Shown here in pieces: positions 1 through 64,000 of a stretch of 64,000 bases of DNA. Numbering within the stretch: position 1 is the stretch's first letter; every line of letters starts with the position of its first letter. The stretch lies in assembly GCF_900129295.1 (NCBI RefSeq), contig NZ_FQUU01000005.1:1-64000 (forward strand). Reading direction: 5' to 3'. The notes under the pieces are model-generated. The model searched no databases and was not told the DNA's origin. It was given only the letters and a program-made list of their open reading frames with translations. The stretch comes from Flavisolibacter ginsengisoli DSM 18119. Its GTDB lineage: Bacteria > Bacteroidota > Bacteroidia > Chitinophagales > Chitinophagaceae. Position numbers and translations under genes: made by a program.

Positions 1-795
1 CCAGCCTATAAGATAGCTTATGTGGCCAAGCCGATTGATGCCAGCCAGGAAACTGACAATAATGCTCAAAATGCAGCCAGCCTGTTTGCAGGTGACAGCC
101 GTGATGAAAAGTCTTTCAACCAGAATTGGGAAAAGAACCTGAAAGGAAAAGGCATCAATAAGCTGACAGCGGCTGACATCAAACCTTTGGATTTTGCCAT
201 CCAGGGTATCAACGGAACTTCAAGGAAGTTCATTAAGGATATTTTTGAAGCTGATAAAGGTGATGTAGTAGGACCTGAAAGAGTAGGTGATTCTTATGTA
301 GTGGCAATTGTTACCGACATATCAAAAGAAGGCGTATCCAGTGTAGCACATGCACGTCCTGCCATCGAACCATTACTGCGTAACAAGAAAAAGGCTGAAC
401 TGATCAAAAAGAACATAGGCCAGGTAACTACACTTGAAGCTGCATCAGCTAAAGTATCCCAACAGATTCAAACTGTGGATAGTGTACGTTTCAGTGGTGC
501 GAGCAATATGCTGGGTTATGAGCCCAAGGTACTGGGTGCCGCTTTCAATCCTGCCAACAAAGGAAAAGTAGCCAGTGAGCCAATAGCCGGCCAGGCTGGT
601 GTATATGTATTAAGAGTAGACAATACTACCACCATACCTGTAGAAACTGCAAGCATTGAAGATCAGCGTAAGATGATGGAGAATCAAACACGCCAGCGCA
701 TTATGAGCCAAATGCAATATGGTGGTGGCAATCCATTCATTGAGCCACTGAAGAAATCAATTAAAATAAAAGACAACAGGGCTAAGTTCTTCTAG
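1..795 (+). CDS. PpiD/SurA-type periplasmic peptidylprolyl isomerase, C-terminal part
   Basis: The reading frame is open from the first base, so the gene starts outside the window and only about 264 C-terminal residues are seen. The visible part has two stretches resembling parvulin (rotamase) repeats: one around 'FEADKGDVVGPERVGDSYVV', a second around 'LGAAFNPANKGKVASEPIAG' followed by 'GVYVLRV'. This arrangement is typical of the tail of the membrane-anchored foldase PpiD, called in Bacteroidota 'SurA N-terminal domain-containing protein'. Such proteins help fold outer-membrane and secreted proteins in the periplasm. The anchor and chaperone domain are off the window, so PpiD rather than SurA is inference from the C-terminal layout. 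A strong terminator follows directly. Confidence 0.75.
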   Translation, partial: PAYKIAYVAKPIDASQETDNNAQNAASLFAGDSRDEKSFNQNWEKNLKGKGINKLTAADIKPLDFAIQGINGTSRKFIKDIFEADKGDVVGPERVGDSYVVAIVTDISKEGVSSVAHARPAIEPLLRNKKKAELIKKNIGQVTTLEAASAKVSQQIQTVDSVRFSGASNMLGYEPKVLGAAFNPANKGKVASEPIAGQAGVYVLRVDNTTTIPVETASIEDQRKMMENQTRQRIMSQMQYGGGNPFIEPLKKSIKIKDNRAKFF

Positions 796-815
796 AATTG
801 TTCCTGCTTCATATT

Positions 816-847
816 AAAGCCGCCCGGATTTCGGGCGGCTTTTTTTA
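816..847 (+). terminator. Rho-independent terminator after the foldase gene
   Basis: An 8-bp GC-rich perfect stem (gccgcccg at 819-826 with cgggcggc at 832-839, 5-nt loop) is followed by a run of T. It lies 20 bases behind the stop codon of the upstream foldase gene. Confidence 0.93.
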
Positions 848-953
848 TGTGCATGGGCAATATATCATTTCACTTAACTGTAATATATTTTGCATGCTTT
901 ACTGGGGTGGATATGTTGGCGATAGCTTAACCCTAATTACCACCCGATAATTA

Positions 954-961
954 TAATTTTG
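954..961 (+). promoter_or_regulatory. Probable -7 element (TAATTTTG) of the DUF2480 gene
   Basis: TAATTTTG fits the Bacteroidota sigma-A -7 consensus TAnnTTTG and ends only 4 bases before the ATG at 966. No convincing TTG element is seen at the expected distance upstream, so the call rests on the -7 box and on its position behind a terminator. If used, the transcript would be nearly leaderless. Confidence 0.4.
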
Positions 962-965
962 TATT

Positions 966-1472
966 ATGAGTGAAGTGATCGTAAATAAGGTGGCTGAAAG
1001 CGGGATCATAACCCTGAACCTGGAAGACTATATTCCTAAGGAGGAAATGGCAAGCTTTGACCTGGCAGATCATTTATTTATGGGAATGATATTAAAGGAA
1101 AAAGATTTCAGGGAAGCATTGAAGAACTTTGACTGGACAATTTATGCCGGTAAAAATGTAAATGTTACCTGCACGGCAGATGCCATTATACCGCTTTGGG
1201 CTTATATGCTTGTAACCTCTTACCTGCAACCAGTGGCCAGGTATGTATATGCGGGTACTAAGGAAGAAATGTATAAGTACCTTTTTCTTCAAAACCTTGC
1301 GGCTATAGATCCGGCGCGTTTTGCAGATCAACGTGTGGTCATAAAGGGCTGTGGTGATGTAACGCTTGATAATTATACCTATACAGAAGTTACCCGGTTA
1401 TTAAGACCGGTAGTAAAAAGCCTGATGTATGGTGAGCCCTGCAGCACGGTGCCCATCTATAAAAAGAAATAA
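966..1472 (+). CDS. DUF2480 family protein
   Basis: A 168-residue protein matching the Bacteroidota DUF2480 family over its whole length. It has the N-terminal 'GIITLNLEDY', the central 'NVTCTADAIIPLWAYML' and the strongly conserved tail 'LRPVVKSLMYGEPCSTVPIY'. It has no signal peptide or membrane segment and is probably cytoplasmic. The function of the family is not established. A Cys near the C-terminus and the conserved 'VIKGCGD' segment are notable, but no catalytic role can be assigned. The next gene begins immediately at the base after its stop codon, so the two are co-transcribed. Confidence 0.88.
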   Translation: MSEVIVNKVAESGIITLNLEDYIPKEEMASFDLADHLFMGMILKEKDFREALKNFDWTIYAGKNVNVTCTADAIIPLWAYMLVTSYLQPVARYVYAGTKEEMYKYLFLQNLAAIDPARFADQRVVIKGCGDVTLDNYTYTEVTRLLRPVVKSLMYGEPCSTVPIYKKK

Positions 1473-2144
1473 ATGCGTACTGTCAGCCTTTTTATTTTTC
1501 CAGCCATATTCTTATTGCTTTCCTGCGGCAATAATGCTTCCACTGTTCCTGAAGAAACAGAAGATACCGTGGAAACTTCAGTAAGTATAAATGTTCGTTT
1601 ACAGGAACATTTCCCAAAGCTTTTTGCTTTTTACCAGCAACAGGACGCTTCTTTTCCCAAAGCAGGATTTGAAGGCGGCGAACTGGAAAGAAAAGATTCC
1701 CTTATTTCCACACCTATCGATACAGCACAATTACGTCCATTCCACTCCTATCTCGTGTTCAATGATGACAGTACAAAAGCTATAGATTTTGTAAGTTATA
1801 ATTATGTATTGGTGAATAAGAACGGCCAAACCAAACTGGAGCAAGGAGGCCCCGATGCCGAGGTAGCCTTATTAGACTTTAAGAACAATTCCCGTAAGCG
1901 CATATTGTTTTTGGGCTCTTCCGCAACCATTCTGAATTCAGACTGGGATGGTAATGAAGTGCTGATAGCCGGTGCTGAAGACCTGGGGGAAGAGAAGGTG
2001 AAACCTACATTCTGGATATATGATACAGGAACAGGAACAATGGAGATATATAATTATAATGCTCCTTTGAAAGCCGATATCAAAAATTATACAGAGCAAC
2101 TATTGAACATAAAGACTGTTGCTAAAACCAGCCCCTCTTTCTAA
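1473..2144 (+). CDS. Hypothetical lipoprotein
   Basis: A 223-residue protein with a lipoprotein signal: a short basic start, a hydrophobic stretch and the lipobox-like 'LLLSCGN' with Cys at about residue 18. After a Glu/Thr-rich linker follows a soluble domain of about 180 residues without recognisable motifs. The start codon abuts the stop of the DUF2480 gene with no gap, which suggests translational coupling. It is probably an outer-membrane or periplasmic lipoprotein of unknown role. The 3' end overlaps the convergent corA gene by 23 bases. Confidence 0.75.
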   Translation: MRTVSLFIFPAIFLLLSCGNNASTVPEETEDTVETSVSINVRLQEHFPKLFAFYQQQDASFPKAGFEGGELERKDSLISTPIDTAQLRPFHSYLVFNDDSTKAIDFVSYNYVLVNKNGQTKLEQGGPDAEVALLDFKNNSRKRILFLGSSATILNSDWDGNEVLIAGAEDLGEEKVKPTFWIYDTGTGTMEIYNYNAPLKADIKNYTEQLLNIKTVAKTSPSF

Positions 2145-3222
2145 ATGCCCGCACCATCCATAAAGGAATGAGCAACATAGCGGAAACTGAAATCATAAAG
2201 CCCCATTTGTTATGCAGCATTGGGATGGTTTCAAAGTTCATCCCAAAGATGCCGCCAATAACAGTGGCAGGAGCCAGCAAGCAGGTAACTACTGCCATCA
2301 CTTTCATCACCTCGTTCATCTTAAGGTTTACGTTGTTGATATACAGGTCCTGCATGCTGATCATGACATCACGGTAGTTCTCACTTAAATCGTAGGCCTG
2401 GATGATATGGTCATATACATCCTTATAATATTTGGTTGTTCTTTCATCCAATAATGGGTTCTCACTGCGAATAATACCACTGACAAGGTCCCGGACAGGA
2501 GCAATATTTCTCTTGAGGACAATGAGTTCCTTTCTTAGCATATTGATCCTGGCCAAAGAGCGTTTATTACTATTTCGAATAATTTCTTCTTCAAGTATTT
2601 CAATGCTATCACCCAGCTTTTCCATCACAAAAAAGTAGCTGTCCACAATAAGATCCAGCATTGAATAGCATAGGTAATCAGCACCTCTCATGCGCAACTT
2701 GCTATTGGGCACTTTTAATTTCTCCCGGATAGGATTGAATACATCTCTTTTTGGATCTTCCTGGAAAGTAATGACAAAATCTTTTCCAAGCACGATGCTT
2801 ACCTGTTCATGTTCCACTGTTTGCGTATCCTCGTTATAATACAGCATGTTCAGAAGGCAGTATAAAATGTTTTCCATTTCATCCATCTTCGGCCGCTGGT
2901 TTACGCTAACAATATCTTCAATGATCAAAGGATGTATACCATAATGTTCTCCAATCAATTCTATGTCTTTTCGGCGAATGCCATCAATATTGATCCAGCT
3001 GACATGCTTATTTTCTTTATAGGCAAAGCTTTGCTCTACATTATGCAGTGTGCATTCATCCAGTGAATTCTCATCGTAATCATAAACACGTACAAAGACC
3101 TGCTCTGCATCTTTCCTGCTGACATTAGTTATGGGATTGCTGTTTAATATCTCCCTGGTACGGTGTGTGCCCAGGAGCGTGGTAGGGATAAAATATCGGA
3201 AGTACTTCTCAGCCTTCATCAT
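2122..3222 (-). CDS. corA: CorA family magnesium/cobalt transport protein
   Basis: A 366-residue protein of normal CorA length. It has a long cytoplasmic N-terminal domain (about residues 1-290), then two C-terminal membrane helices. The pore signature GMN is present in 'GGIFGMNFETIP' after the first helix, followed by the second helix and a basic tail 'FRKRGWF'. CorA forms a homopentameric inner-membrane channel for Mg2+ uptake. Start: two ATG codons stand in tandem (ATGATG) and the first is used here. The 3' end overlaps the convergent lipoprotein gene. Confidence 0.92.
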   Translation of the reverse strand: MMKAEKYFRYFIPTTLLGTHRTREILNSNPITNVSRKDAEQVFVRVYDYDENSLDECTLHNVEQSFAYKENKHVSWINIDGIRRKDIELIGEHYGIHPLIIEDIVSVNQRPKMDEMENILYCLLNMLYYNEDTQTVEHEQVSIVLGKDFVITFQEDPKRDVFNPIREKLKVPNSKLRMRGADYLCYSMLDLIVDSYFFVMEKLGDSIEILEEEIIRNSNKRSLARINMLRKELIVLKRNIAPVRDLVSGIIRSENPLLDERTTKYYKDVYDHIIQAYDLSENYRDVMISMQDLYINNVNLKMNEVMKVMAVVTCLLAPATVIGGIFGMNFETIPMLHNKWGFMISVSAMLLIPLWMVRAFRKRGWF

Positions 3223-3280
3223 GCTGTTTCTTTAAGGAAAGATAGCTAAAGGCGAATAATTGTGTATTCATTTGTGTACA

Positions 3281-3309
3281 GAAAAGAAAAGGGCGCCAGG
3301 GAAAGCGCC
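3281..3309 (-). terminator. Probable terminator downstream of kdnB
   Basis: On the minus strand a GGCGC/GCGCC stem with an 8-nt loop (3292-3309) is followed by a T-rich run (complement of gaaaagaaaa). The stem is short, but the position 46 bases behind the kdnB stop is right. It lies between kdnB and corA, which have the same orientation. Confidence 0.6.
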
Positions 3310-3354
3310 ATTATAATAAATATGATTTTTTAGAGAAAGTGGCAAAGGCCCTGT

Positions 3355-4428
3355 TCACAGTTTGCCATAGAGCTCGCGTAATTTTTCTCTTGTCATGATT
3401 TTCTCCCAGTCCTGGCCTAATGCATTTTCCCATAATGGCTTCATGCCTAAGGCTACGTTGATCATGGTATCGAATTGCTCTTCAGAAAGTCCTTTGCAGA
3501 TGCCCTGTGGTATATCAATACCGTTCTTCTCCACCATCCTTTTAAATTCCGCCACTCCTTCCGGGTAATATTCTTCAATATGGTTCATGACAATGCAATT
3601 ACCAATTCCATGTTTTGTTCCCAGCAGGTAACTCAGACCATAGCTGACAGCATGTGCCACGCCCACCTGGGAATATGCGATGCTCATGCCACCTGCATAA
3701 GAAGCCATCATCAACATATCATCACATTCATCATCCCAGCTTTCTTTTTCAAGGAATACTTTTCGGCAAAGCTCCAGCGCTTTTTCGCCATATGCCTTAC
3801 TAAACTCATTGAGGTAGGTGCCTGTAAGACTTTCAATGCAATGTATGTAACAATCCATACCAGTATAAAACCGCTGGTTGACAGGCGCATTCCTGGTTAA
3901 TTCCGGATCGAGCACTATCTGGTTGAATGGTGTAAAGTCGGAATTCATTCCCAGTTTTCTTGTAGGGCCGGTAAGTACTGTTGTGCGGCTTACTTCAGCA
4001 CCCGTACCGCTTAAAGTGGGGATGCCTGCTTTATAGATACCGGGATGCTTAACAAGGTCCCAACCCTGGTAATCTGCTGAAGAGCCGGGATTGTTCATCA
4101 TTAAAGACACGGCTTTGGCAAGGTCCATGGTAGAGCCACCACCTATACCAACGATGCCACTGACCATTCCAAATTCATCTTTCAACTGGTCGGCTATGGA
4201 ATCTACATAGGTGGTTTTGGGCTCGTAGGTGACGTCTGCAAAAATGATCTTGTCATTACCCCTCACCGGAACACGATTCACCAGATCCTTACCTTGAAAA
4301 TAATGATCTACCAGGAACACTATAGGTGCATCATTATTCCGTTGTGGTTGAAGTATTTCGTCTAACTGGTTGAAACTACCACGGCCATAGACCACGTAAT
4401 CCACCATTTTAAAGTTTCTGAATTTCAT
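3355..4428 (-). CDS. kdnB: Iron-containing alcohol dehydrogenase family, probable 3-deoxy-alpha-D-manno-octulosonate 8-oxidase
   Basis: A 357-residue metal-dependent alcohol dehydrogenase-fold enzyme. It carries the NAD-binding 'GIGGGSTMDLAKAVSLM', the 'GIPTLSGTGAE' segment and the metal-ligand region 'FYTGMDCYIHCIESLTGTY' plus 'HAVSYGLSYLLGTKHGIGNC'. It resembles from memory the Shewanella KdnB sequence through most of its length. KdnB oxidises C8 of Kdo, the first step to the amino sugar Kdo8N used in lipopolysaccharide core; a PLP transaminase (KdnA) does the second step. kdnA is not in this window, but kdsB, which activates Kdo or Kdo8N with CTP, lies 1.6 kb away. If KdnB is wrong, a generic iron-containing alcohol dehydrogenase is the alternative. 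Confidence 0.82.
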   Translation of the reverse strand: MKFRNFKMVDYVVYGRGSFNQLDEILQPQRNNDAPIVFLVDHYFQGKDLVNRVPVRGNDKIIFADVTYEPKTTYVDSIADQLKDEFGMVSGIVGIGGGSTMDLAKAVSLMMNNPGSSADYQGWDLVKHPGIYKAGIPTLSGTGAEVSRTTVLTGPTRKLGMNSDFTPFNQIVLDPELTRNAPVNQRFYTGMDCYIHCIESLTGTYLNEFSKAYGEKALELCRKVFLEKESWDDECDDMLMMASYAGGMSIAYSQVGVAHAVSYGLSYLLGTKHGIGNCIVMNHIEEYYPEGVAEFKRMVEKNGIDIPQGICKGLSEEQFDTMINVALGMKPLWENALGQDWEKIMTREKLRELYGKL

Positions 4429-4527
4429 AGCCTAAATTTCTAATTCGGGCAAATGTCGAAAACTATTACCATACTTGTTTTGACTTTAAAGAAAATTTGA
4501 ACATCTTGGCCGATCAACCAACTAACT

Positions 4528-5961
4528 ATGCCTCATTTTAGCAAAACACTGTTATTTCCTGGAAGAAGCTCAGCAGAGTTATTATCAATAGCCTATGGAA
4601 CCTTCCAGGAGCTTTCATGGAAACTTAAGATTGCCGGTAATGACCAGATAGTTGGATATACAAATAGCAAATGGAAAAACAAGGGTGAAGAGATAATTGT
4701 AATAACAGAAAATGAAAAAGTTATTATGATGAGCAAAATGGTCAACGGCGAGGTACTTGATATCCTACAAAAAAACAGGAGAAATATTACACGGTTCCAA
4801 CAAGCATTTGAAAATTTGGTGCAGCATGAAGATGTTCTGCAGTTAGAAAATTGGACCGGTGAATTGTCCACATTGCAACAAGAAACATTCCTGTTGGCAG
4901 AACAGGAAAAGGAAGAGCGGATGGAAGTGGAAAGAATCATGAAGTTATCATCAGGTTCCCGTTCAGTGACCTACTTTCTTATTGGAACAAATGCCCTGAT
5001 TTTTTTACTTATGTGGATTACTGGTGCCGGTATATGGGAGCCCGGCACTGACGTACTTATAAAATGGGGTGCTAACTATAAACCAATGACCACAGGGGGT
5101 GAATGGTGGAGATTGTTTACGTGCATATTTGTGCATATTGGAATTGTACATCTGTTACTCAATATGTATGCTCTATTAATGATTGGAAATTACCTGGAGC
5201 CGATGCTTGGACGTTTACGTTTTACCGTTGCCTATGTTTGTACTGGTATCATTGCCAGCATAACAAGTTTGTGGTGGCACCAGGATCCTATAGTAAGTGC
5301 CGGAGCATCGGGAGCTATTTTTGGATTATATGGTTTATTCCTGGCCTTATTAACCACTAACCTGATCCCTCACTCTGCCAGGAAGGCTTTGCTTCAAAGT
5401 ATTGGAATTTTTGTACTTTATAATATTACTTATGGGCTTCGTTCACAAACCGTAGATAACTCTGCTCACATTGGCGGACTGCTTAGCGGATTGGCTATAG
5501 GCTATTTATACTTTTTTACAATAAAAACAGAGGCCAGGTTAAAAACCAATGCAACCCTTGTTGCTATTATATCAATAACTGTGATTTTTGGTAGTTTATA
5601 CATCATGAATTCAAATGACGATTCATGGGTTTACCAACAGCATGTTGAAAAAATAGTTGGCATTGAAGCGGAAGCATTGAAGCCCTTGCAGAACATTAAA
5701 GACCCTATGCTGTTGAAGGAGGTAGCCACGGTAACACAACCTAAATGGCAGGAGGCAAAACATTTATTGGAGGAAACTTCGATGTATAAACTTAATGGCC
5801 AGCTTGTGAATCATAGGAAAATGCTTGAACAATATTTGGATCTTCGAATTAAGCAAACAGACCTGATAATTATTGCACTTCAAGGCCATGAAAATGTTGA
5901 TAGTGAATTAAACAGGTATACTGAAAACATCAATGTATTACTTGAACGGATGCAAAAGTAA
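4528..5961 (+). CDS. Rhomboid family intramembrane serine protease with extra N- and C-terminal domains
   Basis: A 477-residue membrane protease. Residues about 1-140 form a soluble N-terminal domain ending in a Glu-rich, probably coiled stretch. The six-helix rhomboid core follows at about 145-345. The catalytic Ser261 is in 'GASGAIFG', the catalytic His314 in 'SAHIGG', and the conserved His203, His208 and Asn212 lie in the second helix. About 120 residues after the core form a second soluble domain. Rhomboids cleave substrates within the membrane. The added domains are longer than in GlpG and their function is unknown. The gene runs against its neighbours kdnB and kdsB, so it is transcribed separately. 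Confidence 0.9.
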   Translation: MPHFSKTLLFPGRSSAELLSIAYGTFQELSWKLKIAGNDQIVGYTNSKWKNKGEEIIVITENEKVIMMSKMVNGEVLDILQKNRRNITRFQQAFENLVQHEDVLQLENWTGELSTLQQETFLLAEQEKEERMEVERIMKLSSGSRSVTYFLIGTNALIFLLMWITGAGIWEPGTDVLIKWGANYKPMTTGGEWWRLFTCIFVHIGIVHLLLNMYALLMIGNYLEPMLGRLRFTVAYVCTGIIASITSLWWHQDPIVSAGASGAIFGLYGLFLALLTTNLIPHSARKALLQSIGIFVLYNITYGLRSQTVDNSAHIGGLLSGLAIGYLYFFTIKTEARLKTNATLVAIISITVIFGSLYIMNSNDDSWVYQQHVEKIVGIEAEALKPLQNIKDPMLLKEVATVTQPKWQEAKHLLEETSMYKLNGQLVNHRKMLEQYLDLRIKQTDLIIIALQGHENVDSELNRYTENINVLLERMQK

Positions 5962-6055
5962 GGGATGCTGATTTGTAAGGTTTTGAATGAATAAGGGGTT
6001 CTGATAATACCCGGCAGAACAATATTTCCTGGTTTGCAATGTTTGGCGTAAAAAA

Positions 6056-6772
6056 TTACAATAGCTGCGCTGCTCTTTCCAGGTCTTCAGGTGTGTCTAT
6101 CTCCACTCCCATAAAGCCTGTTTCTACCATTCGGATGGGTACTCCATTCTCCAGGTAGCGCAGGCATTCGATCTTTTCAGCATTTTCAAGGGGAGATACA
6201 GGCCATGAAGTGAAGTCAAGCAAGGATTGCTTGCGAAAAGCGTATACGCCAATATGTTCGTAGTAAACAATAGGAATGTTCTTATTTCTTGGATAAGGAA
6301 TAATGCTGCGGCTAAAGAAAAGTGCGTTGCTGTTCTTATCCACGCATACTTTCACATAATTAGGATCCGCTATCAAAGACTCGTCTTCCAGTATCTGCAT
6401 TAAAGAACCTACCTGTACAGAAGGATCAAGAAATTGTTGTAGTAATTTTTCAAGGTGTTCCTTTTTCACAAAGGGGGTATCTCCCTGCACATTTACAATG
6501 ACATCCACATCAAGTGATGCTGCGGCTTCGGCAATGCGGTCGCTTCCACTTTCGTGCTCTCTTTGACTCATCAGGGCTTTACCACCATTACCCGTTATCT
6601 CCTTATAAATAACATCGCTATCGGTAACCACTACTACTTCGTCAAACAACCCGGTTGCCATTGTAGCATCATAAGTATGCCTGATCACAGACTTGCCTTT
6701 TAATGTGGCCATGAGTTTTCCATTGAACCGGGTGGCCCCGTAACGTGCCGGGATCATTGCAATTATTTTCAT
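6056..6772 (-). CDS. kdsB: 3-deoxy-manno-octulosonate cytidylyltransferase
   Basis: A 238-residue CMP-Kdo synthetase of standard length. It has the nucleotide-binding start 'MIPARYGATRFNGKLMATLKG', the 'VVVVTDSDVI' strand, 'NVQGDTPFV' and the C-terminal 'GVEIDTPEDLERAAQLL', all typical of KdsB. It activates Kdo (or Kdo8N if KdnAB act) with CTP in the cytoplasm for transfer to lipid A. It is the last of a minus-strand run (DUF2007 protein, hydroxylase, kdsB) with gaps near 65 bases, so a shared transcript is possible. Confidence 0.95.
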   Translation of the reverse strand: MKIIAMIPARYGATRFNGKLMATLKGKSVIRHTYDATMATGLFDEVVVVTDSDVIYKEITGNGGKALMSQREHESGSDRIAEAAASLDVDVIVNVQGDTPFVKKEHLEKLLQQFLDPSVQVGSLMQILEDESLIADPNYVKVCVDKNSNALFFSRSIIPYPRNKNIPIVYYEHIGVYAFRKQSLLDFTSWPVSPLENAEKIECLRYLENGVPIRMVETGFMGVEIDTPEDLERAAQLL

Positions 6773-6836
6773 ACCTGTAGTGTTAATAAAGCAGGGTGCA
6801 ATTTAGGCGAGTCTGCGAGAATCAGAAACAATAAGA

Positions 6837-7664
6837 TCAAGGGCGCATTTCCTGGAAAGGCTTTTTGAGCAGCATGCCAAGGTTCTCATCCTGTTCATTG
6901 GCATAATAAGCGTCAAGGCCATAACGGATTTGTGCAGCATCCAGTTTTTTGTAGGTACCCAACAGGCGATCCCACACAGAAAACACTGCACCATAATTAC
7001 TATCTGTGTATGGCTGTTGCCAGTGATGGTGCACCTTATGCATGGCGGGAGAGACAAAAAGGTAACTCAACGAAGCATCCAGCCACCTTGGAAGATGGAT
7101 ATTGGCATGTGTGAATTGGGTTGATAAAACCAATACTGTCTGGTAGATCATTACTGCATACATGGGCGCTCCTGTAATAGCTATAGCTGCCAGGAAAAAT
7201 ACTCCCCTGAGAACGCTTTCGATGGGATGGTGCCGCAAGCCTGTGGTGACATCTACATTATTATCTGAATGATGCACCACATGGAACTTCCATAATGGGT
7301 ATATTTTATGTTGAACCCAGTGAACCAGCCAGCCACCAAAGAAGTCAAGAACAAAAAAGGAAATAACGATTGTCCATAATTTAGAAGCATGGAGCCAATA
7401 AACCAATCCAAGCCCATTGGCTTTACTCATATCTGAAAGAAGGACAATGACCAGGGCAAACGCTGTATGTATAACCAGGTGAACAACGGTGAAGGTGAGG
7501 TTTACGGAAGCGTGGCGCCATTTTGTTTTTTTATATTGAAGTGACAAGAAAGGTATAGCACCTTCCAGCAGCCATAAAAGCAACATGCCACCCACCAGGA
7601 AAACCATTCTTTGGGCAGGGTGTTTTTCCAGCTCCTGGAAATAATCAATCATGTTTTGCCACAT
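6837..7664 (-). CDS. Sterol desaturase / fatty acid hydroxylase family membrane protein
   Basis: A 275-residue integral membrane di-iron enzyme. Hydrophobic helices occupy the N-terminal half. The histidine clusters of the family are visible: 'HWVQHKIYPLW', 'HVVHHSDNN', 'HHPIES' and the later 'HKVHHHW'. These bind two irons and activate O2 for hydroxylation or desaturation of a lipid. The substrate cannot be read from sequence; hydroxylation of fatty acids or carotenoids is known in the family. A lipid A or ornithine-lipid acyl chain would fit the kdsB neighbourhood, but that is inference. Confidence 0.88.
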   Translation of the reverse strand: MWQNMIDYFQELEKHPAQRMVFLVGGMLLLWLLEGAIPFLSLQYKKTKWRHASVNLTFTVVHLVIHTAFALVIVLLSDMSKANGLGLVYWLHASKLWTIVISFFVLDFFGGWLVHWVQHKIYPLWKFHVVHHSDNNVDVTTGLRHHPIESVLRGVFFLAAIAITGAPMYAVMIYQTVLVLSTQFTHANIHLPRWLDASLSYLFVSPAMHKVHHHWQQPYTDSNYGAVFSVWDRLLGTYKKLDAAQIRYGLDAYYANEQDENLGMLLKKPFQEMRP

Positions 7665-7730
7665 AACTTAAAGTTAATAAGAACAGGCCGCTTTGCCTAT
7701 GCGAAAAAGAGTTGATTATTAAAGGCAGGG

Positions 7731-8129
7731 TTAGGGTAACTCCTTAAAGTCATAGCCACAGTCTTCGCATTGATAGACTTTTTTAACTTCCATGGAATGT
7801 CCGTTCAATATCATACTGATGATAGCAGAAAGCCTGCATTTATGTTGGCGGGTGATGCTTACTACTTTTAATTTGTGGGCTTTGCATACCGGGCAGGGAA
7901 TAGATTTCAAATAATCAAGTTCAGCTTGCTCCATCATATCCCAGGCTCTTTCTGCCTGGCTGTGATAGACCATTAATTTAATACCGCCCAGTGCAGGGGT
8001 TAAAAGCGGGTCAACGGTTAAAATGTGTTCATCTTTGAGATGGCAATTGATATCCCTGTGCTGAAGCATATTCAACACTATACGGGCTTCCATGTAATTG
8101 TCAAATGAGCGAAGTTCTACATAATCCAT
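7731..8129 (-). CDS. DUF2007 domain protein with C-terminal zinc ribbon
   Basis: A 132-residue soluble protein. Residues 1-75 fit the DUF2007 (putative signal-transducing) fold: 'LRSFDNYMEARIVLNMLQ', then 'GIKLMVYHSQAERAWDMM'. The C-terminal part holds CPVC (about 79-82) and CEDC (about 122-125), a probable zinc ribbon. No enzymatic residues are seen. It is the first gene of the minus-strand run leading to the hydroxylase and kdsB. Its role is unknown. Confidence 0.75.
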   Translation of the reverse strand: MDYVELRSFDNYMEARIVLNMLQHRDINCHLKDEHILTVDPLLTPALGGIKLMVYHSQAERAWDMMEQAELDYLKSIPCPVCKAHKLKVVSITRQHKCRLSAIISMILNGHSMEVKKVYQCEDCGYDFKELP

Positions 8130-8175
8130 ACCTCTGATTTACAGGGCCGGAGGGTTGTTAGTAGTAGCAAATAAA

Positions 8176-8199
8176 TTGCCGGGCTTGTGGGCCCGGCAA
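8176..8199 (-). terminator. Hairpin downstream of dnaN, probable terminator
   Basis: A perfect 9-bp stem (ttgccgggc at 8176-8184, gcccggcaa at 8191-8199) with a 6-nt loop lies 53 bases beyond the dnaN stop. On the minus strand it is followed by a weak T-rich tract (ATTTATTT). It separates dnaN from the DUF2007 gene. Confidence 0.65.
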
Positions 8200-8251
8200 A
8201 CTATTAGTTAAAAATACTCTTAATTATAATAATGGACCCGGGTCCCATGCC

Positions 8252-9367
8252 TTATTGATTCAACATTAAAGGCATTACCAACATCAATACATCTTCACTA
8301 TCATCCATTTCAGTTGGCTTGATAATTCCTGCCTTGGTAGGAGTAGACAGTTCCAGTCTAACCTCTTCGCTATCTGCTGCATTCAGCATTTCTATAAGGA
8401 AGCGTGCATTGAATGCAATGGTGATATCCTCTCCATCATACTGGCATTTCATTCTTTCATTTCCTTCAAAGCTGAAGTCAACGTCCTGGGCGGCCAATTG
8501 CAACTCACTACCACTAATGTTCAGTGCTACCTGGTTGGTACTTTTATTACTAAATACACTTACACGTCGCAGCGCACTCTGGAAATCGCTTTTGGTAACC
8601 ACCATTTTATAGGGGTTGTCTGAAGGAATGACCACCTTATAATCCGGAAACCTTGCATCTATCAGGCGGCAGCTCATTTGAGTAGTGCCATGCTTTACGA
8701 AAAGATGGTTGGAATTATAGCTTAAAGTGATCTCATCTTCATTATCAGGGAGTGCAGACTTTAAAAGGTTTAATGGCTTTCGGGGAACTATGAAAGAGTC
8801 TGCTTTAGGGCAGCTTACATCCGTTCTTTTATAGCGTACCAACCGATGTGCATCAGTAGCCACGCACTGCAAATAGTCCTTGTTCAGTTCAAAGAAAACA
8901 CCAGTCATTGCCGGCCTGAGATCATCATTACTTACAGCAAACAAAGTTTTATTGATAGCTGTCACCAATGCTGTTGCGGTCATGGTAAAAGAGGTAGTAT
9001 CGTCGGCTGTTGGCTCCTTGGGGAAATTATCCGGATTTTCACCCATAACCTTGTATTTACCATTATCGCTGGTGATCTCTACACTAAAATTCTTGTCGAT
9101 ATTAAAGGTTAAAGGCTGGTCAGGAATGTTTTTAAGTGAATCCATCAAGATCCTGGCAGGGATACAAACTTTTCCCGTTTCTTTTGCTTCAATATCCATC
9201 TGGATCCTCATTACAGTCTCCAGGTCGGTAGCTACCACGGTAAGCTTATTTTTATCTACTTCAAACAAAAAGTCCTCAAGAATGGGTAAAACAGTATTGG
9301 CATTGATAACCCCGTTGATATGCTGCAGTTGTTTAAGCAGTTGCGAAGAAGAAACAATAAACTTCAT
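8252..9367 (-). CDS. dnaN: DNA polymerase III beta subunit (sliding clamp)
   Basis: A 371-residue protein of the usual clamp length, with three repeated clamp domains and typical motifs such as 'KFIVSSSQLLKQLQHINGVI' at the start, 'YLQCVATDAHRLVRYK' in the middle and a C-terminal 'MLVMPLMLNQ' resembling the family's 'MPMR' end. The ring-shaped dimer tethers DNA polymerase III to DNA. The gene is not next to dnaA or gyrB here, as is common in Bacteroidota, and stands as a single transcription unit with its own terminator. Confidence 0.97.
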   Translation of the reverse strand: MKFIVSSSQLLKQLQHINGVINANTVLPILEDFLFEVDKNKLTVVATDLETVMRIQMDIEAKETGKVCIPARILMDSLKNIPDQPLTFNIDKNFSVEITSDNGKYKVMGENPDNFPKEPTADDTTSFTMTATALVTAINKTLFAVSNDDLRPAMTGVFFELNKDYLQCVATDAHRLVRYKRTDVSCPKADSFIVPRKPLNLLKSALPDNEDEITLSYNSNHLFVKHGTTQMSCRLIDARFPDYKVVIPSDNPYKMVVTKSDFQSALRRVSVFSNKSTNQVALNISGSELQLAAQDVDFSFEGNERMKCQYDGEDITIAFNARFLIEMLNAADSEEVRLELSTPTKAGIIKPTEMDDSEDVLMLVMPLMLNQ

Positions 9368-9723
9368 GTTCTGGATTGTTTGAAATAAGTGTGGCGAAAC
9401 TAATCATTTTTAGCGGACAAAATAGGGGCGTTGATAAGTTGGACCAATGAAGTTAAAGGCCTATCTGCTAAGCATTAATATATATTATAGGTTTTGCTTC
9501 GGGAAGCTATCATCTGTATGGGTGCAGTGGTTATCTTATTCCTGGGGATCGGTAAGACAGGCAGGTATAAGTTTTTAATAATCCCATAAGATTTAATGAT
9601 TTAGGATGCTTTCGCGGCCCATGTTTTGAATAGTGTAAATTGCCCGAATTGTTTAATATAATGCTGAGACTGATTTAGAAAGTTTTCTGTTAGGATATTT
9701 GCTAAATCTAAGAGATAATAAGT
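9368..9723 (+). other. Intergenic region between divergent dnaN and the 440-residue protein gene
   Basis: 356 bases without an open frame worth calling. It must hold both divergent promoters. On the dnaN side the minus strand reads TAGTTTCG about 31 bases above the start codon, one base off the TAnnTTTG consensus. No repeat, hairpin or RNA gene was recognised. Confidence 0.6.
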
Positions 9724-11046
9724 ATGCTGGATAAGATATTTAGCTGGTCAAAGAAAAAGCCTGATGAAGAAGTGCAGCCGCAAATAATATTTGGACGTTA
9801 CTCGGACAATAATAAATCTGTAGCCAAGGTTGAAAAGTGGAATGCAGCAGATAACCTCTTCAAGGAAAAGAAGTACTATGAAAGCATTTCTGCCTTCTTT
9901 GAATATTTATCTGATGATGAGCTGGGCAATGTCATTCATAAACAGGACGGGAACAAGGGAAGCTTTGAATTTTACCAGGGATCAAAGATCATTCGCGGAC
10001 ACTATGATGATAAGTTGTTTGAGGCAGAAGGCTTTCTTGCCTCCATGCCGCAGGCAAGTGTGCCTGTAATGAGAAGGTTGCTGGAAATGAACTTCACCTT
10101 GTATTATAGCAGGTATGCTATAAATGGCGACAATATCTCCATGTTATTCGATAGTGATATACAGACAGCCAATCCAAGCAAATTGTATTATGGCCTGAAA
10201 GAGCTAGCCACAAAAACCGACAAGCAGGATGACTTGCTGGTGCAGGATTTCACGGCCTTAAAAGCAATAGACACAGACCATCTGCAGCCTATTCCAGAGG
10301 AAGAAAAGGAAGTCAAGTATCAATACTTTAAGAAATGGATAGAAGAGACCCTGGCATTGATCAATGGTGTTGACCAGGATAAATATTCCGGTGGTATAGC
10401 CTACCTGTTGCTCGCATTGGCTTACCGGATAGATTATCTGATAGTCCCTGAAGGCAAGCTATTACTGGCACTGGAAAAAATAGTAGAGATCTATTTTAGA
10501 AAGGATGACAGGCCAGTAACAGAAAAGAACCAGGAAATGATAGATGGCTATCAAAAATTACTGGAAAAGCAAAAGGAAGACTTTTTCCCCTTCCTGTTTC
10601 GTTCAAAATTCACCTTTTCCATAGTTACACCGCAGAATTACAAGACCATTGCAGATGCTATATACAATGCTAACCAGAATGTGGCCTGGTATAAGGATAA
10701 TAAACTGCCAGGCATTGCAGCACAGATCAGTGAATATGGCCTTTCCTATTGCCAGTACTCTTATAGCTTGCCAAGACCGATAACCGAATATTTCCATTTA
10801 TTCATGATGATCAATTACGGTGATTTTTTCAGGGATATAGGATTCAAAGAGGAATATTATAAGAAAGAAACAGGGGAGTATAACCGGGAACTGATCTTCC
10901 AGAGGATAGAAGAAACAGAAGCAAGATGGAAAGAGAAATACCCTGAGTTAAAGTTTAAAACGGATAAGTTGAAGTTCGACAACGAAGTAGCCTTTAATCA
11001 ATCATTTACTACCGAGATAGAATACCTGAATTTAGAAACCAAGTAA
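9724..11046 (+). CDS. Unrecognised 440-residue cytoplasmic protein, partner of the downstream protease
   Basis: No signal peptide or membrane helix is seen. The N-terminus is charged, with a WSKKK patch. Residues about 35-165 look like an alpha/beta domain of the YbjN / type III secretion chaperone kind: a small helical start, 'GSFEFYQGSKIIRGHYD', then 'PVMRRLLEMNFTLYYSRYAI' and an acidic helix. Residues about 190-440 are mostly helical and rich in Tyr, Lys and Glu. I do not recognise a family with certainty. The stop is 2 bases before the start of the S1C-type protease gene, whose C-terminal part has a similar YbjN-like look, so the two products probably work together. This is inference from layout and pattern. 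Confidence 0.7.
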   Translation: MLDKIFSWSKKKPDEEVQPQIIFGRYSDNNKSVAKVEKWNAADNLFKEKKYYESISAFFEYLSDDELGNVIHKQDGNKGSFEFYQGSKIIRGHYDDKLFEAEGFLASMPQASVPVMRRLLEMNFTLYYSRYAINGDNISMLFDSDIQTANPSKLYYGLKELATKTDKQDDLLVQDFTALKAIDTDHLQPIPEEEKEVKYQYFKKWIEETLALINGVDQDKYSGGIAYLLLALAYRIDYLIVPEGKLLLALEKIVEIYFRKDDRPVTEKNQEMIDGYQKLLEKQKEDFFPFLFRSKFTFSIVTPQNYKTIADAIYNANQNVAWYKDNKLPGIAAQISEYGLSYCQYSYSLPRPITEYFHLFMMINYGDFFRDIGFKEEYYKKETGEYNRELIFQRIEETEARWKEKYPELKFKTDKLKFDNEVAFNQSFTTEIEYLNLETK

Positions 11047-11048
11047 GC

Positions 11049-12149
11049 ATGAACACCCAGCAGATCATAGAGCTTTACCGGCCGGCCATCATCCAGATTG
11101 CTACCCAAAATAGCACGGGGACTGGTTTTTATTTAAAAGAGTTCGACCTGATAGTGACCAATGATCATGTAGTAGGTAAGAATGCCGAGGTGACCATACA
11201 GGGTAGGCTATTTGAAAAAAGACTGGCAAGGGTTTGGTTCACTGACCGTAAGCATGACCTGGCTTTCCTTCAGCCACCACTGGAAGTTCAAATACCTGAA
11301 GTGAAGCTGGGTAATTATGATGAAACAAAGGATGGTGATGTGGTAGTAGCAATAGGGCATCCTTTCGGCCTGAACTATACCGCTACGCAGGGGGTGATCT
11401 CAAAGGTGGACCGTATTAGGGATGGCGTCAAATACATACAGATTGATGCCGCTATCAATCCAGGAAACAGTGGTGGACCTTTAGTAAATAAGGAAGGTCA
11501 TATTATAGGCATTAATTCATTTATTATACGCGGTGGGGACAACCTGGGTTTTGCCTTACCTGTTAGTTATATCAGGGAGGCGCTGGAGCTCTATTTGCCT
11601 CATAAAGGCGAGCCATCTACCCGTTGTCATAGCTGTAACCACCTGGTAACGGCCAGCAATATAGAAGCAAGTAAATACTGCCCTTATTGTGGTACCGAAG
11701 TAAAATTGCCACAGCCACCCGAACGGGAAGCAAAACCTGTAGGGGTAGCTAAAACCGTGGAGGAAATACTAAGAGAACTGGGACAGGATGTGAAGCTGGC
11801 AAGAGATGGCAATAACAACTGGAGTGTGAAAGAAGGAACGGCCAAGATCAAGATCAACTACAACCCGGATAATTATTTTGTGGCGGGTGATGCTTATCTA
11901 TGCCAATTGCCCACAGACACTGCTCAAATAAAACCGCTTTACCAATTCCTGCTACAGGAGAATTATAAAATGGAAAGCCTGGTATTAAGCTGTGTGAAAC
12001 AGAACATTGTACTTTCCTGCATCATGTATGATATGGACATGACAAAAGAGGCTGGTGTGGAAATGTTTCGTGATCTGTTTCAAAAAGCAGATTATTATGA
12101 CCAGTTACTGGAAAAGGAGTTTGGTTGCATGGAACTATTGGAAGAATAA
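11049..12149 (+). CDS. Cytoplasmic trypsin-like (S1C/DegP-type) protease with zinc ribbon and C-terminal chaperone-like domain
   Basis: A 366-residue protein without signal peptide. Residues 1-185 are a trypsin-like domain of the DegP/HtrA kind with a complete triad: His40 in 'TNDHVV', Asp70 in 'KHDLAF' and Ser141 in 'NPGNSGGPLV'. In place of a PDZ domain there is a zinc ribbon (Cys193/Cys196 and Cys211/Cys214). Residues about 235-366 form an alpha/beta domain resembling YbjN or type III secretion chaperones. Because there is no export signal, it should act in the cytoplasm, unlike DegP. The start lies 2 bases after the stop of the 440-residue protein gene, which indicates one operon. Confidence 0.85.
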   Translation: MNTQQIIELYRPAIIQIATQNSTGTGFYLKEFDLIVTNDHVVGKNAEVTIQGRLFEKRLARVWFTDRKHDLAFLQPPLEVQIPEVKLGNYDETKDGDVVVAIGHPFGLNYTATQGVISKVDRIRDGVKYIQIDAAINPGNSGGPLVNKEGHIIGINSFIIRGGDNLGFALPVSYIREALELYLPHKGEPSTRCHSCNHLVTASNIEASKYCPYCGTEVKLPQPPEREAKPVGVAKTVEEILRELGQDVKLARDGNNNWSVKEGTAKIKINYNPDNYFVAGDAYLCQLPTDTAQIKPLYQFLLQENYKMESLVLSCVKQNIVLSCIMYDMDMTKEAGVEMFRDLFQKADYYDQLLEKEFGCMELLEE

Positions 12150-12175
12150 TTTGTGATCTATATAAACAAACCACC

Positions 12176-12652
12176 GTGCAAAGAAAGATCCTCACTAAAG
12201 AACAGGCATTACAAAAACTACGTCAATACTGCGCTTACCAGGAACGCAGCCATTATGAAGTTCAGCAAAAGCTTTATGAGCTTGGCGTAAGAAAAGCTGA
12301 ACACGATGAGATCATTTCAACATTGATAGAAGAGGATTACCTGAATGAAGAAAGGTTTGCCATGCAATACGTGGGAGGTAAGTTCAGGATGAAAGACTGG
12401 GGACGGAAAAAGATCTACTATGCACTAAAAGAAAAAAAAGTAAGTGAGTACAGTATAAAAAAAGCCATGGCCCAGATAGATGAAGAAGCTTATCATGCTA
12501 TTTTACATGAGCTGGCAGAAAAGAAATACGAATCTCTGAAAGGAGAACAGTTCATGGTGCGTAAGAAAAAAACAATAGATTATTTAATTCAGAAAGGTTA
12601 CGAATCAGATCTTGTTATGTCTGCTCTGAAAGATATAGCAACCAAAGAATAA
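12176..12652 (+). CDS. recX: Regulatory protein RecX
   Basis: A small helical, basic protein with the RecX repeat pattern: 'YCAYQERSHYEVQQKLYELG', then 'LIEEDYLNEERFAMQYVGGK' and a third helical repeat to the end. RecX binds RecA filaments and limits recombinase activity. The frame is open up to an ATG at 12125, but that start overlaps the protease gene and adds residues unlike the family. GTG at 12176 gives the usual distance to 'LTKEQALQKL', so it is chosen here with moderate certainty. Confidence 0.88.
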   Translation: MQRKILTKEQALQKLRQYCAYQERSHYEVQQKLYELGVRKAEHDEIISTLIEEDYLNEERFAMQYVGGKFRMKDWGRKKIYYALKEKKVSEYSIKKAMAQIDEEAYHAILHELAEKKYESLKGEQFMVRKKKTIDYLIQKGYESDLVMSALKDIATKE

Positions 12653-12676
12653 TTATCTTGGGCTAAATTTCTACTA

Positions 12677-12880
12677 ATGAGAAAAGGCTTGCTTCCCTGT
12701 TTTTTATTATTGTCTACAGCTGTTTATTGCCAGCTTGACAGCACAAGGATCATTGAGCCCAATAAAGTAACAAGTTATACCAACAAGGATCTTATCCTTA
12801 TTGCACTTGCCTCACTGGCACTCCTGATAGCCATCTATTTTTTGTTCAGAAGAGCAAAAACAAGAGCCCGGGGAAATTAA
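12677..12880 (+). CDS. Small exported membrane protein
   Basis: A 67-residue protein with a signal peptide ending near 'STAVYCQ' (about residue 19), a short polar stretch of about 20 residues, one transmembrane helix ('LILIALASLALLIAIYFLF') and a basic cytoplasmic tail. No family was recognised. It lies 24 bases after recX and its stop overlaps the stop of the convergent GNAT gene by 4 bases. Confidence 0.65.
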   Translation: MRKGLLPCFLLLSTAVYCQLDSTRIIEPNKVTSYTNKDLILIALASLALLIAIYFLFRRAKTRARGN

Positions 12881-13350
12881 TATTTATAATCGGGCAGATG
12901 CATTGATTTCCAGTTCTCATTATCCATTTCAAATTTTACTTCACCGCTTTTGGTGATACCCACGGCTTTCCATCCATTCATCCTGTAGAAAGTTTCTGCT
13001 TTTGTGCCGGGTGCCGTGCTAAGCCAGACCTTATTGCTGGTTTGTGTAAAATACCAGTCAAGCATAATGGTATGGAGGTATTTGCCAATGCCCTTTCCGG
13101 CATGATCAGGGTGAACAAATAAAGCCCAGATATTGTGGTCAACCAGGTCGGCTATGGCAAAGGCTACTATTTGATCGTTGACCTCACAGACCCAACCTTT
13201 ACCTCTTACAGTAATATATACTTTACAATCATCGTCAGTCACCAGGGCTGGATTGGATAAAACATTTTCCTTCACACTGTGACGAACAATTTGAATCTGC
13301 GGTATGTCCTCCGGGAGAGCTTCCCTGTATTGTACCTGTTCTTGTTTCAT
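12877..13350 (-). CDS. GNAT family N-acetyltransferase
   Basis: A 157-residue GNAT-fold acetyltransferase. The acetyl-CoA binding loop is visible in 'LFVHPDHAGKGIGKYLHTIM' (family pattern Q/RxxGxG/A), followed by 'VWLSTAPGTKAETFYRMNGW', which fits the beta5-alpha4 region. The substrate is unknown. The gene is monocistronic, converging on the small membrane protein gene. Confidence 0.88.
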   Translation of the reverse strand: MKQEQVQYREALPEDIPQIQIVRHSVKENVLSNPALVTDDDCKVYITVRGKGWVCEVNDQIVAFAIADLVDHNIWALFVHPDHAGKGIGKYLHTIMLDWYFTQTSNKVWLSTAPGTKAETFYRMNGWKAVGITKSGEVKFEMDNENWKSMHLPDYKY

Positions 13351-13427
13351 ATGCCCACAAATAGATTAAGAAAGTTAAACAAATTGATAAAATAGCTTCC
13401 CTTGGGAATTATTCTTTTTTTTGCAGT

Positions 13428-14222
13428 ATGTCAAACCTTAAGGTAAGCCTGGTCCAAACCTCATTGCATTGGGAAGACAAGGCGTCTAACCTATCCATGC
13501 TATCTGAAAAGATAGCAGGCGTTAAAGCATCTACGCACCTGGTAGTATTACCAGAGATGTTCACTACTGGTTTTAGTATGAAGCCGGAGCAGCTGGCTGA
13601 AAATATGGAGGGAGACACCTTAGCCTGGATGCAGCAAACTGCCAGGGACAATAAGGTGATACTTACAGGAAGTATGATTGCAGAACAGGAAGGCAATTAT
13701 TATAACCGGTTGGTTTGGATGCTTCCTAACGGGCAATATGGTACTTATGACAAGAGACACTTATTTGCCTTTGCTGAAGAAGATAAACATTATACCAGTG
13801 GAACAAAGCGATTGATAGCTTCTGTAAATGGATGGAAGGTTCATTTGCTTGTGTGTTATGACCTGCGTTTCCCTGTATGGGCCAGGCAACAATTTGATGA
13901 GCAGGGAAATTATGAATATGATGTATTGGTGTATGTAGCCAACTGGCCAGAAAAAAGAAGTACAGCCTGGAAAAGCCTGTTGCAGGCACGGGCCATAGAA
14001 AACCAATGCTATGTTGTTGGAGTGAACCGCGTAGGGAAAGACGCGAATGATATTATTTACAGCGGAGATAGCATGGTAATAGATCCGCTGGGAGAGATCT
14101 TGTATCAAAAAGCCAATGAGGAAGACGTGGCAACATTAACACTTGACAAGGATCATTTAGACGCTGTAAGGAAAAGATTTCCTTTCTGGAGAGATGCCGA
14201 TAATTTTGATATTTTATTATAG
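13428..14222 (+). CDS. Nitrilase superfamily amidohydrolase, omega-amidase (YafV/NIT2)-like
   Basis: A 264-residue carbon-nitrogen hydrolase of the usual length with a complete Glu-Lys-Cys triad: Glu43 in 'LPEMFTTGF', Lys109 in 'YDKRHLF' and Cys143 in 'LVCYDLRFPVW'. The 'MFTTGFSM' and 'YDLRFPVWAR' segments are typical of omega-amidases, which hydrolyse alpha-ketoglutaramate or alpha-ketosuccinamate to the keto acid and ammonia. The omega-amidase assignment rests on these local motifs, and another small amide could be the substrate. It converges on the S41 peptidase gene 16 bases away. Confidence 0.85.
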   Translation: MSNLKVSLVQTSLHWEDKASNLSMLSEKIAGVKASTHLVVLPEMFTTGFSMKPEQLAENMEGDTLAWMQQTARDNKVILTGSMIAEQEGNYYNRLVWMLPNGQYGTYDKRHLFAFAEEDKHYTSGTKRLIASVNGWKVHLLVCYDLRFPVWARQQFDEQGNYEYDVLVYVANWPEKRSTAWKSLLQARAIENQCYVVGVNRVGKDANDIIYSGDSMVIDPLGEILYQKANEEDVATLTLDKDHLDAVRKRFPFWRDADNFDILL

Positions 14223-14238
14223 GATCAAACAGCCGTAT

Positions 14239-15747
14239 TTACTTGAGTCCATGAACAGCACTGTCCTGCCTTTTCTCTAAGATGAGTTGCCTCACTTTCT
14301 GCATTTTAAAATCTTCATTACGCATTATGGCCTGAACAGTAGGCAATGCTTCAACCTCCGGGATTACTCCCCTTCCTTTGACTTCGTTTTTGTCAATAAT
14401 CAATCGAAATAACGGCAACCTGAATCTCACTTTGGTATTGGGTAGTTCTACATCAGGAATTAACCAGGCTGTGTTGCCATAGGCTCCTCCACCAGTTTCT
14501 TCGCCAACAATGGTCACATTATCCTGTGGCTTAATGGTTTTGGCAAAAAGAGTAGCTGCCGAAAAAGTGTTGCCACCTGTCAGCACATATACGTCTCCGT
14601 TAAAGTGGTTCTTCTTTTTAGGAGAGAAATATTTCCTTTCATAGTACTTGAAGTGATAATTGCCATCTTCTCTTTTATGTGCCATAAATAGCAGGAACAA
14701 ACGACTCTGGAAATAATCTTCTATATACTTGTGGTATTTACTTTTTCGTTTTACAGCATAGATGGAATCTGCTATTTTGAAAGGTGCATTGGCAATATAC
14801 CGGGTGAGCAGGTTGGATAATACAACGCTGCCCCCACCATTCCCTCTCAGGTCAATGACAAGGTTTTGAACTTTTTCTTTCCTGAGCTTTTTAAAAGACT
14901 TCCTGAAGAAAGTGCGCAACCTGTAGCTTTTCGAAAATCCATTCACCTCCATTATGGCCAGGTTTTTTGCCGTATCTACCTGCATATTGCGCTGGGCCTG
15001 GAATTCCATTTTCCTTCTTTGTCTTGCCGAAGGTCTTTTAACAACAGGCCTGTGTGCCGGGCTATCTAAAGTAGGATTATATACATCTATTTGTGCCGCC
15101 TTTATACTTCCTGTAGTGTCTATATATTCAACATTCATCTTTCTGCGCAGGCCAAAAATAGAGCCGTACATATTGCGAAACATGCCACCATTGCTTATTG
15201 TCTGGTACTTGTGTGTGAGGTTATAACCATCTGCAGATAAATAATTAAAAAAGGTGTCTACAATTGATTGGATCGGGCGTCCTTCAATAGATCTAAGGAT
15301 CACGCCCCTGGTGACATTGCTGTCTTTCCTGTTCAGGTTAGAAGTGACCATTACGGTATCCGGCCACGCCTTCACACTTAAGGGCAGGGAAAAGCTTCTT
15401 GACCTGTCCGAGTAGCGGCTGGCAGCTTTGGAAGACCTTACGGTGGTGTGGCCGCACCTGATCTTTGCCACTACGTAACTAAGAATGTTCCGGAATTTGT
15501 ATTCGGGCAGTGAATCATTCAATTGCCTGGCACCCTGGTCAAAATAATAATCAATACTATCCTTACTGGTATACCAATATAAGCTAGGGTGTGATTCTTC
15601 CAGTATATTCCTGAATAAGGTATAATCTTCCTTTAATTGCCCGGGACTATACTTTTTTGCCGGGTCATATTTATTACTAACTGCGCAGCTGCAGGCAAAA
15701 AACAACCATAAAATTAGTGGGTAACCCTTTTTCATAGCAGCGATCAT
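14239..15747 (-). CDS. S41 family peptidase, lipoprotein
   Basis: About 502 residues from the ATG chosen here. The start overlaps the thiL stop as ATGA and precedes a lipoprotein signal ('LWLFFACSCAVS'); a second ATG 12 bases further in is also possible. After a linker comes a PDZ-like region (about 110-185), then the C-terminal-processing-peptidase core with 'NLVIDLRGNGGGSVVLSNLL' and the nucleophile Ser in 'TGGNTFSAATLFA', then 'GEETGGGAYGN'. It probably degrades or processes proteins in the periplasm, anchored by lipid. It is the last gene of the suhB-like/thiL/S41 operon. Confidence 0.87.
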   Translation of the reverse strand: MIAAMKKGYPLILWLFFACSCAVSNKYDPAKKYSPGQLKEDYTLFRNILEESHPSLYWYTSKDSIDYYFDQGARQLNDSLPEYKFRNILSYVVAKIRCGHTTVRSSKAASRYSDRSRSFSLPLSVKAWPDTVMVTSNLNRKDSNVTRGVILRSIEGRPIQSIVDTFFNYLSADGYNLTHKYQTISNGGMFRNMYGSIFGLRRKMNVEYIDTTGSIKAAQIDVYNPTLDSPAHRPVVKRPSARQRRKMEFQAQRNMQVDTAKNLAIMEVNGFSKSYRLRTFFRKSFKKLRKEKVQNLVIDLRGNGGGSVVLSNLLTRYIANAPFKIADSIYAVKRKSKYHKYIEDYFQSRLFLLFMAHKREDGNYHFKYYERKYFSPKKKNHFNGDVYVLTGGNTFSAATLFAKTIKPQDNVTIVGEETGGGAYGNTAWLIPDVELPNTKVRFRLPLFRLIIDKNEVKGRGVIPEVEALPTVQAIMRNEDFKMQKVRQLILEKRQDSAVHGLK

Positions 15748-16781
15748 TCTCCTTTCAAAGCATTCCATCCCTGCGCTGTAATAGGATGCTTTCCTCCGCC
15801 TTTTGTAATAATATGCGCACCGGCATCCGGATCTGTAATGTAACCTATAACGCTTATTTGTTCCGAAAGGGTAATCTTGTCATAATCATCCTGCTTCATG
15901 GTAAAAAGCAGTTCATAATCTTCACCACCACTCAAGGCGCAAGCTGTTGGATCCAGATTGAATTTAAAGGCTGCCATCCTGGACTCCTCCGCAATAGGTA
16001 TTTTCTCTTCATACAGTACACAACCCACCTGGCTGTTCTTACAGATATGTAAGATCTCCGAGCTGAGACCATCGCTAACATCTATCATTGATGTAGGTGT
16101 AATATCATTATTGGCAAAGAACTCTATGATGTCTTTTCTTGCCTCGGGTTTCAATATCCGTCCAACAATATATTTTTCACCCTCCAGGTCTGGCTGAACA
16201 CCCGGGCTTTCCATGAATATTTTCTTTTCCCTTTCCAATAATGTCAAGCCGAGGAAGGCGCCGCCAAGGTCACCCGTAACACAAAGGAGGTCGCCCTTTC
16301 GAGCCCCGCTGCGTTTTACATACTTGTCAGGGGCCACTTCGCCTATTGCGGTACACGAGATAATAAAACCTTTTTGAGAGGAAGTGGTGTCACCACCGAT
16401 TAAGTCAACACCATATTTTTCGCAGGCGGCATACACTCCTTCGTAAAACTCCTCTAATGCTTCGAGGCTGAACCGGTTGCTGAAACCCAATCCCAAAATA
16501 ACATGGGTAGGTGTTGCATTCATGGCGCAGATATCACTCACATTGACCACGATCGTTTTATAACCCAGGTGCTTTAGTGGCGTATACATAAGATCGAAAT
16601 GCACGCCTTCCAGTAAAAGATCATTGGTAACGACTGTTTGTTTTCCAAAATGATCTATCACTGCCGCATCATCCCCCACACCAATAATGGTGGAGGCATT
16701 CTGGATCTCAATATTTTTAGTAAGGTGGTCAATGAGACCAAATTCTCCAAGTGTAGAAACTTCTGTTCTGTTGTCACTCAT
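15744..16781 (-). CDS. thiL: Thiamine-monophosphate kinase
   Basis: A 345-residue ThiL of the AIR synthase-like ATP-binding fold. Typical features are 'GVGDDAAVI' near residue 40, 'VNVSDICAMNATPTH', 'LIGGDTTSS', 'VTGDLGGAFLGL' and 'MIDVSDGLSSEI'. It phosphorylates thiamine monophosphate to thiamine diphosphate in the cytoplasm. It lies between the inositol monophosphatase gene (13-base gap upstream) and the S41 peptidase gene (4-base ATGA overlap downstream). No other thiamine gene is present in the window. Confidence 0.95.
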   Translation of the reverse strand: MSDNRTEVSTLGEFGLIDHLTKNIEIQNASTIIGVGDDAAVIDHFGKQTVVTNDLLLEGVHFDLMYTPLKHLGYKTIVVNVSDICAMNATPTHVILGLGFSNRFSLEALEEFYEGVYAACEKYGVDLIGGDTTSSQKGFIISCTAIGEVAPDKYVKRSGARKGDLLCVTGDLGGAFLGLTLLEREKKIFMESPGVQPDLEGEKYIVGRILKPEARKDIIEFFANNDITPTSMIDVSDGLSSEILHICKNSQVGCVLYEEKIPIAEESRMAAFKFNLDPTACALSGGEDYELLFTMKQDDYDKITLSEQISVIGYITDPDAGAHIITKGGGKHPITAQGWNALKGE

Positions 16782-16794
16782 AGTTGTAAGATAA

Positions 16795-17586
16795 TTATGA
16801 TTTAGCCGGAACGTTCCCTTTTACCCACTCCACCAATTCTTCGTGAATAATACCGTTACTGGCAATTATACCAGGCTGGTAAGGAGAATAGGGCCTTCCA
16901 TTAAGGTCAGTAACTGTTCCACCCGCTTCTTCTACTAATAAAAAGCCCGCAGCGCTATCCCATGCCTGTAATTTATGCTCATAAAAGCCGTCAAAGCGCC
17001 CACAGGCCACCCAGGCAAGATCAATGGCAGCAGAACCCAACCTGCGTACGGGCACCCCCCTCCTGATAAATCGTTCAAATACCTGCAAGGGACCATTTGG
17101 CTCATCCAGGTAGGTATAAGGGAACCCTGTGACCATGCAGGCATTTACTACATTCTCCTTTTTACTTACGCTGATAGGTTTATCGTTAAGGGTAGCACCC
17201 TTTCCCCTTTCTGCTACAAAAAACTCATTTATAAAGGGGTTGTAGATAGCGCCAAGCACCATCTTTTTCTGGTATTCAACTCCAATGGAAATGCAGCAAA
17301 TAGGGATACGATGGGCAAAGTTCACTGTGCCATCAATAGGATCAATGATCCATTTGTATTCTGAATCCTGTACAAGGTCACCACATTCCTCACTTAATAT
17401 ATGGTGCTCCGGGAAGTTTTGTTTGATAATGTCTATAATGGCCTTTTCAGAAGCATGATCTACCTCTGTTACAAGGTTATTTACCCCTTCCTTGTTGGAG
17501 ATCTTGATATCCAGGTCATTAAATCTCAGGATCTCACTTGCCGCAGCCTGCACTGCCTGGAGAAGGGTGTTTTTGAGCATCCGCAA
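16795..17586 (-). CDS. Inositol monophosphatase family protein
   Basis: A 263-residue metal-dependent sugar phosphatase. Both family signatures are present: 'WIIDPIDGTVNFAHRIPICC' (metal-binding DPIDGT) and the C-terminal 'AWDSAAGFLLVEEAGGTVTD'. The 'ILSEEC' Glu ligand is also seen. It dephosphorylates inositol-1-phosphate or a related phospho-sugar, or 3'-phosphoadenosine phosphate in CysQ-like members; the choice cannot be made from sequence. It is the first gene of an operon with thiL and the S41 peptidase. Confidence 0.92.
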   Translation of the reverse strand: MRMLKNTLLQAVQAAASEILRFNDLDIKISNKEGVNNLVTEVDHASEKAIIDIIKQNFPEHHILSEECGDLVQDSEYKWIIDPIDGTVNFAHRIPICCISIGVEYQKKMVLGAIYNPFINEFFVAERGKGATLNDKPISVSKKENVVNACMVTGFPYTYLDEPNGPLQVFERFIRRGVPVRRLGSAAIDLAWVACGRFDGFYEHKLQAWDSAAGFLLVEEAGGTVTDLNGRPYSPYQPGIIASNGIIHEELVEWVKGNVPAKS

Positions 17587-17682
17587 AAATAGCTGATAGT
17601 TTTGGTATACTTCCTGCCGGGGGTGGTTATAGATTAGTGTACATTAGGCAGGTACCGGCATTTAAGCAAACAGACAATCTTC

Positions 17683-17713
17683 TTGTTCTTTGAATGATAT
17701 TCTTGTAGGTTTG
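17683..17713 (+). promoter_or_regulatory. Bacteroidota-type promoter of the GT2 fusion gene
   Basis: TTG at 17683-17685 and TAGGTTTG at 17706-17713 are separated by 20 bases, matching the -33/-7 consensus (TTG, 19-21, TAnnTTTG). Transcription should start near 17719-17721, just upstream of the TTG start codons at 17727 and 17736. Confidence 0.7.
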
Positions 17714-17735
17714 TCCGTTTAGATACTTGCCACTA

Positions 17736-19676
17736 TTGAAGTTATCCATCATCATAGTCAATTATAATGTCAAATACTTCCTTGAACAGTGTCTTTTCTC
17801 ATTGCGCAAAGCCTGTAAAGGAGTAGAGGCAGAGATATTTGTAATAGACAATCTCTCAACCGACGGCAGCATTGCCTACCTAAAGCCCAAGTTTCCCGAT
17901 GTACGGTTTATAAAAAAAGATAGTAATGTGGGCTTTGCAAAAGCCTGTAATGCAGGCTTACAACTGGCAAAGGGCGAGTATATATTATTCTTAAATCCGG
18001 ATACGCTGGTGCCTGAAGATTGCTTTCCTGCCTGTTTTTCTTTTTTTGAAACCCATGAAGATTGTGGAGCTATAGGTGTGAAAATGGTGGATGGGTCAGG
18101 GCGGTTTTTGAAAGAATCTAAACGATCCTTTCCTTCCCCAATTACATCCTTGTACAAATTAGCAGGGCTTTCAAGGTGCTTTCCACGATCAAAGGTATTC
18201 AGCAGGTATCACCTGGGACATTTGGATGATTCTAAAAACCACGAAGTGGACGTACTGGCGGGGGCTTTTATGATGGTAAGAAAAAAGGTTTTAGATGAAA
18301 CCGGTGGATTTGACGAGATGTTCTTTATGTATGGGGAGGATGTGGACTTAAGTTACAGGATACAACAGGCGGGTTATAAAAATTATTACCTGGCAGAGAC
18401 AAGTATAATCCACTTTAAGGGAGAAAGCACGCGGCGCGGCAGCCTGAACTATGTGAGGATGTTTTACAAGGCAATGAGCCTGTTTGTCCACAAACATTAC
18501 GGGGGTGCCAGCGCTGGTATTTTCAATATCAGTATACAATTGGCTATCTGGGCAAGGGCTACCATTACTGCAATTGCCAAGTTTATTAAATGGATTGGAC
18601 TTCCGGTAATTGATGGCCTATTGATACTACTATCCTTCTGGCTTACAAAGGAAGTATGGATCAACTATATTAAAACAGATACCATTTACCCAAAGGGGTT
18701 ATTATTGGTTTCTTTTCCTGCGTTTATGATCGTTTACCTGTTAGTAGCTTATTATGCAGGATTGTACGACAGGTATTATAAATTCAACAACCTGGCAAGA
18801 TCCAACTTTACAGCTACCCTGGTATTGTTAGCGGTTTATGCTTTGCTACCCGAAGACCTGCGATTTTCCAGGGGTATAGTACTGTTCGGATCACTTATCT
18901 CTTTTATTCTATTAAACGCATTCCGATGGTTCTTGTTGAAAGGTGATATGCTGAGGCCCGCACCGGGAATGATAACAAAACCATACATACTTGTGGCAGG
19001 ATCAGAGAAGGAATTCAATGAAATCAAAAATTTCCTGCAGCCTACCAACATGGAGGATAAGATCATTGGCAGGGTGGCAATCAATGGTGATACCGGTGAA
19101 GCTGTTTCAGGGTTAAGAGATATAGCCAATGCGTCCAGGTCCCTGAAGGCGGAAGAAATCATCTTTTGTACGGGAAGTATCAGCTATAAAAATATCATTA
19201 GGCTACTTCCGCAAATGCCCGGAGGACTTAGAATACGATTTCATGCCTCCTGCAGCGGTAGTATTGTAGGCAGCGAAGCTGGCCATACAGCCGGGGCAAC
19301 TCTTGCAGCAGAAAAAGAATATAATTTATTCAATGCCGGGAAAAGACGTAGCAAACGACTAATAGATGTAAGCGCATCTATTCTGTTTTTGATCTTCTTC
19401 CCGATACCTATTTTTGTTTTGAAACGGCCCTCTAACTTTTTTAGAAACTGCATTCATGTTCTTTTAGGAAAAAAAACATGGGTGGGGTATATTATTCATG
19501 AAGTTCAGTTGCCCATGTTGAGAAAAAGTATTTTGGGTTCAAATGGCTTCCCCCTAAAAGATCAAAAGCTGCCGGTAGAAAGCTTAAAAATGGTGGACGA
19601 ATGGTATGCAAGGGATTATCAACCCTTGCAGGACATTAAAACCATTTTTAGTAGCTATGTATATTTGGATGCTTAG
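17736..19676 (+). CDS. GT2 glycosyltransferase fused to a degenerate polyprenyl glycosylphosphotransferase-like module
   Basis: About 646 residues. Residues 1-245 are a GT-A fold family 2 transferase like rhamnosyltransferases: '[18 protein letters not shown]', '[12 protein letters not shown]', 'FLNPDTLV' and '[11 protein letters not shown]'. Several membrane helices follow at about 270-400, with the 'AGLYDRYY' and '[14 protein letters not shown]' segments known from WcaJ/WbaP-type proteins. Next comes a Rossmann-like domain (about 415-520) and a short stretch starting '[19 protein letters not shown]' that resembles the entry of the sugar-phosphate transferase domain but lacks its catalytic core. 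No ATG is available; TTG at 17736 gives the usual family N-terminus, TTG at 17727 is the alternative. It probably acts in surface polysaccharide synthesis at the inner membrane. Confidence 0.85.
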
Positions 19677-19728
19677 ATTCGCCGGGCACAATTGGTACCT
19701 TTATTGATAACACTAACGGTTGTAAAGA

Positions 19729-21267
19729 ATGGCAAGGATCATTGATATAAAACTTCCTAAAGCGATAGCAGCGGCCTTGCGTATCCCTGAAAACGATCCA
19801 AGGAGACAACAGTTAAGGGTATTGAAGAAATTGTTGAAAAAGGCTACCCTTACAGAGTTTGGCCAGAAATACCATTTTGACGAGATCTTACTAAGTAAAC
19901 ACATAGGAAAAGAATTTCAGCAACGGGTACCCGTACATGATTATAATAAGATCTATGAAGAATGGTGGAAGAAAACACTTGAAGGCGTTCCCGATGTTAC
20001 CTGGCCTGGGAAAATAAAATATTACGCGCTTAGTTCCGGCACCTCTGAATCTGCCAGCAAGTATATCCCTGTCACCAAAGAAATGTTGCGCAGCAACCGG
20101 ATCAACTATATCCGCCAGCTAATATCTGTATTTAACTACGAACATTTACCACGCAATGCTGTAACAAAAGGATTCTTAATGCTGGGCGGTGCAACCGACC
20201 TGCAGAAAGGTAAGGCAGGCTGGTACGCCGGTGACCTAAGTGGCATCCTTGCAAAGAACAGGCCTTTCTGGTTCCAGACTTTTTATAAGCCTGGTGGGCG
20301 CATTGCTAAGATCAAAGACTGGAATGAAAAGCTGAACGAGATTGTAGAAAAAGCACCTGATTGGGATATAGGGTATATTGTTGGCGTACCCGCCTGGTGT
20401 CAGATGTGTATGGAAATGATCATTGAACATTACAAGGTCAAAACCATTCATGATATATGGCCTAACCTTGGATTCTTTGTTCATGGAGGTGTGGCCTTCG
20501 AACCCTATAAGAAGGGATTTGAAAAGTTATTGGCTAAACCTATTGTCTATATAGAAAACTATCTATCGAGTGAAGGATTCATCGGCTATAAAGATCGTGA
20601 AAATGCCAGGGGCATGAAGCTTGTGCTGGATAATAACATCTTCATGGAATTTATTCCTTTTGACAGTAAAAACTTTGATAGTGAGGGGAACATGGTGAAA
20701 GATCCTGAAGCATACATGATACATGAAGTGGAAGAAGGCAAAGACTATGCATTGCTGATGAGTACCAACTCCGGGGCATGGAGGTACCTGATAGGAGATA
20801 CGCTTCGTTTTGTTGATATAGAAAGAAAAGAAGTAGTGATAACCGGTCGCACAAAGCACTACTTAAGCCTTGTTGGAGAACATCTAAGCGTGGAGAATAT
20901 GAACAAGGCGGTTGAATTGGTGAGCGAGGAGCTTAATATTTCAATACCTGAATTTACAGTAGCTGGATTTCCTTATGAGAATCTCTTTGCTCATAAATGG
21001 TATGTAGCCTGTGACGATAAAGTGGATGAAGATCTTTTGATTAAAAAGATCGATGAACACCTCTGCCAGTTAAATGATGACTATGCAGTTGAGCGCACCA
21101 GTGCTCTCAAACAGGTATTTATTGAAAAGCTTCCCGAACAGGCCTTTCTAAAATTTATGGAAACCAAGGGCAAGTTAGGTAGTCAGCATAAGTTTCCCCG
21201 CGTGTTAAAAGGAAAAATATGGCAGGAATGGAATGAGTTCCTGAACATGAATTACGAGAACAAATAG
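19729..21267 (+). CDS. GH3 family acyl-acid amido synthetase-like protein
   Basis: A 512-residue member of the GH3 (auxin-responsive promoter) branch of the adenylate-forming superfamily. The ATP-binding loop is 'YYALSSGTSESASKYIPVT' (about residues 100-118). Later motifs include 'FVHGGVAFEPYKKGFE', 'YLSSEGFIGY', 'YLIGDTLRFV' and 'ITGRTKHYLSLVGEHLSVEN'. Plant GH3 enzymes join amino acids to acyl acids such as jasmonate. Bacterial members are common in Bacteroidota with unproven substrates. A LysE-family amino-acid exporter follows 68 bases later, a suggestive but unproven link. Confidence 0.88.
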   Translation: MARIIDIKLPKAIAAALRIPENDPRRQQLRVLKKLLKKATLTEFGQKYHFDEILLSKHIGKEFQQRVPVHDYNKIYEEWWKKTLEGVPDVTWPGKIKYYALSSGTSESASKYIPVTKEMLRSNRINYIRQLISVFNYEHLPRNAVTKGFLMLGGATDLQKGKAGWYAGDLSGILAKNRPFWFQTFYKPGGRIAKIKDWNEKLNEIVEKAPDWDIGYIVGVPAWCQMCMEMIIEHYKVKTIHDIWPNLGFFVHGGVAFEPYKKGFEKLLAKPIVYIENYLSSEGFIGYKDRENARGMKLVLDNNIFMEFIPFDSKNFDSEGNMVKDPEAYMIHEVEEGKDYALLMSTNSGAWRYLIGDTLRFVDIERKEVVITGRTKHYLSLVGEHLSVENMNKAVELVSEELNISIPEFTVAGFPYENLFAHKWYVACDDKVDEDLLIKKIDEHLCQLNDDYAVERTSALKQVFIEKLPEQAFLKFMETKGKLGSQHKFPRVLKGKIWQEWNEFLNMNYENK

Positions 21268-21335
21268 TGGTTCTTATTTCATTATTGAATCCCCTTTTCA
21301 TTTTCTACTTCTAACTTAGCAGATTTCAATCACTT

Positions 21336-21947
21336 ATGGTCAATGCTTTACTAAAAGGAATAACGCTGGGGCTCTTGCTTGCAATATCCGTAGGACCTAT
21401 AGTTTTTACTGTTATCAAGCAAAGCCTTAATAATGGAACAAAGGGAGGGCTTGCTTTTATTGCCGGAATTTCTTTAAGCGATATCATTTTAGTCATACTG
21501 GCCAACCTGTTCACCAATCTCTTTACCACATTAAATGAACATAAGCAGGTACTTGCCACTATAGCCAGCATTTTCCTTATCCTGGTTGGCGTTTATTACC
21601 TGTTTTTCAAAAAGGTTAAGGTCACTGCGGAAGGAGCGCAATCGCTGACATTTAACACCGGTGATTACCTCAAGATCTTTACTATGGGGTTTATCATGAA
21701 TGTTTTTAACCCAGGCATTATCATTTTCTGGCTCACAACCTCAACCACCTTTATAGGAAATACTTTAGAGCACCGCATAATCATTTTTACTACTGCCCTA
21801 TTTTTGGCATTGGCAGCAGATGTATTAAAGGTCCTGCTGGCAAATAATTTACGTAAAAGGTTAACGCCAAAAAACATTCACCGCATCAACCAGCTTAATG
21901 GGATCATATTAATTGGATTTGGTGTGGTGATCATTTTTTTACAGTAA
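21336..21947 (+). CDS. LysE family translocator
   Basis: A 203-residue inner-membrane protein with about six hydrophobic helices. The N-terminal signature 'GLLLAISVGPIVFTVIKQSL' with 'GLAFIAGISLSDI' fits LysE/RhtB exporters, which expel amino acids using proton motive force. The conserved 'FIMNVFNPGIIIFWL' segment is also typical. The substrate is unknown. mtgA begins 9 bases after its stop, so both are probably on one transcript, possibly with the GH3 gene. Confidence 0.9.
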   Translation: MVNALLKGITLGLLLAISVGPIVFTVIKQSLNNGTKGGLAFIAGISLSDIILVILANLFTNLFTTLNEHKQVLATIASIFLILVGVYYLFFKKVKVTAEGAQSLTFNTGDYLKIFTMGFIMNVFNPGIIIFWLTTSTTFIGNTLEHRIIIFTTALFLALAADVLKVLLANNLRKRLTPKNIHRINQLNGIILIGFGVVIIFLQ

Positions 21948-21956
21948 ACTGCGGTA

Positions 21957-22658
21957 ATGAAATCTAAATCGGGAAAAACCACTATCTGGACCTGGGTCAA
22001 AAGAATTATCCTTGGTTTATTTATTCTGCAATTAGTCTACATCATTGCTTTGAAATGGATCAATCCTCCCGTAACGCTTACCCAATTACAAAGCCTGTTT
22101 ACAGGTAATGGTCTTAAAAGGGATTATGTTAGCGGAGATGAGCTTTCTTATAATATGAAACTTGCCGTTGTTTCCTCCGAAGACCAGGTTTTTCCTGATC
22201 ATAGTGGTTTTGACTGGAAGAGCATTGAGAAAGCTATGAAATACAATAAGAAAAAACCTAACCGTATCAGGGGTGCCAGCACCATTAGCCAGCAAGTGGC
22301 CAAGAATGTGTTTTTATGGCAGGGACGTGACTGGATTCGAAAGGGTCTCGAGATCTATTTCACTAAGATGATAGAATGGATCTGGGGCAAAGAACGAATC
22401 CTTGATGTCTATTTAAATGTTATAGAGATGGGTAAAGGCATTTTCGGGGCGGAAGCTGCAGCACAATATTATTTTAAAAAACCCGCAAAGAAATTAACCC
22501 GAAGAGAAGCTGCCATGATTGCTGCCTGCCTGCCTAATCCAAAAAAATATACAGTAAAGCCTGCCTCTAATTTTGTGCAAGCCAAATCATGGTGGATACT
22601 CCAGCAAATGAATAATCTTGAAGGAGATCCTGACCTTCAAAAGATCATAGCAGACTAA
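21957..22658 (+). CDS. mtgA: Monofunctional peptidoglycan transglycosylase
   Basis: A 233-residue protein with one N-terminal membrane anchor ('IILGLFILQLVYIIALKW') and a GT51 domain. The catalytic Glu lies in 'SSEDQVFPDHSGFDW', and the lipid II-binding motif 'RGASTISQQVAKNVFLW' and 'VYLNVIEMGKGIFGAEAAAQ' are intact. There is no transpeptidase domain, so it is MtgA rather than a class A PBP. It polymerises glycan strands from lipid II in the periplasm. Confidence 0.94.
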   Translation: MKSKSGKTTIWTWVKRIILGLFILQLVYIIALKWINPPVTLTQLQSLFTGNGLKRDYVSGDELSYNMKLAVVSSEDQVFPDHSGFDWKSIEKAMKYNKKKPNRIRGASTISQQVAKNVFLWQGRDWIRKGLEIYFTKMIEWIWGKERILDVYLNVIEMGKGIFGAEAAAQYYFKKPAKKLTRREAAMIAACLPNPKKYTVKPASNFVQAKSWWILQQMNNLEGDPDLQKIIAD

Positions 22659-22695
22659 TAAGAAAGTATTTACAATAAATAGAAGGCTAACGTAC

Positions 22696-23223
22696 CTATT
22701 TCCTTTTGTAGATAGTATTTAAAATGGTTATTGCCGTTTGCAGTCTTTGTGTATCTGTTCCGGTAATCTCCGCCCACATGGTATTGCTGTTAATGACAAT
22801 ATCCTTATACATATCGAATAACTTTTTTCTAAATACCGGGTCAGGGTACTCTCTCAGGCCATCTGATTCCCAGGGCAGGTCTATCGAGCACAACAGGTAG
22901 AAATCATATTTGCGTTGCGCTATCTGCTTCAATATCCAGGTATGGCAATTTTCAAATGCCACTTCACACCATACCTTCATTACATACATATCCGTATCAA
23001 TAAAATAATAACCATTACGTGCCTCCTGCATCATTGAGTCTTCCAACTCCAATTGTCCATGGGCAATATTCAACAGGTCCTCATAATTATAATCCATTCC
23101 TTTTTCAGAAAGATACTCCCTGGCAAATTCCGGGCACCACACAGTATTATAGTACTCAGCCAATTGCTTGCATAGTGTACTTTTCCCGGTCGACTCCGGC
23201 CCTATAATGACGATCTTTCTCAT
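22696..23223 (-). CDS. NadR-type ribosylnicotinamide kinase (kinase domain only)
   Basis: A 175-residue P-loop kinase: 'IIGPESTGKSTLCKQLAEYY' at the start, 'FAREYL', 'YFIDTDMYVMKVW' and 'CSIDLPWESDGLREYPD' are the features of the C-terminal kinase domain of NadR. The adenylyltransferase and DNA-binding domains of enterobacterial NadR are absent. It should phosphorylate nicotinamide riboside to NMN, trapping what PnuC brings in. Its ATG overlaps the pnuC stop by 4 bases (ATGA), strong support for a joint role. Confidence 0.88.
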   Translation of the reverse strand: MRKIVIIGPESTGKSTLCKQLAEYYNTVWCPEFAREYLSEKGMDYNYEDLLNIAHGQLELEDSMMQEARNGYYFIDTDMYVMKVWCEVAFENCHTWILKQIAQRKYDFYLLCSIDLPWESDGLREYPDPVFRKKLFDMYKDIVINSNTMWAEITGTDTQRLQTAITILNTIYKRK

Positions 23224-23879
23224 GCAACTTCACTTAAATGGTTAACACCAGGTTTCCTGATAGCTCTCAATTTCCATTCCTGTAAACCTAATACTGCCAG
23301 CACCAACAACACAACATAATACACACTTGTGAACACCAGGCCTTTTACAAAGTAGAGAGGAATAGAAGCTATGTTGGTAGCTATCCACAAGTACCAGCTT
23401 TCCACTTTTTTTCTTGCCATTAGCCACATGCCGGTATAGGCAGTTGCAGAAGCAAATGCATCGGCCCATGGTATGGCACCAGAGGCAAATAATTGTTTTA
23501 AATAAACGAGCGAAAAATATACAGCTACATAAAAGAAGGCACAAAAAAGTAATTGGTAGATCCATTGCTTTCTGCTGGAATAAGTAATATGAACCAGTGG
23601 ATGCGCCTGCTTGTCTTTCCTTGCCCAAACAATCCACCCGTAAATGCTCATTACCGTATAGTAAAAATTGACGCTTGCCTCGCCAATAAGATGGTATTTA
23701 AAGCTGAGATAAATATATATGATGGTATTGACCAGGCCTACCGGGTATACCCAAATGTTTTCTTTTTTAGAAAACCATACACTGAGTATGCCGGTAACCA
23801 CAGCAATATATTCAAGTGGAGTGGTCGCCTTTATTCCGGTTATAAATTGTTGTACCAGGTCTTGCATAGAGAGTTGCAA
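23220..23879 (-). CDS. pnuC: Nicotinamide riboside transporter PnuC
   Basis: A 219-residue membrane protein with about seven helices and PnuC signatures: 'LEYIAVVTGILSVWFSKKEN' at the N-terminus, 'NFYYTVMSIYGWIVWARK' and 'WLMARKKVESWYLWIATNIA'. It carries nicotinamide riboside across the inner membrane by facilitated diffusion, driven by phosphorylation inside. It sits between an M23 peptidase gene (2-base gap upstream) and the NadR-type kinase gene (4-base overlap). No NAD riboswitch was recognised upstream. Confidence 0.94.
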   Translation of the reverse strand: MQLSMQDLVQQFITGIKATTPLEYIAVVTGILSVWFSKKENIWVYPVGLVNTIIYIYLSFKYHLIGEASVNFYYTVMSIYGWIVWARKDKQAHPLVHITYSSRKQWIYQLLFCAFFYVAVYFSLVYLKQLFASGAIPWADAFASATAYTGMWLMARKKVESWYLWIATNIASIPLYFVKGLVFTSVYYVVLLVLAVLGLQEWKLRAIRKPGVNHLSEVA

Positions 23880-23881
23880 AC

Positions 23882-24466
23882 CTACTTGAAATCAACGGCT
23901 TTGTACCAGTTGCCTGGCTTTAAATATAGTATGCCTTTGCCTGTTAAGAACCTGGTGGGCAACTGTTTTCTTCCCATACTTGTTGTTTGCCATACAGAAA
24001 AATGCAAATGAGGAAAAGCAGAAAAGCCTGTACTGCCGCTGTATCCGATCACCTGGCCTTGCGCAATACTATCTCCCACTTTTACCAATGATCCGTGGAA
24101 ACTAATATGTCCATAATAAGCCTGGCTGCTGTCTATATGCCTGATAACTATAAGATTTGCCTTGCCTGCATACCTTTTGCCTATGCCACCTTTTTCATAA
24201 TCCTGCACCACCCTGGTTACTATGCCTTCCCTGGCCGCCAGGACAGGAGTTCCCCTATTCATTTTAAAATCCAGTGCAAGCCTACCCCGGTGAGAGAATA
24301 TTGAATTATACCCCTGGACCAAAAAGTGGGACTTTCCTTTTTCATACGGAAGCCTGTACACAAAGCTGCTGTCATTTGCATAGGATTCTATACTGGCAAA
24401 ATGAAATTGCTTTCCACAGGAAGAAAGTAAGGATGCTAAAACTAACCACAGGATTAACAGCTTCAT
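23882..24466 (-). CDS. M23 family metallopeptidase, lipoprotein
   Basis: About 194 residues. The start at 24466 gives a lipoprotein signal ending 'LASLLSSCGKQ'. The frame is open further upstream, but that stretch is the terminator hairpin of the preceding gene, so it is not coding. The peptidase core is a LytM domain: 'HRGRLALDFKMNRGTPVLAA' (HxxxxxxxD), 'VIRHIDSSQAYYGHI' and the metal-binding 'HLHFSV'. It probably cuts peptide cross-links in peptidoglycan or acts as a regulator of other hydrolases. It is the first gene of a unit with pnuC and the NadR-type kinase. Confidence 0.88.
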   Translation of the reverse strand: MKLLILWLVLASLLSSCGKQFHFASIESYANDSSFVYRLPYEKGKSHFLVQGYNSIFSHRGRLALDFKMNRGTPVLAAREGIVTRVVQDYEKGGIGKRYAGKANLIVIRHIDSSQAYYGHISFHGSLVKVGDSIAQGQVIGYSGSTGFSAFPHLHFSVWQTTSMGRKQLPTRFLTGKGILYLKPGNWYKAVDFK

Positions 24467-24471
24467 CGGGT

Positions 24472-24502
24472 ACAAAAATAAAAAGCGGCCACTGGCCGCT
24501 TT
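24472..24502 (-). terminator. Rho-independent terminator of the NifU-like gene
   Basis: A 9-bp perfect stem (aaagcggcc at 24482-24490 with ggccgcttt at 24494-24502) is followed on the minus strand by TTTTTATTTTT. It lies 21 bases behind the NifU-like stop and decides that the M23 gene must start downstream of it. Confidence 0.92.
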
Positions 24503-24523
24503 CATGATTCTAGTATTGTTTTA

Positions 24524-25120
24524 TTATTCTGCTTCAGCCACTACTTCAGTCACCTCTGGTATCATCCTCTTCATCATTCCTTCAATGCCAGCTTTAAGCG
24601 TGATCATAGAAGAAGGACAGCCACTACAGCTTCCCTGGAGCATCAGGTTCACTACACCTTCATCATAACTCTTGAACTGTATGGCCCCACCATCCATTTC
24701 AACTGCTGGTCGCACATAGTTGTCAAGCAATTCCTTGATCCTCTTTACCACATCACTGTCATCAACATTTACATCATTGCTGCTCTCCACCTTCCTTACA
24801 GCCACTTCTTCTTCGTTGATCACAGGTTTACCTTCCTCAAGGTATCCTTTTAAAAACTCGCGTATAGCTGGGATCACATCCTGCCAGTCAGTTTCAGGAG
24901 TTTTAGTCAGTGTAACAAAATTAGAAGCAATGAAAACCGCTTTAATAAAGGGGAAACCGAATAATTCATTGGCCAGCGGAGAGGGCTTCGCGCTTTCTAC
25001 GTCCGGGAAATCAATGCTTTTACCTGGATACAAAAGCTTGTTTGCAACAAACTTCATTGTTTCCGGGTTGGGGGTCATTTCGGTATATATGCTGATAATA
25101 GGATTGCCTGTTTTGATCAT
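24524..25120 (-). CDS. NifU family iron-sulfur carrier protein (Nfu type)
   Basis: A 198-residue protein with the Nfu N-terminal domain (residues 1-95, 'TPNPETMKFVANKLL', 'FGFPFIKAVFIASNFVTLTK') and a C-terminal NifU domain (about 118-198). The cluster-binding CxxC is in 'GSCSGCPSSMITLKAGIEGM'. Such proteins receive a 4Fe-4S cluster and deliver it to target enzymes. It has its own terminator, and an upstream gap of 80 bases should hold the promoter. Confidence 0.94.
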   Translation of the reverse strand: MIKTGNPIISIYTEMTPNPETMKFVANKLLYPGKSIDFPDVESAKPSPLANELFGFPFIKAVFIASNFVTLTKTPETDWQDVIPAIREFLKGYLEEGKPVINEEEVAVRKVESSNDVNVDDSDVVKRIKELLDNYVRPAVEMDGGAIQFKSYDEGVVNLMLQGSCSGCPSSMITLKAGIEGMMKRMIPEVTEVVAEAE

Positions 25121-25203
25121 TTTGCACTATTTGAACTGCAAATTTACCATAGTTCCTGTTAAAAGGATGCTATGAAAGCGCAATTTGCGCAATTCGTAAA
25201 GGT

Positions 25204-26025
25204 TTAAAACGTACGTTTCAGGCCAAGGGTAATATAAAACAGGTTTTCTCCCCTTTCAGAAAGATCTGCCCGGCCCGCAACTGTTATCAGGTTTTGGGGT
25301 AATATATAGGAAGGGGTAGCCATGAACATCCATTTATCTTTTGCATAGATGAAAGGAATAGAGGCTTCATAAGCCAGGATGTTGAATTGTTGCACCTGCT
25401 CAGTCACCTGGGTATTTGACCCTTGTAATAATGGAAGGCCGCCTTTCTTCTTATTATAGGTGTTGGTAAAGTTTTGTGTACCTGCATAAGCATAGAACGA
25501 AGGGTCAATAACAATTACACCGCCATTATTATTTTCCTTCCTGATGATGTGGTCTACTCCGGCAGTGGCACCAAAGTCTGTTTTATCACTAAACTTAACA
25601 TCACCACCAAGCGTAAGGTTCACAATTTTATTTAAAGCACTTACACTAAATCCTGCCTGGGATTTTAAAGCTGATTGCACCAATTGACTTCCTGCGGTAT
25701 AAAAGGGTTTCAGCACAAACAAGTTGGTCATCCATTTTTCACTGGTCTTTTGATAACCCACTGTTGTAATAGTGCCTGCATATTCCATCTTTTGCATACT
25801 ATTATTTACAAACACCGGCGCAGCATTGACATAGAATTTCTCACCCAGCCAGACTTCAGCAAGAGGGAAGAATCCTGTGCTTTTTAAACTATCTGTGCGG
25901 CCAAAATAATTAAGGTTGGAATTATAGTTCAAACTCAGCTTAAGCTGAACTTTCCTGACAGTACTATCCTGGGCCTGGGAATAAATTGATATAGTAGTTG
26001 CCAGCAGGAAGAATATCTTTTTCAT
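25204..26025 (-). CDS. Hypothetical exported protein, probably outer-membrane barrel
   Basis: About 273 residues with a signal peptide 'MKKIFFLLATTISIYSQAQ', which fixes the start at 26025 rather than the ATG 27 bases upstream. The mature protein has alternating hydrophobic and polar residues, repeated aromatic strands and the ending 'FYITLGLKRTF', where the last Phe suits an outer-membrane beta-barrel. I do not recognise a family. It stands between the NifU-like gene and the LEA-like gene. Confidence 0.68.
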   Translation of the reverse strand: MKKIFFLLATTISIYSQAQDSTVRKVQLKLSLNYNSNLNYFGRTDSLKSTGFFPLAEVWLGEKFYVNAAPVFVNNSMQKMEYAGTITTVGYQKTSEKWMTNLFVLKPFYTAGSQLVQSALKSQAGFSVSALNKIVNLTLGGDVKFSDKTDFGATAGVDHIIRKENNNGGVIVIDPSFYAYAGTQNFTNTYNKKKGGLPLLQGSNTQVTEQVQQFNILAYEASIPFIYAKDKWMFMATPSYILPQNLITVAGRADLSERGENLFYITLGLKRTF

Positions 26026-26035
26026 GGGGTGTGTT

Positions 26036-26071
26036 TTAAAAAAGCATCCCATCCAGGTTATGAATGGGATG
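26036..26071 (-). terminator. Terminator of the LEA-like gene
   Basis: On the minus strand an 8-bp perfect stem (catcccat at 26045-26052 with atgggatg at 26064-26071, 11-nt loop) is followed by CTTTTTTAAAA. It is 19 bases behind the stop of the Ala/Lys-rich protein gene. Confidence 0.85.
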
Positions 26072-26089
26072 AGTTACATAGGGGTAATA

Positions 26090-26821
26090 TTATCCTTTCT
26101 TCACCTGGCCTTTAGCCTCGGTTTTAGTTTTTACTTTTCCATTTACTGAAGCTCCGTCTTTATCAGCTTTCACACTGTTGGATGCATCAGTTTCATTGCT
26201 GCTGCTTAATACGGCAGAATGCTCATTGGCATGCTCTTTAGCTTCGTCAGAAGCATGAATAGCAGCTTTTGATTTAGCACGGCCTTCAGCCTTCACCTTT
26301 GTTTTGGTCTTGTCTTTTGCTTCTTTTGTTTTTACAATGGCCGCATCTTTTTCGTCTTCAGCCTTCACCTTTACTTTATCTGCTTTTGACTTTGCCTTAT
26401 CAGCTGCCTGGTCACCATCTACTTTCACGTCTGCATCAGTAGAAGTAGTACCATCTGATTTAGCGCCAAATACAGCGGAGTTATCATTTGCATGTGCTTT
26501 AGCCTGCTCAGATGCATGTACTTCGGCCTGGGCGTTTACCCTTGCATTTTCCTTAGCGGTAGTAGATACACTGCCTGTTGTACGAACAGAATTTTTTACT
26601 GCAGCTTTGGTTGCTGATGTAGCAGCACCTGTAGTAGCTTTAGTAGCAGCACTTGCATTAGCAGCAGCATGAGCGGCGGCCTGTGTAGCGCCTGTTACAT
26701 TAACTGATTTTGAAACGGAAGCACGGGTGCTGTTGGTAACACCTAAACCTACCTGTGCAAAGGTTACTGAAGCTGCAAACGTGGCAGCTAAAACTAAAAC
26801 GGATTGTTTGATTGTTTTCAT
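26090..26821 (-). CDS. Exported Ala/Lys/Asp-rich LEA-like repeat protein
   Basis: A 243-residue protein with a signal peptide cut near 'AASVTFAQ' (residue 23). The mature part is low in complexity: Ala/Thr-rich at 43-90, then charged Lys/Asp/Glu/Ala-rich, without Cys, Trp or Tyr. A 16-residue motif occurs twice: HASEQAKAHANDNSAV at 102-117 and HASDEAKEHANEHSAV at 189-204, 11 of 16 identical, so the protein arose by internal duplication. The composition resembles late-embryogenesis-abundant (LEA) or other disordered stress proteins. Function and family are not established; an envelope-protective role is a guess. Confidence 0.7.
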   Translation of the reverse strand: MKTIKQSVLVLAATFAASVTFAQVGLGVTNSTRASVSKSVNVTGATQAAAHAAANASAATKATTGAATSATKAAVKNSVRTTGSVSTTAKENARVNAQAEVHASEQAKAHANDNSAVFGAKSDGTTSTDADVKVDGDQAADKAKSKADKVKVKAEDEKDAAIVKTKEAKDKTKTKVKAEGRAKSKAAIHASDEAKEHANEHSAVLSSSNETDASNSVKADKDGASVNGKVKTKTEAKGQVKKG

Positions 26822-26975
26822 ACGAGTATATTTTGTGTTTCGTGTATCATAGAAGGGTAATTAAGGCTGAGGTTTAAAAAAGCCATTAACATTTTTTAAC
26901 CTAATGGCGGAAAATAAGTGGAATCTATTAGGCATATAGGCCAAACACTATCTTAGGAAAAGAAGCGTTTTGCCC

Positions 26976-27012
26976 CAAAAAGAAGGGCATCATACCTAAG
27001 TATGATGCCCTT
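26976..27012 (-). terminator. Terminator of the PcrA/UvrD helicase gene
   Basis: A 12-bp perfect stem (26983-26994 with 27001-27012, 6-nt loop) is followed on the minus strand by CTTTTTGGGG. It lies 25 bases behind the helicase stop codon. Confidence 0.88.
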
Positions 27013-27037
27013 ATATAAAAAAATAATAAGTTGATTA

Positions 27038-29359
27038 TTAAGTTACTATCATCAGCTTCGCATAATTCAGCATGATCTTCTTTTCCCCATTCTCATCAAA
27101 CTTTATGGTGGCTACAGGATTGTGACTCGAACCCTCCAGTTTCAAGACCTCACCAAAACCAAACTTCTGGTGTTCCACCCGCATGCCCTGCTCCAGTTTT
27201 GTAATATCACTGGGAACAAAATTGGGAGAAGGTACATGTGCCACCTCTTTGGGCTTGTTATTTCCACTTAGTAAGGTGGACACAAAGGTCTTTTCCTTTG
27301 GTTCTGTTTTTGCACTGCCAAATCCCCGCTGCATTCTTTCAAAGGCAGAACCCATCATACCCTGTCCCGAATGGTTTTTTACACCTCCTCCCGCGAAGCT
27401 CTTATCAATGAATTCCATGGGTATTTCATCAATGAAGCGACTGGGATCATTCTGTTGTAGGTTGCCAAATTTATACCGGGTGTTGGCATAGCTTAGATAC
27501 AATGTTCCCTTTGCCCTTGTTACCGACACATAGAACAGCCTGCGCTCTTCTTCCAGTTCCTCCCTGGTATTAATGCTCATGGCATTGGGAAATAATCCTT
27601 CTTCAAGGCCGCCCACAAAGACAACAGGAAATTCCAGTCCCTTGGCAGCATGAATAGTCATTAGCTTCACGGTATCTGCATCTGGATCTTTCTGATCGGC
27701 ATCCGTTAGCAAAGTAATTTGTTGTAAATAGCCAGCAAGACTTTTATCTCCCACTTCGCCACTTTCTTCACTCATGGGTGTTTCAGTAAACTCCTTGATA
27801 GAGTTCAATAATTCCTGCACGTTTTCATAACGCTGAACCCCTTCGGTGCTTTTATCATTGAACAACTCCTTTACAAAGGCTGTTTGCTTTCCCACATGAA
27901 AAGCTATATCATAAGCATTCTTGGTAGGCAGCATGCTGTGAAAACTGCGGATCATCAGTACAAATTCTTCTATAGCCGTTAAGGTACCCGCCTTAAATCC
28001 AAACATCTGCGCATTCTCCAACACCTGCCACATGCTGATATTATTCTCATTGGCAGCCAGTATGGCCCTGTCAACAGATGTCTTGCCTATACCGCGTACA
28101 GGATAGTTGATGATGCGCTTTAAAGCTTCTTCATCCTTGGGATTGACAATGATCCTCAGGTAAGCTATATAATCTTTTATCTCTTTGCGCTGGTAGAATG
28201 AAATGCCTCCATAGATGGTATAGGGAATATTCATTCTTCTCAGGCTTTCTTCAAAAGAACGGCTCTGCGCATTGGTGCGGTATAATATAGCTACGTCCTT
28301 ATTGTTATGATGGTATCGCAGCTTTTGCTCCTGTATGGCATCCGCTACAAACTTCCCTTCATCGTTATCTGTCATGGTGCGCACCAGCTTGATCTTTTCA
28401 CCGGTAGCATTCTCTGTAAAAAGTGTCTTGGGTATCTGGCCTTTGTTGTTCTTGATGATCTCATTGGCAATACTCAATATGTTTTGCGTACTGCGGTAAT
28501 TCTGTTCCAGTTTTATCACCTTCACTTCATCATAATCCTTCTGAAACTGCAATATGTTTTGGATGGTAGCTCCACGGAAAGAATAAATGCTCTGGGCATC
28601 ATCACCTACCACGCAAACATTTTCATGCACAGCACCCAATAGCTTGATGATCTCGTACTGAGCCGGGTTAGTATCCTGGTACTCATCGATCAGGATGTAC
28701 TTGAACTTATGTTGGTACTTGTGCAATACTTCAGGGAAATGCTTTAGCAGTTCGTACATCTTGAACAGCAGGTCATCAAAATCCATGGCACCATTCTTAA
28801 AACACCGTTTACTGTAAGCATCGTAGATATGGCCGATCATGGGTCTGTTAGCCCTCATATCCTCCTGCTGCAGGTAATAGTCGGTCATGTATTCCTTTGG
28901 ACCAACCAGTGAATTCTTGGCAGATGAGATGCGATTATATACGGCATTGGGCTTATAATGCTGCACATCCAGGTTCAACTCATTCGTCACCGCTTTTACC
29001 ACGCTCTTGGCATCGTCTGTGTCATAGATGGTAAAGGCATTTGGATATCCTATGCGGTGTGCTTCGGCACGCATAATGCGGGCAAAGACACTGTGAAATG
29101 TTCCTATATATAGGTTGCGGGATTCACGGTTGCCAAGGATGTGGCCAATACGTTCCTTCATTTCGGCTGCTGCCTTATTGGTAAACGTCAGGGCCAGGAT
29201 ATTAAAAGCATCTACTCCCTGGGCCATCAGGTGTGCTATACGGGTGGTCAACACCTTTGTTTTGCCGCTTCCGGCGCCTGCCACTATCATTAGTGGGCCC
29301 TCGGTGGTCAATACAGCTTCACGCTGTCTATCATTCAATCCCTTCAAATAATCATGCAT
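27038..29359 (-). CDS. pcrA: UvrD/PcrA-type superfamily 1 DNA helicase
   Basis: A 773-residue 3'-5' helicase with Walker A 'AGAGSGKT' at residues 27-34, Walker B 'LIDEYQDTNPAQYEI', 'QNYRSTQNILSIANEII', 'VKLMTIHAAKGLEFPVVFVG' and 'EEERRLFYVSVTRA'. The C-terminal 'GMRVEHQKFGFGEVLKLEG' is the Tudor-like element of PcrA, which contacts RNA polymerase. It acts in repair, restart of replication and removal of RecA. The minus strand reads TACCTTCG four bases before the ATG, a near-consensus -7 box, so the messenger may be almost leaderless. Confidence 0.95.
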   Translation of the reverse strand: MHDYLKGLNDRQREAVLTTEGPLMIVAGAGSGKTKVLTTRIAHLMAQGVDAFNILALTFTNKAAAEMKERIGHILGNRESRNLYIGTFHSVFARIMRAEAHRIGYPNAFTIYDTDDAKSVVKAVTNELNLDVQHYKPNAVYNRISSAKNSLVGPKEYMTDYYLQQEDMRANRPMIGHIYDAYSKRCFKNGAMDFDDLLFKMYELLKHFPEVLHKYQHKFKYILIDEYQDTNPAQYEIIKLLGAVHENVCVVGDDAQSIYSFRGATIQNILQFQKDYDEVKVIKLEQNYRSTQNILSIANEIIKNNKGQIPKTLFTENATGEKIKLVRTMTDNDEGKFVADAIQEQKLRYHHNNKDVAILYRTNAQSRSFEESLRRMNIPYTIYGGISFYQRKEIKDYIAYLRIIVNPKDEEALKRIINYPVRGIGKTSVDRAILAANENNISMWQVLENAQMFGFKAGTLTAIEEFVLMIRSFHSMLPTKNAYDIAFHVGKQTAFVKELFNDKSTEGVQRYENVQELLNSIKEFTETPMSEESGEVGDKSLAGYLQQITLLTDADQKDPDADTVKLMTIHAAKGLEFPVVFVGGLEEGLFPNAMSINTREELEEERRLFYVSVTRAKGTLYLSYANTRYKFGNLQQNDPSRFIDEIPMEFIDKSFAGGGVKNHSGQGMMGSAFERMQRGFGSAKTEPKEKTFVSTLLSGNNKPKEVAHVPSPNFVPSDITKLEQGMRVEHQKFGFGEVLKLEGSSHNPVATIKFDENGEKKIMLNYAKLMIVT

Positions 29360-29561
29360 GCCGCGAAGGTAGTTTTTTGGGGTGGCTTTCCATGCAGGTA
29401 CTATCTTAAAAGAACAACAAAAACCTTCCCTTCAGAGGGCCTTTTTATATTTTAAACTGCAAGGATTCTGTAAAACATTGAATTTGTTTTTTAATCCCTT
29501 TATATCTCCGCCTGGCGCCATCTTAGATATATTAGTTTTAATACCTTGCCGTTCTCAATAC

Positions 29562-30092
29562 ATGGCTATGAACACAAATTTACCCGAGGTATGGCTGCGC
29601 GGGCCTGTCGAAAATATCCCTTCGCTATTGCAGCCGGCAGCACATGCAGTGATGCAGGCGCTTGAAGAAGTAAAAGCTATTATGCAGGATTTCCCCCATG
29701 AACTTTTATGGGTTAAGCCTGCGGGTGTGGCTTCTGTTGCCTTTCACCTACAACATATGGCGGGCGTACTGGATCGCCTGTCCACTTATGCCCGCAAGGA
29801 AATGCTTTCTCCGGAACAAATGAACTGGTTACAAGGTGAAGGGAAAGAAATAAACATTACGGTGGATGCACTCCTTGCCCGTTTGGAACATAATGTTCAA
29901 TTGTACCTGCAGCAATTGTCCAAAACCAGCGAGTCCTCGCTTACAGAATCAAGGACCATAGGAAGAAAAGCTTTACCTACAACGCACCTGGGATTGTTAT
30001 TTCATGCTGCAGAACATACACAAAGACACCTGGGGCAACTGCTGGTTACCGCAAGGGTGGTAAAAGCCAACTATAGTAACAGGCAAACATAA
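29562..30092 (+). CDS. DinB family protein
   Basis: About 176 residues of a four-helix bundle, DinB/YfiT type. The helix 'SVAFHLQHMAGVLDRLSTYA' and the later 'HLGLLFHAAEHTQRHLGQLL' carry the spaced His residues that bind a metal in this family. Many members are thiol transferases using mycothiol or bacillithiol, and others have no known activity. The frame is open 180 bases further upstream, but that part is not conserved-looking; ATG at 29562 or 29568 is preferred. Confidence 0.85.
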   Translation: MAMNTNLPEVWLRGPVENIPSLLQPAAHAVMQALEEVKAIMQDFPHELLWVKPAGVASVAFHLQHMAGVLDRLSTYARKEMLSPEQMNWLQGEGKEINITVDALLARLEHNVQLYLQQLSKTSESSLTESRTIGRKALPTTHLGLLFHAAEHTQRHLGQLLVTARVVKANYSNRQT

Positions 30093-30192
30093 AGTGAAAG
30101 ATTATCCAAAGCTGCCCTTAATAATGGCTATTGGCACTCTTAACAACCTGCCTCATCGGTTTTAACGGCATAACCTTTGTAAAATCAAGGGT

Positions 30193-31818
30193 ATGAAAAA
30201 GATGATAGGTGTAATAGTGGCAGCAGCTTTACTAAGTTCCTGCACACAGGTGGCTGGTTGGTTTGGCAATACAACAGACAGTACTACCCACAAAGAAATT
30301 GACAGCAGCTCATATGCTGCGTTTAGAGATGAAACTATCACACAGGCCAATGCCTATTCCGATATGTTCCTGGATAGTGCAGCAGTAGCATCATATATTC
30401 AAAAAGAAAAGCTCAGCGACTCCGCTGCAAGGGACTTACGCAATTTTTACCTGGTCCGCAACTATCAGTATGCCTGGTTTACTTCGCAGGGAATGACTGA
30501 ACAGGCAAGGGCAATGTGGAATTTATATGCAGGCGATTCAAGTAATGCTGACAAAAGGCTGAAGGCTCATATTGATAGCCTGATGCAGAATGATTCATTA
30601 CAATTAAACAGGGGCGATTCTTCTTTTGCTCAGACTGAGCTTGATATGACCAGGCAGCTGGTACAATATGCAGCCAGGCAGGACAGCGGTTTGATTACAA
30701 GTGAAAATATTTATTACCTGGTGCCTGCTAAAAAACAGGATGTGATGCAATTGGCTGATTCTATCCTGCACAGGGAAAAGGATTCAGCACAATATGCCAA
30801 TAACAAGGCATACAATGCACTAAAACAACAATTGGCTATTTATTACAAAGCAGCATCCGATAGCTCCTTAAAGAATATTTCCATTCGTTCGGAGAAATTA
30901 AAAAAAGGAAGTACTACGCCCCAGGTGGTCGTAATAAAAAAACGATTGGCAGCAACCGGGGATTATGTAACTACAGATACATCTTCAAAATTTAATGACT
31001 CACTGGAAACAGCCATTAAAGACTTCCAATATAGGAATGGATTAATGCCAACCGGTGTGGTGAATGATTCATTGGTGCAGGTGTTGAATGTGCCTTTAAA
31101 GCAAAGAGTAGAGCAGATACTGGTGAACCTCAACCGTACTTTATGGATGCGACCAATGAATGACAGCAATCGCATCATGGTCAACATTCCTTCCTTGATG
31201 CTGTATGCTATTGAAGATAGCGGAAAGGTATTCGAGATGCCTGTCATTGTAGGTAAAGAAGGTACCAGCACATTAATGTTCAGCGGTGATATCAGCGAGA
31301 TCGTATTTAACCCGGTATGGCATATACCGCAAAGCATAGTTGAAAAGGAAATAATGCCTAAAATGAAAGCTGACCCTAAGTACCTGGAGAAAAATAATAT
31401 GCAGGTCGTCAGCAATAAAGACAGTGTTCCTGAGATCAAACAGTTGCCAGGTATGAAAAACTCTTTAGGGCAGGCAAAATTCCTCTTCCCTAATCGCTAC
31501 GATATCTACCTGCACGATACACCTGACAAATCCTTGTTTGCTAAAAAGGATAGGGCTTTGAGTCATGGTTGCATACGTGTGGCAGATGCGAAAAAGTTGG
31601 CAGCATACCTGTTAAGAGACCAGGGTGATTGGTCTGCTACAAAGATTGAACAGGTGATGAAGGGTAATAATGAACAGCATGTGGCAGTAAAGCAAAAGGA
31701 ACCTGTATATATTACCTATTTCACAGCCTGGGTGGACGAGAAGGGTAAAATGAACTTCAGGAATGATGTCTACGGGCACGATAAAGAAACAGGAGAAAGA
31801 ATGTTCACTTCAATGTAA
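30193..31818 (+). CDS. L,D-transpeptidase (YcbB/LdtD-like) lipoprotein
   Basis: A 541-residue protein with lipobox 'ALLSSCTQ' (Cys at about residue 17). A helical scaffold region follows, then a peptidoglycan-binding domain at about 235-300 and the YkuD catalytic domain at about 315-505. The active-site motif 'LSHGCIRVADA' holds the nucleophile Cys460, with His458 and Gly459 in place. The layout matches E. coli LdtD, which forms 3-3 cross-links in peptidoglycan. It is a single gene closed by a strong terminator. Confidence 0.93.
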   Translation: MKKMIGVIVAAALLSSCTQVAGWFGNTTDSTTHKEIDSSSYAAFRDETITQANAYSDMFLDSAAVASYIQKEKLSDSAARDLRNFYLVRNYQYAWFTSQGMTEQARAMWNLYAGDSSNADKRLKAHIDSLMQNDSLQLNRGDSSFAQTELDMTRQLVQYAARQDSGLITSENIYYLVPAKKQDVMQLADSILHREKDSAQYANNKAYNALKQQLAIYYKAASDSSLKNISIRSEKLKKGSTTPQVVVIKKRLAATGDYVTTDTSSKFNDSLETAIKDFQYRNGLMPTGVVNDSLVQVLNVPLKQRVEQILVNLNRTLWMRPMNDSNRIMVNIPSLMLYAIEDSGKVFEMPVIVGKEGTSTLMFSGDISEIVFNPVWHIPQSIVEKEIMPKMKADPKYLEKNNMQVVSNKDSVPEIKQLPGMKNSLGQAKFLFPNRYDIYLHDTPDKSLFAKKDRALSHGCIRVADAKKLAAYLLRDQGDWSATKIEQVMKGNNEQHVAVKQKEPVYITYFTAWVDEKGKMNFRNDVYGHDKETGERMFTSM

Positions 31819-31835
31819 AGGTTTACCTGGTATGT

Positions 31836-31882
31836 AAAAAACGGTTACAGGAGTTTTCTAATTTCCTGTAACCGTTTTTTAT
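31836..31882 (+). terminator. Rho-independent terminator after the L,D-transpeptidase gene
   Basis: A 17-bp complementary pair (31836-31852 with 31864-31880), including A and T flanks, encloses an 11-nt loop and ends in a T-run. The A-run on the left means it could also work from the other strand, but no minus gene reads into it. Confidence 0.93.
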
Positions 31883-31919
31883 TCTCTTATCTCAAGTAAC
31901 TTCATCCATATTTATTCTT

Positions 31920-33035
31920 ATGAAGTTTATTACCTCCTTTTTATTTCTTATGATATCTATGCATGCAATGGCTCAGAATAAAACCTATATGCTTGTAGGC
32001 ACTTACACATCCGGAAAGAGTGTAGGCATCTATGTATATGAATTCAACACGAATACGGGAGCTATTCGTTTGGTTGATTCCAGCGCTACTTCCAACCCAT
32101 CTTACCTGGCCGTATCCCCTGATCAAAGGATTGTGTATGCTGTCAATGAAGATGCTACCCCTGGTGTAGGGGGTAAAGTATCAGCATTCCAGTTCAATAA
32201 AAAGAATGGACATTTAACGCTGGTGAACCAGGTTCGTTCCATGGGAGATCACCCATGCTATGTAGCCGTTGACAAAACAGGAAAATGGGTAGCTGTTGGC
32301 AATTATAGCTCTGGCAGCCTTGCCGTATTTCCTTCAACCCGGAATGGCAGCCTTGGATCGCCTGTTAGCACGGTTCATCATAGCGGTAGTGGTCCCAACA
32401 AGGACAGGCAGGAAAAAGCGCATGTGCATTCTACTGTATTCACTCCAGATAATAAATACCTGGTTGTATCGGATTTGGGCACGGATAAGGTAACCCTGTA
32501 TCCTTTTAGTCAAAGCAGGGGCACGCTTGACTCTGCCAGGAAGTTTGTTATTGACATGCCCGGGGGCTCAGGGCCAAGGCATTTTATCTTTCATCCCAAT
32601 GGTAAATGGGGTTACCTGGTGCAGGAATTATCAGGTAATGTTACCCTTTTTGATTATGCTAAGGGTAAGCTGAAAGAAAGACAAACAATAAGTTCCCTGC
32701 CTGCAGGGTTTAATAAATCTTTTACCAGCGCAGACATACACATCTCTTCGGATGGCCAATACCTCTATACCTCCACAAGAGATAAGGCCAATACCATTGC
32801 CATATTTAAAATAAACGCTAAAACCGGGCAACTGCGCCTGATATCCCAACAGGAAACTTTGGGAAATACACCACGCAATTTCAACCTTGACCCTTCTGGT
32901 AATTTTCTTTTAGCTGCCAATCAGAACTCTGATAACATTGTCATTTTCCGCAGGAATCCAAAAACAGGTTTATTAAGAGACACTGGGCATCGTGTGCAGG
33001 TGGGTAATCCTGTCTGTATTAAATGGGTGCAATAA
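31920..33035 (+). CDS. Lactonase family beta-propeller protein (6-phosphogluconolactonase-like), exported
   Basis: A 371-residue protein with a signal peptide ending 'MISMHAMAQ' (residue 19). The rest is a seven-bladed propeller of the YbhE/Pgl type: 'LVGTYTSGKSVGIYVYEF', 'NPSYLAVSPDQRIVYAVNE', 'HVHSTVFTPDNKYLVVSDLG' and 'GSGPRHFIFHPNGKWGYLVQ'. The cytoplasmic E. coli homologue hydrolyses 6-phosphogluconolactone. Export here argues for another lactone or an unknown sugar-related substrate. Confidence 0.88.
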   Translation: MKFITSFLFLMISMHAMAQNKTYMLVGTYTSGKSVGIYVYEFNTNTGAIRLVDSSATSNPSYLAVSPDQRIVYAVNEDATPGVGGKVSAFQFNKKNGHLTLVNQVRSMGDHPCYVAVDKTGKWVAVGNYSSGSLAVFPSTRNGSLGSPVSTVHHSGSGPNKDRQEKAHVHSTVFTPDNKYLVVSDLGTDKVTLYPFSQSRGTLDSARKFVIDMPGGSGPRHFIFHPNGKWGYLVQELSGNVTLFDYAKGKLKERQTISSLPAGFNKSFTSADIHISSDGQYLYTSTRDKANTIAIFKINAKTGQLRLISQQETLGNTPRNFNLDPSGNFLLAANQNSDNIVIFRRNPKTGLLRDTGHRVQVGNPVCIKWVQ

Positions 33036-33156
33036 CAGGATCTCTAATAACCAGAGTGCAAAAAATACCCATAAGTAGGTATTTCCCAGGCTTATATAAG
33101 ACCCTAACTTGCAGCTAACACTTTATCTCTGATTCATTTATTTTCTCTTGTTCAGT

Positions 33157-33189
33157 AAAGGCAAGGCCACCAGGCTTTGCCTTTTTTTT
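33157..33189 (+). terminator. Rho-independent terminator after the lactonase gene
   Basis: A 12-bp stem (33157-33168 with 33173-33184, one G-U pair, 4-nt loop) runs directly into eight or more T. It lies about 120 bases after the lactonase stop and 45 bases before the SDR start. Confidence 0.88.
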
Positions 33190-33233
33190 GCGCCTAGCAT
33201 AACTATTGCTGCAATCTATCAAAAGGAAATAGT

Positions 33234-34121
33234 ATGAACAGATTGAAAGACAAAGTTGCCATCGTAACCGGTGGAGGTACTGGCATTGGCGAAGCCATCT
33301 GTAAAAAATTTGCAAGGGAAGGTGCCAAGGTCATTGTAAGCGGCTTTCCTGAAGACCCGGTACATGATGTAGTCAGGGAGATCATGACTGAGGGTGGAGA
33401 TGCTTCACCATTTATTGCCGACATCTCTGTTGAAGACAATGCCATGCGTTGTGTAGAGTTTGCCGTTAACACCTATGGAAAGCTGGATATACTCATAAAT
33501 AATGCAGGTGTATTTCCTGTAATGGCCGAGATTCAGAATTATCCAATAGATGCTTTTGAATACCTGATAAAGAACAATATCCGTTCAGCATTTTTGATGA
33601 CACGCTATGCCATACCGGAGCTTAAAAAAACAAAGGGTTGCATTGTATCTGCCGGGTCAGAATCTGGCAAATTGGGATTGGGTGAAAATTCTGTTTATGG
33701 TGGTACAAAAGGCTGGATGCATGCCTTTACAAGAGGCGTGGCAGTAGAGCAGGCTAAATATGGCATCAGGGCCAATTGCGTATGCCCGGGCGCCATTGAC
33801 ACGGCGTGGACACATAAAGAAACAGGGCCTATGAAGGCCAAGCATGAGCAAATGATCATTGCCGGTACGCCCATGGGCAGAAGAGGCACGCCGGAAGAAA
33901 TTGCCAATGCCTATTTATTCCTGGCTTCAGACGAAGCGTCGTATGTAACAGGTGCATTGTTTTCTGTTGATGGAGGTATCACTATTTCCAAGGGGCCTGT
34001 TGGCAAGGAAGCGGAAAGTGAAGTTACCGAAGAGCCTAAGGGCGAATTGAACTTACACCATAGCATGGATGGGGCAACGAATATGTTAAGAGGCGTTCCA
34101 AGAGAAGTGCATCAGCCATAG
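33234..34121 (+). CDS. Short-chain dehydrogenase/reductase (SDR) family oxidoreductase
   Basis: A 295-residue classical SDR. The cofactor site is 'VTGGGTGIGEAICKKF', followed by 'ILINNAGVFPVM', the catalytic Ser in 'IVSAGSESGKLG', and the YxxxK pair in 'SVYGGTKGWMHAFTRG'. 'GAIDTAWTHKETGP' and 'ASYVTGALFSVDGGIT' complete the fold. The C-terminus has about 40 extra charged residues ending 'RGVPREVHQP'. NAD(P) preference and substrate cannot be read from sequence. Confidence 0.92.
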   Translation: MNRLKDKVAIVTGGGTGIGEAICKKFAREGAKVIVSGFPEDPVHDVVREIMTEGGDASPFIADISVEDNAMRCVEFAVNTYGKLDILINNAGVFPVMAEIQNYPIDAFEYLIKNNIRSAFLMTRYAIPELKKTKGCIVSAGSESGKLGLGENSVYGGTKGWMHAFTRGVAVEQAKYGIRANCVCPGAIDTAWTHKETGPMKAKHEQMIIAGTPMGRRGTPEEIANAYLFLASDEASYVTGALFSVDGGITISKGPVGKEAESEVTEEPKGELNLHHSMDGATNMLRGVPREVHQP

Positions 34122-34181
34122 CAAATCTATAATGCAGGGGATACTACTATCTCCGGCATCTTAAATGAAGATCGTGAAACT

Positions 34182-34430
34182 CTATTCTTCTGGTTCGTTA
34201 CCTGATACCTTTTCTGATGTGAATTGATTCTTTAAGTATTCATTGAAAAAAGAACCTGCAGATCCTTCGCATTCAATATACAATTGAAAGATCTTCCACA
34301 TCCTTGGAGGCACATCATAGTAGCGGTACACATTGCCAGAACGGAATTCGATCTCCATCGTTTTTTCCTTTTCATTATAATCTACCTTGTGAATGGTAGA
34401 AGACTTAGTAGTGAATACCGGCTTTGCCAT
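34182..34430 (-). CDS. KTSC domain-containing small protein
   Basis: An 82-residue protein whose core fits the KTSC domain: 'STIHKVDYNEKEKTMEIEF', 'SGNVYRYYDVPPRMW' and 'GSAGSFFNEYLKNQF'. The family is named after a fusion to lysyl-tRNA synthetase in some organisms and has no established function. A charged tail of about 12 residues follows. Confidence 0.88.
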   Translation of the reverse strand: MAKPVFTTKSSTIHKVDYNEKEKTMEIEFRSGNVYRYYDVPPRMWKIFQLYIECEGSAGSFFNEYLKNQFTSEKVSGNEPEE

Positions 34431-34470
34431 AAATAAGTGTGCATAAAAATTATACCAGCGAATTATTTAT

Positions 34471-36192
34471 TTACCACTTTAAAAGGAAAACTTCTGGAGT
34501 TGTCATGATGTTACTTTGGTTCCCTCCAGCCACATAGATATTGTTATTGACTGAAATGATAGATGCATTAGGAACAATATAATTTAATTTCCCTATCGAC
34601 CAGGATTTAGACACCAGGTTAAAAACATCAAATGTTTTTACATCAACATTCCAGCTGGGGAATCCAGGGAAAAAGATAATATTTTCACCAAATAATACTG
34701 AGTTTAATCCAGCTATTGGATTTGACAAACATGAAAAGCTTGAAGTTTGTGTTTCAACATCCCTGATCTCCACAAGTAAAGATTGCACGGCGGATGTAGA
34801 TGTTATTCCTGTAACTCCTCCAGCCCAATAGATATTTTTTTTGTCAACAGCAGATGCGAAAAACAACTTTCCTTCCTGTAAACTGGAGACTGACCATGAA
34901 TTAGAAACACCATCATAAATATCTATACGGTTAGATATATTATTATCTTTTGTTTTTCCGCCAGCAAAATAAATTTTGTTATTTATAGTAGTTCCGACAG
35001 CTGAAGCTCTTGCTTCACTCAATGAATCCATTGTCCAGGTGCCTGTCGTTGTATTAAGAATATCAATTCTGTTTGAAGGTTCATAATGGTTAAAGATCCA
35101 CTTGCTACCTCCGGCAAAAAAGATCTTATCGCCCATAGTCACACTGCAAATATTGCCTCTTGGTTCACTAAGCTCGGCTTTCGTCCAGGAATCGTTGTTT
35201 GCATCATATATATCGATCATCGAATGATTAATACCAGAGCCAAAGCCCCCGGCTATATAAATTTTATTTCCAGCAGTTGCTACACTCATATCCTGGCGAG
35301 GAATACTTAAATCAATATAAGACCAGGTATTAGTCATATAATCATAAATATCAACCCTGGAAGAAATTTTAAGAAGTGCATATTCATCGTAAGTAAACCC
35401 GCCGATAAAAAGTATTTTATTGCCGGCAGTTGCAGTTAGCATACCCATTCTCCCTGCAGAAAGCATTCCGATAGGCACTAATTGTGCATTAATAATGGGC
35501 CTGTTGGATGAGCAGGTAGGATTGAGAGTGGCGGATACCTGCACAGTATCACTAGAAGATAGACCTGCATTATCTGTAACGGTTAGTTCGAAAAGATAAG
35601 TGCCACCCGTTACATCATAAACCTTTGAACTTGCCTTCATTGGATCTGTAATATTGGTTTGATTGGCACCTCCAATTTGTTTCCATACATAGGATACAAT
35701 AGATCCATCGGGATCGTAAGATTGGCTTCCATCAATACTAACAGAATTAATCGGCTGAGTATACGTAATATCGGCACCAGCTTTAGCAACAGGTGGTTGG
35801 TTTATTTGTGATGAAATAGATACCCTGATTTGCATAGTATCAGCAGAACTTAAGCCTTCATTATCTGTTACTTTCAACTCCAGGTCATATATACCAGCTA
35901 TCATTCCCCTGAGCATTGTTACAACGGAATCGGGATGTGTAATTATCAACGAAGGGTTTGGTGAGACCACCCTCCATTTATAGGATACGATGAAACCATC
36001 AGGATCTTTGGAAGCTTTTCCGGTTATAGTTGTACTGTCTTTAGGAAGTATGACCAGTTGATCTATTCCTGCATCAGCGATTGGTGGTTTATTACCTGCA
36101 AGGCAGTGTTCACAAGAGTATTCTTTGGAACAGGAGTTAAAAACTGTTCCAAAAAAAACGGTCATTACAATGAATAAAAATCCTGGTTTCAT
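34471..36192 (-). CDS. Lipoprotein with PKD/REJ-like domains and a kelch propeller
   Basis: A 573-residue exported protein. The lipobox is 'TVFNSCSKE' (Cys at about residue 21). Two PKD-type beta-sandwich domains follow at about 35-125 ('PPIADAGIDQ', 'DPDGFIVSYKWRVV', 'YDLELKVTDNEGLSSADT') and 130-225 ('PPVAKAGAD', 'DPDGSIVSYVWKQI'). From about 240 to the end there are at least six kelch-type repeats with 'IYIAGGF', 'IFFAGGS', 'IYFAGGK' and 'IYVAGGN' strands, forming a propeller. It is probably a surface lipoprotein that binds sugars or proteins. Kelch units without catalytic residues argue against an enzyme. Confidence 0.85.
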   Translation of the reverse strand: MKPGFLFIVMTVFFGTVFNSCSKEYSCEHCLAGNKPPIADAGIDQLVILPKDSTTITGKASKDPDGFIVSYKWRVVSPNPSLIITHPDSVVTMLRGMIAGIYDLELKVTDNEGLSSADTMQIRVSISSQINQPPVAKAGADITYTQPINSVSIDGSQSYDPDGSIVSYVWKQIGGANQTNITDPMKASSKVYDVTGGTYLFELTVTDNAGLSSSDTVQVSATLNPTCSSNRPIINAQLVPIGMLSAGRMGMLTATAGNKILFIGGFTYDEYALLKISSRVDIYDYMTNTWSYIDLSIPRQDMSVATAGNKIYIAGGFGSGINHSMIDIYDANNDSWTKAELSEPRGNICSVTMGDKIFFAGGSKWIFNHYEPSNRIDILNTTTGTWTMDSLSEARASAVGTTINNKIYFAGGKTKDNNISNRIDIYDGVSNSWSVSSLQEGKLFFASAVDKKNIYWAGGVTGITSTSAVQSLLVEIRDVETQTSSFSCLSNPIAGLNSVLFGENIIFFPGFPSWNVDVKTFDVFNLVSKSWSIGKLNYIVPNASIISVNNNIYVAGGNQSNIMTTPEVFLLKW

Positions 36193-36322
36193 CCTGGCAT
36201 TTTAGGCATAATATTCTAGGGACTGGATCTGTAGCTTTTTCAGGATGACTTTAAAAAGAAGATATTGTAATTTATCAAAAAGAAGTAGTCTTAAAGTTCG
36301 GAAAATAAATTGATATGAGGAG

Positions 36323-36407
36323 CCTTTGCGTATTCTTTGCGTGGGTTCTCTCTTTGCGAACTTGGCGATACTCAGTAACGCAAAGAGTGCAAAGATGTCC
36401 GCAAAGG
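36323..36407. repeat. Imperfect inverted repeat built from 'ctttgcg' units
   Basis: The left arm (cctttgcg, then ctttgcgt, then tctttgcg) and the right arm (acgcaaag, tgcaaag, gcaaagg at 36378-36407) are complementary with interruptions, giving an 85-base element that can form a long stem. This kind of sequence occurs dispersed in many Bacteroidota intergenic regions. It lies between the kelch lipoprotein gene and the 200-residue protein gene. The role is unknown. Confidence 0.6.
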
Positions 36408-36501
36408 ACCGAAAAGATGAATACCAATAAAACATGCCTGCACCCATTAGTTCACTTAAGACCTAACGAACCAGAAACAAAAAACAAAAAACCAGAAACG
36501 C

Positions 36502-37104
36502 TTAAGCAGTATGTTTAAGGAGAAACATTGGGACCTGGTAATCCGGTGCAAAGTCTCCTTCAAACCTTATCTTCCAGTCATAATCTTCCATATAAAGCTC
36601 TAAGTACTCTGTGTCTTCAGCAGTAAGTGGTGCAGTTACTTTGACCAGGAGTTTATTCTTCATCTTCTTTACCTTTTCTTTCTTTGGTTCTTTCAGCCTA
36701 GCCTCCAGTTCCTTTTCAAAGGAAGAAACAAGCAGGGTAAACTGCTCCCGGGTTAAAGAAATACGTTCTTGTTCTGAAAGGAAAGTATACAGGGCAGTGA
36801 ATACATCCCCTTTTTCCATTCCCTGTTTTAAACAGACAATAGCTATGGTCCTTACCAGTTTAAACAAATGCCTGTATCTTCTTTTGGTGGGAACAAAGCG
36901 GTAGATTATGGAAGACATGATATTGCCTGTACCAAACCTTTCAGCACTTCTCCTGCTTCCTTCAAAGGCAGGGTCCTTCCAGTAGCGCTTTGAGTCCACT
37001 CCGGGCAGCATTCTTACCAGGTAGCCCCACAACTGATCATAATAAAAGTTGGTGTCACCATCCACTGTACCTGTTGCCTTAACGTATCCTGTTTGCTTAG
37101 CCAT
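36502..37104 (-). CDS. Uncharacterised Bacteroidota protein, 'DPAF...R...FG' family
   Basis: A 200-residue protein. The N-terminal 65 residues ('TGTVDGDTNFYYDQLWGYLV', 'GVDSKRYWKDPAFEGSRRSA', 'FGTGN') follow a pattern I recall from a family of short hypothetical proteins repeated in Bacteroidota genomes (a short opening, then 'K...GGVD..R...DPAF...R.N..EFG'). The remainder is helical and basic with a Lys/Glu-rich linker near 135-150. No catalytic motif, signal peptide or membrane helix is visible. Confidence 0.7.
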   Translation of the reverse strand: MAKQTGYVKATGTVDGDTNFYYDQLWGYLVRMLPGVDSKRYWKDPAFEGSRRSAERFGTGNIMSSIIYRFVPTKRRYRHLFKLVRTIAIVCLKQGMEKGDVFTALYTFLSEQERISLTREQFTLLVSSFEKELEARLKEPKKEKVKKMKNKLLVKVTAPLTAEDTEYLELYMEDYDWKIRFEGDFAPDYQVPMFLLKHTA

Positions 37105-37234
37105 ATGATATTAGATTTTATAGCTGCAAGATTTTGAAAATCCATGTTAGTTCAAAACCACCATGTCCGTTTTGGCCGCTTTTGGCCGATTTGACCGATA
37201 ATGTCAGCTTTTGGCCGGAAGGGAATTGAGTCGG

Positions 37235-37260
37235 GAGTCTACAGTCTGGAGTCAGGAGCC
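37235..37260 (+). repeat. Left arm of a 26-bp inverted repeat
   Basis: The 26 bases here, read in reverse complement, match 23 of 26 bases at 37604-37629. The arm is itself made of short AGTCT/GAGTC repeats. Arms are 343 bases apart. Confidence 0.7.
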
Positions 37261-37279
37261 TAGGAATACAGGCACCTAA

Positions 37280-37384
37280 TGGTAACCCAAGGTCAGGCAA
37301 CTTGCTACCAAAGCCCTATCTACGGTATACTTAGTGCGTGATCACCACGCAGTATCTATACCGGAGCTATACAGTTGATAGGGC
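37280..37384. other. Nested hairpin segment, possible structured RNA
   Basis: A small hairpin (tggta at 37280-37284 with tacca at 37306-37310, plus an inner caag/cttg) is followed by a long nested one: gccctatc 37313-37320 with gatagggc 37377-37384 (8 bp), cggtata 37323-37329 with tataccg 37357-37363 (7 bp), atact with agtat, and gcgtg 37336-37340 with cacgc 37346-37350 closing a 5-nt loop. The number of stacked perfect stems is well above what chance would give in 100 bases. No known RNA family was recognised. Confidence 0.5.
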
Positions 37385-37603
37385 GTTGATATGCTTCAGA
37401 CCGGTACCAGGTAGAACTGGCCAGCCAGCATAGCAAGGAACTGCAGCCATCTAAAGCCAAGTCATCGTTCGACTCGCCAATTGATTCAAACCTTTATGGT
37501 CTTCTGTCCATTTCCCTTTACTTGAAAATTGAAAATTGAACATTGCTCATTGAATATTATTCATCCTTTATCTATCAATCAAACATTTTTAAGCAGCCTC
37601 TCT

Positions 37604-37629
37604 GCCTCCTGCCTCCAGACTATAGACTC
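37604..37629 (-). repeat. Right arm of the 26-bp inverted repeat
   Basis: Complementary to 37235-37260 with three mismatches. It lies 38 bases before the PAP2 phosphatase start codon. Confidence 0.7.
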
Positions 37630-37667
37630 AACCTCTCTCCGGTATATGGTTTGCAACACACCTTCCT

Positions 37668-38420
37668 ATGTTTCGGTGGATATCAGCAAAGTTCAGGAAG
37701 ACGGCTGCGGCAATGGCTTTATTATCAGTGGAGATGGCGATCGTGGTCAGCCTGTTCGTTTGTGCGCTGGTGGTATTCATTTTTGTTACCCGCCGAATCT
37801 TTTTCATGCACCGCACTGGCTTTGACGAACGTGTGTTTAAATTACTCAGCAGCCATGTCAGTGAAGAGAACAACGAGATTGTGCTGTTCTTCACCTTTCT
37901 GGGCTCGCATGAATTCCTGATCCCGGCCAACCTGGTGCTGATAGGCTATTATCTTTTTATAAGAAAAAAGAAATGGTACTCCATCAAGGTGCCGGCTATA
38001 GCCATCAGCAGCCTGTTGCTGATGTTCATTCTCAAACGCCTCTTCAACCGCCCCAGGCCGGGGATTCCACTGCTTTACGAGGCAAAGGGCCTTAGTTTTC
38101 CGAGTGGTCATGCCCTGATGAGCGTGACCTTTTATGGATTGCTGATCTATATAGTTTTCAAAACCTTCAGGAATAAAGGAGCAAAATGGACCATCATTTC
38201 CCTGTTATTGCTATTGATCCTCATTATCGGGTTTACCCGCATTTACCTGCGGGTGCATTATACCACAGATGTGATAGCGGGCTATTGCATTGGCTTCCTC
38301 TGGTTGGTATTTTCAGTGTGGCTGCTGAACCGGCTGGAAAGATACAGTATGCAGAAGCTGGCCCCTGCTGTTGAGGCACCCGATGCCGAAACGGGGCCGC
38401 CAGGGGCTGCCGCTGATTAA
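37668..38420 (+). CDS. PAP2 superfamily membrane phosphatase
   Basis: A 250-residue integral membrane protein with about six helices. All three phosphatase motifs are present: KRLFNRPRP at residues 123-131, PSGH at 145-148 and RIYLRVHYTTDV starting at Arg191 with His197. Such enzymes dephosphorylate undecaprenyl pyrophosphate, phosphatidylglycerophosphate or lipid A; the substrate here is open. The C-terminal 30 residues are Ala/Pro/Glu-rich and cytoplasmic. Confidence 0.92.
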   Translation: MFRWISAKFRKTAAAMALLSVEMAIVVSLFVCALVVFIFVTRRIFFMHRTGFDERVFKLLSSHVSEENNEIVLFFTFLGSHEFLIPANLVLIGYYLFIRKKKWYSIKVPAIAISSLLLMFILKRLFNRPRPGIPLLYEAKGLSFPSGHALMSVTFYGLLIYIVFKTFRNKGAKWTIISLLLLLILIIGFTRIYLRVHYTTDVIAGYCIGFLWLVFSVWLLNRLERYSMQKLAPAVEAPDAETGPPGAAAD

Positions 38421-38428
38421 AACCAGGT

Positions 38429-38656
38429 TTATTTCTTTGGATTTTTATCGAAAGTGTCTCTTTTAGACAGGTCAACGCGGTTCTCCAGTTTAGCACTGTC
38501 CGTTGCCGGGTGTGCAGTTACATAGGGTGTATCTGCGAGCCCTCCATTAGAGTCAATGGGTTTAATGCCATCATTTACAGCACCGCTTTCTCCCCCATTG
38601 TTGCTGCACGATTGAAGCATAATAAAGCCGGCCATTGCGATCAAAACCTTTTTCAT
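38429..38656 (-). CDS. Small hypothetical lipoprotein
   Basis: A 75-residue product with signal 'MKKVLIAMAGFIMLQSCSN' and lipobox Cys at residue 17. The mature 58 residues are polar and rich in Asp, Asn and Lys, with no conserved domain recognised. It is encoded 5 bases after the stop of a second tiny lipoprotein on the same strand, so both share a transcript. Confidence 0.65.
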   Translation of the reverse strand: MKKVLIAMAGFIMLQSCSNNGGESGAVNDGIKPIDSNGGLADTPYVTAHPATDSAKLENRVDLSKRDTFDKNPKK

Positions 38657-38661
38657 AGTAT

Positions 38662-38853
38662 TTATTTTATTGTTTTTATTGAGCTGTCCCTGTTCATAGA
38701 ATCCATTGAAGCATGGTTATGTATGGAATCATTGGTAACCATAGTGGTGTCTTTATTAACCGTATTGTCAACACCAGTAGGCGCTGCATGCTCTGTTGAA
38801 TTATTGCAGGCACTGAAAACCAATAAGAGTATACATCCATAGATAAGTTTCAT
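38662..38853 (-). CDS. Small hypothetical lipoprotein
   Basis: A 63-residue product with signal 'MKLIYGCILLLVFSACNNS' and lipobox Cys at about residue 16. The mature part is polar, rich in Asp, Asn, Thr and Ser, and similar in composition but not clearly in sequence to the neighbouring 75-residue lipoprotein. The pair could be a recent or ancient duplication, which the short length does not allow one to decide. Confidence 0.62.
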   Translation of the reverse strand: MKLIYGCILLLVFSACNNSTEHAAPTGVDNTVNKDTTMVTNDSIHNHASMDSMNRDSSIKTIK

Positions 38854-38981
38854 GTGATTCTACTTTCCTTTAGTCAAGCAACTACTTTGCCATGGTATAA
38901 ATGATGTAGCAGAGATAATTGGCATATGAAATCTTTAGCAAGGGAAGCAAAAATCTAAGCGTATTCAGAATCTTATAGTGA

Positions 38982-40730
<1,749 letters not shown>

Positions 40731-40762
40731 TGATCGTTTAAGTTTTAAGGTTTAAATAAAGA

Positions 40763-40790
40763 AAGATCCTGCCCCTCCGGGCGGGATCTT
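40763..40790 (+). terminator. Probable terminator after the ABC-F gene
   Basis: A 12-bp stem (40763-40774 with 40779-40790, one mismatch pairable as G-U) with a 4-nt loop. The T-tract (gtcttt) is weak, so termination may be partial. Confidence 0.65.
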
Positions 40791-40890
40791 GTCTTTGGGA
40801 GGGTCTTCCTACGACGAGGGTCATTTTCTGTGCAACAGCCCTTGTATACCTTCGCGGTTCAAGCTTCTTTTCTTACATTGAACACAATTC

Positions 40891-41598
40891 ATGGCACAGT
40901 ACCTCCCATATAGCTTATTTCCATTAGGGGATACTGCCCTGTTAATAGATTTTGGTAATACCATCAATGAAGACATCAATGATGAAGTGTTGCGACTTTT
41001 TCATTTTTTAAAGCAACAAGGACACCCTTTCATTAAAGACCTGGTACCGGCCTATAGCTCCCTTGCAGTGTATTACGATATCATGGATGTTTTGCATCAC
41101 ATGGAGAATGGCATTACAGCTTTTGATGTGATGGCAGAAGTGATTGGTGGGTTATTAAGAAATGCGGGGGAAATGGAAAACACTACTGGTAAAACGATAC
41201 GCATACCTGTCTGTTATGCTGAAAAGTATGCTACAGATATTCACTACCTGGCCTCTCAAAACAATATTTGCATAGAAGAGATCATACGGTTACATACTTC
41301 ACGTACCTACAGGGTTTACATGCTGGGATTTATTCCCGGGTTTTCCTATATGGGAGTGGTGGATGAACGGATCGCTATCAAGCGAAAGCCCGAACCGCAG
41401 CAAGTAGTGGCAGGGTCAGTAGGCATTGCGGGCAGGCAAACAGGTATTTACCCGCTTGACTCGCCCGGTGGTTGGCAGATCATTGGCAGAACACCAGTAA
41501 AGCCATTTGACAGGGACAAAAATCCGCCGGTGTTGTTTGAGCCCGGCGACCAGGTAAAATTTTATTCTATTACGGAAGATGAGTTTACGGATCATTAA
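40891..41598 (+). CDS. pxpB: 5-oxoprolinase subunit PxpB (KipI family)
   Basis: A 235-residue member of the allophanate hydrolase subunit 1 / KipI family: 'SLFPLGDTALLIDFGNTI' at the start, 'IPVCYAEKYATDIHYLASQN', 'YMLGFIPGFSYMGVVDERI' and 'GSVGIAGRQTGIYPLDSPGG'. In bacteria PxpA, PxpB and PxpC together hydrolyse 5-oxoproline (pyroglutamate) to glutamate with ATP. The gene overlaps pxpC by 20 bases and pxpA follows, which fixes the assignment better than the sequence alone would. Confidence 0.94.
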   Translation: MAQYLPYSLFPLGDTALLIDFGNTINEDINDEVLRLFHFLKQQGHPFIKDLVPAYSSLAVYYDIMDVLHHMENGITAFDVMAEVIGGLLRNAGEMENTTGKTIRIPVCYAEKYATDIHYLASQNNICIEEIIRLHTSRTYRVYMLGFIPGFSYMGVVDERIAIKRKPEPQQVVAGSVGIAGRQTGIYPLDSPGGWQIIGRTPVKPFDRDKNPPVLFEPGDQVKFYSITEDEFTDH

Positions 41599-42562
41599 AC
41601 CAGGTGTATTTGATACCATCCAGGATGGTGGCCGCTGGGGTTATCAACACCAGGGAATTAATATTAATGGTCCTATGGATCGTTTTTCTGCACAACTGGG
41701 TAATGCCCTGCTGGGCAAGGAACTAAGGGCACCAGTTATAGAAATGCATTTTCCCAGTGCGCAGATTGAATTTACAAGTCCAACCATTATTTGCCTGACA
41801 GGTGCAGACATGGCACCTACGATTGATGGCAATGAAATACCTATGCACCATCCCATAATGGTGGGTCCCAATGCCTTATTGAAATGCAATCGCATGATGA
41901 GCGGAGCAAGGTGTTACCTGGCGGTGTGGCATGACATGGAATTGAAACAATGGTTGAACAGCTACAGCACCAACCTGCGTGCAGCCGTGGGTGGAATTGA
42001 AGGCCGGAAGCTGGCAAAAGATGATATCATTCCTCTTATAAAAAAAGAAGAAAGCCTGGCTGCATTCCTGAAGGCAAAAGATTGTATTGTGATGCCATGG
42101 AAATCGCAGGAGATCGTAAGCAACCGGAATAATATTCAGTTCATTTATGGCAGCGAATGGCAGTGGATGCCCGCTGAAGCCCGGGAAAGTTTTTTAACCA
42201 GCTGGTTCCAGGTAACCAATGAAGCTGACCGCATGGGTTACAAACTGGCAGGGCCAAAGCTGGAAGGCAGTAATGGTGCAGAACTGGTGTCAGCACCTGT
42301 ATGTTTTGGAACGGTGCAATGGTTACCTGATGGCCAGTTGATCATCCTGATGGCCGACCATCAAACCTCGGGCGGCTACCCCAGGGTGGCCCAGGTGATA
42401 TCGGCACACCTGCCCATACTGGCGCAGAAGAAACCCAACGATGTGATACAATTTGAATTGACTGACCTCACTATTGCAGAATCAAAAAAGATCAAGCAAC
42501 AGAAATACTTACAGCAATTGCAACTGGCCAGTAAATTCCGCATTGAAGAATATATAAGTTGA
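41579..42562 (+). CDS. pxpC: 5-oxoprolinase subunit PxpC (KipA / biotin-dependent carboxyltransferase family)
   Basis: A 327-residue allophanate hydrolase subunit 2-type protein with 'PGVFDTIQDGGRWGYQHQGI', 'INGPMDRFSAQLGNALLG', 'ITLTGADM'-like 'ICLTGADMAPTIDG', and 'TSGGYPRVAQVISAHLPILA' near the end. It partners PxpB in the 5-oxoprolinase complex. Its start lies inside the 3' end of pxpB, so the two are translationally coupled. Confidence 0.94.
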   Translation: MSLRIIKPGVFDTIQDGGRWGYQHQGININGPMDRFSAQLGNALLGKELRAPVIEMHFPSAQIEFTSPTIICLTGADMAPTIDGNEIPMHHPIMVGPNALLKCNRMMSGARCYLAVWHDMELKQWLNSYSTNLRAAVGGIEGRKLAKDDIIPLIKKEESLAAFLKAKDCIVMPWKSQEIVSNRNNIQFIYGSEWQWMPAEARESFLTSWFQVTNEADRMGYKLAGPKLEGSNGAELVSAPVCFGTVQWLPDGQLIILMADHQTSGGYPRVAQVISAHLPILAQKKPNDVIQFELTDLTIAESKKIKQQKYLQQLQLASKFRIEEYIS

Positions 42563-42626
42563 AAAGAATAATGTTAAGTTGCGCCTTCTTTTCAAATCAC
42601 TCACGAAACCCTATTTAAGAGCATAG

Positions 42627-43361
42627 ATGTTGCGGGCCATAGATATTAATTGCGATATGGGCGAAGGTATGGGCAACGACGAAGCCCTAATGCCTTACAT
42701 TAACTCCGCCAACATAGCATGTGGGTTTCATGCCGGAAATGGTGAGACCATCAGGCGCACTATTGAACTGGCCAAATTGTACAACGTGCGTATAGGCGCG
42801 CATCCTTCTTTCCGGGATAAGGACTTTTTTGGTAGGAGGGAACTTGATATTCCAGGGGATAAATTATATGCTATAGTCATTGAGCAGATCATCAAGATGG
42901 ATATGATAGCAAGGGAAAAGGGAGTGAAGTTATACCATGTAAAGCCACATGGCGCCCTGTATAATATGGCTGCAAGAGATCCGAAGATTGCGCGGATCAT
43001 TGCGCAGACGGTAAAGGATTTTGATGAGAGCCTGGTGATCTATGGATTGAGCGGTAGCCACCTGGTAAAAGAATCGCAGGCCATGGGACTGGTGGCGGTC
43101 AATGAAGCCTTTGCAGACAGAACGTACAGGGATGATGGAAGCCTGACACCACGATCGCAACCCAATGCTATAATAACAAATGAAACAGAAAGCCTGCAGC
43201 AGGTGATTCAGATAATGGAGCGGGGCACAGTGACCACTGTTTCGGGAAAGGTGATCCCTATGCAGGCTGAGACCATCTGTATTCATGGTGATGAGAAAAC
43301 GGCGGTTGGCATTGCAAGGACCATCAGCAATGCACTACACCGCAAAATGATGAACCGGTAA
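42627..43361 (+). CDS. pxpA: 5-oxoprolinase subunit PxpA (LamB/YcsF family)
   Basis: A 244-residue protein of normal YcsF length with 'DINCDMGEGMGNDEALMPYI', 'SANIACGFHAGNGETIRRTI', 'GAHPSFRDKDFFGRRELDI', 'VKPHGALYN' and 'VNEAFADRTYRDDGSLTPRS'. The acidic and His residues in these motifs are the conserved ones of the family. It completes the PxpBCA unit for recycling pyroglutamate formed spontaneously from glutamine or glutamate. The gap to pxpC is 64 bases. Confidence 0.95.
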   Translation: MLRAIDINCDMGEGMGNDEALMPYINSANIACGFHAGNGETIRRTIELAKLYNVRIGAHPSFRDKDFFGRRELDIPGDKLYAIVIEQIIKMDMIAREKGVKLYHVKPHGALYNMAARDPKIARIIAQTVKDFDESLVIYGLSGSHLVKESQAMGLVAVNEAFADRTYRDDGSLTPRSQPNAIITNETESLQQVIQIMERGTVTTVSGKVIPMQAETICIHGDEKTAVGIARTISNALHRKMMNR

Positions 43362-43430
43362 ATAGTTTGCAACCAACATTGGCAACACCAAACAGGGATT
43401 ATAATAAACACATTTCCAATTCAACGATCA

Positions 43431-43703
43431 ATGAGAATAGCGCAGGATAAATGGAAGCATTTTTGGGTTGGCATAGCCATGGGATTATTGTTCCAGGCAG
43501 TGGGGATGTATCTTTTGCCTTTGCATTTGTATGTAGCCACTGCTATTAGTTTGATCATTGTGGTAGCTATCAGTTATGGATTTGAATTGTACTCTAAGTT
43601 CACCGGCCATGGTCATTATGAAGTGATGGATGCTGTGGCGGCGATCATTGGAGGGGTGTTGGGGATGGGGGCTGTTGTGGGGATAGAGATGATGGTGGGT
43701 TAA
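43431..43703 (+). CDS. Small membrane protein with N-terminal DKWKHF motif
   Basis: A 90-residue protein with three hydrophobic helices. The N-terminal 'DKWKHFWVGIAMGLLFQAVG' and the central 'ISYGFELYSKFTGHGHYEVM' with 'DAVAAIIGGVLGMGAVVGIE' recall YfiM-like and VanZ-like small membrane proteins, in which an Asp and His near the start and a second Glu/Asp further on are conserved. The function is unknown. It lies 70 bases behind pxpA and may be its last co-transcribed gene. Confidence 0.7.
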   Translation: MRIAQDKWKHFWVGIAMGLLFQAVGMYLLPLHLYVATAISLIIVVAISYGFELYSKFTGHGHYEVMDAVAAIIGGVLGMGAVVGIEMMVG

Positions 43704-43821
43704 GGGCTATTCTGACGTATTGGCAAAAGCTATTAAACATAAAAGCAAAAAGTTATCTTAGCTAACGACTTCGCCAATACGACGAGACGCTGTTTGCAAA
43801 AACTACCGACACCTTATTAAG

Positions 43822-44304
43822 ATGAGAAACTTTACTATTAAAACACGTTTGACAACAAAAGAGTATGCAAAAGTTATGTTTGTGGGACTTTACAAAAAAC
43901 CTGCATTTATACTTTCAACTCTTTTGGGCCTTTATTTTTTAACGACGGTAATTCTTGATTACCTGGGCGTAATTGCCTGGTATGATGAACTCCCGATTTT
44001 TGAAATTGCTTGTGGTACCTTTTTTATGTTAGCACCAACACTAATCGTATTTATCGCCGTCAGACAATTCACATCAAATCCAAGTTTTCAAAATGACACG
44101 GCATATACTTTTGGTGAAAACGGAATTGCCATTCAGTGGACAACGTTCAAGAGTGAGTTTTTGTGGTCGCACATTATCAAGCAAAAAGAACTTAGCAAGT
44201 TTCTCATACTATACCATAACAAAAAGTTTGGGAACTTCATTGACAAAACGAAGTTGACTGCAGAACAGGTAGACTTTATAAAATCAAAAGTGGGACATAA
44301 ATAA
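43822..44304 (+). CDS. YcxB-like membrane protein
   Basis: A 160-residue protein with two membrane helices (about 29-50 and 65-85) followed by a soluble C-terminal domain of about 75 residues: 'AYTFGENGIAIQWTTFKSEF', then 'SHIIKQKELSKFLILYHNKK', then a hydrophilic helix. This layout fits the YcxB-like family, a common but uncharacterised group whose C-terminal part is PH-like. It begins the accessory stretch of small membrane proteins and broken genes. Confidence 0.7.
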   Translation: MRNFTIKTRLTTKEYAKVMFVGLYKKPAFILSTLLGLYFLTTVILDYLGVIAWYDELPIFEIACGTFFMLAPTLIVFIAVRQFTSNPSFQNDTAYTFGENGIAIQWTTFKSEFLWSHIIKQKELSKFLILYHNKKFGNFIDKTKLTAEQVDFIKSKVGHK

Positions 44305-44437
44305 TTCTGCACACAACATTACATTTGGAATCTTTTAATTCGCAACTCAGCTACTGTTTCTTAGAAGGATAGCAACAAGCAAAAGAATAAACAATTTGCT
44401 TTGCCATAATTTACACTTACAACCTGTAACTGACAAA

Positions 44438-44577
44438 ATGAAAATATTTCAATTCGTAACAGAAGCAGTTGGATGGCTCCAAATAATGGCTTCTCCCTTT
44501 GCCGCAGGACTTTTACTCGGGGGATAGTATACTTAGTAAAGAGGGATATTGTAGGACTTAGTATAGGTATTTACTTC
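44438..44577 (+). pseudogene. N-terminal remnant of a small membrane protein gene, interrupted by the RAYT unit
   Basis: ATG at 44438 opens 29 codons (MKIFQFVTEAVGWLQIMASP...) ending in TAG at 44525. Shifting frame near 44520 continues 'GIVYLVKRDIVGLSIGIYF' up to the left REP at 44578. Joined, these read like the first half of a common Bacteroidota small membrane protein ('FQFLIEAFGWLQI.ASP..IG..IG'). Behind the right REP (45234-45257) a short frame ends KKVIKKE and a TGA that overlaps the next gene's ATG, a candidate for the lost C-terminus. The match to the remembered family is my inference. Confidence 0.5.
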
Positions 44578-44611
44578 CCTCGCGTGTCTCCTGAAAGGGA
44601 CTCGCGGGTTT
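44578..44611 (+). repeat. Left REP palindrome of the RAYT unit
   Basis: Core gtctcctgaaagggactcgcg with a hairpin of GCG.GTC against GACTCGC around a central tcctgaaagg. It matches the reverse complement of 45200-45233 except at four positions near the left end and one in the right tail region. Confidence 0.8.
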
Positions 44612-44635
44612 CAGTTTGATGACGTAAATTGAATT

Positions 44636-45200
44636 ATGGCCATTGAAACTTCAGTTACATCGAAGGGGATATACTTCATAATATTTACCTGTCATAACTG
44701 GCTTCCATTAATAGATACCGCTGATGCCTATGCAGATGTATATAAATTCTTTGAAGTAATAAAAAGGGATGGGAATGACATAGTAGGATATGTGATCATT
44801 CCTAATCATTTACAAGAATACTTCTAAAAAGCTCAATACGATTATAGGTAATGGTAAAAGGTTCCTGGCTTATGATATAGTAAAAAAGCTACAACAGAGG
44901 AAAGAATTTGAGTTGCTGAATCTGTTAGCTTCAGTGGTAGAGCAAAAAGACAGGTCAAGGGGCAAGAAACATGAGGTATGGAAACCGGGATTTGATGTAA
45001 AAGAATGCAGGACAGAAAAGTTCCTGCTGCAAAAGCTCAATTACATTTATGATAATCCTGTAAAGGAGAAGTGGATGTTAGCTAAAGACAATGAAGCGTA
45101 TGATCATTCTTCCTGTCTTTTCTATTTTAAGAAGAAACATAGATTCTGTGAGGTAACTCATTATGAAGAAGTGCTGGATTGGGAGAATATGTACCAGTGA
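44636..45200 (+). pseudogene. Broken REP-associated tyrosine transposase (RAYT, Y1/HUH type)
   Basis: Frame 1 (44636-44827) reads 'KGIYFIIFTCHNWLPLIDTA' and 'VGYVIIPNHL', the start of the HUH domain, then stops. The other frame continues from about 44815 with 'KNTSKKLNTIIGNGKRFLAY', 'GFDVKECRTEKFLLQKLNYI' (catalytic Tyr region) and 'YDNPVKEKWMLA', ending 'EEVLDWENMYQ' at 45200. The break falls immediately after 'PNHL', where a second His of the HUH motif and a few codons are missing: a small deletion with frame change. Without HUH the protein cannot act. Confidence 0.82.
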
Positions 45201-45233
45201 AATCCGCGAGTCCCTTTCAGGAGACTCGCGGAG
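45200..45233 (-). repeat. Right REP palindrome of the RAYT unit
   Basis: Inverted copy of 44578-44611; hairpin GCGAGTC/GACTCGC with a 10-nt centre. Its left base overlaps the stop codon region of the transposase remnant. Confidence 0.8.
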
Positions 45234-45254
45234 GAAGAAAGTAATAAAAAAGGA

Positions 45255-45683
45255 ATGATGGTCGATCCTTATAAAAATATCAGAACAGCAGTCTTTCTAT
45301 CGCAATATGGACTTCTTCTATTTGGAGGCGTTATTGCCATAATAGTCGTTGCAGGCATCTGGCCGGCTTTTAATTTTTACCCTATCCTTGGTTTGATGTT
45401 TGGTGTTGTTTTACGCACCTTGTTTATTCAAACCAGATATGTCGCTGGGTTCGAAATAAGAGAAGAAGAGTTGCAAATAAAGTATATCACCTCTTTTTTT
45501 ACTGAGCGCACCTATCAAAAAGCCCTTAATGAGATATCTGATATTAACCTGGAGGAAACTGGTGAACTTAACATAGTGACGATAGGCAAATGCGAGACTT
45601 TTGATTTAGCGAAAAAGAAGATAAAAAGAGATATTGAGGCAAAGGTCAATTCGGCTAACATCGCCTCCAAAAAGCAGGGCTGA
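45255..45683 (+). CDS. Hypothetical membrane protein with two helices and a PH-like tail
   Basis: A 142-residue protein. Two hydrophobic helices at about 15-35 and 40-60 are followed by 'VAGFEIREEELQIKYITSFF', 'ERTYQKALNEISDINLEET' and a Lys-rich end, a pattern like bacterial PH or YcxB-type tails. A ggagg-like sequence lies 20 bases upstream. The start is an ATGATG pair; the second ATG overlaps a TGA stop of the remnant frame behind the right REP, suggesting that it was once coupled to the interrupted gene. Confidence 0.65.
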   Translation: MMVDPYKNIRTAVFLSQYGLLLFGGVIAIIVVAGIWPAFNFYPILGLMFGVVLRTLFIQTRYVAGFEIREEELQIKYITSFFTERTYQKALNEISDINLEETGELNIVTIGKCETFDLAKKKIKRDIEAKVNSANIASKKQG

Positions 45684-45866
45684 GAAATAATCTTTCAACT
45701 AATTATCTTTAATCAGCAACCGAATGGCATAGAAGCAGTAGAATATAAAATTTCCCTGCCTTCGTAAGGCAGTTTTCCGTTGTACCTGCCGTACGTTGTG
45801 CGCAATGAAAAGTTCCTTTGTTGCAAGACTCGTAACTTGTTAACAACACTAAACAGGACCCTGACA

Positions 45867-46053
45867 TGAAAAAAGCAATTATTACAACAATTGTAAGCAT
45901 ATCAGTTATTCTTTTGTAATTATGGTTTATGCACTCGTCTATGCTGACCATGAAAGTTCATTCTGGAAGAACCGCCTTGTAATTGGGATATCATTTATGG
46001 TTTTGGCCGCCCTCTCTATAATTGTTGCCCGACGGTCCCGAACAGCAGCTTAA
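45867..46053 (+). pseudogene. Frameshifted small two-helix membrane protein
   Basis: ATG at 45867 gives MKKAIITTIVSISVILL and a stop at 45918. The adjacent frame then gives 'VIMVYALVYADHESSFWKNR' and a second helix 'LVIGISFMVLAALSIIVARR', ending at 46053. Adding one T in the run at 45909-45914 would join them into a 62-residue protein with two helices. Either a real mutation or a homopolymer error in the sequence explains it. No family was recognised. Confidence 0.55.
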
Positions 46054-46367
46054 TGAACCAATGCAGTTTAGAACTTTATCATTTGAGTTGGCAGCTAAGG
46101 TTCAGTAATCTCTTTCCCGATGAGTCACCGCAGCTATATCAAAATCTTTCTGCTGTGGACAACAAAACAAATAGCTGTAATTTGGACAGTTTGATCGCGA
46201 ACAGACTGCTTTTAGTCGGAAAGGCCAAAATATCACTTAAAAGCCAAACGCAAAATTCAAAGAAGCTAAAGTACGTTTATAAAAAGGATATTCTAGGTGG
46301 TGAACAAGGAACATTCTATTTCGGGAATAGTAAGGTTTATCAGGCTATCATCTTCCTGGGCGAGTAA
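46053..46367 (+). CDS. Hypothetical protein containing a REP half-site
   Basis: A 104-residue frame starting at an ATG that overlaps the previous stop (taATG). Residues about 19-27 are encoded by a 24-base sequence that recurs at the end of the deletion-derivative mobile unit (46719-46742). The C-terminal 'KKLKYVYKKDILGGEQGTFY' looks protein-like, but there is no domain, signal or homologue I can name. It may be a remnant. Confidence 0.35.
   Translation: MNQCSLELYHLSWQLRFSNLFPDESPQLYQNLSAVDNKTNSCNLDSLIANRLLLVGKAKISLKSQTQNSKKLKYVYKKDILGGEQGTFYFGNSKVYQAIIFLGE
46111..46134 (+). repeat. 24-base copy of the REP end of the 46.7-kb unit
   Basis: tctttcccgatgagtcaccg plus cagc is identical to 46719-46742. 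The second half of the palindrome (gactcatcgg) is not found nearby, so this is a half-REP or a donor/target-site copy. Confidence 0.65.
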
Positions 46368-46521
46368 ACGGACTTACAACAACTGTATGTCTAAATACGG
46401 GCTTTTGAAAAATTTTGTATCTGATTATCTTTATTCAGCAACAGCACATAGACTGAACTGGAGTTTTGTAAAAGACCATACTTCGGCAAGTACTATCCAT
46501 GTATGCGAAGTTTTCCCTATC

Positions 46522-46731
46522 ATGAAAAGACTTCTAACTTTATTTAGTTTAATAGGACTTACCACCTGTAATCAGTCAAATCCCAAGGTTGACACAAAGA
46601 CAATGGATTTTGGTGCATTTAGCGTTAGGACGCCTCAATCCTGGCAGCAAATCAAAGCAAGAGGCACTGACAGTTATGTTGGCAGAATTGCCATTGATGA
46701 AAAAGATACGCTAGATTTTCTTTCCCGATGA
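46522..46731 (+). pseudogene. Lipoprotein gene truncated by a REP-type element
   Basis: ATG at 46522 starts a lipoprotein: 'MKRLLTLFSLIGLTTCNQSN' with lipobox Cys at residue 16, then 'MDFGAFSVRTPQSWQQIKAR' and 'DSYVGRIAIDEKDTLDF'. At 46725 the REP palindrome begins and the frame ends three codons later in TGA, giving only 69 residues. The break in the middle of a folded-looking domain indicates truncation. An ATG further upstream in the same frame would add a stretch without protein character. Confidence 0.6.
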
Positions 46732-47005
46732 GTCACCGCAGCAGTAGGCTATCACTTTATGATATCCAGCGCGGGACTCATCGGCTGACTCACTTGTATC
46801 CTTCTTCCCTTTTGCTTTCTTTTCTCTTGATTGCAGTACACAAACCCAAAGCAAGAGCAGGCATTTATTTTATCACCTTTACCTGTTATAAATAGAGTTT
46901 TATCGGCGTGTTGCGGAGTAGGAGGAAAGGAAGCGGGAGGAACAGAATCGATGAGTCCCGCCAGAGAGCCTGGAGAAGCAAGATATTGCCTCGGTGACTC
47001 ATCGG
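46725..47005. mobile_element. Non-autonomous REP-bounded element with RAYT N-terminal remnant
   Basis: Two palindromic units in inverted orientation bound it: 46725-46784 (ccgatgagtcaccg ... cgggactcatcgg) and 46949-47005 (cgatgagtcccg ... cggtgactcatcgg). Between them, 46842-46895 encodes KPKARAGIYFITFTCYK and a stop, which is the conserved N-terminus of RAYT proteins ('GIYFITFTC'). The rest of the transposase is gone. It is therefore a deletion derivative, comparable to a MITE, and it ends the lipoprotein gene on its left. Confidence 0.7.
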
Positions 47006-47200
47006 AGAAGGAATAAGTAAAATTGTTAGAAATAAATAGACCGAAAAATACATCATTCCAGGAATGAAACTGAATGTTCCAATAAGAGAAAAGATAAACA
47101 AGACTAAAAACTCTTACCTTTTGAAATAAGCAATGAGTCTTTGCAACGGTGTAACTATTAACGAATAAGGTATAAACAAGAGTAAATGATATTTATAAAA
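47006..47200 (+). other. Leader region of the propeller lipoprotein gene
   Basis: 195 bases without a coding frame, between the REP-type element and the propeller gene. No hairpin or consensus promoter was recognised; it must contain the promoter of the downstream gene. Confidence 0.4.
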
Positions 47201-48280
47201 ATGATCAAGAGCACGATTATTTTTTTCTGCGTTTTGACTCCCTTTGTTTCCTGTAACGGTCAAAATCAAAAACTATATGAGTATAGAATAGAACCCACAA
47301 CTGCAGCAATTGGCCACCCTGTTTCCGATCTTGGAAAAAACATTGACTGCATGTTGCAAGACAAAAACGGGAATTATTGGTTTGCCAGCAACGGAGATGG
47401 CGTTTACCGCTATGACAACAAAACGCTTTTACACATTACTGACAAGGATGGCTTATGCAGCAATTTTGTTTTGGCAATTCAGCAGGACATACATGGGTAT
47501 TTGTGGTTCTCAACCCGCGATGGCATTTGCCAATTTGATGGAAAGAAATTTACCAATTATACCACTATCATAAAAAATGCACCAATTGGCAGATTACAAT
47601 ACAAAGAAGGCGGACTGTTTTTTAATCATTTAAACGGAGTTTGTTTTTATGACGGCAACACGTTTACAAACTTCGTCATTTACCCTGGCAGCTACAAGCC
47701 TTCTATGAGCGATATGAACAGGCCCTATGGTATTTATTCAACTCTTATTGATAATACGGGAAATGTTTGGTTTGGCACCCAGTCGCAGGGTGTTTGCCGT
47801 TACGACGGCAAAACATTCACATATTTAACTGACAAAAATTTAGCAGGTCCTGCCGTAAGAACCATGTTTCAGGATAAGGCAGGAAATATTTGGTTTGGCA
47901 ATAACGGTGGAGGGTTATACCGTTACGACGGGAAAAAGTTAACCAACATTACAGAAGAAAAAAATTTAGGTAATGCTGAATTTTTGAAAGGTACATTCAA
48001 TGATAAACCCGGTTCGCTGGCAAGAGTATGGGCCATAAATGAAGACAATGATGGTAACCTTTGGATAGGAACAATTGACGCTGGGGTATGGAAATTTGAC
48101 GGAACTAATCTAACAAATTACACGATCAAAGACGGCCTTTCAGGTAACGCTATATGGACAATTTACAAAGACAATAAAGGCGAATTATGGTATGTAACAA
48201 ATGGGGATGCTATTTGTACATTCAATGGACAAGCATTTATCAAACATGACGTACCTGGGCAACTACTCAAATCAAAGTGA
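47201..48280 (+). CDS. Two-component-regulator propeller lipoprotein
   Basis: About 359 residues from ATG 47201, which precedes a lipoprotein signal ('IIFFCVLTPFVSCNGQ'). The mature part is made of regulator-propeller repeats: 'DKNGNYWFASNGDGVYRYDN', 'DIHGYLWFSTRDGICQFDGK', 'DNTGNVWFGTQSQGVCRYDG', 'DKAGNIWFGNNGGGLYRYDG' and 'DNDGNLWIGTIDAGVWKFDG'. In hybrid two-component systems such repeats sense polysaccharide breakdown products in the periplasm, but here no membrane helix, kinase or regulator domain follows. It is a stand-alone propeller of unknown ligand. Confidence 0.85.
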   Translation: MIKSTIIFFCVLTPFVSCNGQNQKLYEYRIEPTTAAIGHPVSDLGKNIDCMLQDKNGNYWFASNGDGVYRYDNKTLLHITDKDGLCSNFVLAIQQDIHGYLWFSTRDGICQFDGKKFTNYTTIIKNAPIGRLQYKEGGLFFNHLNGVCFYDGNTFTNFVIYPGSYKPSMSDMNRPYGIYSTLIDNTGNVWFGTQSQGVCRYDGKTFTYLTDKNLAGPAVRTMFQDKAGNIWFGNNGGGLYRYDGKKLTNITEEKNLGNAEFLKGTFNDKPGSLARVWAINEDNDGNLWIGTIDAGVWKFDGTNLTNYTIKDGLSGNAIWTIYKDNKGELWYVTNGDAICTFNGQAFIKHDVPGQLLKSK

Positions 48281-48396
48281 GACAGCAGGTAACAGTGACG
48301 CTAAAGGGAAGGCGATTGAAAAACTTTGGCACTTTTGCACCAATTTTGCCTCACTAATAATATGGCGGCTATGAGGCAGACCCACCTGCATCAACA

Positions 48397-48801
48397 TCAG
48401 TTTGTCTTATAAATATTTGTTCTGTTAAGTTTTATCTTCTTATGCCAGTAGATGTAAGATAATATACCAGGAATAAACCAAAACAACAGCGTAAGCATTA
48501 ACGGATCAAAAGTTTTGGAAACCGCAATGCCAGAATAAACCGCAGCAATCAAATCAAAAAACAAGCCTGCGTAAGCCCATTCTTTTATCCTGCCTTTTCC
48601 CGGAATCAGGAGGACAATGCACCCGATTAATTTTGCCCAGCCGGTAAAGGGAATAAAATACTCTGGATAGCCCAGCATGCCGTGAATTAGTTTTACTGAA
48701 TCTTCATTTACCAATATGCTTGACCATGAGGAAAAGATCATTAATGCACAAAATAGAATGGTGAATATCCAGTAGAGTGTGTTGATGGTTTTGGGGTTCA
48801 T
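48397..48801 (-). CDS. DoxX-like family membrane protein
   Basis: A 134-residue protein with four hydrophobic helices. 'MLGYPEYFIPFTGWAKLIGC', 'VLLIPGKGRIKEWAYAGLFF' and 'DLIAAVYSGIAV' are typical for the DoxX-like branch. DoxX-type proteins are linked to redox or sulfur stress, but the function of the small members is unknown. It is a single gene, transcribed against its neighbours. Confidence 0.82.
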   Translation of the reverse strand: MNPKTINTLYWIFTILFCALMIFSSWSSILVNEDSVKLIHGMLGYPEYFIPFTGWAKLIGCIVLLIPGKGRIKEWAYAGLFFDLIAAVYSGIAVSKTFDPLMLTLLFWFIPGILSYIYWHKKIKLNRTNIYKTN

Positions 48802-49047
48802 ATTTTCGATTTGTTTACCAAGATGGAATCGGTTGCTGATTTATTTAGAGTACTATTACGGCAATTCTAAAGGCGAATTGCGGCAATTGCTACCAAGGGT
48901 AGATTACGAAGATAGCAGCAGAACTGGTACTATGAAATAGAAGAACAATTTATTAGTTTTAACGCCATAATCAACAACAGTACTGCTAATGCTGCTATCG
49001 GTATGCGGGTATGCGTTGGCCACAATGCAAAAAGAGCCAGGTAACTT

Positions 49048-50115
49048 ATGAAAATGCTTCTAACACTACTATTGTTTGTTTTATCAATTAACAAACTCTA
49101 TTCTCAAGAAAATGACACAACAAATTTTGAAGCACAACCAACTTCAATATATGAAGTCATCCGGCAATTGGGTACTGATAAACTGGTGTTTTATTACAAT
49201 GACAACTGGCAATTAGTAAAGCCAATATGTGGAACAATTTTCAGAATCTCAAAACTGGACACAGTCCTGTTAACTTTTACAGGAAAATTTGAGGACTATT
49301 ATTCCAGCGATACTACAGTAGCAACTGAAGGAAATTATACAAATGGGAAAAAAGAGGGGAGGTTTGCTATTTATTTCCCAAATGGACAGCTGGCACAATC
49401 CGGGAATTATATCAATGACAAAAAAAGTGGAATTTGGGAATACTTCTATGAGAACGGAACAAGGCGGCAAATATTGGACTTTCAGGGTGATGAAATACTG
49501 GTTAAAGAGTTTTGGAATGAAGAAGGAAAGAAAATGGTTGACTTGGGAAATGGTGAGTGGTTCAGTTATGCGTCTTCGGAAAGATTCATGAAAACATCAG
49601 GAGAAGTTCTGAATGGGCGGAGAAATGGTACATGGAAAAACACGATACCCTCCCAAAACCTGACGACTAATACAGAAAAGTATAAAGATGGAAAATTGAT
49701 CAGCGGGAAAATGTTTTCAGTTGTTGGAGGAACTGAAACTTACAAGGATACACAATACTGTTCCATTGACAAAACACCAATGTTTATAGCGGCAGAACAA
49801 TTCCAGATGAACCGTTGCTTTAAGTACCTGAAAAACAACTGGGAGTTTGCCACATATCCTGGTGGTATGGATAGGTTTTATAGCCAGATCAGGGAAAAAA
49901 TAGTATTAAGCGGATCAGTACTTATGCGGGGCGTAATCAAAGTTCAAATGACAATTGATAAGGAAGGCAAAATGACTAATTTTCAGCCAGTTTCTAACCT
50001 CGGGTACGAATTTGATTTAATCAGGGCCCTGCAAACAATGGAAAACTGGACACCAACGAAAGTAAACGGCAAGCCAACAATACAACCAAAACTTATAAGT
50101 TTTGAGATCAGGTGA
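49048..50115 (+). CDS. Exported MORN/YwqK-repeat protein with C-terminal TonB-like domain
   Basis: A 355-residue protein with signal peptide 'MKMLLTLLLFVLSINKLYSQ'. Residues about 95-215 hold MORN-type repeats: 'EGNYTNGKKEGRFAIYFPNG', 'QSGNYINDKKSGIWEYFYEN', 'SGEVLNGRRNGTWKN'. Residues about 275-355 resemble the TonB C-terminal fold: 'VLMRGVIKVQMTIDKEGKMT', 'LIRALQTMENWTPTKVNGKP'. No TonB membrane anchor is present, so it is an exported protein combining both modules rather than an energy transducer. Function is unknown. Confidence 0.78.
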   Translation: MKMLLTLLLFVLSINKLYSQENDTTNFEAQPTSIYEVIRQLGTDKLVFYYNDNWQLVKPICGTIFRISKLDTVLLTFTGKFEDYYSSDTTVATEGNYTNGKKEGRFAIYFPNGQLAQSGNYINDKKSGIWEYFYENGTRRQILDFQGDEILVKEFWNEEGKKMVDLGNGEWFSYASSERFMKTSGEVLNGRRNGTWKNTIPSQNLTTNTEKYKDGKLISGKMFSVVGGTETYKDTQYCSIDKTPMFIAAEQFQMNRCFKYLKNNWEFATYPGGMDRFYSQIREKIVLSGSVLMRGVIKVQMTIDKEGKMTNFQPVSNLGYEFDLIRALQTMENWTPTKVNGKPTIQPKLISFEIR

Positions 50116-50213
50116 AGGGAATATAATGCTTCCAATATTTTTTTGAATACATGGCTTACCTTTTTAGTTGGCTGTAATTTTAATAACAATCCCGATCCAG
50201 GGTAATCCACAAT

Positions 50214-50585
50214 TTGCCAATTAAAACACAATCCAATCGTTTGAAATATAGTGTATACGTTATTGAGCTGTCAAAACGGGTATTTACTGAAAACGCAAGG
50301 TTTCGTGCTGCTAATCCTCAATTCAATGGTGTGCTTGAATGCCTGTATGTTGGCATGACCAGCAAAACTCCGAAAGAACGATTTGAACAACACAAGAATG
50401 GATACATTAATAAGAAGGGTATTAATCTTTCGGCCTACCTTCCTCACAAGTACGGCAGGTATTTAAGACCAAGCCTTTACGAACATATCAATGTTAAAGC
50501 CATGTCAAGGCATGAGGCATTACAGATGGAAGAAAAACTAGCATTGGATCTTAGAAGGCAGGGATATGCTGTTTGGTTTAATTGA
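50214..50585 (+). CDS. GIY-YIG-like nuclease domain protein
   Basis: A 123-residue protein with a variant GIY-YIG pattern: 'YSVYVIEL' (first strand), 'LECLYVGMTSKTPKERFEQH' (YVG in place of YIG, the conserved Arg in 'ERFEQH') and a C-terminal Glu in 'ALQMEEKLALDLRRQGY'. It should bind and perhaps nick DNA or RNA. Start: TTG at 50214 is the first available start in the frame and no ATG precedes 'SVYVIEL'. No methylase or other partner is next to it. Confidence 0.65.
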   Translation: MPIKTQSNRLKYSVYVIELSKRVFTENARFRAANPQFNGVLECLYVGMTSKTPKERFEQHKNGYINKKGINLSAYLPHKYGRYLRPSLYEHINVKAMSRHEALQMEEKLALDLRRQGYAVWFN

Positions 50586-50879
50586 AATGCTTAACATGTT
50601 TTTGAATGTCCCAGGAAAGGTTATGTCTCCTCTCCTGGCACAACAAAGAAGTAATACATTGAAGAATAAGTATTAGTAATGTGCGAGTCCTCTTCGAGAG
50701 TCCTGCCTGGGGAGTAAATCCTTGAAGCAAACCGCTATTTTGTAAAACTTGAGGATACTGAATAAATTTAAATCACAATTCACTATTTAGCGTTTATGCG
50801 CATGTTAAGCTCCTAAGCTATGCATATAGAACCTTAACAAAGTTGACAACGTTACCGGCACAAGGAAAGATCATCATAT
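50586..50879 (+). other. Intergenic region with a possible REP-like relic
   Basis: 294 bases without a gene. Around 50684-50707 the sequence gcgagtcctcttcgagagtc resembles the core of the REPs at 44.6 and 45.2 kb, but its two GAGTC motifs face the same way, so the palindrome is not intact. Otherwise A/T-rich and featureless. Confidence 0.35.
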
Positions 50880-51692
50880 ATGATACAACGACAATTCGCA
50901 GAGCGGGCAAAAGAAGTTATAGAAACAGACGAAAATGTAATTGGCCTGGCCGTTGCGGGCTCCTGGCTAACAAATGAGATGGATGAGTTTTCGGACCTTG
51001 ACCTTATCCTTGTCACCCAGGACAAGATTTCTAATGATAAAGACAAAATGCTTGGTTATGCTAAACGCCTTGGTGATCTATTATCGGGATTCACTGGGGA
51101 ACATGTTGGTGAACCAAGAGTGTTGATTTGCCTTTATGACAACCCTTTACTTCATGTGGACATCAAGTTTGTGACGTTGGAAGAGTTTCACATAAGAATT
51201 GAGACGCCGACTATCCTGCTTGACAAAGGCTCACGGCTGCAACAGGCTTTGGACAATTCAAGGCCGAAGTTTCCGTATCCGGACTATCAATGGATTGAAG
51301 ACCGGTTTTGGATATGGATCCATTATGCGCTACTTAAAATCGGGCGGGGTGAATACCTGGAGGCATACGACTTCTTTGGTTTTTTACGAATGGTTGTATT
51401 TGGACCTTTGCTTCACATCAAAAATGAAAATCTTCCGCGCGGTGTGAGAAAGGTTGAGACGTCCCTTCAGGAGGATGACTTGAAGAGGTTACTAGACACA
51501 ATTCCTACTTACGACGTATCGGGTTTGCTATGCGGTTTGAGAAGCGCCGTTGAACTTTACAGGCAGTTGCGTCAATCACTGTTTGGAACAAACGTACTGT
51601 TACATCAGCAAGCTGAAAAGAAAGTAATGGAATATTTTGAGCACATTGAACATGTTAAGAATAAAATGGCTGATGAAAGAAGAGACGGCTGA
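50880..51692 (+). CDS. Nucleotidyltransferase-fold protein
   Basis: A 270-residue protein with the polymerase beta-type nucleotidyltransferase signature 'AVAGSWLTNEMDEFSDLDLI' (Gly-Ser, then Asp-x-Asp at about 38-40), and a third carboxylate in 'LHVDIKFVTLEEF'. The C-terminal 130 residues are helical. The layout resembles aminoglycoside or lincosamide nucleotidyltransferases, which modify antibiotics with AMP, but also uncharacterised members of the superfamily. Resistance cannot be claimed from sequence alone. Confidence 0.72.
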   Translation: MIQRQFAERAKEVIETDENVIGLAVAGSWLTNEMDEFSDLDLILVTQDKISNDKDKMLGYAKRLGDLLSGFTGEHVGEPRVLICLYDNPLLHVDIKFVTLEEFHIRIETPTILLDKGSRLQQALDNSRPKFPYPDYQWIEDRFWIWIHYALLKIGRGEYLEAYDFFGFLRMVVFGPLLHIKNENLPRGVRKVETSLQEDDLKRLLDTIPTYDVSGLLCGLRSAVELYRQLRQSLFGTNVLLHQQAEKKVMEYFEHIEHVKNKMADERRDG

Positions 51693-51820
51693 ACTGAGTA
51701 AATGAGGGGTCTTTTCATTCCCGGGTACGATCTCAGAATTGCATCGAGTAACAAATCGTCAAGACAAAAAGAATGATCAGTGAATAAACGTCTATCGCAA
51801 TATAAAATGGAATTATGTAA

Positions 51821-51850
51821 AAGCCCCGGCAACATAATGTGCCAGGGCTT
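51821..51850 (-). terminator. Probable terminator of the DUF6616-like gene
   Basis: On the minus strand a two-part stem (aagccc with gggctt, ggca with tgcc) is followed by CTTTTACA. It lies 31 bases behind the stop of the downstream-strand gene. Confidence 0.65.
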
Positions 51851-51881
51851 CCGTTTAATCTATGTTAGCGTACTCGTTGTC

Positions 51882-52217
51882 TTATAAGGCTATCATTTGC
51901 CCGATGACCTCCTGTGGCCCGCCGGCAGGTCCCATTAAATTCACCTGGTCGAAGTAATTGTACCAGCCTGCGCCTTCCACTAATTTTTCAAAGCCTTGAG
52001 CTGCTTCGCTATTTGGGAAATTCCATATAGCAAAAAAATCGTAGTCTGCCTTGGTGAAAGTGGCTTTATCATTGGCGCCCCAGCTAATAATTTGTGCACC
52101 ATTTTCTAATAGCTGTTGAATAGCAGGCCCTAAGGCATTCATGTAATTTCCTCTTTCTTCAGTTGACAGATCCATCCAGGCTTGTTTGGCCTTCCATAAT
52201 TCAATGTAAGTGATCAT
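51882..52217 (-). CDS. DUF6616-like protein
   Basis: About 111 residues. 'MITYIELWKAKQAWMDLSTE' with 'ALGPAIQQLLENG', 'DYDFFAIWNFPNSEAAQGFE', 'GWYNYFDQVN' and 'EVIGQMIAL' match a small family I recall as DUF6616, probably a ferredoxin-like alpha/beta fold related to dimeric stress-responsive barrels. The ATG at 52217 starts the conserved part; an ATG 21 bases upstream adds 'MLKQNYT' and is less likely. Function is unknown. Confidence 0.72.
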   Translation of the reverse strand: MITYIELWKAKQAWMDLSTEERGNYMNALGPAIQQLLENGAQIISWGANDKATFTKADYDFFAIWNFPNSEAAQGFEKLVEGAGWYNYFDQVNLMGPAGGPQEVIGQMIAL

Positions 52218-52396
52218 CGTGTAGTTTTGTTTCAACAAACATATGGAATAAGTATCCTGTATGCTAATGACATTTTGGTGATCTATATAGATTGTAACTT
52301 ACACAAATGACTATATTGGAAATTTTATTACAGATTGTTCGGGGTATTAAAGGAACGAATTGATTAATATTTATCTTGGAGCAAGGGAAGTATTAT

Positions 52397-52903
52397 ATGA
52401 AACTTATACTGGAAACAGAGCGCTTGTTATTAAGAGAATTCACTTTGGATGATACAGCATTTATAATTGAATTACTGAATAGCCCGGGGTGGATCAAATA
52501 TATTGGCGACAGGAATATCAAAACTGAAAAACAGGCATTGGCATATCTGCACAATGGTCCATTGAAAAGTTACCAGCTAAATGGATTCGGTTTGTCCATG
52601 GTGGAGAAAAAGGAGGGCAAGGTGCCTATAGGCATGTGTGGTATCATTAAACGCGACACTTTGAACAATCCTGATATAGGGTTTGCTTTTTTGCCAGAGT
52701 ATTATGGCCAGGGATATGCCCTGGAAATTGCATCCGCCACACTTAACTATGCAAAACAGACTTTAGGGCTTCCTGTAATATCTGCAATTACATTGCCTGG
52801 TAATTCCAGGTCGGTAAGGCTATTGGAAAAGATTGGATTGCAGTTTAGTCAAACCATTGTTTTTCCTGGCAGTGAAGAAGAGTTGTTGCTGTATAATGGA
52901 TGA
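52397..52903 (+). CDS. GNAT family N-acetyltransferase (RimJ/RimL-like)
   Basis: A 168-residue GNAT enzyme of the RimJ/RimL type: 'LETERLLLREFTLDDTAFII', 'VPIGMCGIIKRD', 'DIGFAFLPEYYGQGYALEIA' (acetyl-CoA loop) and 'VISAITLPGNSRSVRLLEKI' with 'GLQF'. The ATG at 52397 is chosen over an upstream TTG. It may acetylate a protein N-terminus or a small amine; substrate unknown. Confidence 0.9.
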   Translation: MKLILETERLLLREFTLDDTAFIIELLNSPGWIKYIGDRNIKTEKQALAYLHNGPLKSYQLNGFGLSMVEKKEGKVPIGMCGIIKRDTLNNPDIGFAFLPEYYGQGYALEIASATLNYAKQTLGLPVISAITLPGNSRSVRLLEKIGLQFSQTIVFPGSEEELLLYNG

Positions 52904-52936
52904 GCGGTGAAAAAGATTTTTATTTATAATACGCAG

Positions 52937-52962
52937 AGGTCATCCTTATTAAAGGATGACCT
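52937..52962. terminator. Bidirectional hairpin between convergent genes
   Basis: An 11-bp perfect stem (52937-52947 with 52952-52962, loop atta) lies between the GNAT gene (plus) and the monooxygenase-like gene (minus). T-rich sequence follows on both sides, so it may end both transcripts. Confidence 0.72.
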
Positions 52963-53028
52963 ATGTTCTTTTCAATACCCACGTATCTTAGATAAAGCTG
53001 CGTGCTTTACTGTGGAATGAAAAGACCC

Positions 53029-53346
53029 TTAATGCATTTCAGGAATTAATTCTCCTACTTTTTCAAATGTATAAACCTTTAACACTGGTTCTTTTGTGGT
53101 GAATGCTGTTACTTTATTACGCAGTTCTTTATAAACTGGTCCATTTTCATAAAGATCAACATCAGCCTTGGTTTTCCATTCTGAAAAAGCTATGAATTCA
53201 TCTGTGTTAACAGTAGGTACCAGGAACCTGGCATCAGTGCATCCTTTAACTTTTCTCAATGTAGGAATGATTTCTTTCCTGTATAATTCTTTTACTTCAT
53301 TGATGCGTTCTGGAGCAATTTTCAGGAACATTTGTCTTACTAACAT
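53029..53346 (-). CDS. Antibiotic biosynthesis monooxygenase (ABM) domain protein
   Basis: A 105-residue dimeric alpha/beta-barrel protein: 'VRQMFLKIAPERINEVKELY', 'IPTLRKVKGCTDARFLVP', 'EFIAFSEWKTKADVDLYE' and 'VLKVYTFEKV'. ABM proteins include small cofactor-free oxygenases and haem-degrading enzymes; many are uncharacterised. No catalytic residue can be assigned. Confidence 0.8.
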   Translation of the reverse strand: MLVRQMFLKIAPERINEVKELYRKEIIPTLRKVKGCTDARFLVPTVNTDEFIAFSEWKTKADVDLYENGPVYKELRNKVTAFTTKEPVLKVYTFEKVGELIPEMH

Positions 53347-53596
53347 ATAGACTCCTTTTGTTTTAAATTAAGAAATTCTGTTTCTTAGGGAGTCAAATTT
53401 TAAGAGCAACACAAGGTATGTTAGTCCTGGTACTTAAACAATGATAGTGGTCATAGTATAGTCGAATGGAACATATAATTCAAAACATTCTCTTCCCCTT
53501 ACCAATGTTATCGCAGGTACAATTGCAGAGAGATTTTAAGACATGGATGTATTAAATATTGTAACTGCTTATTCATAAACCTTGTACAGTGATGTA

Positions 53597-53630
53597 AAAT
53601 AAAAAGCCTCCCTTTGTTGAAAGGAGGCTT
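53597..53630 (-). terminator. Terminator of the M16 peptidase operon
   Basis: On the minus strand an 8-10 bp stem (aagcctcc at 53604-53611 with ggaggctt at 53623-53630, plus ttt/aaa) is followed by TTTTTATTTTA. It lies 20 bases behind the second M16 gene. Confidence 0.92.
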
Positions 53631-53649
53631 CGATTTTTTTACTTTATAA

Positions 53650-55041
53650 TTAAAATGTCCTGGGAGTTGCTTTTGCTTTCTGCACTTGCTTTTGAATGGT
53701 ATCCTTGTCACCTACCATCACCTTGATCATTTTATTGTAGTCAACATAATTGCGCACCATACTGGAAACTGTTTCAGGTGTCACCTTATATAGGTTCTTT
53801 ACATAGTTATTCAAAAAGCTATCATCCAAACCATATAGATCCAGGAAATTCAGCTGGCTTATAATACCACCTGGTGAAGAATTGCGCAAAACGAATATGC
53901 CTGCTTCATAGTTCTGAATGCCAGACAATTCTTCTTTGGATGGCGGTTCTGTTTGCAAACGCTTGATCTCTCTTTCAATTTCTGTCAGCGCGTCAACTGT
54001 GTGCTCGCTGGTCACATCTGCCTGCTCAATCCATAGCGAAGAACCTACCTGGTTGTTAACTGAACTAAAGGGAGAATATGTGTAGCCCTTGTTTTCACGT
54101 ATATTACTTGTAATACGTGAGCCAAAAGAACCACCCAATAAGGAATTGGCTACCAGGAAAGGAACATAATCTTTATTGGTGGGGGATACTACAGGCAGGC
54201 CCACCATTAATGTTGTTTGCGGAGCGCCCTTGCGGTCAAGGACCAATGTATCTGAAAATGCTTTTGCTGTAACTGGTGGATATGATACCGCAGGTCCTGT
54301 TTTCCATTTTGTCAATGAAGTATTGATGGCATTGTTCACTGCTTTATCATCAAACTTTCCAACAACATACAAAACTGACCGCTTTGCTCCGAAGTTGGCG
54401 TTGTAAAAATCCCTGACCATTGCAGTAGTATAGCTGTTCAGCATTTCTTCAGTTGGGAATATGCGACCATAAGGATGATCTTTATAGACGGCCGCGTAAA
54501 ACTGCTCCTGTGCCAGTGCCTGCGGAACTGCTTTTTGAGTGGCCAGCCTGCGTTTAAAATCGCTTTTCAATCTATCCAATTCACTGGCTGGGAAGGCGGG
54601 TTGCATCACCAGGTCAGAGACCAGTTTAATAAACTCCGGTGCATATTCTGAAAGCACTGTACCTGAAATGGTAGTTTGGTTAGAGCCAACATTCACATTA
54701 AGACTACCACCCATCTTAGCCACTTTTTTGGAAAGGGCTGCGAAGTTCAGGGTCGAAGTGCCTTCACGCAACAACCTTCCTGTGAGGTCAGCCAGCCATA
54801 CCTGGTTAGGTCCTTCATGTACATTACCTGTCTTTATGATCAGGCTTATATTGGCCTTTGGCAGTTCACCATAATGGACCACCATTGTCTTCAGGCCGTT
54901 GGGATAGGTTTTAACTGATTTAGCCGAGAGTTTAAAATCTTTGGCTACTCCACCGGCAGGAGGTGTTTGCTTTTGAGCAATTATTGGTTGACAGATGCAA
55001 AAGCTTATAGCGGCAATGATAATTATTTTGATCGTTCTCAT
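53650..55041 (-). CDS. M16 family peptidase-like subunit without zinc motif
   Basis: A 463-residue exported protein with signal 'IIIAAISFCICQPIIAQKQ'. It has the two-domain M16 fold: 'YPNGLKTMVVHYGELPKANI' at the start and the C-terminal 'NIRENKGYTYSPFSSVNNQV'. Where active members have HxxEH it reads 'WLADLTGRLLREGTSTLNF', so no zinc can be bound. It is thus the non-catalytic partner of the gene just upstream, as in heterodimeric M16B peptidases. The two overlap by one base (TAATG). Confidence 0.9.
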   Translation of the reverse strand: MRTIKIIIIAAISFCICQPIIAQKQTPPAGGVAKDFKLSAKSVKTYPNGLKTMVVHYGELPKANISLIIKTGNVHEGPNQVWLADLTGRLLREGTSTLNFAALSKKVAKMGGSLNVNVGSNQTTISGTVLSEYAPEFIKLVSDLVMQPAFPASELDRLKSDFKRRLATQKAVPQALAQEQFYAAVYKDHPYGRIFPTEEMLNSYTTAMVRDFYNANFGAKRSVLYVVGKFDDKAVNNAINTSLTKWKTGPAVSYPPVTAKAFSDTLVLDRKGAPQTTLMVGLPVVSPTNKDYVPFLVANSLLGGSFGSRITSNIRENKGYTYSPFSSVNNQVGSSLWIEQADVTSEHTVDALTEIEREIKRLQTEPPSKEELSGIQNYEAGIFVLRNSSPGGIISQLNFLDLYGLDDSFLNNYVKNLYKVTPETVSSMVRNYVDYNKMIKVMVGDKDTIQKQVQKAKATPRTF

Positions 55042-56426
55042 TATTTGGAAGCTTTTGGTTCAATGATTAAAATGGTTCTGTTGTTAGGGGCGAGGTATTT
55101 CTGTGCTACCTGGCGAATGAGCTCTGGAGTTACCTTTTTGAATGAAGTTTCAAGGTTGTTGATTTTTGATGGATCATCATCAAAAAGTGCAAAGGAAGCC
55201 AGGAGGTTTACTTTGCCAATGCCAAACATGCCACCCATGGCATCATAAAGACCTGAACGCATTTTCACAATGGCCAGCTGGAGATCTTCCTGCGTGGTAT
55301 TATTGGCAATATCTGCCACTGCCAGGTCATATTGCCTGATGATAGAATCAGCGGGTACTGAAGCATCGTGAATGAGGCTTGAAGTCCAGAGCATCGGCCC
55401 ATTATAATCAAACATACTTCCCAGCCCTATATTGATGCCGGAGTTGACACTGCTGGCATATCCTTTCTTTTGTACAAGGGCTTCGTATAGTTTGCTATCC
55501 TGCCCCTGTCCCAACATCTGGTCTATTAAGCCCATGGCATAATATTCCGGTGTATTACGCTCCGGCATTTTATAGCTGATGGCAATAGCTGGTTTTTTAG
55601 CCAGCGCATCTTCCTTGGTAAAGCGCTGTTCTTTCTCCTGTGGGGGCTCAGTTAGATCCGGCTTTGGTGGCAACTTGGAAGACGGGATCTTAGCAAAGTA
55701 TTGGTCAATCCACTTACGGGCTGCTGGTATTTCAAAATCCCCTGCCACTACCAATACTGCATTATTAGGAGCATAGAAAGTTTTGAAAAATGCATCCACA
55801 TCTTCCAACTTGGCAGAATCCAGGTCTGCCAGGTCGCCATAAAAGTTATGAGAGTTGTACCAGTTCTTATTGGCATACTGGGGCATGTCAAGCCAGGGGA
55901 AACCGCCATAAGGCTGGTTGAGCACATTGACCTTTACTTCGTTCTTAACTACGCCCTGTTGATTGGTCAGGTTGTCCTGGGTAATCTTCAGTCCCTTCAT
56001 ACGGTCAGCTTCAGCCCATAAAGCCGTTTCCAGTTTGTGGGAAGGCATAACTTCAAAATAATTGGTAAAGTCAAAGCGGGTAGACCCGTTTAGAATGCCG
56101 CCATTCTTTTGCACCAGTTGTATAAACTCCATCTTACCCAGGTTTTCAGATCCCTGGAACATCATATGTTCAAACAAGTGTGCAAAACCAGTGCGGTTCT
56201 TTGGCTCGATGCGAAAGCCGATGTTGTAATAAACACCTACAGCTATGGTAGGTGCTGTTTTATCAGGAGATAAAACCACTTTCAATCCATTGGGTAATTT
56301 GTAATACGTAACGGGCACCTGCAGTTCATCGCCGGGGCCATTTGCTGGTTTGTACCAGGAGATGAGTGCAAGAACCGGCAATAGCAGCCCCAAACACTTT
56401 AAAGGCAATACACGTGAGTACTTCAT
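55041..56426 (-). CDS. M16 family zinc metallopeptidase (active subunit)
   Basis: 461 residues from ATG 56426, which precedes a membrane anchor or signal peptide ('CLGLLLPVLALISWY'). The inverted zinc motif is intact: His83-x-x-Glu86-His87 in 'FAHLFEHMMFQGSENLG', with the third ligand Glu163 in 'VVKNEVKVN', 76 residues further. M16B peptidases degrade unfolded or short peptides in the periplasm. The downstream gene supplies the non-catalytic half. An upstream ATG in the frame would add 23 residues without signal character. Confidence 0.93.
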   Translation of the reverse strand: MKYSRVLPLKCLGLLLPVLALISWYKPANGPGDELQVPVTYYKLPNGLKVVLSPDKTAPTIAVGVYYNIGFRIEPKNRTGFAHLFEHMMFQGSENLGKMEFIQLVQKNGGILNGSTRFDFTNYFEVMPSHKLETALWAEADRMKGLKITQDNLTNQQGVVKNEVKVNVLNQPYGGFPWLDMPQYANKNWYNSHNFYGDLADLDSAKLEDVDAFFKTFYAPNNAVLVVAGDFEIPAARKWIDQYFAKIPSSKLPPKPDLTEPPQEKEQRFTKEDALAKKPAIAISYKMPERNTPEYYAMGLIDQMLGQGQDSKLYEALVQKKGYASSVNSGINIGLGSMFDYNGPMLWTSSLIHDASVPADSIIRQYDLAVADIANNTTQEDLQLAIVKMRSGLYDAMGGMFGIGKVNLLASFALFDDDPSKINNLETSFKKVTPELIRQVAQKYLAPNNRTILIIEPKASK

Positions 56427-56586
56427 AAGCATATGTGTGTTAAATAATTTACAGTTTTGCAACAGAGGATCTATTGCTGCATAATAGCAGTTCAATATAT
56501 ATAAAGAAGGTCATTTGTTTTGGAAAATTATACCAGTGGTTGAAATGACATGTGCTACTGGAGATCTTTCGTTTTTCAAAGGTTCA

Positions 56587-57528
56587 ATGATTACCTTCAT
56601 AACAAAAACTATCCGGAACTCAATTGCATCCATACCAGGCCTGTTCAAAAAATCCCTGAAAGAATTGTTGAAAAACGATCCTTTACGAATGGCAGGAGCG
56701 ACAGCCTTTTTTACCACTTTTGCATTACCCCCTATTTTGGTCATACTTATACAGGCATTGAGGTTGATCCTGGACCCACGCACTATAAGGGTGCAATTAT
56801 TTAAAAATTTAAGGGAGATCATTGGACCCGAAGCGGTAAAGCAATTGGTGGATGTCCTGGTAAACCTCCACAAGATGGCCCAGAACTGGTACATTACCTT
56901 AGGCGGGTTTATTTTTTTACTATTTGTAGCTACTACCCTTTTCAAGGTTATTAAAAACTCAATTAACCAGGTTTGGATGGTACGTCCTCATAAAAGAAAA
57001 GGAGTGATGAAAGGACTACATACCAGGATACAGTCGCTTCTCATATTGTTGATCGCAGCCATACTTTTTCTAATCGGTATAGTGATGGAGGGCGCAAGGA
57101 CGCTTGCCAGTAATTACATTTTTGAATTCTCACCCTTGCTTTCCCTGTATTTTAAAGGTGTATTGAACCAGGTAGTTTCTGTATTGGTAGTGATGATATG
57201 GTTCATGATGGTATTCAGGTACCTGCCGGATGCCAGGCCGGAATGGAAAGTAGCATTGGTGGGCGCCCTGGTGACCTCTTTATTATTCACAGCAGGCAAG
57301 ATCATTTTGCACTGGCTTTTGAGATACAGCAGTATTAATAACGTATATGGTGCTTCAGCTTCATTGGTATTGTTGCTCTTGTTTGTATTTTACTCTTCTT
57401 TGATCCTTTACTTTGGTGCCAGTTTTACCATGGTATGGGGAGAATATAAAAAAAGACCTATTACCCCCCTTCCCTATGCGGCCCATTACCGGCTGACAGA
57501 GGAAGAAGTAATACCTCATAAAGCGTAA
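56587..57528 (+). CDS. YihY/BrkB family membrane protein
   Basis: About 313 residues with six hydrophobic helices. 'RMAGATAFFTTFALPPILVI' is the typical first segment, followed by 'NINQVWMV'-like 'SINQVWMVRPHKRKGVMKGL', 'FRYLPDARPEWKVALVGALV' and 'SINNVYGASASLVLLLLFVF' with 'YSSLILYFGASFTMVWGEYK'. The former name ribonuclease BN is obsolete; function is unknown. ATG at 56587 gives the usual length; the open frame starts 72 bases earlier. Confidence 0.92.
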   Translation: MITFITKTIRNSIASIPGLFKKSLKELLKNDPLRMAGATAFFTTFALPPILVILIQALRLILDPRTIRVQLFKNLREIIGPEAVKQLVDVLVNLHKMAQNWYITLGGFIFLLFVATTLFKVIKNSINQVWMVRPHKRKGVMKGLHTRIQSLLILLIAAILFLIGIVMEGARTLASNYIFEFSPLLSLYFKGVLNQVVSVLVVMIWFMMVFRYLPDARPEWKVALVGALVTSLLFTAGKIILHWLLRYSSINNVYGASASLVLLLLFVFYSSLILYFGASFTMVWGEYKKRPITPLPYAAHYRLTEEEVIPHKA

Positions 57529-57653
57529 GCAGGGTATTAATTTGTCTTAAAAAACACTCTTTATTGGCTAATAAAACAGTTATTCCTGTAAATTGTTCCC
57601 CTGATAAATTTGATGGTATTCCTTTTGTAAATACTTAATCATATAGGGATTCG

Positions 57654-59498
57654 ATGCTTCTAAAATGGATATATATCGGCAGTTGGGTATTGACAGGCAT
57701 TTTTATGCCGGCACTTGCTGATGCTCAAGGGCAGAAAGAAGCAGAAAACACCCTGGACAGCCTTCGCTCAAAAAAGGGAGTTATAGGGGCTATTGCACAA
57801 ACATTAATAACCGATACCACCAGGGAAGAAAACAAAATACTGGAGCGTGCCGATCTGCCTTTTCAGAAGTACAATAACAAGATCATTCGTAATATAACTA
57901 TCCAACCTATTGATTTTGGTATCATGATCGGGGATACTTCAAGGCGATTCAACAATACCCTGACAGACATTGCAAACTTTGTCCATTGCAATACAAGGGC
58001 CTGGGTGGTGCGCAACCACTTATTCTTTAAGGAGAACGAGCCGCTTTCTCCTTTTCTTTTTGGCAATAATGAACGCTATTTAAGAGACCTGCCCTTTCTG
58101 CAGGAAGCTCATATAAAAGTAAGGTCAATAAAAGGCAACCCTGATTCGGTGGATGTGGTAGTGTACACAAAGGATGTGCTTTCTATTGGTGGCGCCCTTT
58201 CAGTAAAAAATTCACAGAGTGGCCGGGTAGAGGCAAGGGAAGACAATTTTATGGGATGGGGTGATAAGATGGAAGTGGAAACCTTATACGACAGGGCCAG
58301 GAATAACCAATTCGGGTTTGGTGCCGAATATGTAAAGCGCAATATAATAGGGACATTTATAGATGGAAGTGCAGGATACCTCAATTTCAGTCCTGCCTTC
58401 AACACCCAAAAAGCAGAAGAGCAACTTGGCTATTTGAAACTGGAGAAGCCCCTGGTCAACCCATACATGCGCTGGACATATTCAGCTTCCGCCGCCTGGC
58501 ATTCCACTACCAATATGTTTAACCTGGATTCAGTATACCATACTAACCTTAAATATAAATACCGTATTTACGATGCCTGGGCAGGATGGAACCTAAGCTC
58601 TAAGAATATAGGGAGTGCCAACGAGTTTGAACGTATGCGCTTTTTAGTGAGCGCCCGTTTTTTCGATCAGCATTTTACTGAAAAGCCCATAGAATATACC
58701 AACCATTATTATTATGCTTATGCTAATTCAAGGGCTTTACTAGGCTCCATTTCCATCTTTAAACTGAACTATTACAAGACGCAATACATATATGGTTTTG
58801 GAAGAAAAGAAGATGTGCCGGAGGGCCTGGAAGCATCCATTACTGGGGGAATGACAATTAAAGAGGGTAGGAATCGTCCTTACCTTGGATTGTCATTTGA
58901 CAGGTATTACCTGACAAAGAAAGAAGGACATATGAGTTATTCACTGGCAGTAGGTGGATCCTTATATAAGAGCAGTTTTGAGGACATCAATCTTATTGCT
59001 AATATCGATTATTTCACAAGGTTAAGGCAATTGGGCACCAAATGGAAACAACGCTGGTTCTTTAATGCCAGCTATGGCAGGCAATTCAATGGATTGATGG
59101 ATGAACCATTGCTGATGGAAAGCAAATATGGGTTCGATAACTTTAAGAATAACTACCTGGGAGGGTTTATGCGATCCACTATAAAGGGTGAATCTGTTTT
59201 CTTCAGCCCCTGGAATCTATTCTTCTTCAAGTTTGCTCCGTTTGTGTTCAGCAGTGCCACTGTGTTTCAGTTTCCCTCTGAGGTATCAAATAGCAACACC
59301 AGGCTCTATTCGGCCATTGGCGGAGGAATACGCACCCGCAATGAAAGCCTAATATTCGGAACCATGGAGTTAAGGGCTTCTTATTTCCCCAAGAAGGATG
59401 CATTTAACAATACTTACCAGTTACAACTCAATACCAACATTAGATTTAAGTACAAACAGAACTTTATCCGCAGGCCCGATTTTGTGCAGGTGAACTAA
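57654..59498 (+). CDS. Omp85-like outer-membrane barrel with N-terminal POTRA-like domain
   Basis: A 614-residue protein with signal peptide ending 'MPALADAQG'. Residues about 70-190 contain a POTRA-like unit: 'KYNNKIIRNITIQPIDFG', 'LFFKENEPLSPFLFGNNERY', 'LPFLQEAHIKVRSIKGNPDS', 'VDVVVYTKDVLSIGGAL'. The rest is beta-rich with repeated aromatic strands to 'RPDFVQVN', a probable 16-strand barrel. The 'REDNFMGWGDKMEVET' stretch is like the first strands of BamA/TamA barrels. I infer an Omp85-type protein of unknown cargo. Confidence 0.75.
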   Translation: MLLKWIYIGSWVLTGIFMPALADAQGQKEAENTLDSLRSKKGVIGAIAQTLITDTTREENKILERADLPFQKYNNKIIRNITIQPIDFGIMIGDTSRRFNNTLTDIANFVHCNTRAWVVRNHLFFKENEPLSPFLFGNNERYLRDLPFLQEAHIKVRSIKGNPDSVDVVVYTKDVLSIGGALSVKNSQSGRVEAREDNFMGWGDKMEVETLYDRARNNQFGFGAEYVKRNIIGTFIDGSAGYLNFSPAFNTQKAEEQLGYLKLEKPLVNPYMRWTYSASAAWHSTTNMFNLDSVYHTNLKYKYRIYDAWAGWNLSSKNIGSANEFERMRFLVSARFFDQHFTEKPIEYTNHYYYAYANSRALLGSISIFKLNYYKTQYIYGFGRKEDVPEGLEASITGGMTIKEGRNRPYLGLSFDRYYLTKKEGHMSYSLAVGGSLYKSSFEDINLIANIDYFTRLRQLGTKWKQRWFFNASYGRQFNGLMDEPLLMESKYGFDNFKNNYLGGFMRSTIKGESVFFSPWNLFFFKFAPFVFSSATVFQFPSEVSNSNTRLYSAIGGGIRTRNESLIFGTMELRASYFPKKDAFNNTYQLQLNTNIRFKYKQNFIRRPDFVQVN

Positions 59499-59577
59499 TC
59501 AAGAGATGTAATAGTTAAGATTTAATATGTAATATTTTGGGAGTAACTAAATGCAAATGCACTCTTATTTTACTCAC

Positions 59578-60030
59578 TTAATCTGTAATGCTCGTTTTCT
59601 GAACGCTTCGATGGAGGGTCGCAACCTGCATAAGGGCTGCGGATCCATACCATGGATGGAGTTCCATATCAAAAATTCCCGCTTTTACCGCAGGGTCAGT
59701 GGCAACTAAATTTTTTGCTTCTTCAACGGTGGTCACATTGAAAATAAAGATCCCTGCCAGGTCACCATTATCCAGGAAGGGCCCGGCAAGCAGCAGCTTG
59801 CCTTCTTTGGCCAACCTGCCAATGTTTTTTAAATGTCCCTGTATCAATTGGTTTCTTTGAGAAGAATCAACTGTTTTAGAGCCTTTCTTTAAAAATGCCA
59901 TTACATATTGCTTCATGCCATATTGATCTGCTCCCCATTTTTTAGCAAGTACAGAGTCATAACTGTTTTTATCCTGGGAAAAGCAAACAAGTGTTAATAG
60001 CAGGGCTGATAACAGTAACAACGGGCGCAT
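59578..60030 (-). CDS. YciI family protein, exported
   Basis: A 150-residue protein with signal peptide 'LLLLSALLLTLVCFSQ' (to about residue 19). The YciI domain follows: 'KQYVMAFLKKGSKT', 'LIQGHLKNIGRLAKEGKLLL', 'AGPFLDNGDLAGIFIFNVTT' and 'DPAVKAGIFDMELHPWYG'. The conserved His of the family is in 'QGHLKN'. YciI proteins are small dimeric alpha/beta barrels; export is unusual for them but recurs in Bacteroidota. Function unknown. Confidence 0.85.
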   Translation of the reverse strand: MRPLLLLSALLLTLVCFSQDKNSYDSVLAKKWGADQYGMKQYVMAFLKKGSKTVDSSQRNQLIQGHLKNIGRLAKEGKLLLAGPFLDNGDLAGIFIFNVTTVEEAKNLVATDPAVKAGIFDMELHPWYGSAALMQVATLHRSVQKTSITD

Positions 60031-60166
60031 CTTTTTGGTTTTGTAAAGGAATCTAATAAGATTTATTAATATGGCAAAACATGGGATAGGGAGGGAAAAT
60101 TTGAATACTTATAGTAATAACTTAGAAATCTGGCGAAAAACGCAGATTTGCAGTTACAAACAACCT

Positions 60167-60853
60167 ATGTCAATAAAAGTAATTGCCTTTGATGCAGATG
60201 ATACACTTTGGGTAAATGAACCTTACTTCCAGGAAATAGAAAAGAAGTTTTGTGTATTGCTGGAAGATTACCTGCCGCAACACACTTCTGCCCGGGAATT
60301 GCTGAAGACCGAAATAGATAACCTGGCATTGTATGGATATGGAATAAAAGGGTTCATGCTTTCCATGATTGAAACCGCCATGTCTGTGTCTCAACATACC
60401 ATCAGTCTTGATGTCATCGAAAAGATCATAGGTTATGGAAAGGATTTACTTGCCCGTCCTATAGAATTGCTGGATGGGGTGGATGAAGTGTTGCAGCAAC
60501 TGAAAGGAAGGTACCGGCTGGTAGTTGCCACGAAGGGCGATCTGCTGGACCAGGAGCGTAAGTTAAAGAACTCAGGCATTGAACATTTTTTCCATCACAT
60601 AGAGATCATGTCAGATAAAAAGGAATCAGATTATCAAAAGCTGATCCGGCATTTGGATGTGCAACCGGAAGAATTCCTGATGATCGGCAATTCGCTCAAG
60701 TCGGATATATTACCTGTATTGAATCTTGGAGGCCATGGGTTTCATATTCCCTATCACACCACCTGGGCGCATGAGCACATTGACCATACCATAGAACATG
60801 AAAACTTTAAGCAGGTAGAACACATAAAGCAAGTATTAATTCATTTGGTATGA
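60167..60853 (+). CDS. HAD superfamily hydrolase
   Basis: A 228-residue HAD phosphatase. The nucleophile motif is 'IAFDADDTLW' (Asp9 and Asp11), motif II 'LVVATKGD' and motifs III/IV 'KKESDYQKLI' and 'EEFLMIGNSLKSDILPVLNL'. The cap lies between motifs I and II. ATG at 60167 begins the domain; the frame is open 96 bases further but without homology-like content. The stop overlaps the next start by 4 bases (ATGA), so it is translated with the CAT-like gene. Confidence 0.9.
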   Translation: MSIKVIAFDADDTLWVNEPYFQEIEKKFCVLLEDYLPQHTSARELLKTEIDNLALYGYGIKGFMLSMIETAMSVSQHTISLDVIEKIIGYGKDLLARPIELLDGVDEVLQQLKGRYRLVVATKGDLLDQERKLKNSGIEHFFHHIEIMSDKKESDYQKLIRHLDVQPEEFLMIGNSLKSDILPVLNLGGHGFHIPYHTTWAHEHIDHTIEHENFKQVEHIKQVLIHLV

Positions 60854-61485
60854 GCAGGTATCTATTAGATATGGACAATTGGAAACGTAAAGATCATTTT
60901 CATTTCTTCAGGCAGTTTGAAGAACCATTCTTTGGTGTAACGGTAAATGTAGATTGTACTAATGCCTATAAGATGGCCAAAGAAAATGGTATTTCATTCT
61001 TTCTTTATTACCTATACCATTCGCTGTGTGCTGCTAATGCTATAGAACCTTTTCATTACAGGATAGTTGAAGATGGCGTGATGGTATATGATAAAGTAAA
61101 TGCTTCGCCAACCATTAATCGTCCTGATGGAACATTTGGTTTCTCGTACATAGATTATTATCCAGACCTTGGCCAGTTCTTATCCAGTGCAAAAAAGGAA
61201 ATTGAGCGTGTCCAGAACAGTACAGGGTTGATACCGGCAGTATCAGGAGAGAATGTCATTCATTATTCCTCAGTGCCATGGATCAGGTTTACCTCCCTCT
61301 CCCATGCCCGCGCCTTTTCATTCAAGGACAGCATCCCTAAGATATCATTTGGTAAAATGGTGGAAGAAAATGGCCGCCAAAACATGCCCATGTCTGTGCA
61401 TGTGCACCATGCATTAATGGATGGCTTCCATGTAGCCCAATATATTGACATGTTTGAGGAGTTGTTGAATACTGCTCAATGCTAA
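60850..61485 (+). CDS. Chloramphenicol acetyltransferase-like acyltransferase
   Basis: A 211-residue CAT-fold protein of the usual length: 'DNWKRKDHFHFFRQFEEPFF' at the start, 'NGISFFLYYLYHSLCAANAI', 'EPFHYRIVEDGVMVYDKVNA' and the catalytic 'HVHHALMDGFHVA' with His187 and Asp191. Many chromosomal relatives in Bacteroidota lack proven resistance and may acylate another hydroxyl group. Coupled to the HAD phosphatase gene upstream, which hints at a joint, unknown metabolic role. Confidence 0.85.
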   Translation: MSRYLLDMDNWKRKDHFHFFRQFEEPFFGVTVNVDCTNAYKMAKENGISFFLYYLYHSLCAANAIEPFHYRIVEDGVMVYDKVNASPTINRPDGTFGFSYIDYYPDLGQFLSSAKKEIERVQNSTGLIPAVSGENVIHYSSVPWIRFTSLSHARAFSFKDSIPKISFGKMVEENGRQNMPMSVHVHHALMDGFHVAQYIDMFEELLNTAQC

Positions 61486-61630
61486 CAAAACGATTCATTG
61501 CACTATAGTTACAATACGTGTAAGATATTATCTGGTCTATTCAGTTCAGTATTGATCTACGCCGGAAATTGATCCAATTTTACAGTTCTATAAACTCCCA
61601 TTTTCTCATTAGCAGTTAGTTTTGTTATCG

Positions 61631-61659
61631 GCGGTAATTTCTATTACCGCTTCTTTTTT
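61631..61659 (+). terminator. Terminator of the HAD/CAT-like operon
   Basis: An 8-bp perfect stem (gcggtaat with attaccgc, loop ttct) followed by TTCTTTTTT. It is 145 bases behind the stop codon. Confidence 0.85.
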
Positions 61660-61811
61660 GTTCGGGACTACAAAGCATACTTATGCATCTATTATCTCTA
61701 ACCGGCTCACGGCATAATTGCTGGTAAGATAAGGCCAATCAACAGTAATATATCACTGTATTATCCGGGTTTATTCTTCATACTCAACTAATCCTTTACC
61801 CGTTGCCATAT

Positions 61812-61844
61812 GGGGATACTACGGGGATAGTACTGAGATAGTAT
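61812..61844 (+). repeat. Three tandem 11-bp repeats
   Basis: ggggatactac, ggggatagtac and tgagatagtat follow one another without gap. The unit of 11 bp is close to one helical turn. It lies between two terminators and upstream of no gene. Confidence 0.5.
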
Positions 61845-61996
61845 GGAACTGCCAGGGAGATCTTATGCTGCAGCTTAGCCTCAGGTAAACTGCAACTATA
61901 ATGAAGGTTATAAAAAGATATTTGCATTAAAGGAGCCAGGTTGGGTTTCTTGTATCTTATTTTAAGGAGTTGGTTGAATGGAATAACCAGCGGTCA

Positions 61997-62030
61997 ATAA
62001 AAAAGAAAGGCCGTCTGTTAAGACGGCCTT
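61997..62030 (-). terminator. Terminator of the PepSY-like gene
   Basis: A 10-bp perfect stem (aaggccgtct at 62007-62016, agacggcctt at 62021-62030, loop gtta) followed on the minus strand by CTTTTTT. It lies 28 bases behind the stop. Confidence 0.92.
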
Positions 62031-62057
62031 CTTCAACTGAACAGGGTGTACCTGTTT

Positions 62058-62492
62058 TTATTTTTTGATCTTTTTATCTATTGTCCAGGTATTGACATTT
62101 GATTTAATGATCATTTTGTTGTCTGCATTTTCCAGGGTGGCATAATAGGAAGTGCCATCCTCTGTAGAGAACTCTATCAGGCTGGCGATCCAGTAGCCAT
62201 TGTAATTCTCTTTCAGGTTATTCTGCAATAATACCGGCAACTGCGTAGAAAGAATATTCTTTGACAAGCCTAATAAAGTACCGGTAGCATCATAATAAGC
62301 AGTAACATGCTGGTTGGTAAATGTGAACTCAGCCTTGTAAATGTCTTTACTAACGGTCCAGGCTACTTCTTTTGCTGTGCTGAAAGATTTCTCGAAAGAA
62401 TGTAAAACTGGTTTAGTTACTGGTGAATCGGCAGCAAATGTATTCACACCGAAAAGGGTGAATAAAACGATGGAGAAGAAAATCTTTGTCAT
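62058..62492 (-). CDS. Exported PepSY-like protein
   Basis: A 144-residue protein with signal peptide ending 'GVNTFAADS' (about residue 21). The mature part is of the Bacteroidota PepSY-like type: 'SFEKSFSTAKEVAWTVSKDI', 'YKAEFTFTNQHVTAYYDATG', 'TLLGLSKNI' and later a second strand-rich half. Such periplasmic proteins resemble beta-lactamase inhibitor folds, but no partner is known. Single gene. Confidence 0.75.
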   Translation of the reverse strand: MTKIFFSIVLFTLFGVNTFAADSPVTKPVLHSFEKSFSTAKEVAWTVSKDIYKAEFTFTNQHVTAYYDATGTLLGLSKNILSTQLPVLLQNNLKENYNGYWIASLIEFSTEDGTSYYATLENADNKMIIKSNVNTWTIDKKIKK

Positions 62493-62664
62493 AAAATGTA
62501 TTTTAAAGTGTTTTGAATTTTAATTCCACCACAAACCTACATTGGATAAAATCCTTCATCAAGAGCAATGGTACCGAACTGCCATTTTAGGTTGCTAAAT
62601 GGCGTTAAACCCTTACTGAATTGTAATAAGCCATAGTGGGTTTTTATGTATTTAATGCCAGGTA

Positions 62665-62695
62665 TGTAAATAAGAAAGCCACCCGTGGGTGGCTT
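62665..62695 (-). terminator. Terminator of the cytochrome c gene
   Basis: A GC-rich stem (aagccacc with ggtggctt, 4-nt loop) is followed on the minus strand by TCTTATTTAC. It lies 27 bases behind the cytochrome stop. Confidence 0.82.
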
Positions 62696-62721
62696 GTGCT
62701 CGTGTTTTGGTTGTTGTTTGG

Positions 62722-63675
62722 TTAAGAGTCCTTTTTGGGTATTTCAGTCTTTGCGGGTTTAACTGTTTTCAGGTATTTATATATGGCGATCAATTCAGTA
62801 TCTGTCATTCTTCCAAAGGCTTCCCAGGGCATGTGGCTGTAAGGGATCAACTTGCCCAGCCTAAATCTTTTGATAAAACTTTCCTGGCTCCAGTTAGTAA
62901 TACGTCCAGTAGGGTCAGGCGTCAGGTTGGGCGAGATGAGTGTCGGGTGCCCTTTCTCTTCGAAGACCGTTCCACCTGCTAATGGTGCTCCAACGAAATT
63001 GCCGATGCCATCTCTTTTGGTGTGACATTCATTACAATTGGCAACTGCCATCACCATATGTTTACCGTAGGCAACGGTAGTATCGGCCCTGACAGCTATT
63101 GGCGGTTTAGTGGATGGGCCTACGGGCTTGATCATAAAAGCTTTGATGAGATTGCCGACAAGATTATAATTATGATCCGGTACTTTATTCTTTACAGGCT
63201 TTACAGAGCGGAGGTAGGATATAATAGCTGTAAGGTCTTCATCACTTAGATCCTGGAAGGGCATGAAGGGAAGAACAGCTTCCCCGTTTTTCTTGACCCC
63301 GTATCGCAACACCCGTGCAATTTCACCATCGGTCATATTGCCTATGCCCGTTTCTTTATCAGGGGTAAGGTTGCGGGTATAGAATTTACCAAATGGCAGG
63401 TCAAATGCAAAGCCACCAACCGGCAGCACTTCTTGTCCATGGTTCAATAAAGAATCTTTATTGGGAAGGGGACTGTGACAATCAATGCAATGGGCTGGTC
63501 CTACTACAAGGTGTTTCCCCCTGGCAATAATGGCCGTATCAGTTGATGCTTTAATGTTGGGATAGGGAGCATCATATTTTAAATGCTGTCGAAAGATGGT
63601 GGTTAAAGTGACACCTGCTATTATGATCAATACCACAATAAGCGTCCATTTCAAGATCTTGCGTATCATAAACAA
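62722..63675 (-). CDS. Membrane-anchored di-haem cytochrome c
   Basis: A 317-residue protein with one N-terminal helix ('WTLIVVLIIIAGVTLTTIF') acting as anchor or uncleaved signal. Two cytochrome c domains follow, with haem sites Cys63-x-x-Cys66-His67 ('CIDCHS') and Cys214-x-x-Cys217-His218 ('CNECHT'). Met138 in 'PFMPFQDL' and the Met in 'YSHMPWEAFGRM' are the probable sixth ligands. The tandem arrangement resembles subunits of alcohol or aldehyde dehydrogenase complexes, but no dehydrogenase is adjacent. It faces the periplasm. Confidence 0.92.
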   Translation of the reverse strand: MFMIRKILKWTLIVVLIIIAGVTLTTIFRQHLKYDAPYPNIKASTDTAIIARGKHLVVGPAHCIDCHSPLPNKDSLLNHGQEVLPVGGFAFDLPFGKFYTRNLTPDKETGIGNMTDGEIARVLRYGVKKNGEAVLPFMPFQDLSDEDLTAIISYLRSVKPVKNKVPDHNYNLVGNLIKAFMIKPVGPSTKPPIAVRADTTVAYGKHMVMAVANCNECHTKRDGIGNFVGAPLAGGTVFEEKGHPTLISPNLTPDPTGRITNWSQESFIKRFRLGKLIPYSHMPWEAFGRMTDTELIAIYKYLKTVKPAKTEIPKKDS

Positions 63676-63834
63676 TGGTTAAGAATGCCGAAACTATAAC
63701 CATGACCATATGGATACAATACGCCTTTGTATGAACTGGTGAAAATTAAGAATGGAATGTTTTATACTCGCTCTATGGCATCCATTATTTGATCCACGAG
63801 GTTTATGGGTTGAGCTTTTTTTATCCAGTACAAG

Positions 63835-64000
63835 TTATTTGTTTGCATAAGCATTGCTTTCGCCTGTAGCGCTGATCACATTGTATGTAATATGATCTGC
63901 CAGCCTATGATCAGGGGCTGAAACTGTTTGTGATTTCTGTGGAGCAATATTAGAAAAGGACAAGGTCTTCTTTTGTAAAAGGTCATTTTGTTCAGAAAAA
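63835..64000 (-). CDS. C-terminal end of a hypothetical protein, cut by the window end
   Basis: On the minus strand 55 codons run without a stop from the window edge to TAA at 63835-63837. The readable tail includes 'QKKTLSFSNIAPQKSQTVSA' and ends 'YNVISATGESNAYANK'. The gene continues beyond the window. The repeated Ser/Ala-rich, polar tail gives no clue to function. The absence of stops over 165 bases is modest evidence. Confidence 0.45.
   Translation of the reverse strand, partial: FSEQNDLLQKKTLSFSNIAPQKSQTVSAPDHRLADHITYNVISATGESNAYANK

Follow-up and report, generated by a model that had tools for sequence, protein, structure and literature searches.

A probable internally deleted RAYT cassette at a truncated lipoprotein gene of Flavisolibacter ginsengisoli

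Introduction

RAYT-type enzymes are expected to recognise hairpins and to cleave single-stranded DNA beside the hairpin foot. The genes specifying them are mostly present in single copy, and they have not been observed moving (PMC8266576, PMC8049555). REPINs, non-autonomous elements that depend on a RAYT, are well described (Bertels and Rainey 2011, PMC3116915), and it has been proposed that they originated from the REPs flanking an IS200-like ancestor. Among the TnpAY1 subclasses, the sections of PMC6006769 on which we draw describe subclass 2.6 as occurring in Bacteroidetes, with atypical flanking hairpins, copies of which lie elsewhere in the genome; copy number is low, the mean identity between the copies within a genome being ∼41%.

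The window analysed here is a stretch of 64,000 nucleotides from F. ginsengisoli DSM 18119, the genome of which (G000) comprises 4.68 Mb in 55 contigs. A first-pass annotation of the window had reported a MITE-like derivative of a RAYT cassette that truncates a lipoprotein gene. The results below indicate that this element, hereafter W, very probably arose by internal deletion from a RAYT cassette resembling the subclass 2.6 / group 5 REPtrons (as far as PMC6006769 is drawn on here) and would depend on a helper, and that the lipoprotein gene was probably broken by insertion after codon 66.

Results

Structure of W

W has a 281-bp core at 46725-47005, and extends over ∼46720-47011 when its pyrimidine 'feet' are included. 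The features of the locus are as follows (coordinates, strand, feature, evidence).

46522..46731, +, putative truncated lipoprotein gene of 69 codons, true homology reaching residue 66; 68% identity to a G009 homologue of 186 aa
46720..47011, no strand, W, the whole putative deletion derivative with its outer pyrimidine/purine feet; lipoprotein homology ends at 46719, unit-model matches
46725..46784, +, left hairpin unit, CCGATGAGTCACCGC...GCGGGACTCATCGG; 5′ arm the same as that of the intact RAYT cassette
46785..46829, +, what is left of the 5′ untranslated region of the RAYT gene; alignment with C21:137757-138523
46830..46892, +, 21 codons left from the N-terminal end of the RAYT, with ATT in place of the ATG start; 86% identity to residues 1-21 in tblastn
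46899..46948, +, frameshifted residual 3′ end of the RAYT gene; blastn alignment with the parent cassette (see below)
46949..47005, −, right hairpin unit, inverted; unit model

The two inverted units and the 164-bp spacer between them are as first annotated. A model of the hairpin unit, built from copies that blastn found, matched W at 46718-46786 (+) and 46946-47012 (−) with E values of 2e-18 and 3e-14, both units being among the 16 used to build it. Independently of the model, a blastn search of the genome with W returned 18 matches, the best non-self one spanning all 281 bp (a full-length second copy, E = 1e-43). As single-stranded DNA, W folds far more stably than shuffled sequences (z = −5.8). 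Simple shuffling of the stem is a weak test, since the longest perfect stem (10 bp) was no longer than the best one among 200 shuffled sequences; homology to other units provides a stronger argument against chance. The hairpin units of W are confirmed to be far beyond chance.

The stretch GIYFITFTC noted in the centre of W is present within 46830-46892, which reads IAVHKPKARAGIYFITFTCYK and matches the first 21 residues of an intact RAYT at 86% identity; the start codon is ATT where the intact gene has ATG. The claim that the centre encodes nothing else of the transposase proved wrong, since positions 46899-46948 align, frameshifted, with the final ∼50 bp of the RAYT gene.

Two further features were observed upstream in the window. 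A half unit consisting of foot and 5′ arm only, with the same sequence as the left end of W, lies at 46111-46134 (+), 608 bp upstream of W and within ORF 46053-46367. A second RAYT cassette with another hairpin type (CTCGCGTGTCTCCTGAAAGGGACTCGCGG) is located at 44573-45237, ∼1.5 kb upstream; it is full-length but broken, its RAYT frame being split into 44636-44827 and 44913-45200 by a break near the HUH motif.

The intact parent cassette and its class

Searching the genome for full-length RAYTs that share the N-terminus and palindromes of W, as the annotation had proposed, revealed one intact cassette of 767 bp (C21:137757-138523, minus strand, same contig as W). This is the sole intact relative of W in the genome and is referred to as the parent. 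It ends in a 25-bp inverted repeat (CTTTCCCGATGAGTCACCGCAGCAG) that matches the ends of W, and encodes an intact 202-aa RAYT (C21:137811-138416) with the motifs NHVH, WQ and YMHQNP, the stop codon of which falls within the right hairpin unit. Segment 175-281 of W shows 74% identity to parent 660-767 by blastn, and parent 172-659 is missing from W: ∼488 internal bp, or ∼160 codons, including both catalytic motifs (HUH and tyrosine). The 5′ arm of W is unchanged relative to that of the parent. Since overall identity is just 74-79%, the source of W was probably a sister copy of the parent rather than C21:137757-138523 itself.

The parent protein scored above the cut-off for Pfam Y1_Tnp, and reached 68.6, under the cut-off of 80, for NCBIfam REP_Tyr_transpos. 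A PDB sequence search with the RAYT alignment gave no matches. Its predicted fold (pLDDT 88) was most similar in Foldseek to 4er8, a RAYT bound to a REP hairpin (E = 1e-6), followed by ISDra2 and IS608. The cassette thus combines the features of a RAYT / TnpAREP (class 2 TnpAY1), namely the HUH and Y-xxx-NP motifs, the Y1 fold and inverted REP flanks. Close matches to the protein come from Bacteroidota (Chitinophagaceae, Ferruginibacter, Ginsengibacter and others). Comparison of the motifs with Table 1 of PMC6006769, together with these close matches, suggests that the parent fits TnpAY1 subclass 2.6 / RAYT group 5: as in the REPtrons described in that part of the paper, the motifs are of the type NH[LIV]H, WQ and YIH[QN]NP (with YMHQNP for YIHQNP), the host belongs to the Bacteroidota, the hairpins lack GTAG, and hairpin copies are dispersed. 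Deletion derivatives and dispersed, nearly identical cassettes, both reported below, are not mentioned in the same part of PMC6006769.

W resembles REPINs in consisting of two inverted palindromes and in being non-autonomous and presumably moved by a RAYT in trans. It differs from them in retaining both ends of the RAYT gene in its 164-bp centre, whereas the spacer of a REPIN is short and free of transposase sequence, and in that each end is a long hairpin of about 59 nt; furthermore, the derivatives here number about seven, against hundreds of REPINs. The MITEs of DDE insertion sequences (Correia, RUP) are likewise internal-deletion derivatives that have ends in common with a full-length helper and need it; the W family differs in its expected HUH/Y1 chemistry, its hairpin ends, the absence of an expected target duplication and its low copy number. 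Like a MITE, W has ends in common with an autonomous element of its genome. IS200/IS605 elements and their miniature derivatives share the Y1 transposase fold and subterminal hairpins, but the ends of the W family are inverted copies of one unit, and the Y motif ends in NP, not Q. The annotation's view of W as a little-described kind of element was therefore too strong, RAYT-dependent non-autonomous elements being known as REPINs.

Deletion derivatives in the genome

The unit model detected 16 strong hairpin units in the 4.68 Mb, far from the high copy number typical of REPINs. Fourteen of them form seven inward pairs; the 15th has a degenerate partner and the 16th is single. In all, the genome contains the intact cassette together with seven derivatives, among which six different deletions are represented; further copies of the kind that the annotation suggested searching for are thus present.

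C21:137757-138523, −, parent pair, intact cassette
46725-47005 of the window, W pair, parent 172-659 missing
C6:84861-85147, C6 derivative, parent 185-647 missing
C35:157256-157635, C35 derivative, parent 106-517 missing
C10:145615-145988, C10 derivative, parent about 237-697 missing
C30:138768-139061 and C30:130331-130626, C30a and C30b derivatives, parent sequence between 59 and 709 missing, centre poorly aligned
C21:137353-137532, 176-bp element with degenerate second unit, parent 104-704 missing (1-103 joined to 705-767)
C21:130507-130574, single 16th strong unit

In the 176-bp element the entire coding sequence has been deleted, which brings it closer to a REPIN than W. The arms hardly vary among the units of this genome, so covariation within it is little informative; support comes instead from the differing stems of different cassettes (see below).

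The units might be a fixed repeat with a structural or regulatory role, for instance as a terminator, an RNA stabiliser or a REP-like site, and have nothing to do with transposition. Each unit does fold strongly (−12 to −31 kcal/mol) and roles of this kind have been attributed to REPs (PMC8266576), but nearly all of the units are arranged as inward pairs around RAYT sequence or RAYT remnants, which makes this explanation very improbable.

The preferred reading is that W derives from a mobile cassette. A RAYT, a single-strand HUH/Y1 nuclease, would bind the hairpins at both ends in trans, cut near the pyrimidine foot and move the DNA between the hairpins. Any deletion sparing both ends would then yield a passenger element in need of a helper, and continued deletion would lead to minimal REPIN-like doublets. 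Because its hairpin arms match those of the parent, we infer that W could still be mobilised by a RAYT. W may, however, have decayed in place: it would have arrived full-length, lost its middle where it stands and never moved as a miniature. We regard this variant of the preferred reading as having nearly an even chance. The deletion junction of W was seen once in the genome, with no second copy, a fact that counts against movement of W as a miniature and that decay in place fits equally well; the six deletions all differ, as independent decay predicts, and the broken cassette ∼1.5 kb upstream is a further point in its favour. Against it, the 5′ arm of W still equals that of the parent, and C30a and C30b share their internal structure and show 97.8% identity across 316 bp, their flanks being unrelated. 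Since this near-identical pair shares its structure and sits at unrelated sites, copying of at least one derivative must have followed its deletion. Thus the label 'MITE-like' is borne out with respect to the internal deletion and, for the C30 pair, to copying after deletion; W itself, with its unique junction, may have moved in this way or may have decayed in place. Most other pairs of copies are 70-80% alike, and there are few of them, so the activity of the family in this genome appears mostly old.

Some other features were seen near these copies. The C30b derivative adjoins a repeat-containing gene that appears to be without its start. The C35 derivative adjoins, at C35 157636-157695 (L004), a right-end hairpin resembling another RAYT type (CCGCGAGTGAATTGC...GAGACACGCGGAGGAAG), which suggests nested or adjacent insertions. 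At C21:130150-130580 (L007), the lone left unit is followed by RAYT-like 5′ untranslated sequence, and right after this comes the ATG of a gene whose beginning resembles a signal peptide; this gene may have acquired the RAYT promoter.

The truncated lipoprotein gene

The frame starting at 46522 has a lipobox-like start, and its residues 1-66 match a G009 protein of 186 aa at 68% identity; a similarly long homologue was found in G020. Homology to these full-length proteins stops at residue 66 (position 46719), directly before the CTTTC foot that begins at 46720, so the inserted DNA would start at ∼46720. This lies five bases to the left of the start first assigned, the bounds of the core being unaffected. 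The stop codon (TGA, 46729-46731) does fall inside the left unit, about two codons in rather than three. W, or a full-length ancestor of it, would accordingly have inserted after codon 66, breaking the gene, with the rest of the gene lost at insertion or later. Read most simply, the left boundary reflects insertion into the lipoprotein gene.

A different possibility is that the gene was truncated by a separate rearrangement, the breakpoint of which the element merely marks. The remaining ∼120 codons are absent beyond W, and a search of the window and the rest of the genome gave just a diverged, frameshifted paralogue; the genes around the locus show no synteny with G009; both observations would fit such an event. 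That homology should stop exactly at the first base of the foot is, in contrast, what insertion predicts, and a separate rearrangement is considered unlikely. Nonetheless, since the gene does not continue with its 3′ part on the far side of W, the insertion may not have been a clean one, and the description of an element landing in genes fits the left boundary. No orthologous W was found in 60 relatives, in which matches were limited to the conserved N-terminal stretch of other RAYTs, and no empty site was detected. The lack of an empty site, the failure of the gene to resume beyond W and the small number of copies (seven derivatives) all count against the preferred reading of W. The lipoprotein gene is probably a pseudogene, with modest consequences for the window. 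Its only paralogue found in the genome lies at C21:127381-127910 (L050) and appears frameshifted. The annotation had named two findings that would speak against it, namely no further copy of the element or its ends in the genome or in relatives, and lipoprotein homologues all 69 residues long; neither was made, because copies are present in the genome and the homologues reach ∼186 aa.

Related cassettes in other genomes

RAYTs 46-62% identical to that of the parent were found in G014, G009, G011, G061, G075, G024 and G098. The hairpins near their ends are inverted and have different self-complementary stems in a similar layout: a pyrimidine-rich foot facing outward at both ends, then a stem, with a 5′ arm GTC-T/A-CC and, in most, a 3′ arm GGGAC. 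The stem in G098 deviates from this layout, and the downstream unit was not found in G011. G075 contains three dispersed cassettes that are ∼97% identical, two deletion derivatives (about 187 and 155 bp) and one RAYT that a nested element cuts short. A close RAYT match was present in 47 of 295 sampled genomes of the family; among the matches listed, G075 alone has three near-identical copies, so whole-cassette amplification seems rare. In G009, minimal doublets that contain no RAYT sequence were found (about 140 and 125 bp), and these too are closer to REPINs than W is.

Between them, G000, G075 and G009 offer a cassette that is still intact, others that are partly deleted, one that has lost its entire coding sequence, and doublets, besides the copying of both a deleted form and whole cassettes. 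The intact and shrunken relatives illustrate how a RAYT transposon can decay into a helper-dependent miniature, and make REPIN origin and RAYT mobility testable in one lineage. The graded series from cassette through deletion derivative to doublet, together with whole-cassette copying, appears to be new relative to the papers compared (PMC6006769, PMC3116915, PMC8266576 and PMC8049555). More tentatively, and at somewhat less than even odds in our view, group 5 RAYT cassettes in these Bacteroidota may still move whole rather than being domesticated single-copy genes, with internal deletion repeatedly giving rise to helper-dependent miniatures and finally to REPIN-like doublets. If this is true, the graded series seen in present-day genomes would testify directly to the origin that has been proposed for REPINs.

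No consistent target sequence could be fixed; the G075 copy on C32 is at a contig end, and its junction is possibly an assembly effect. Several left ends in G075 are preceded by T (TAATTCCC). The same genome has dense arrays of tandem and nested hairpin units around its near-identical RAYT cassettes (L106, L108, L109, L110, L113), and a short element that has another centre is seen there repeatedly. In G009, the cassette at G009:C2:389227-389986 (L054) has two right-hand units with a RAYT C-terminal-like coding stretch between them.
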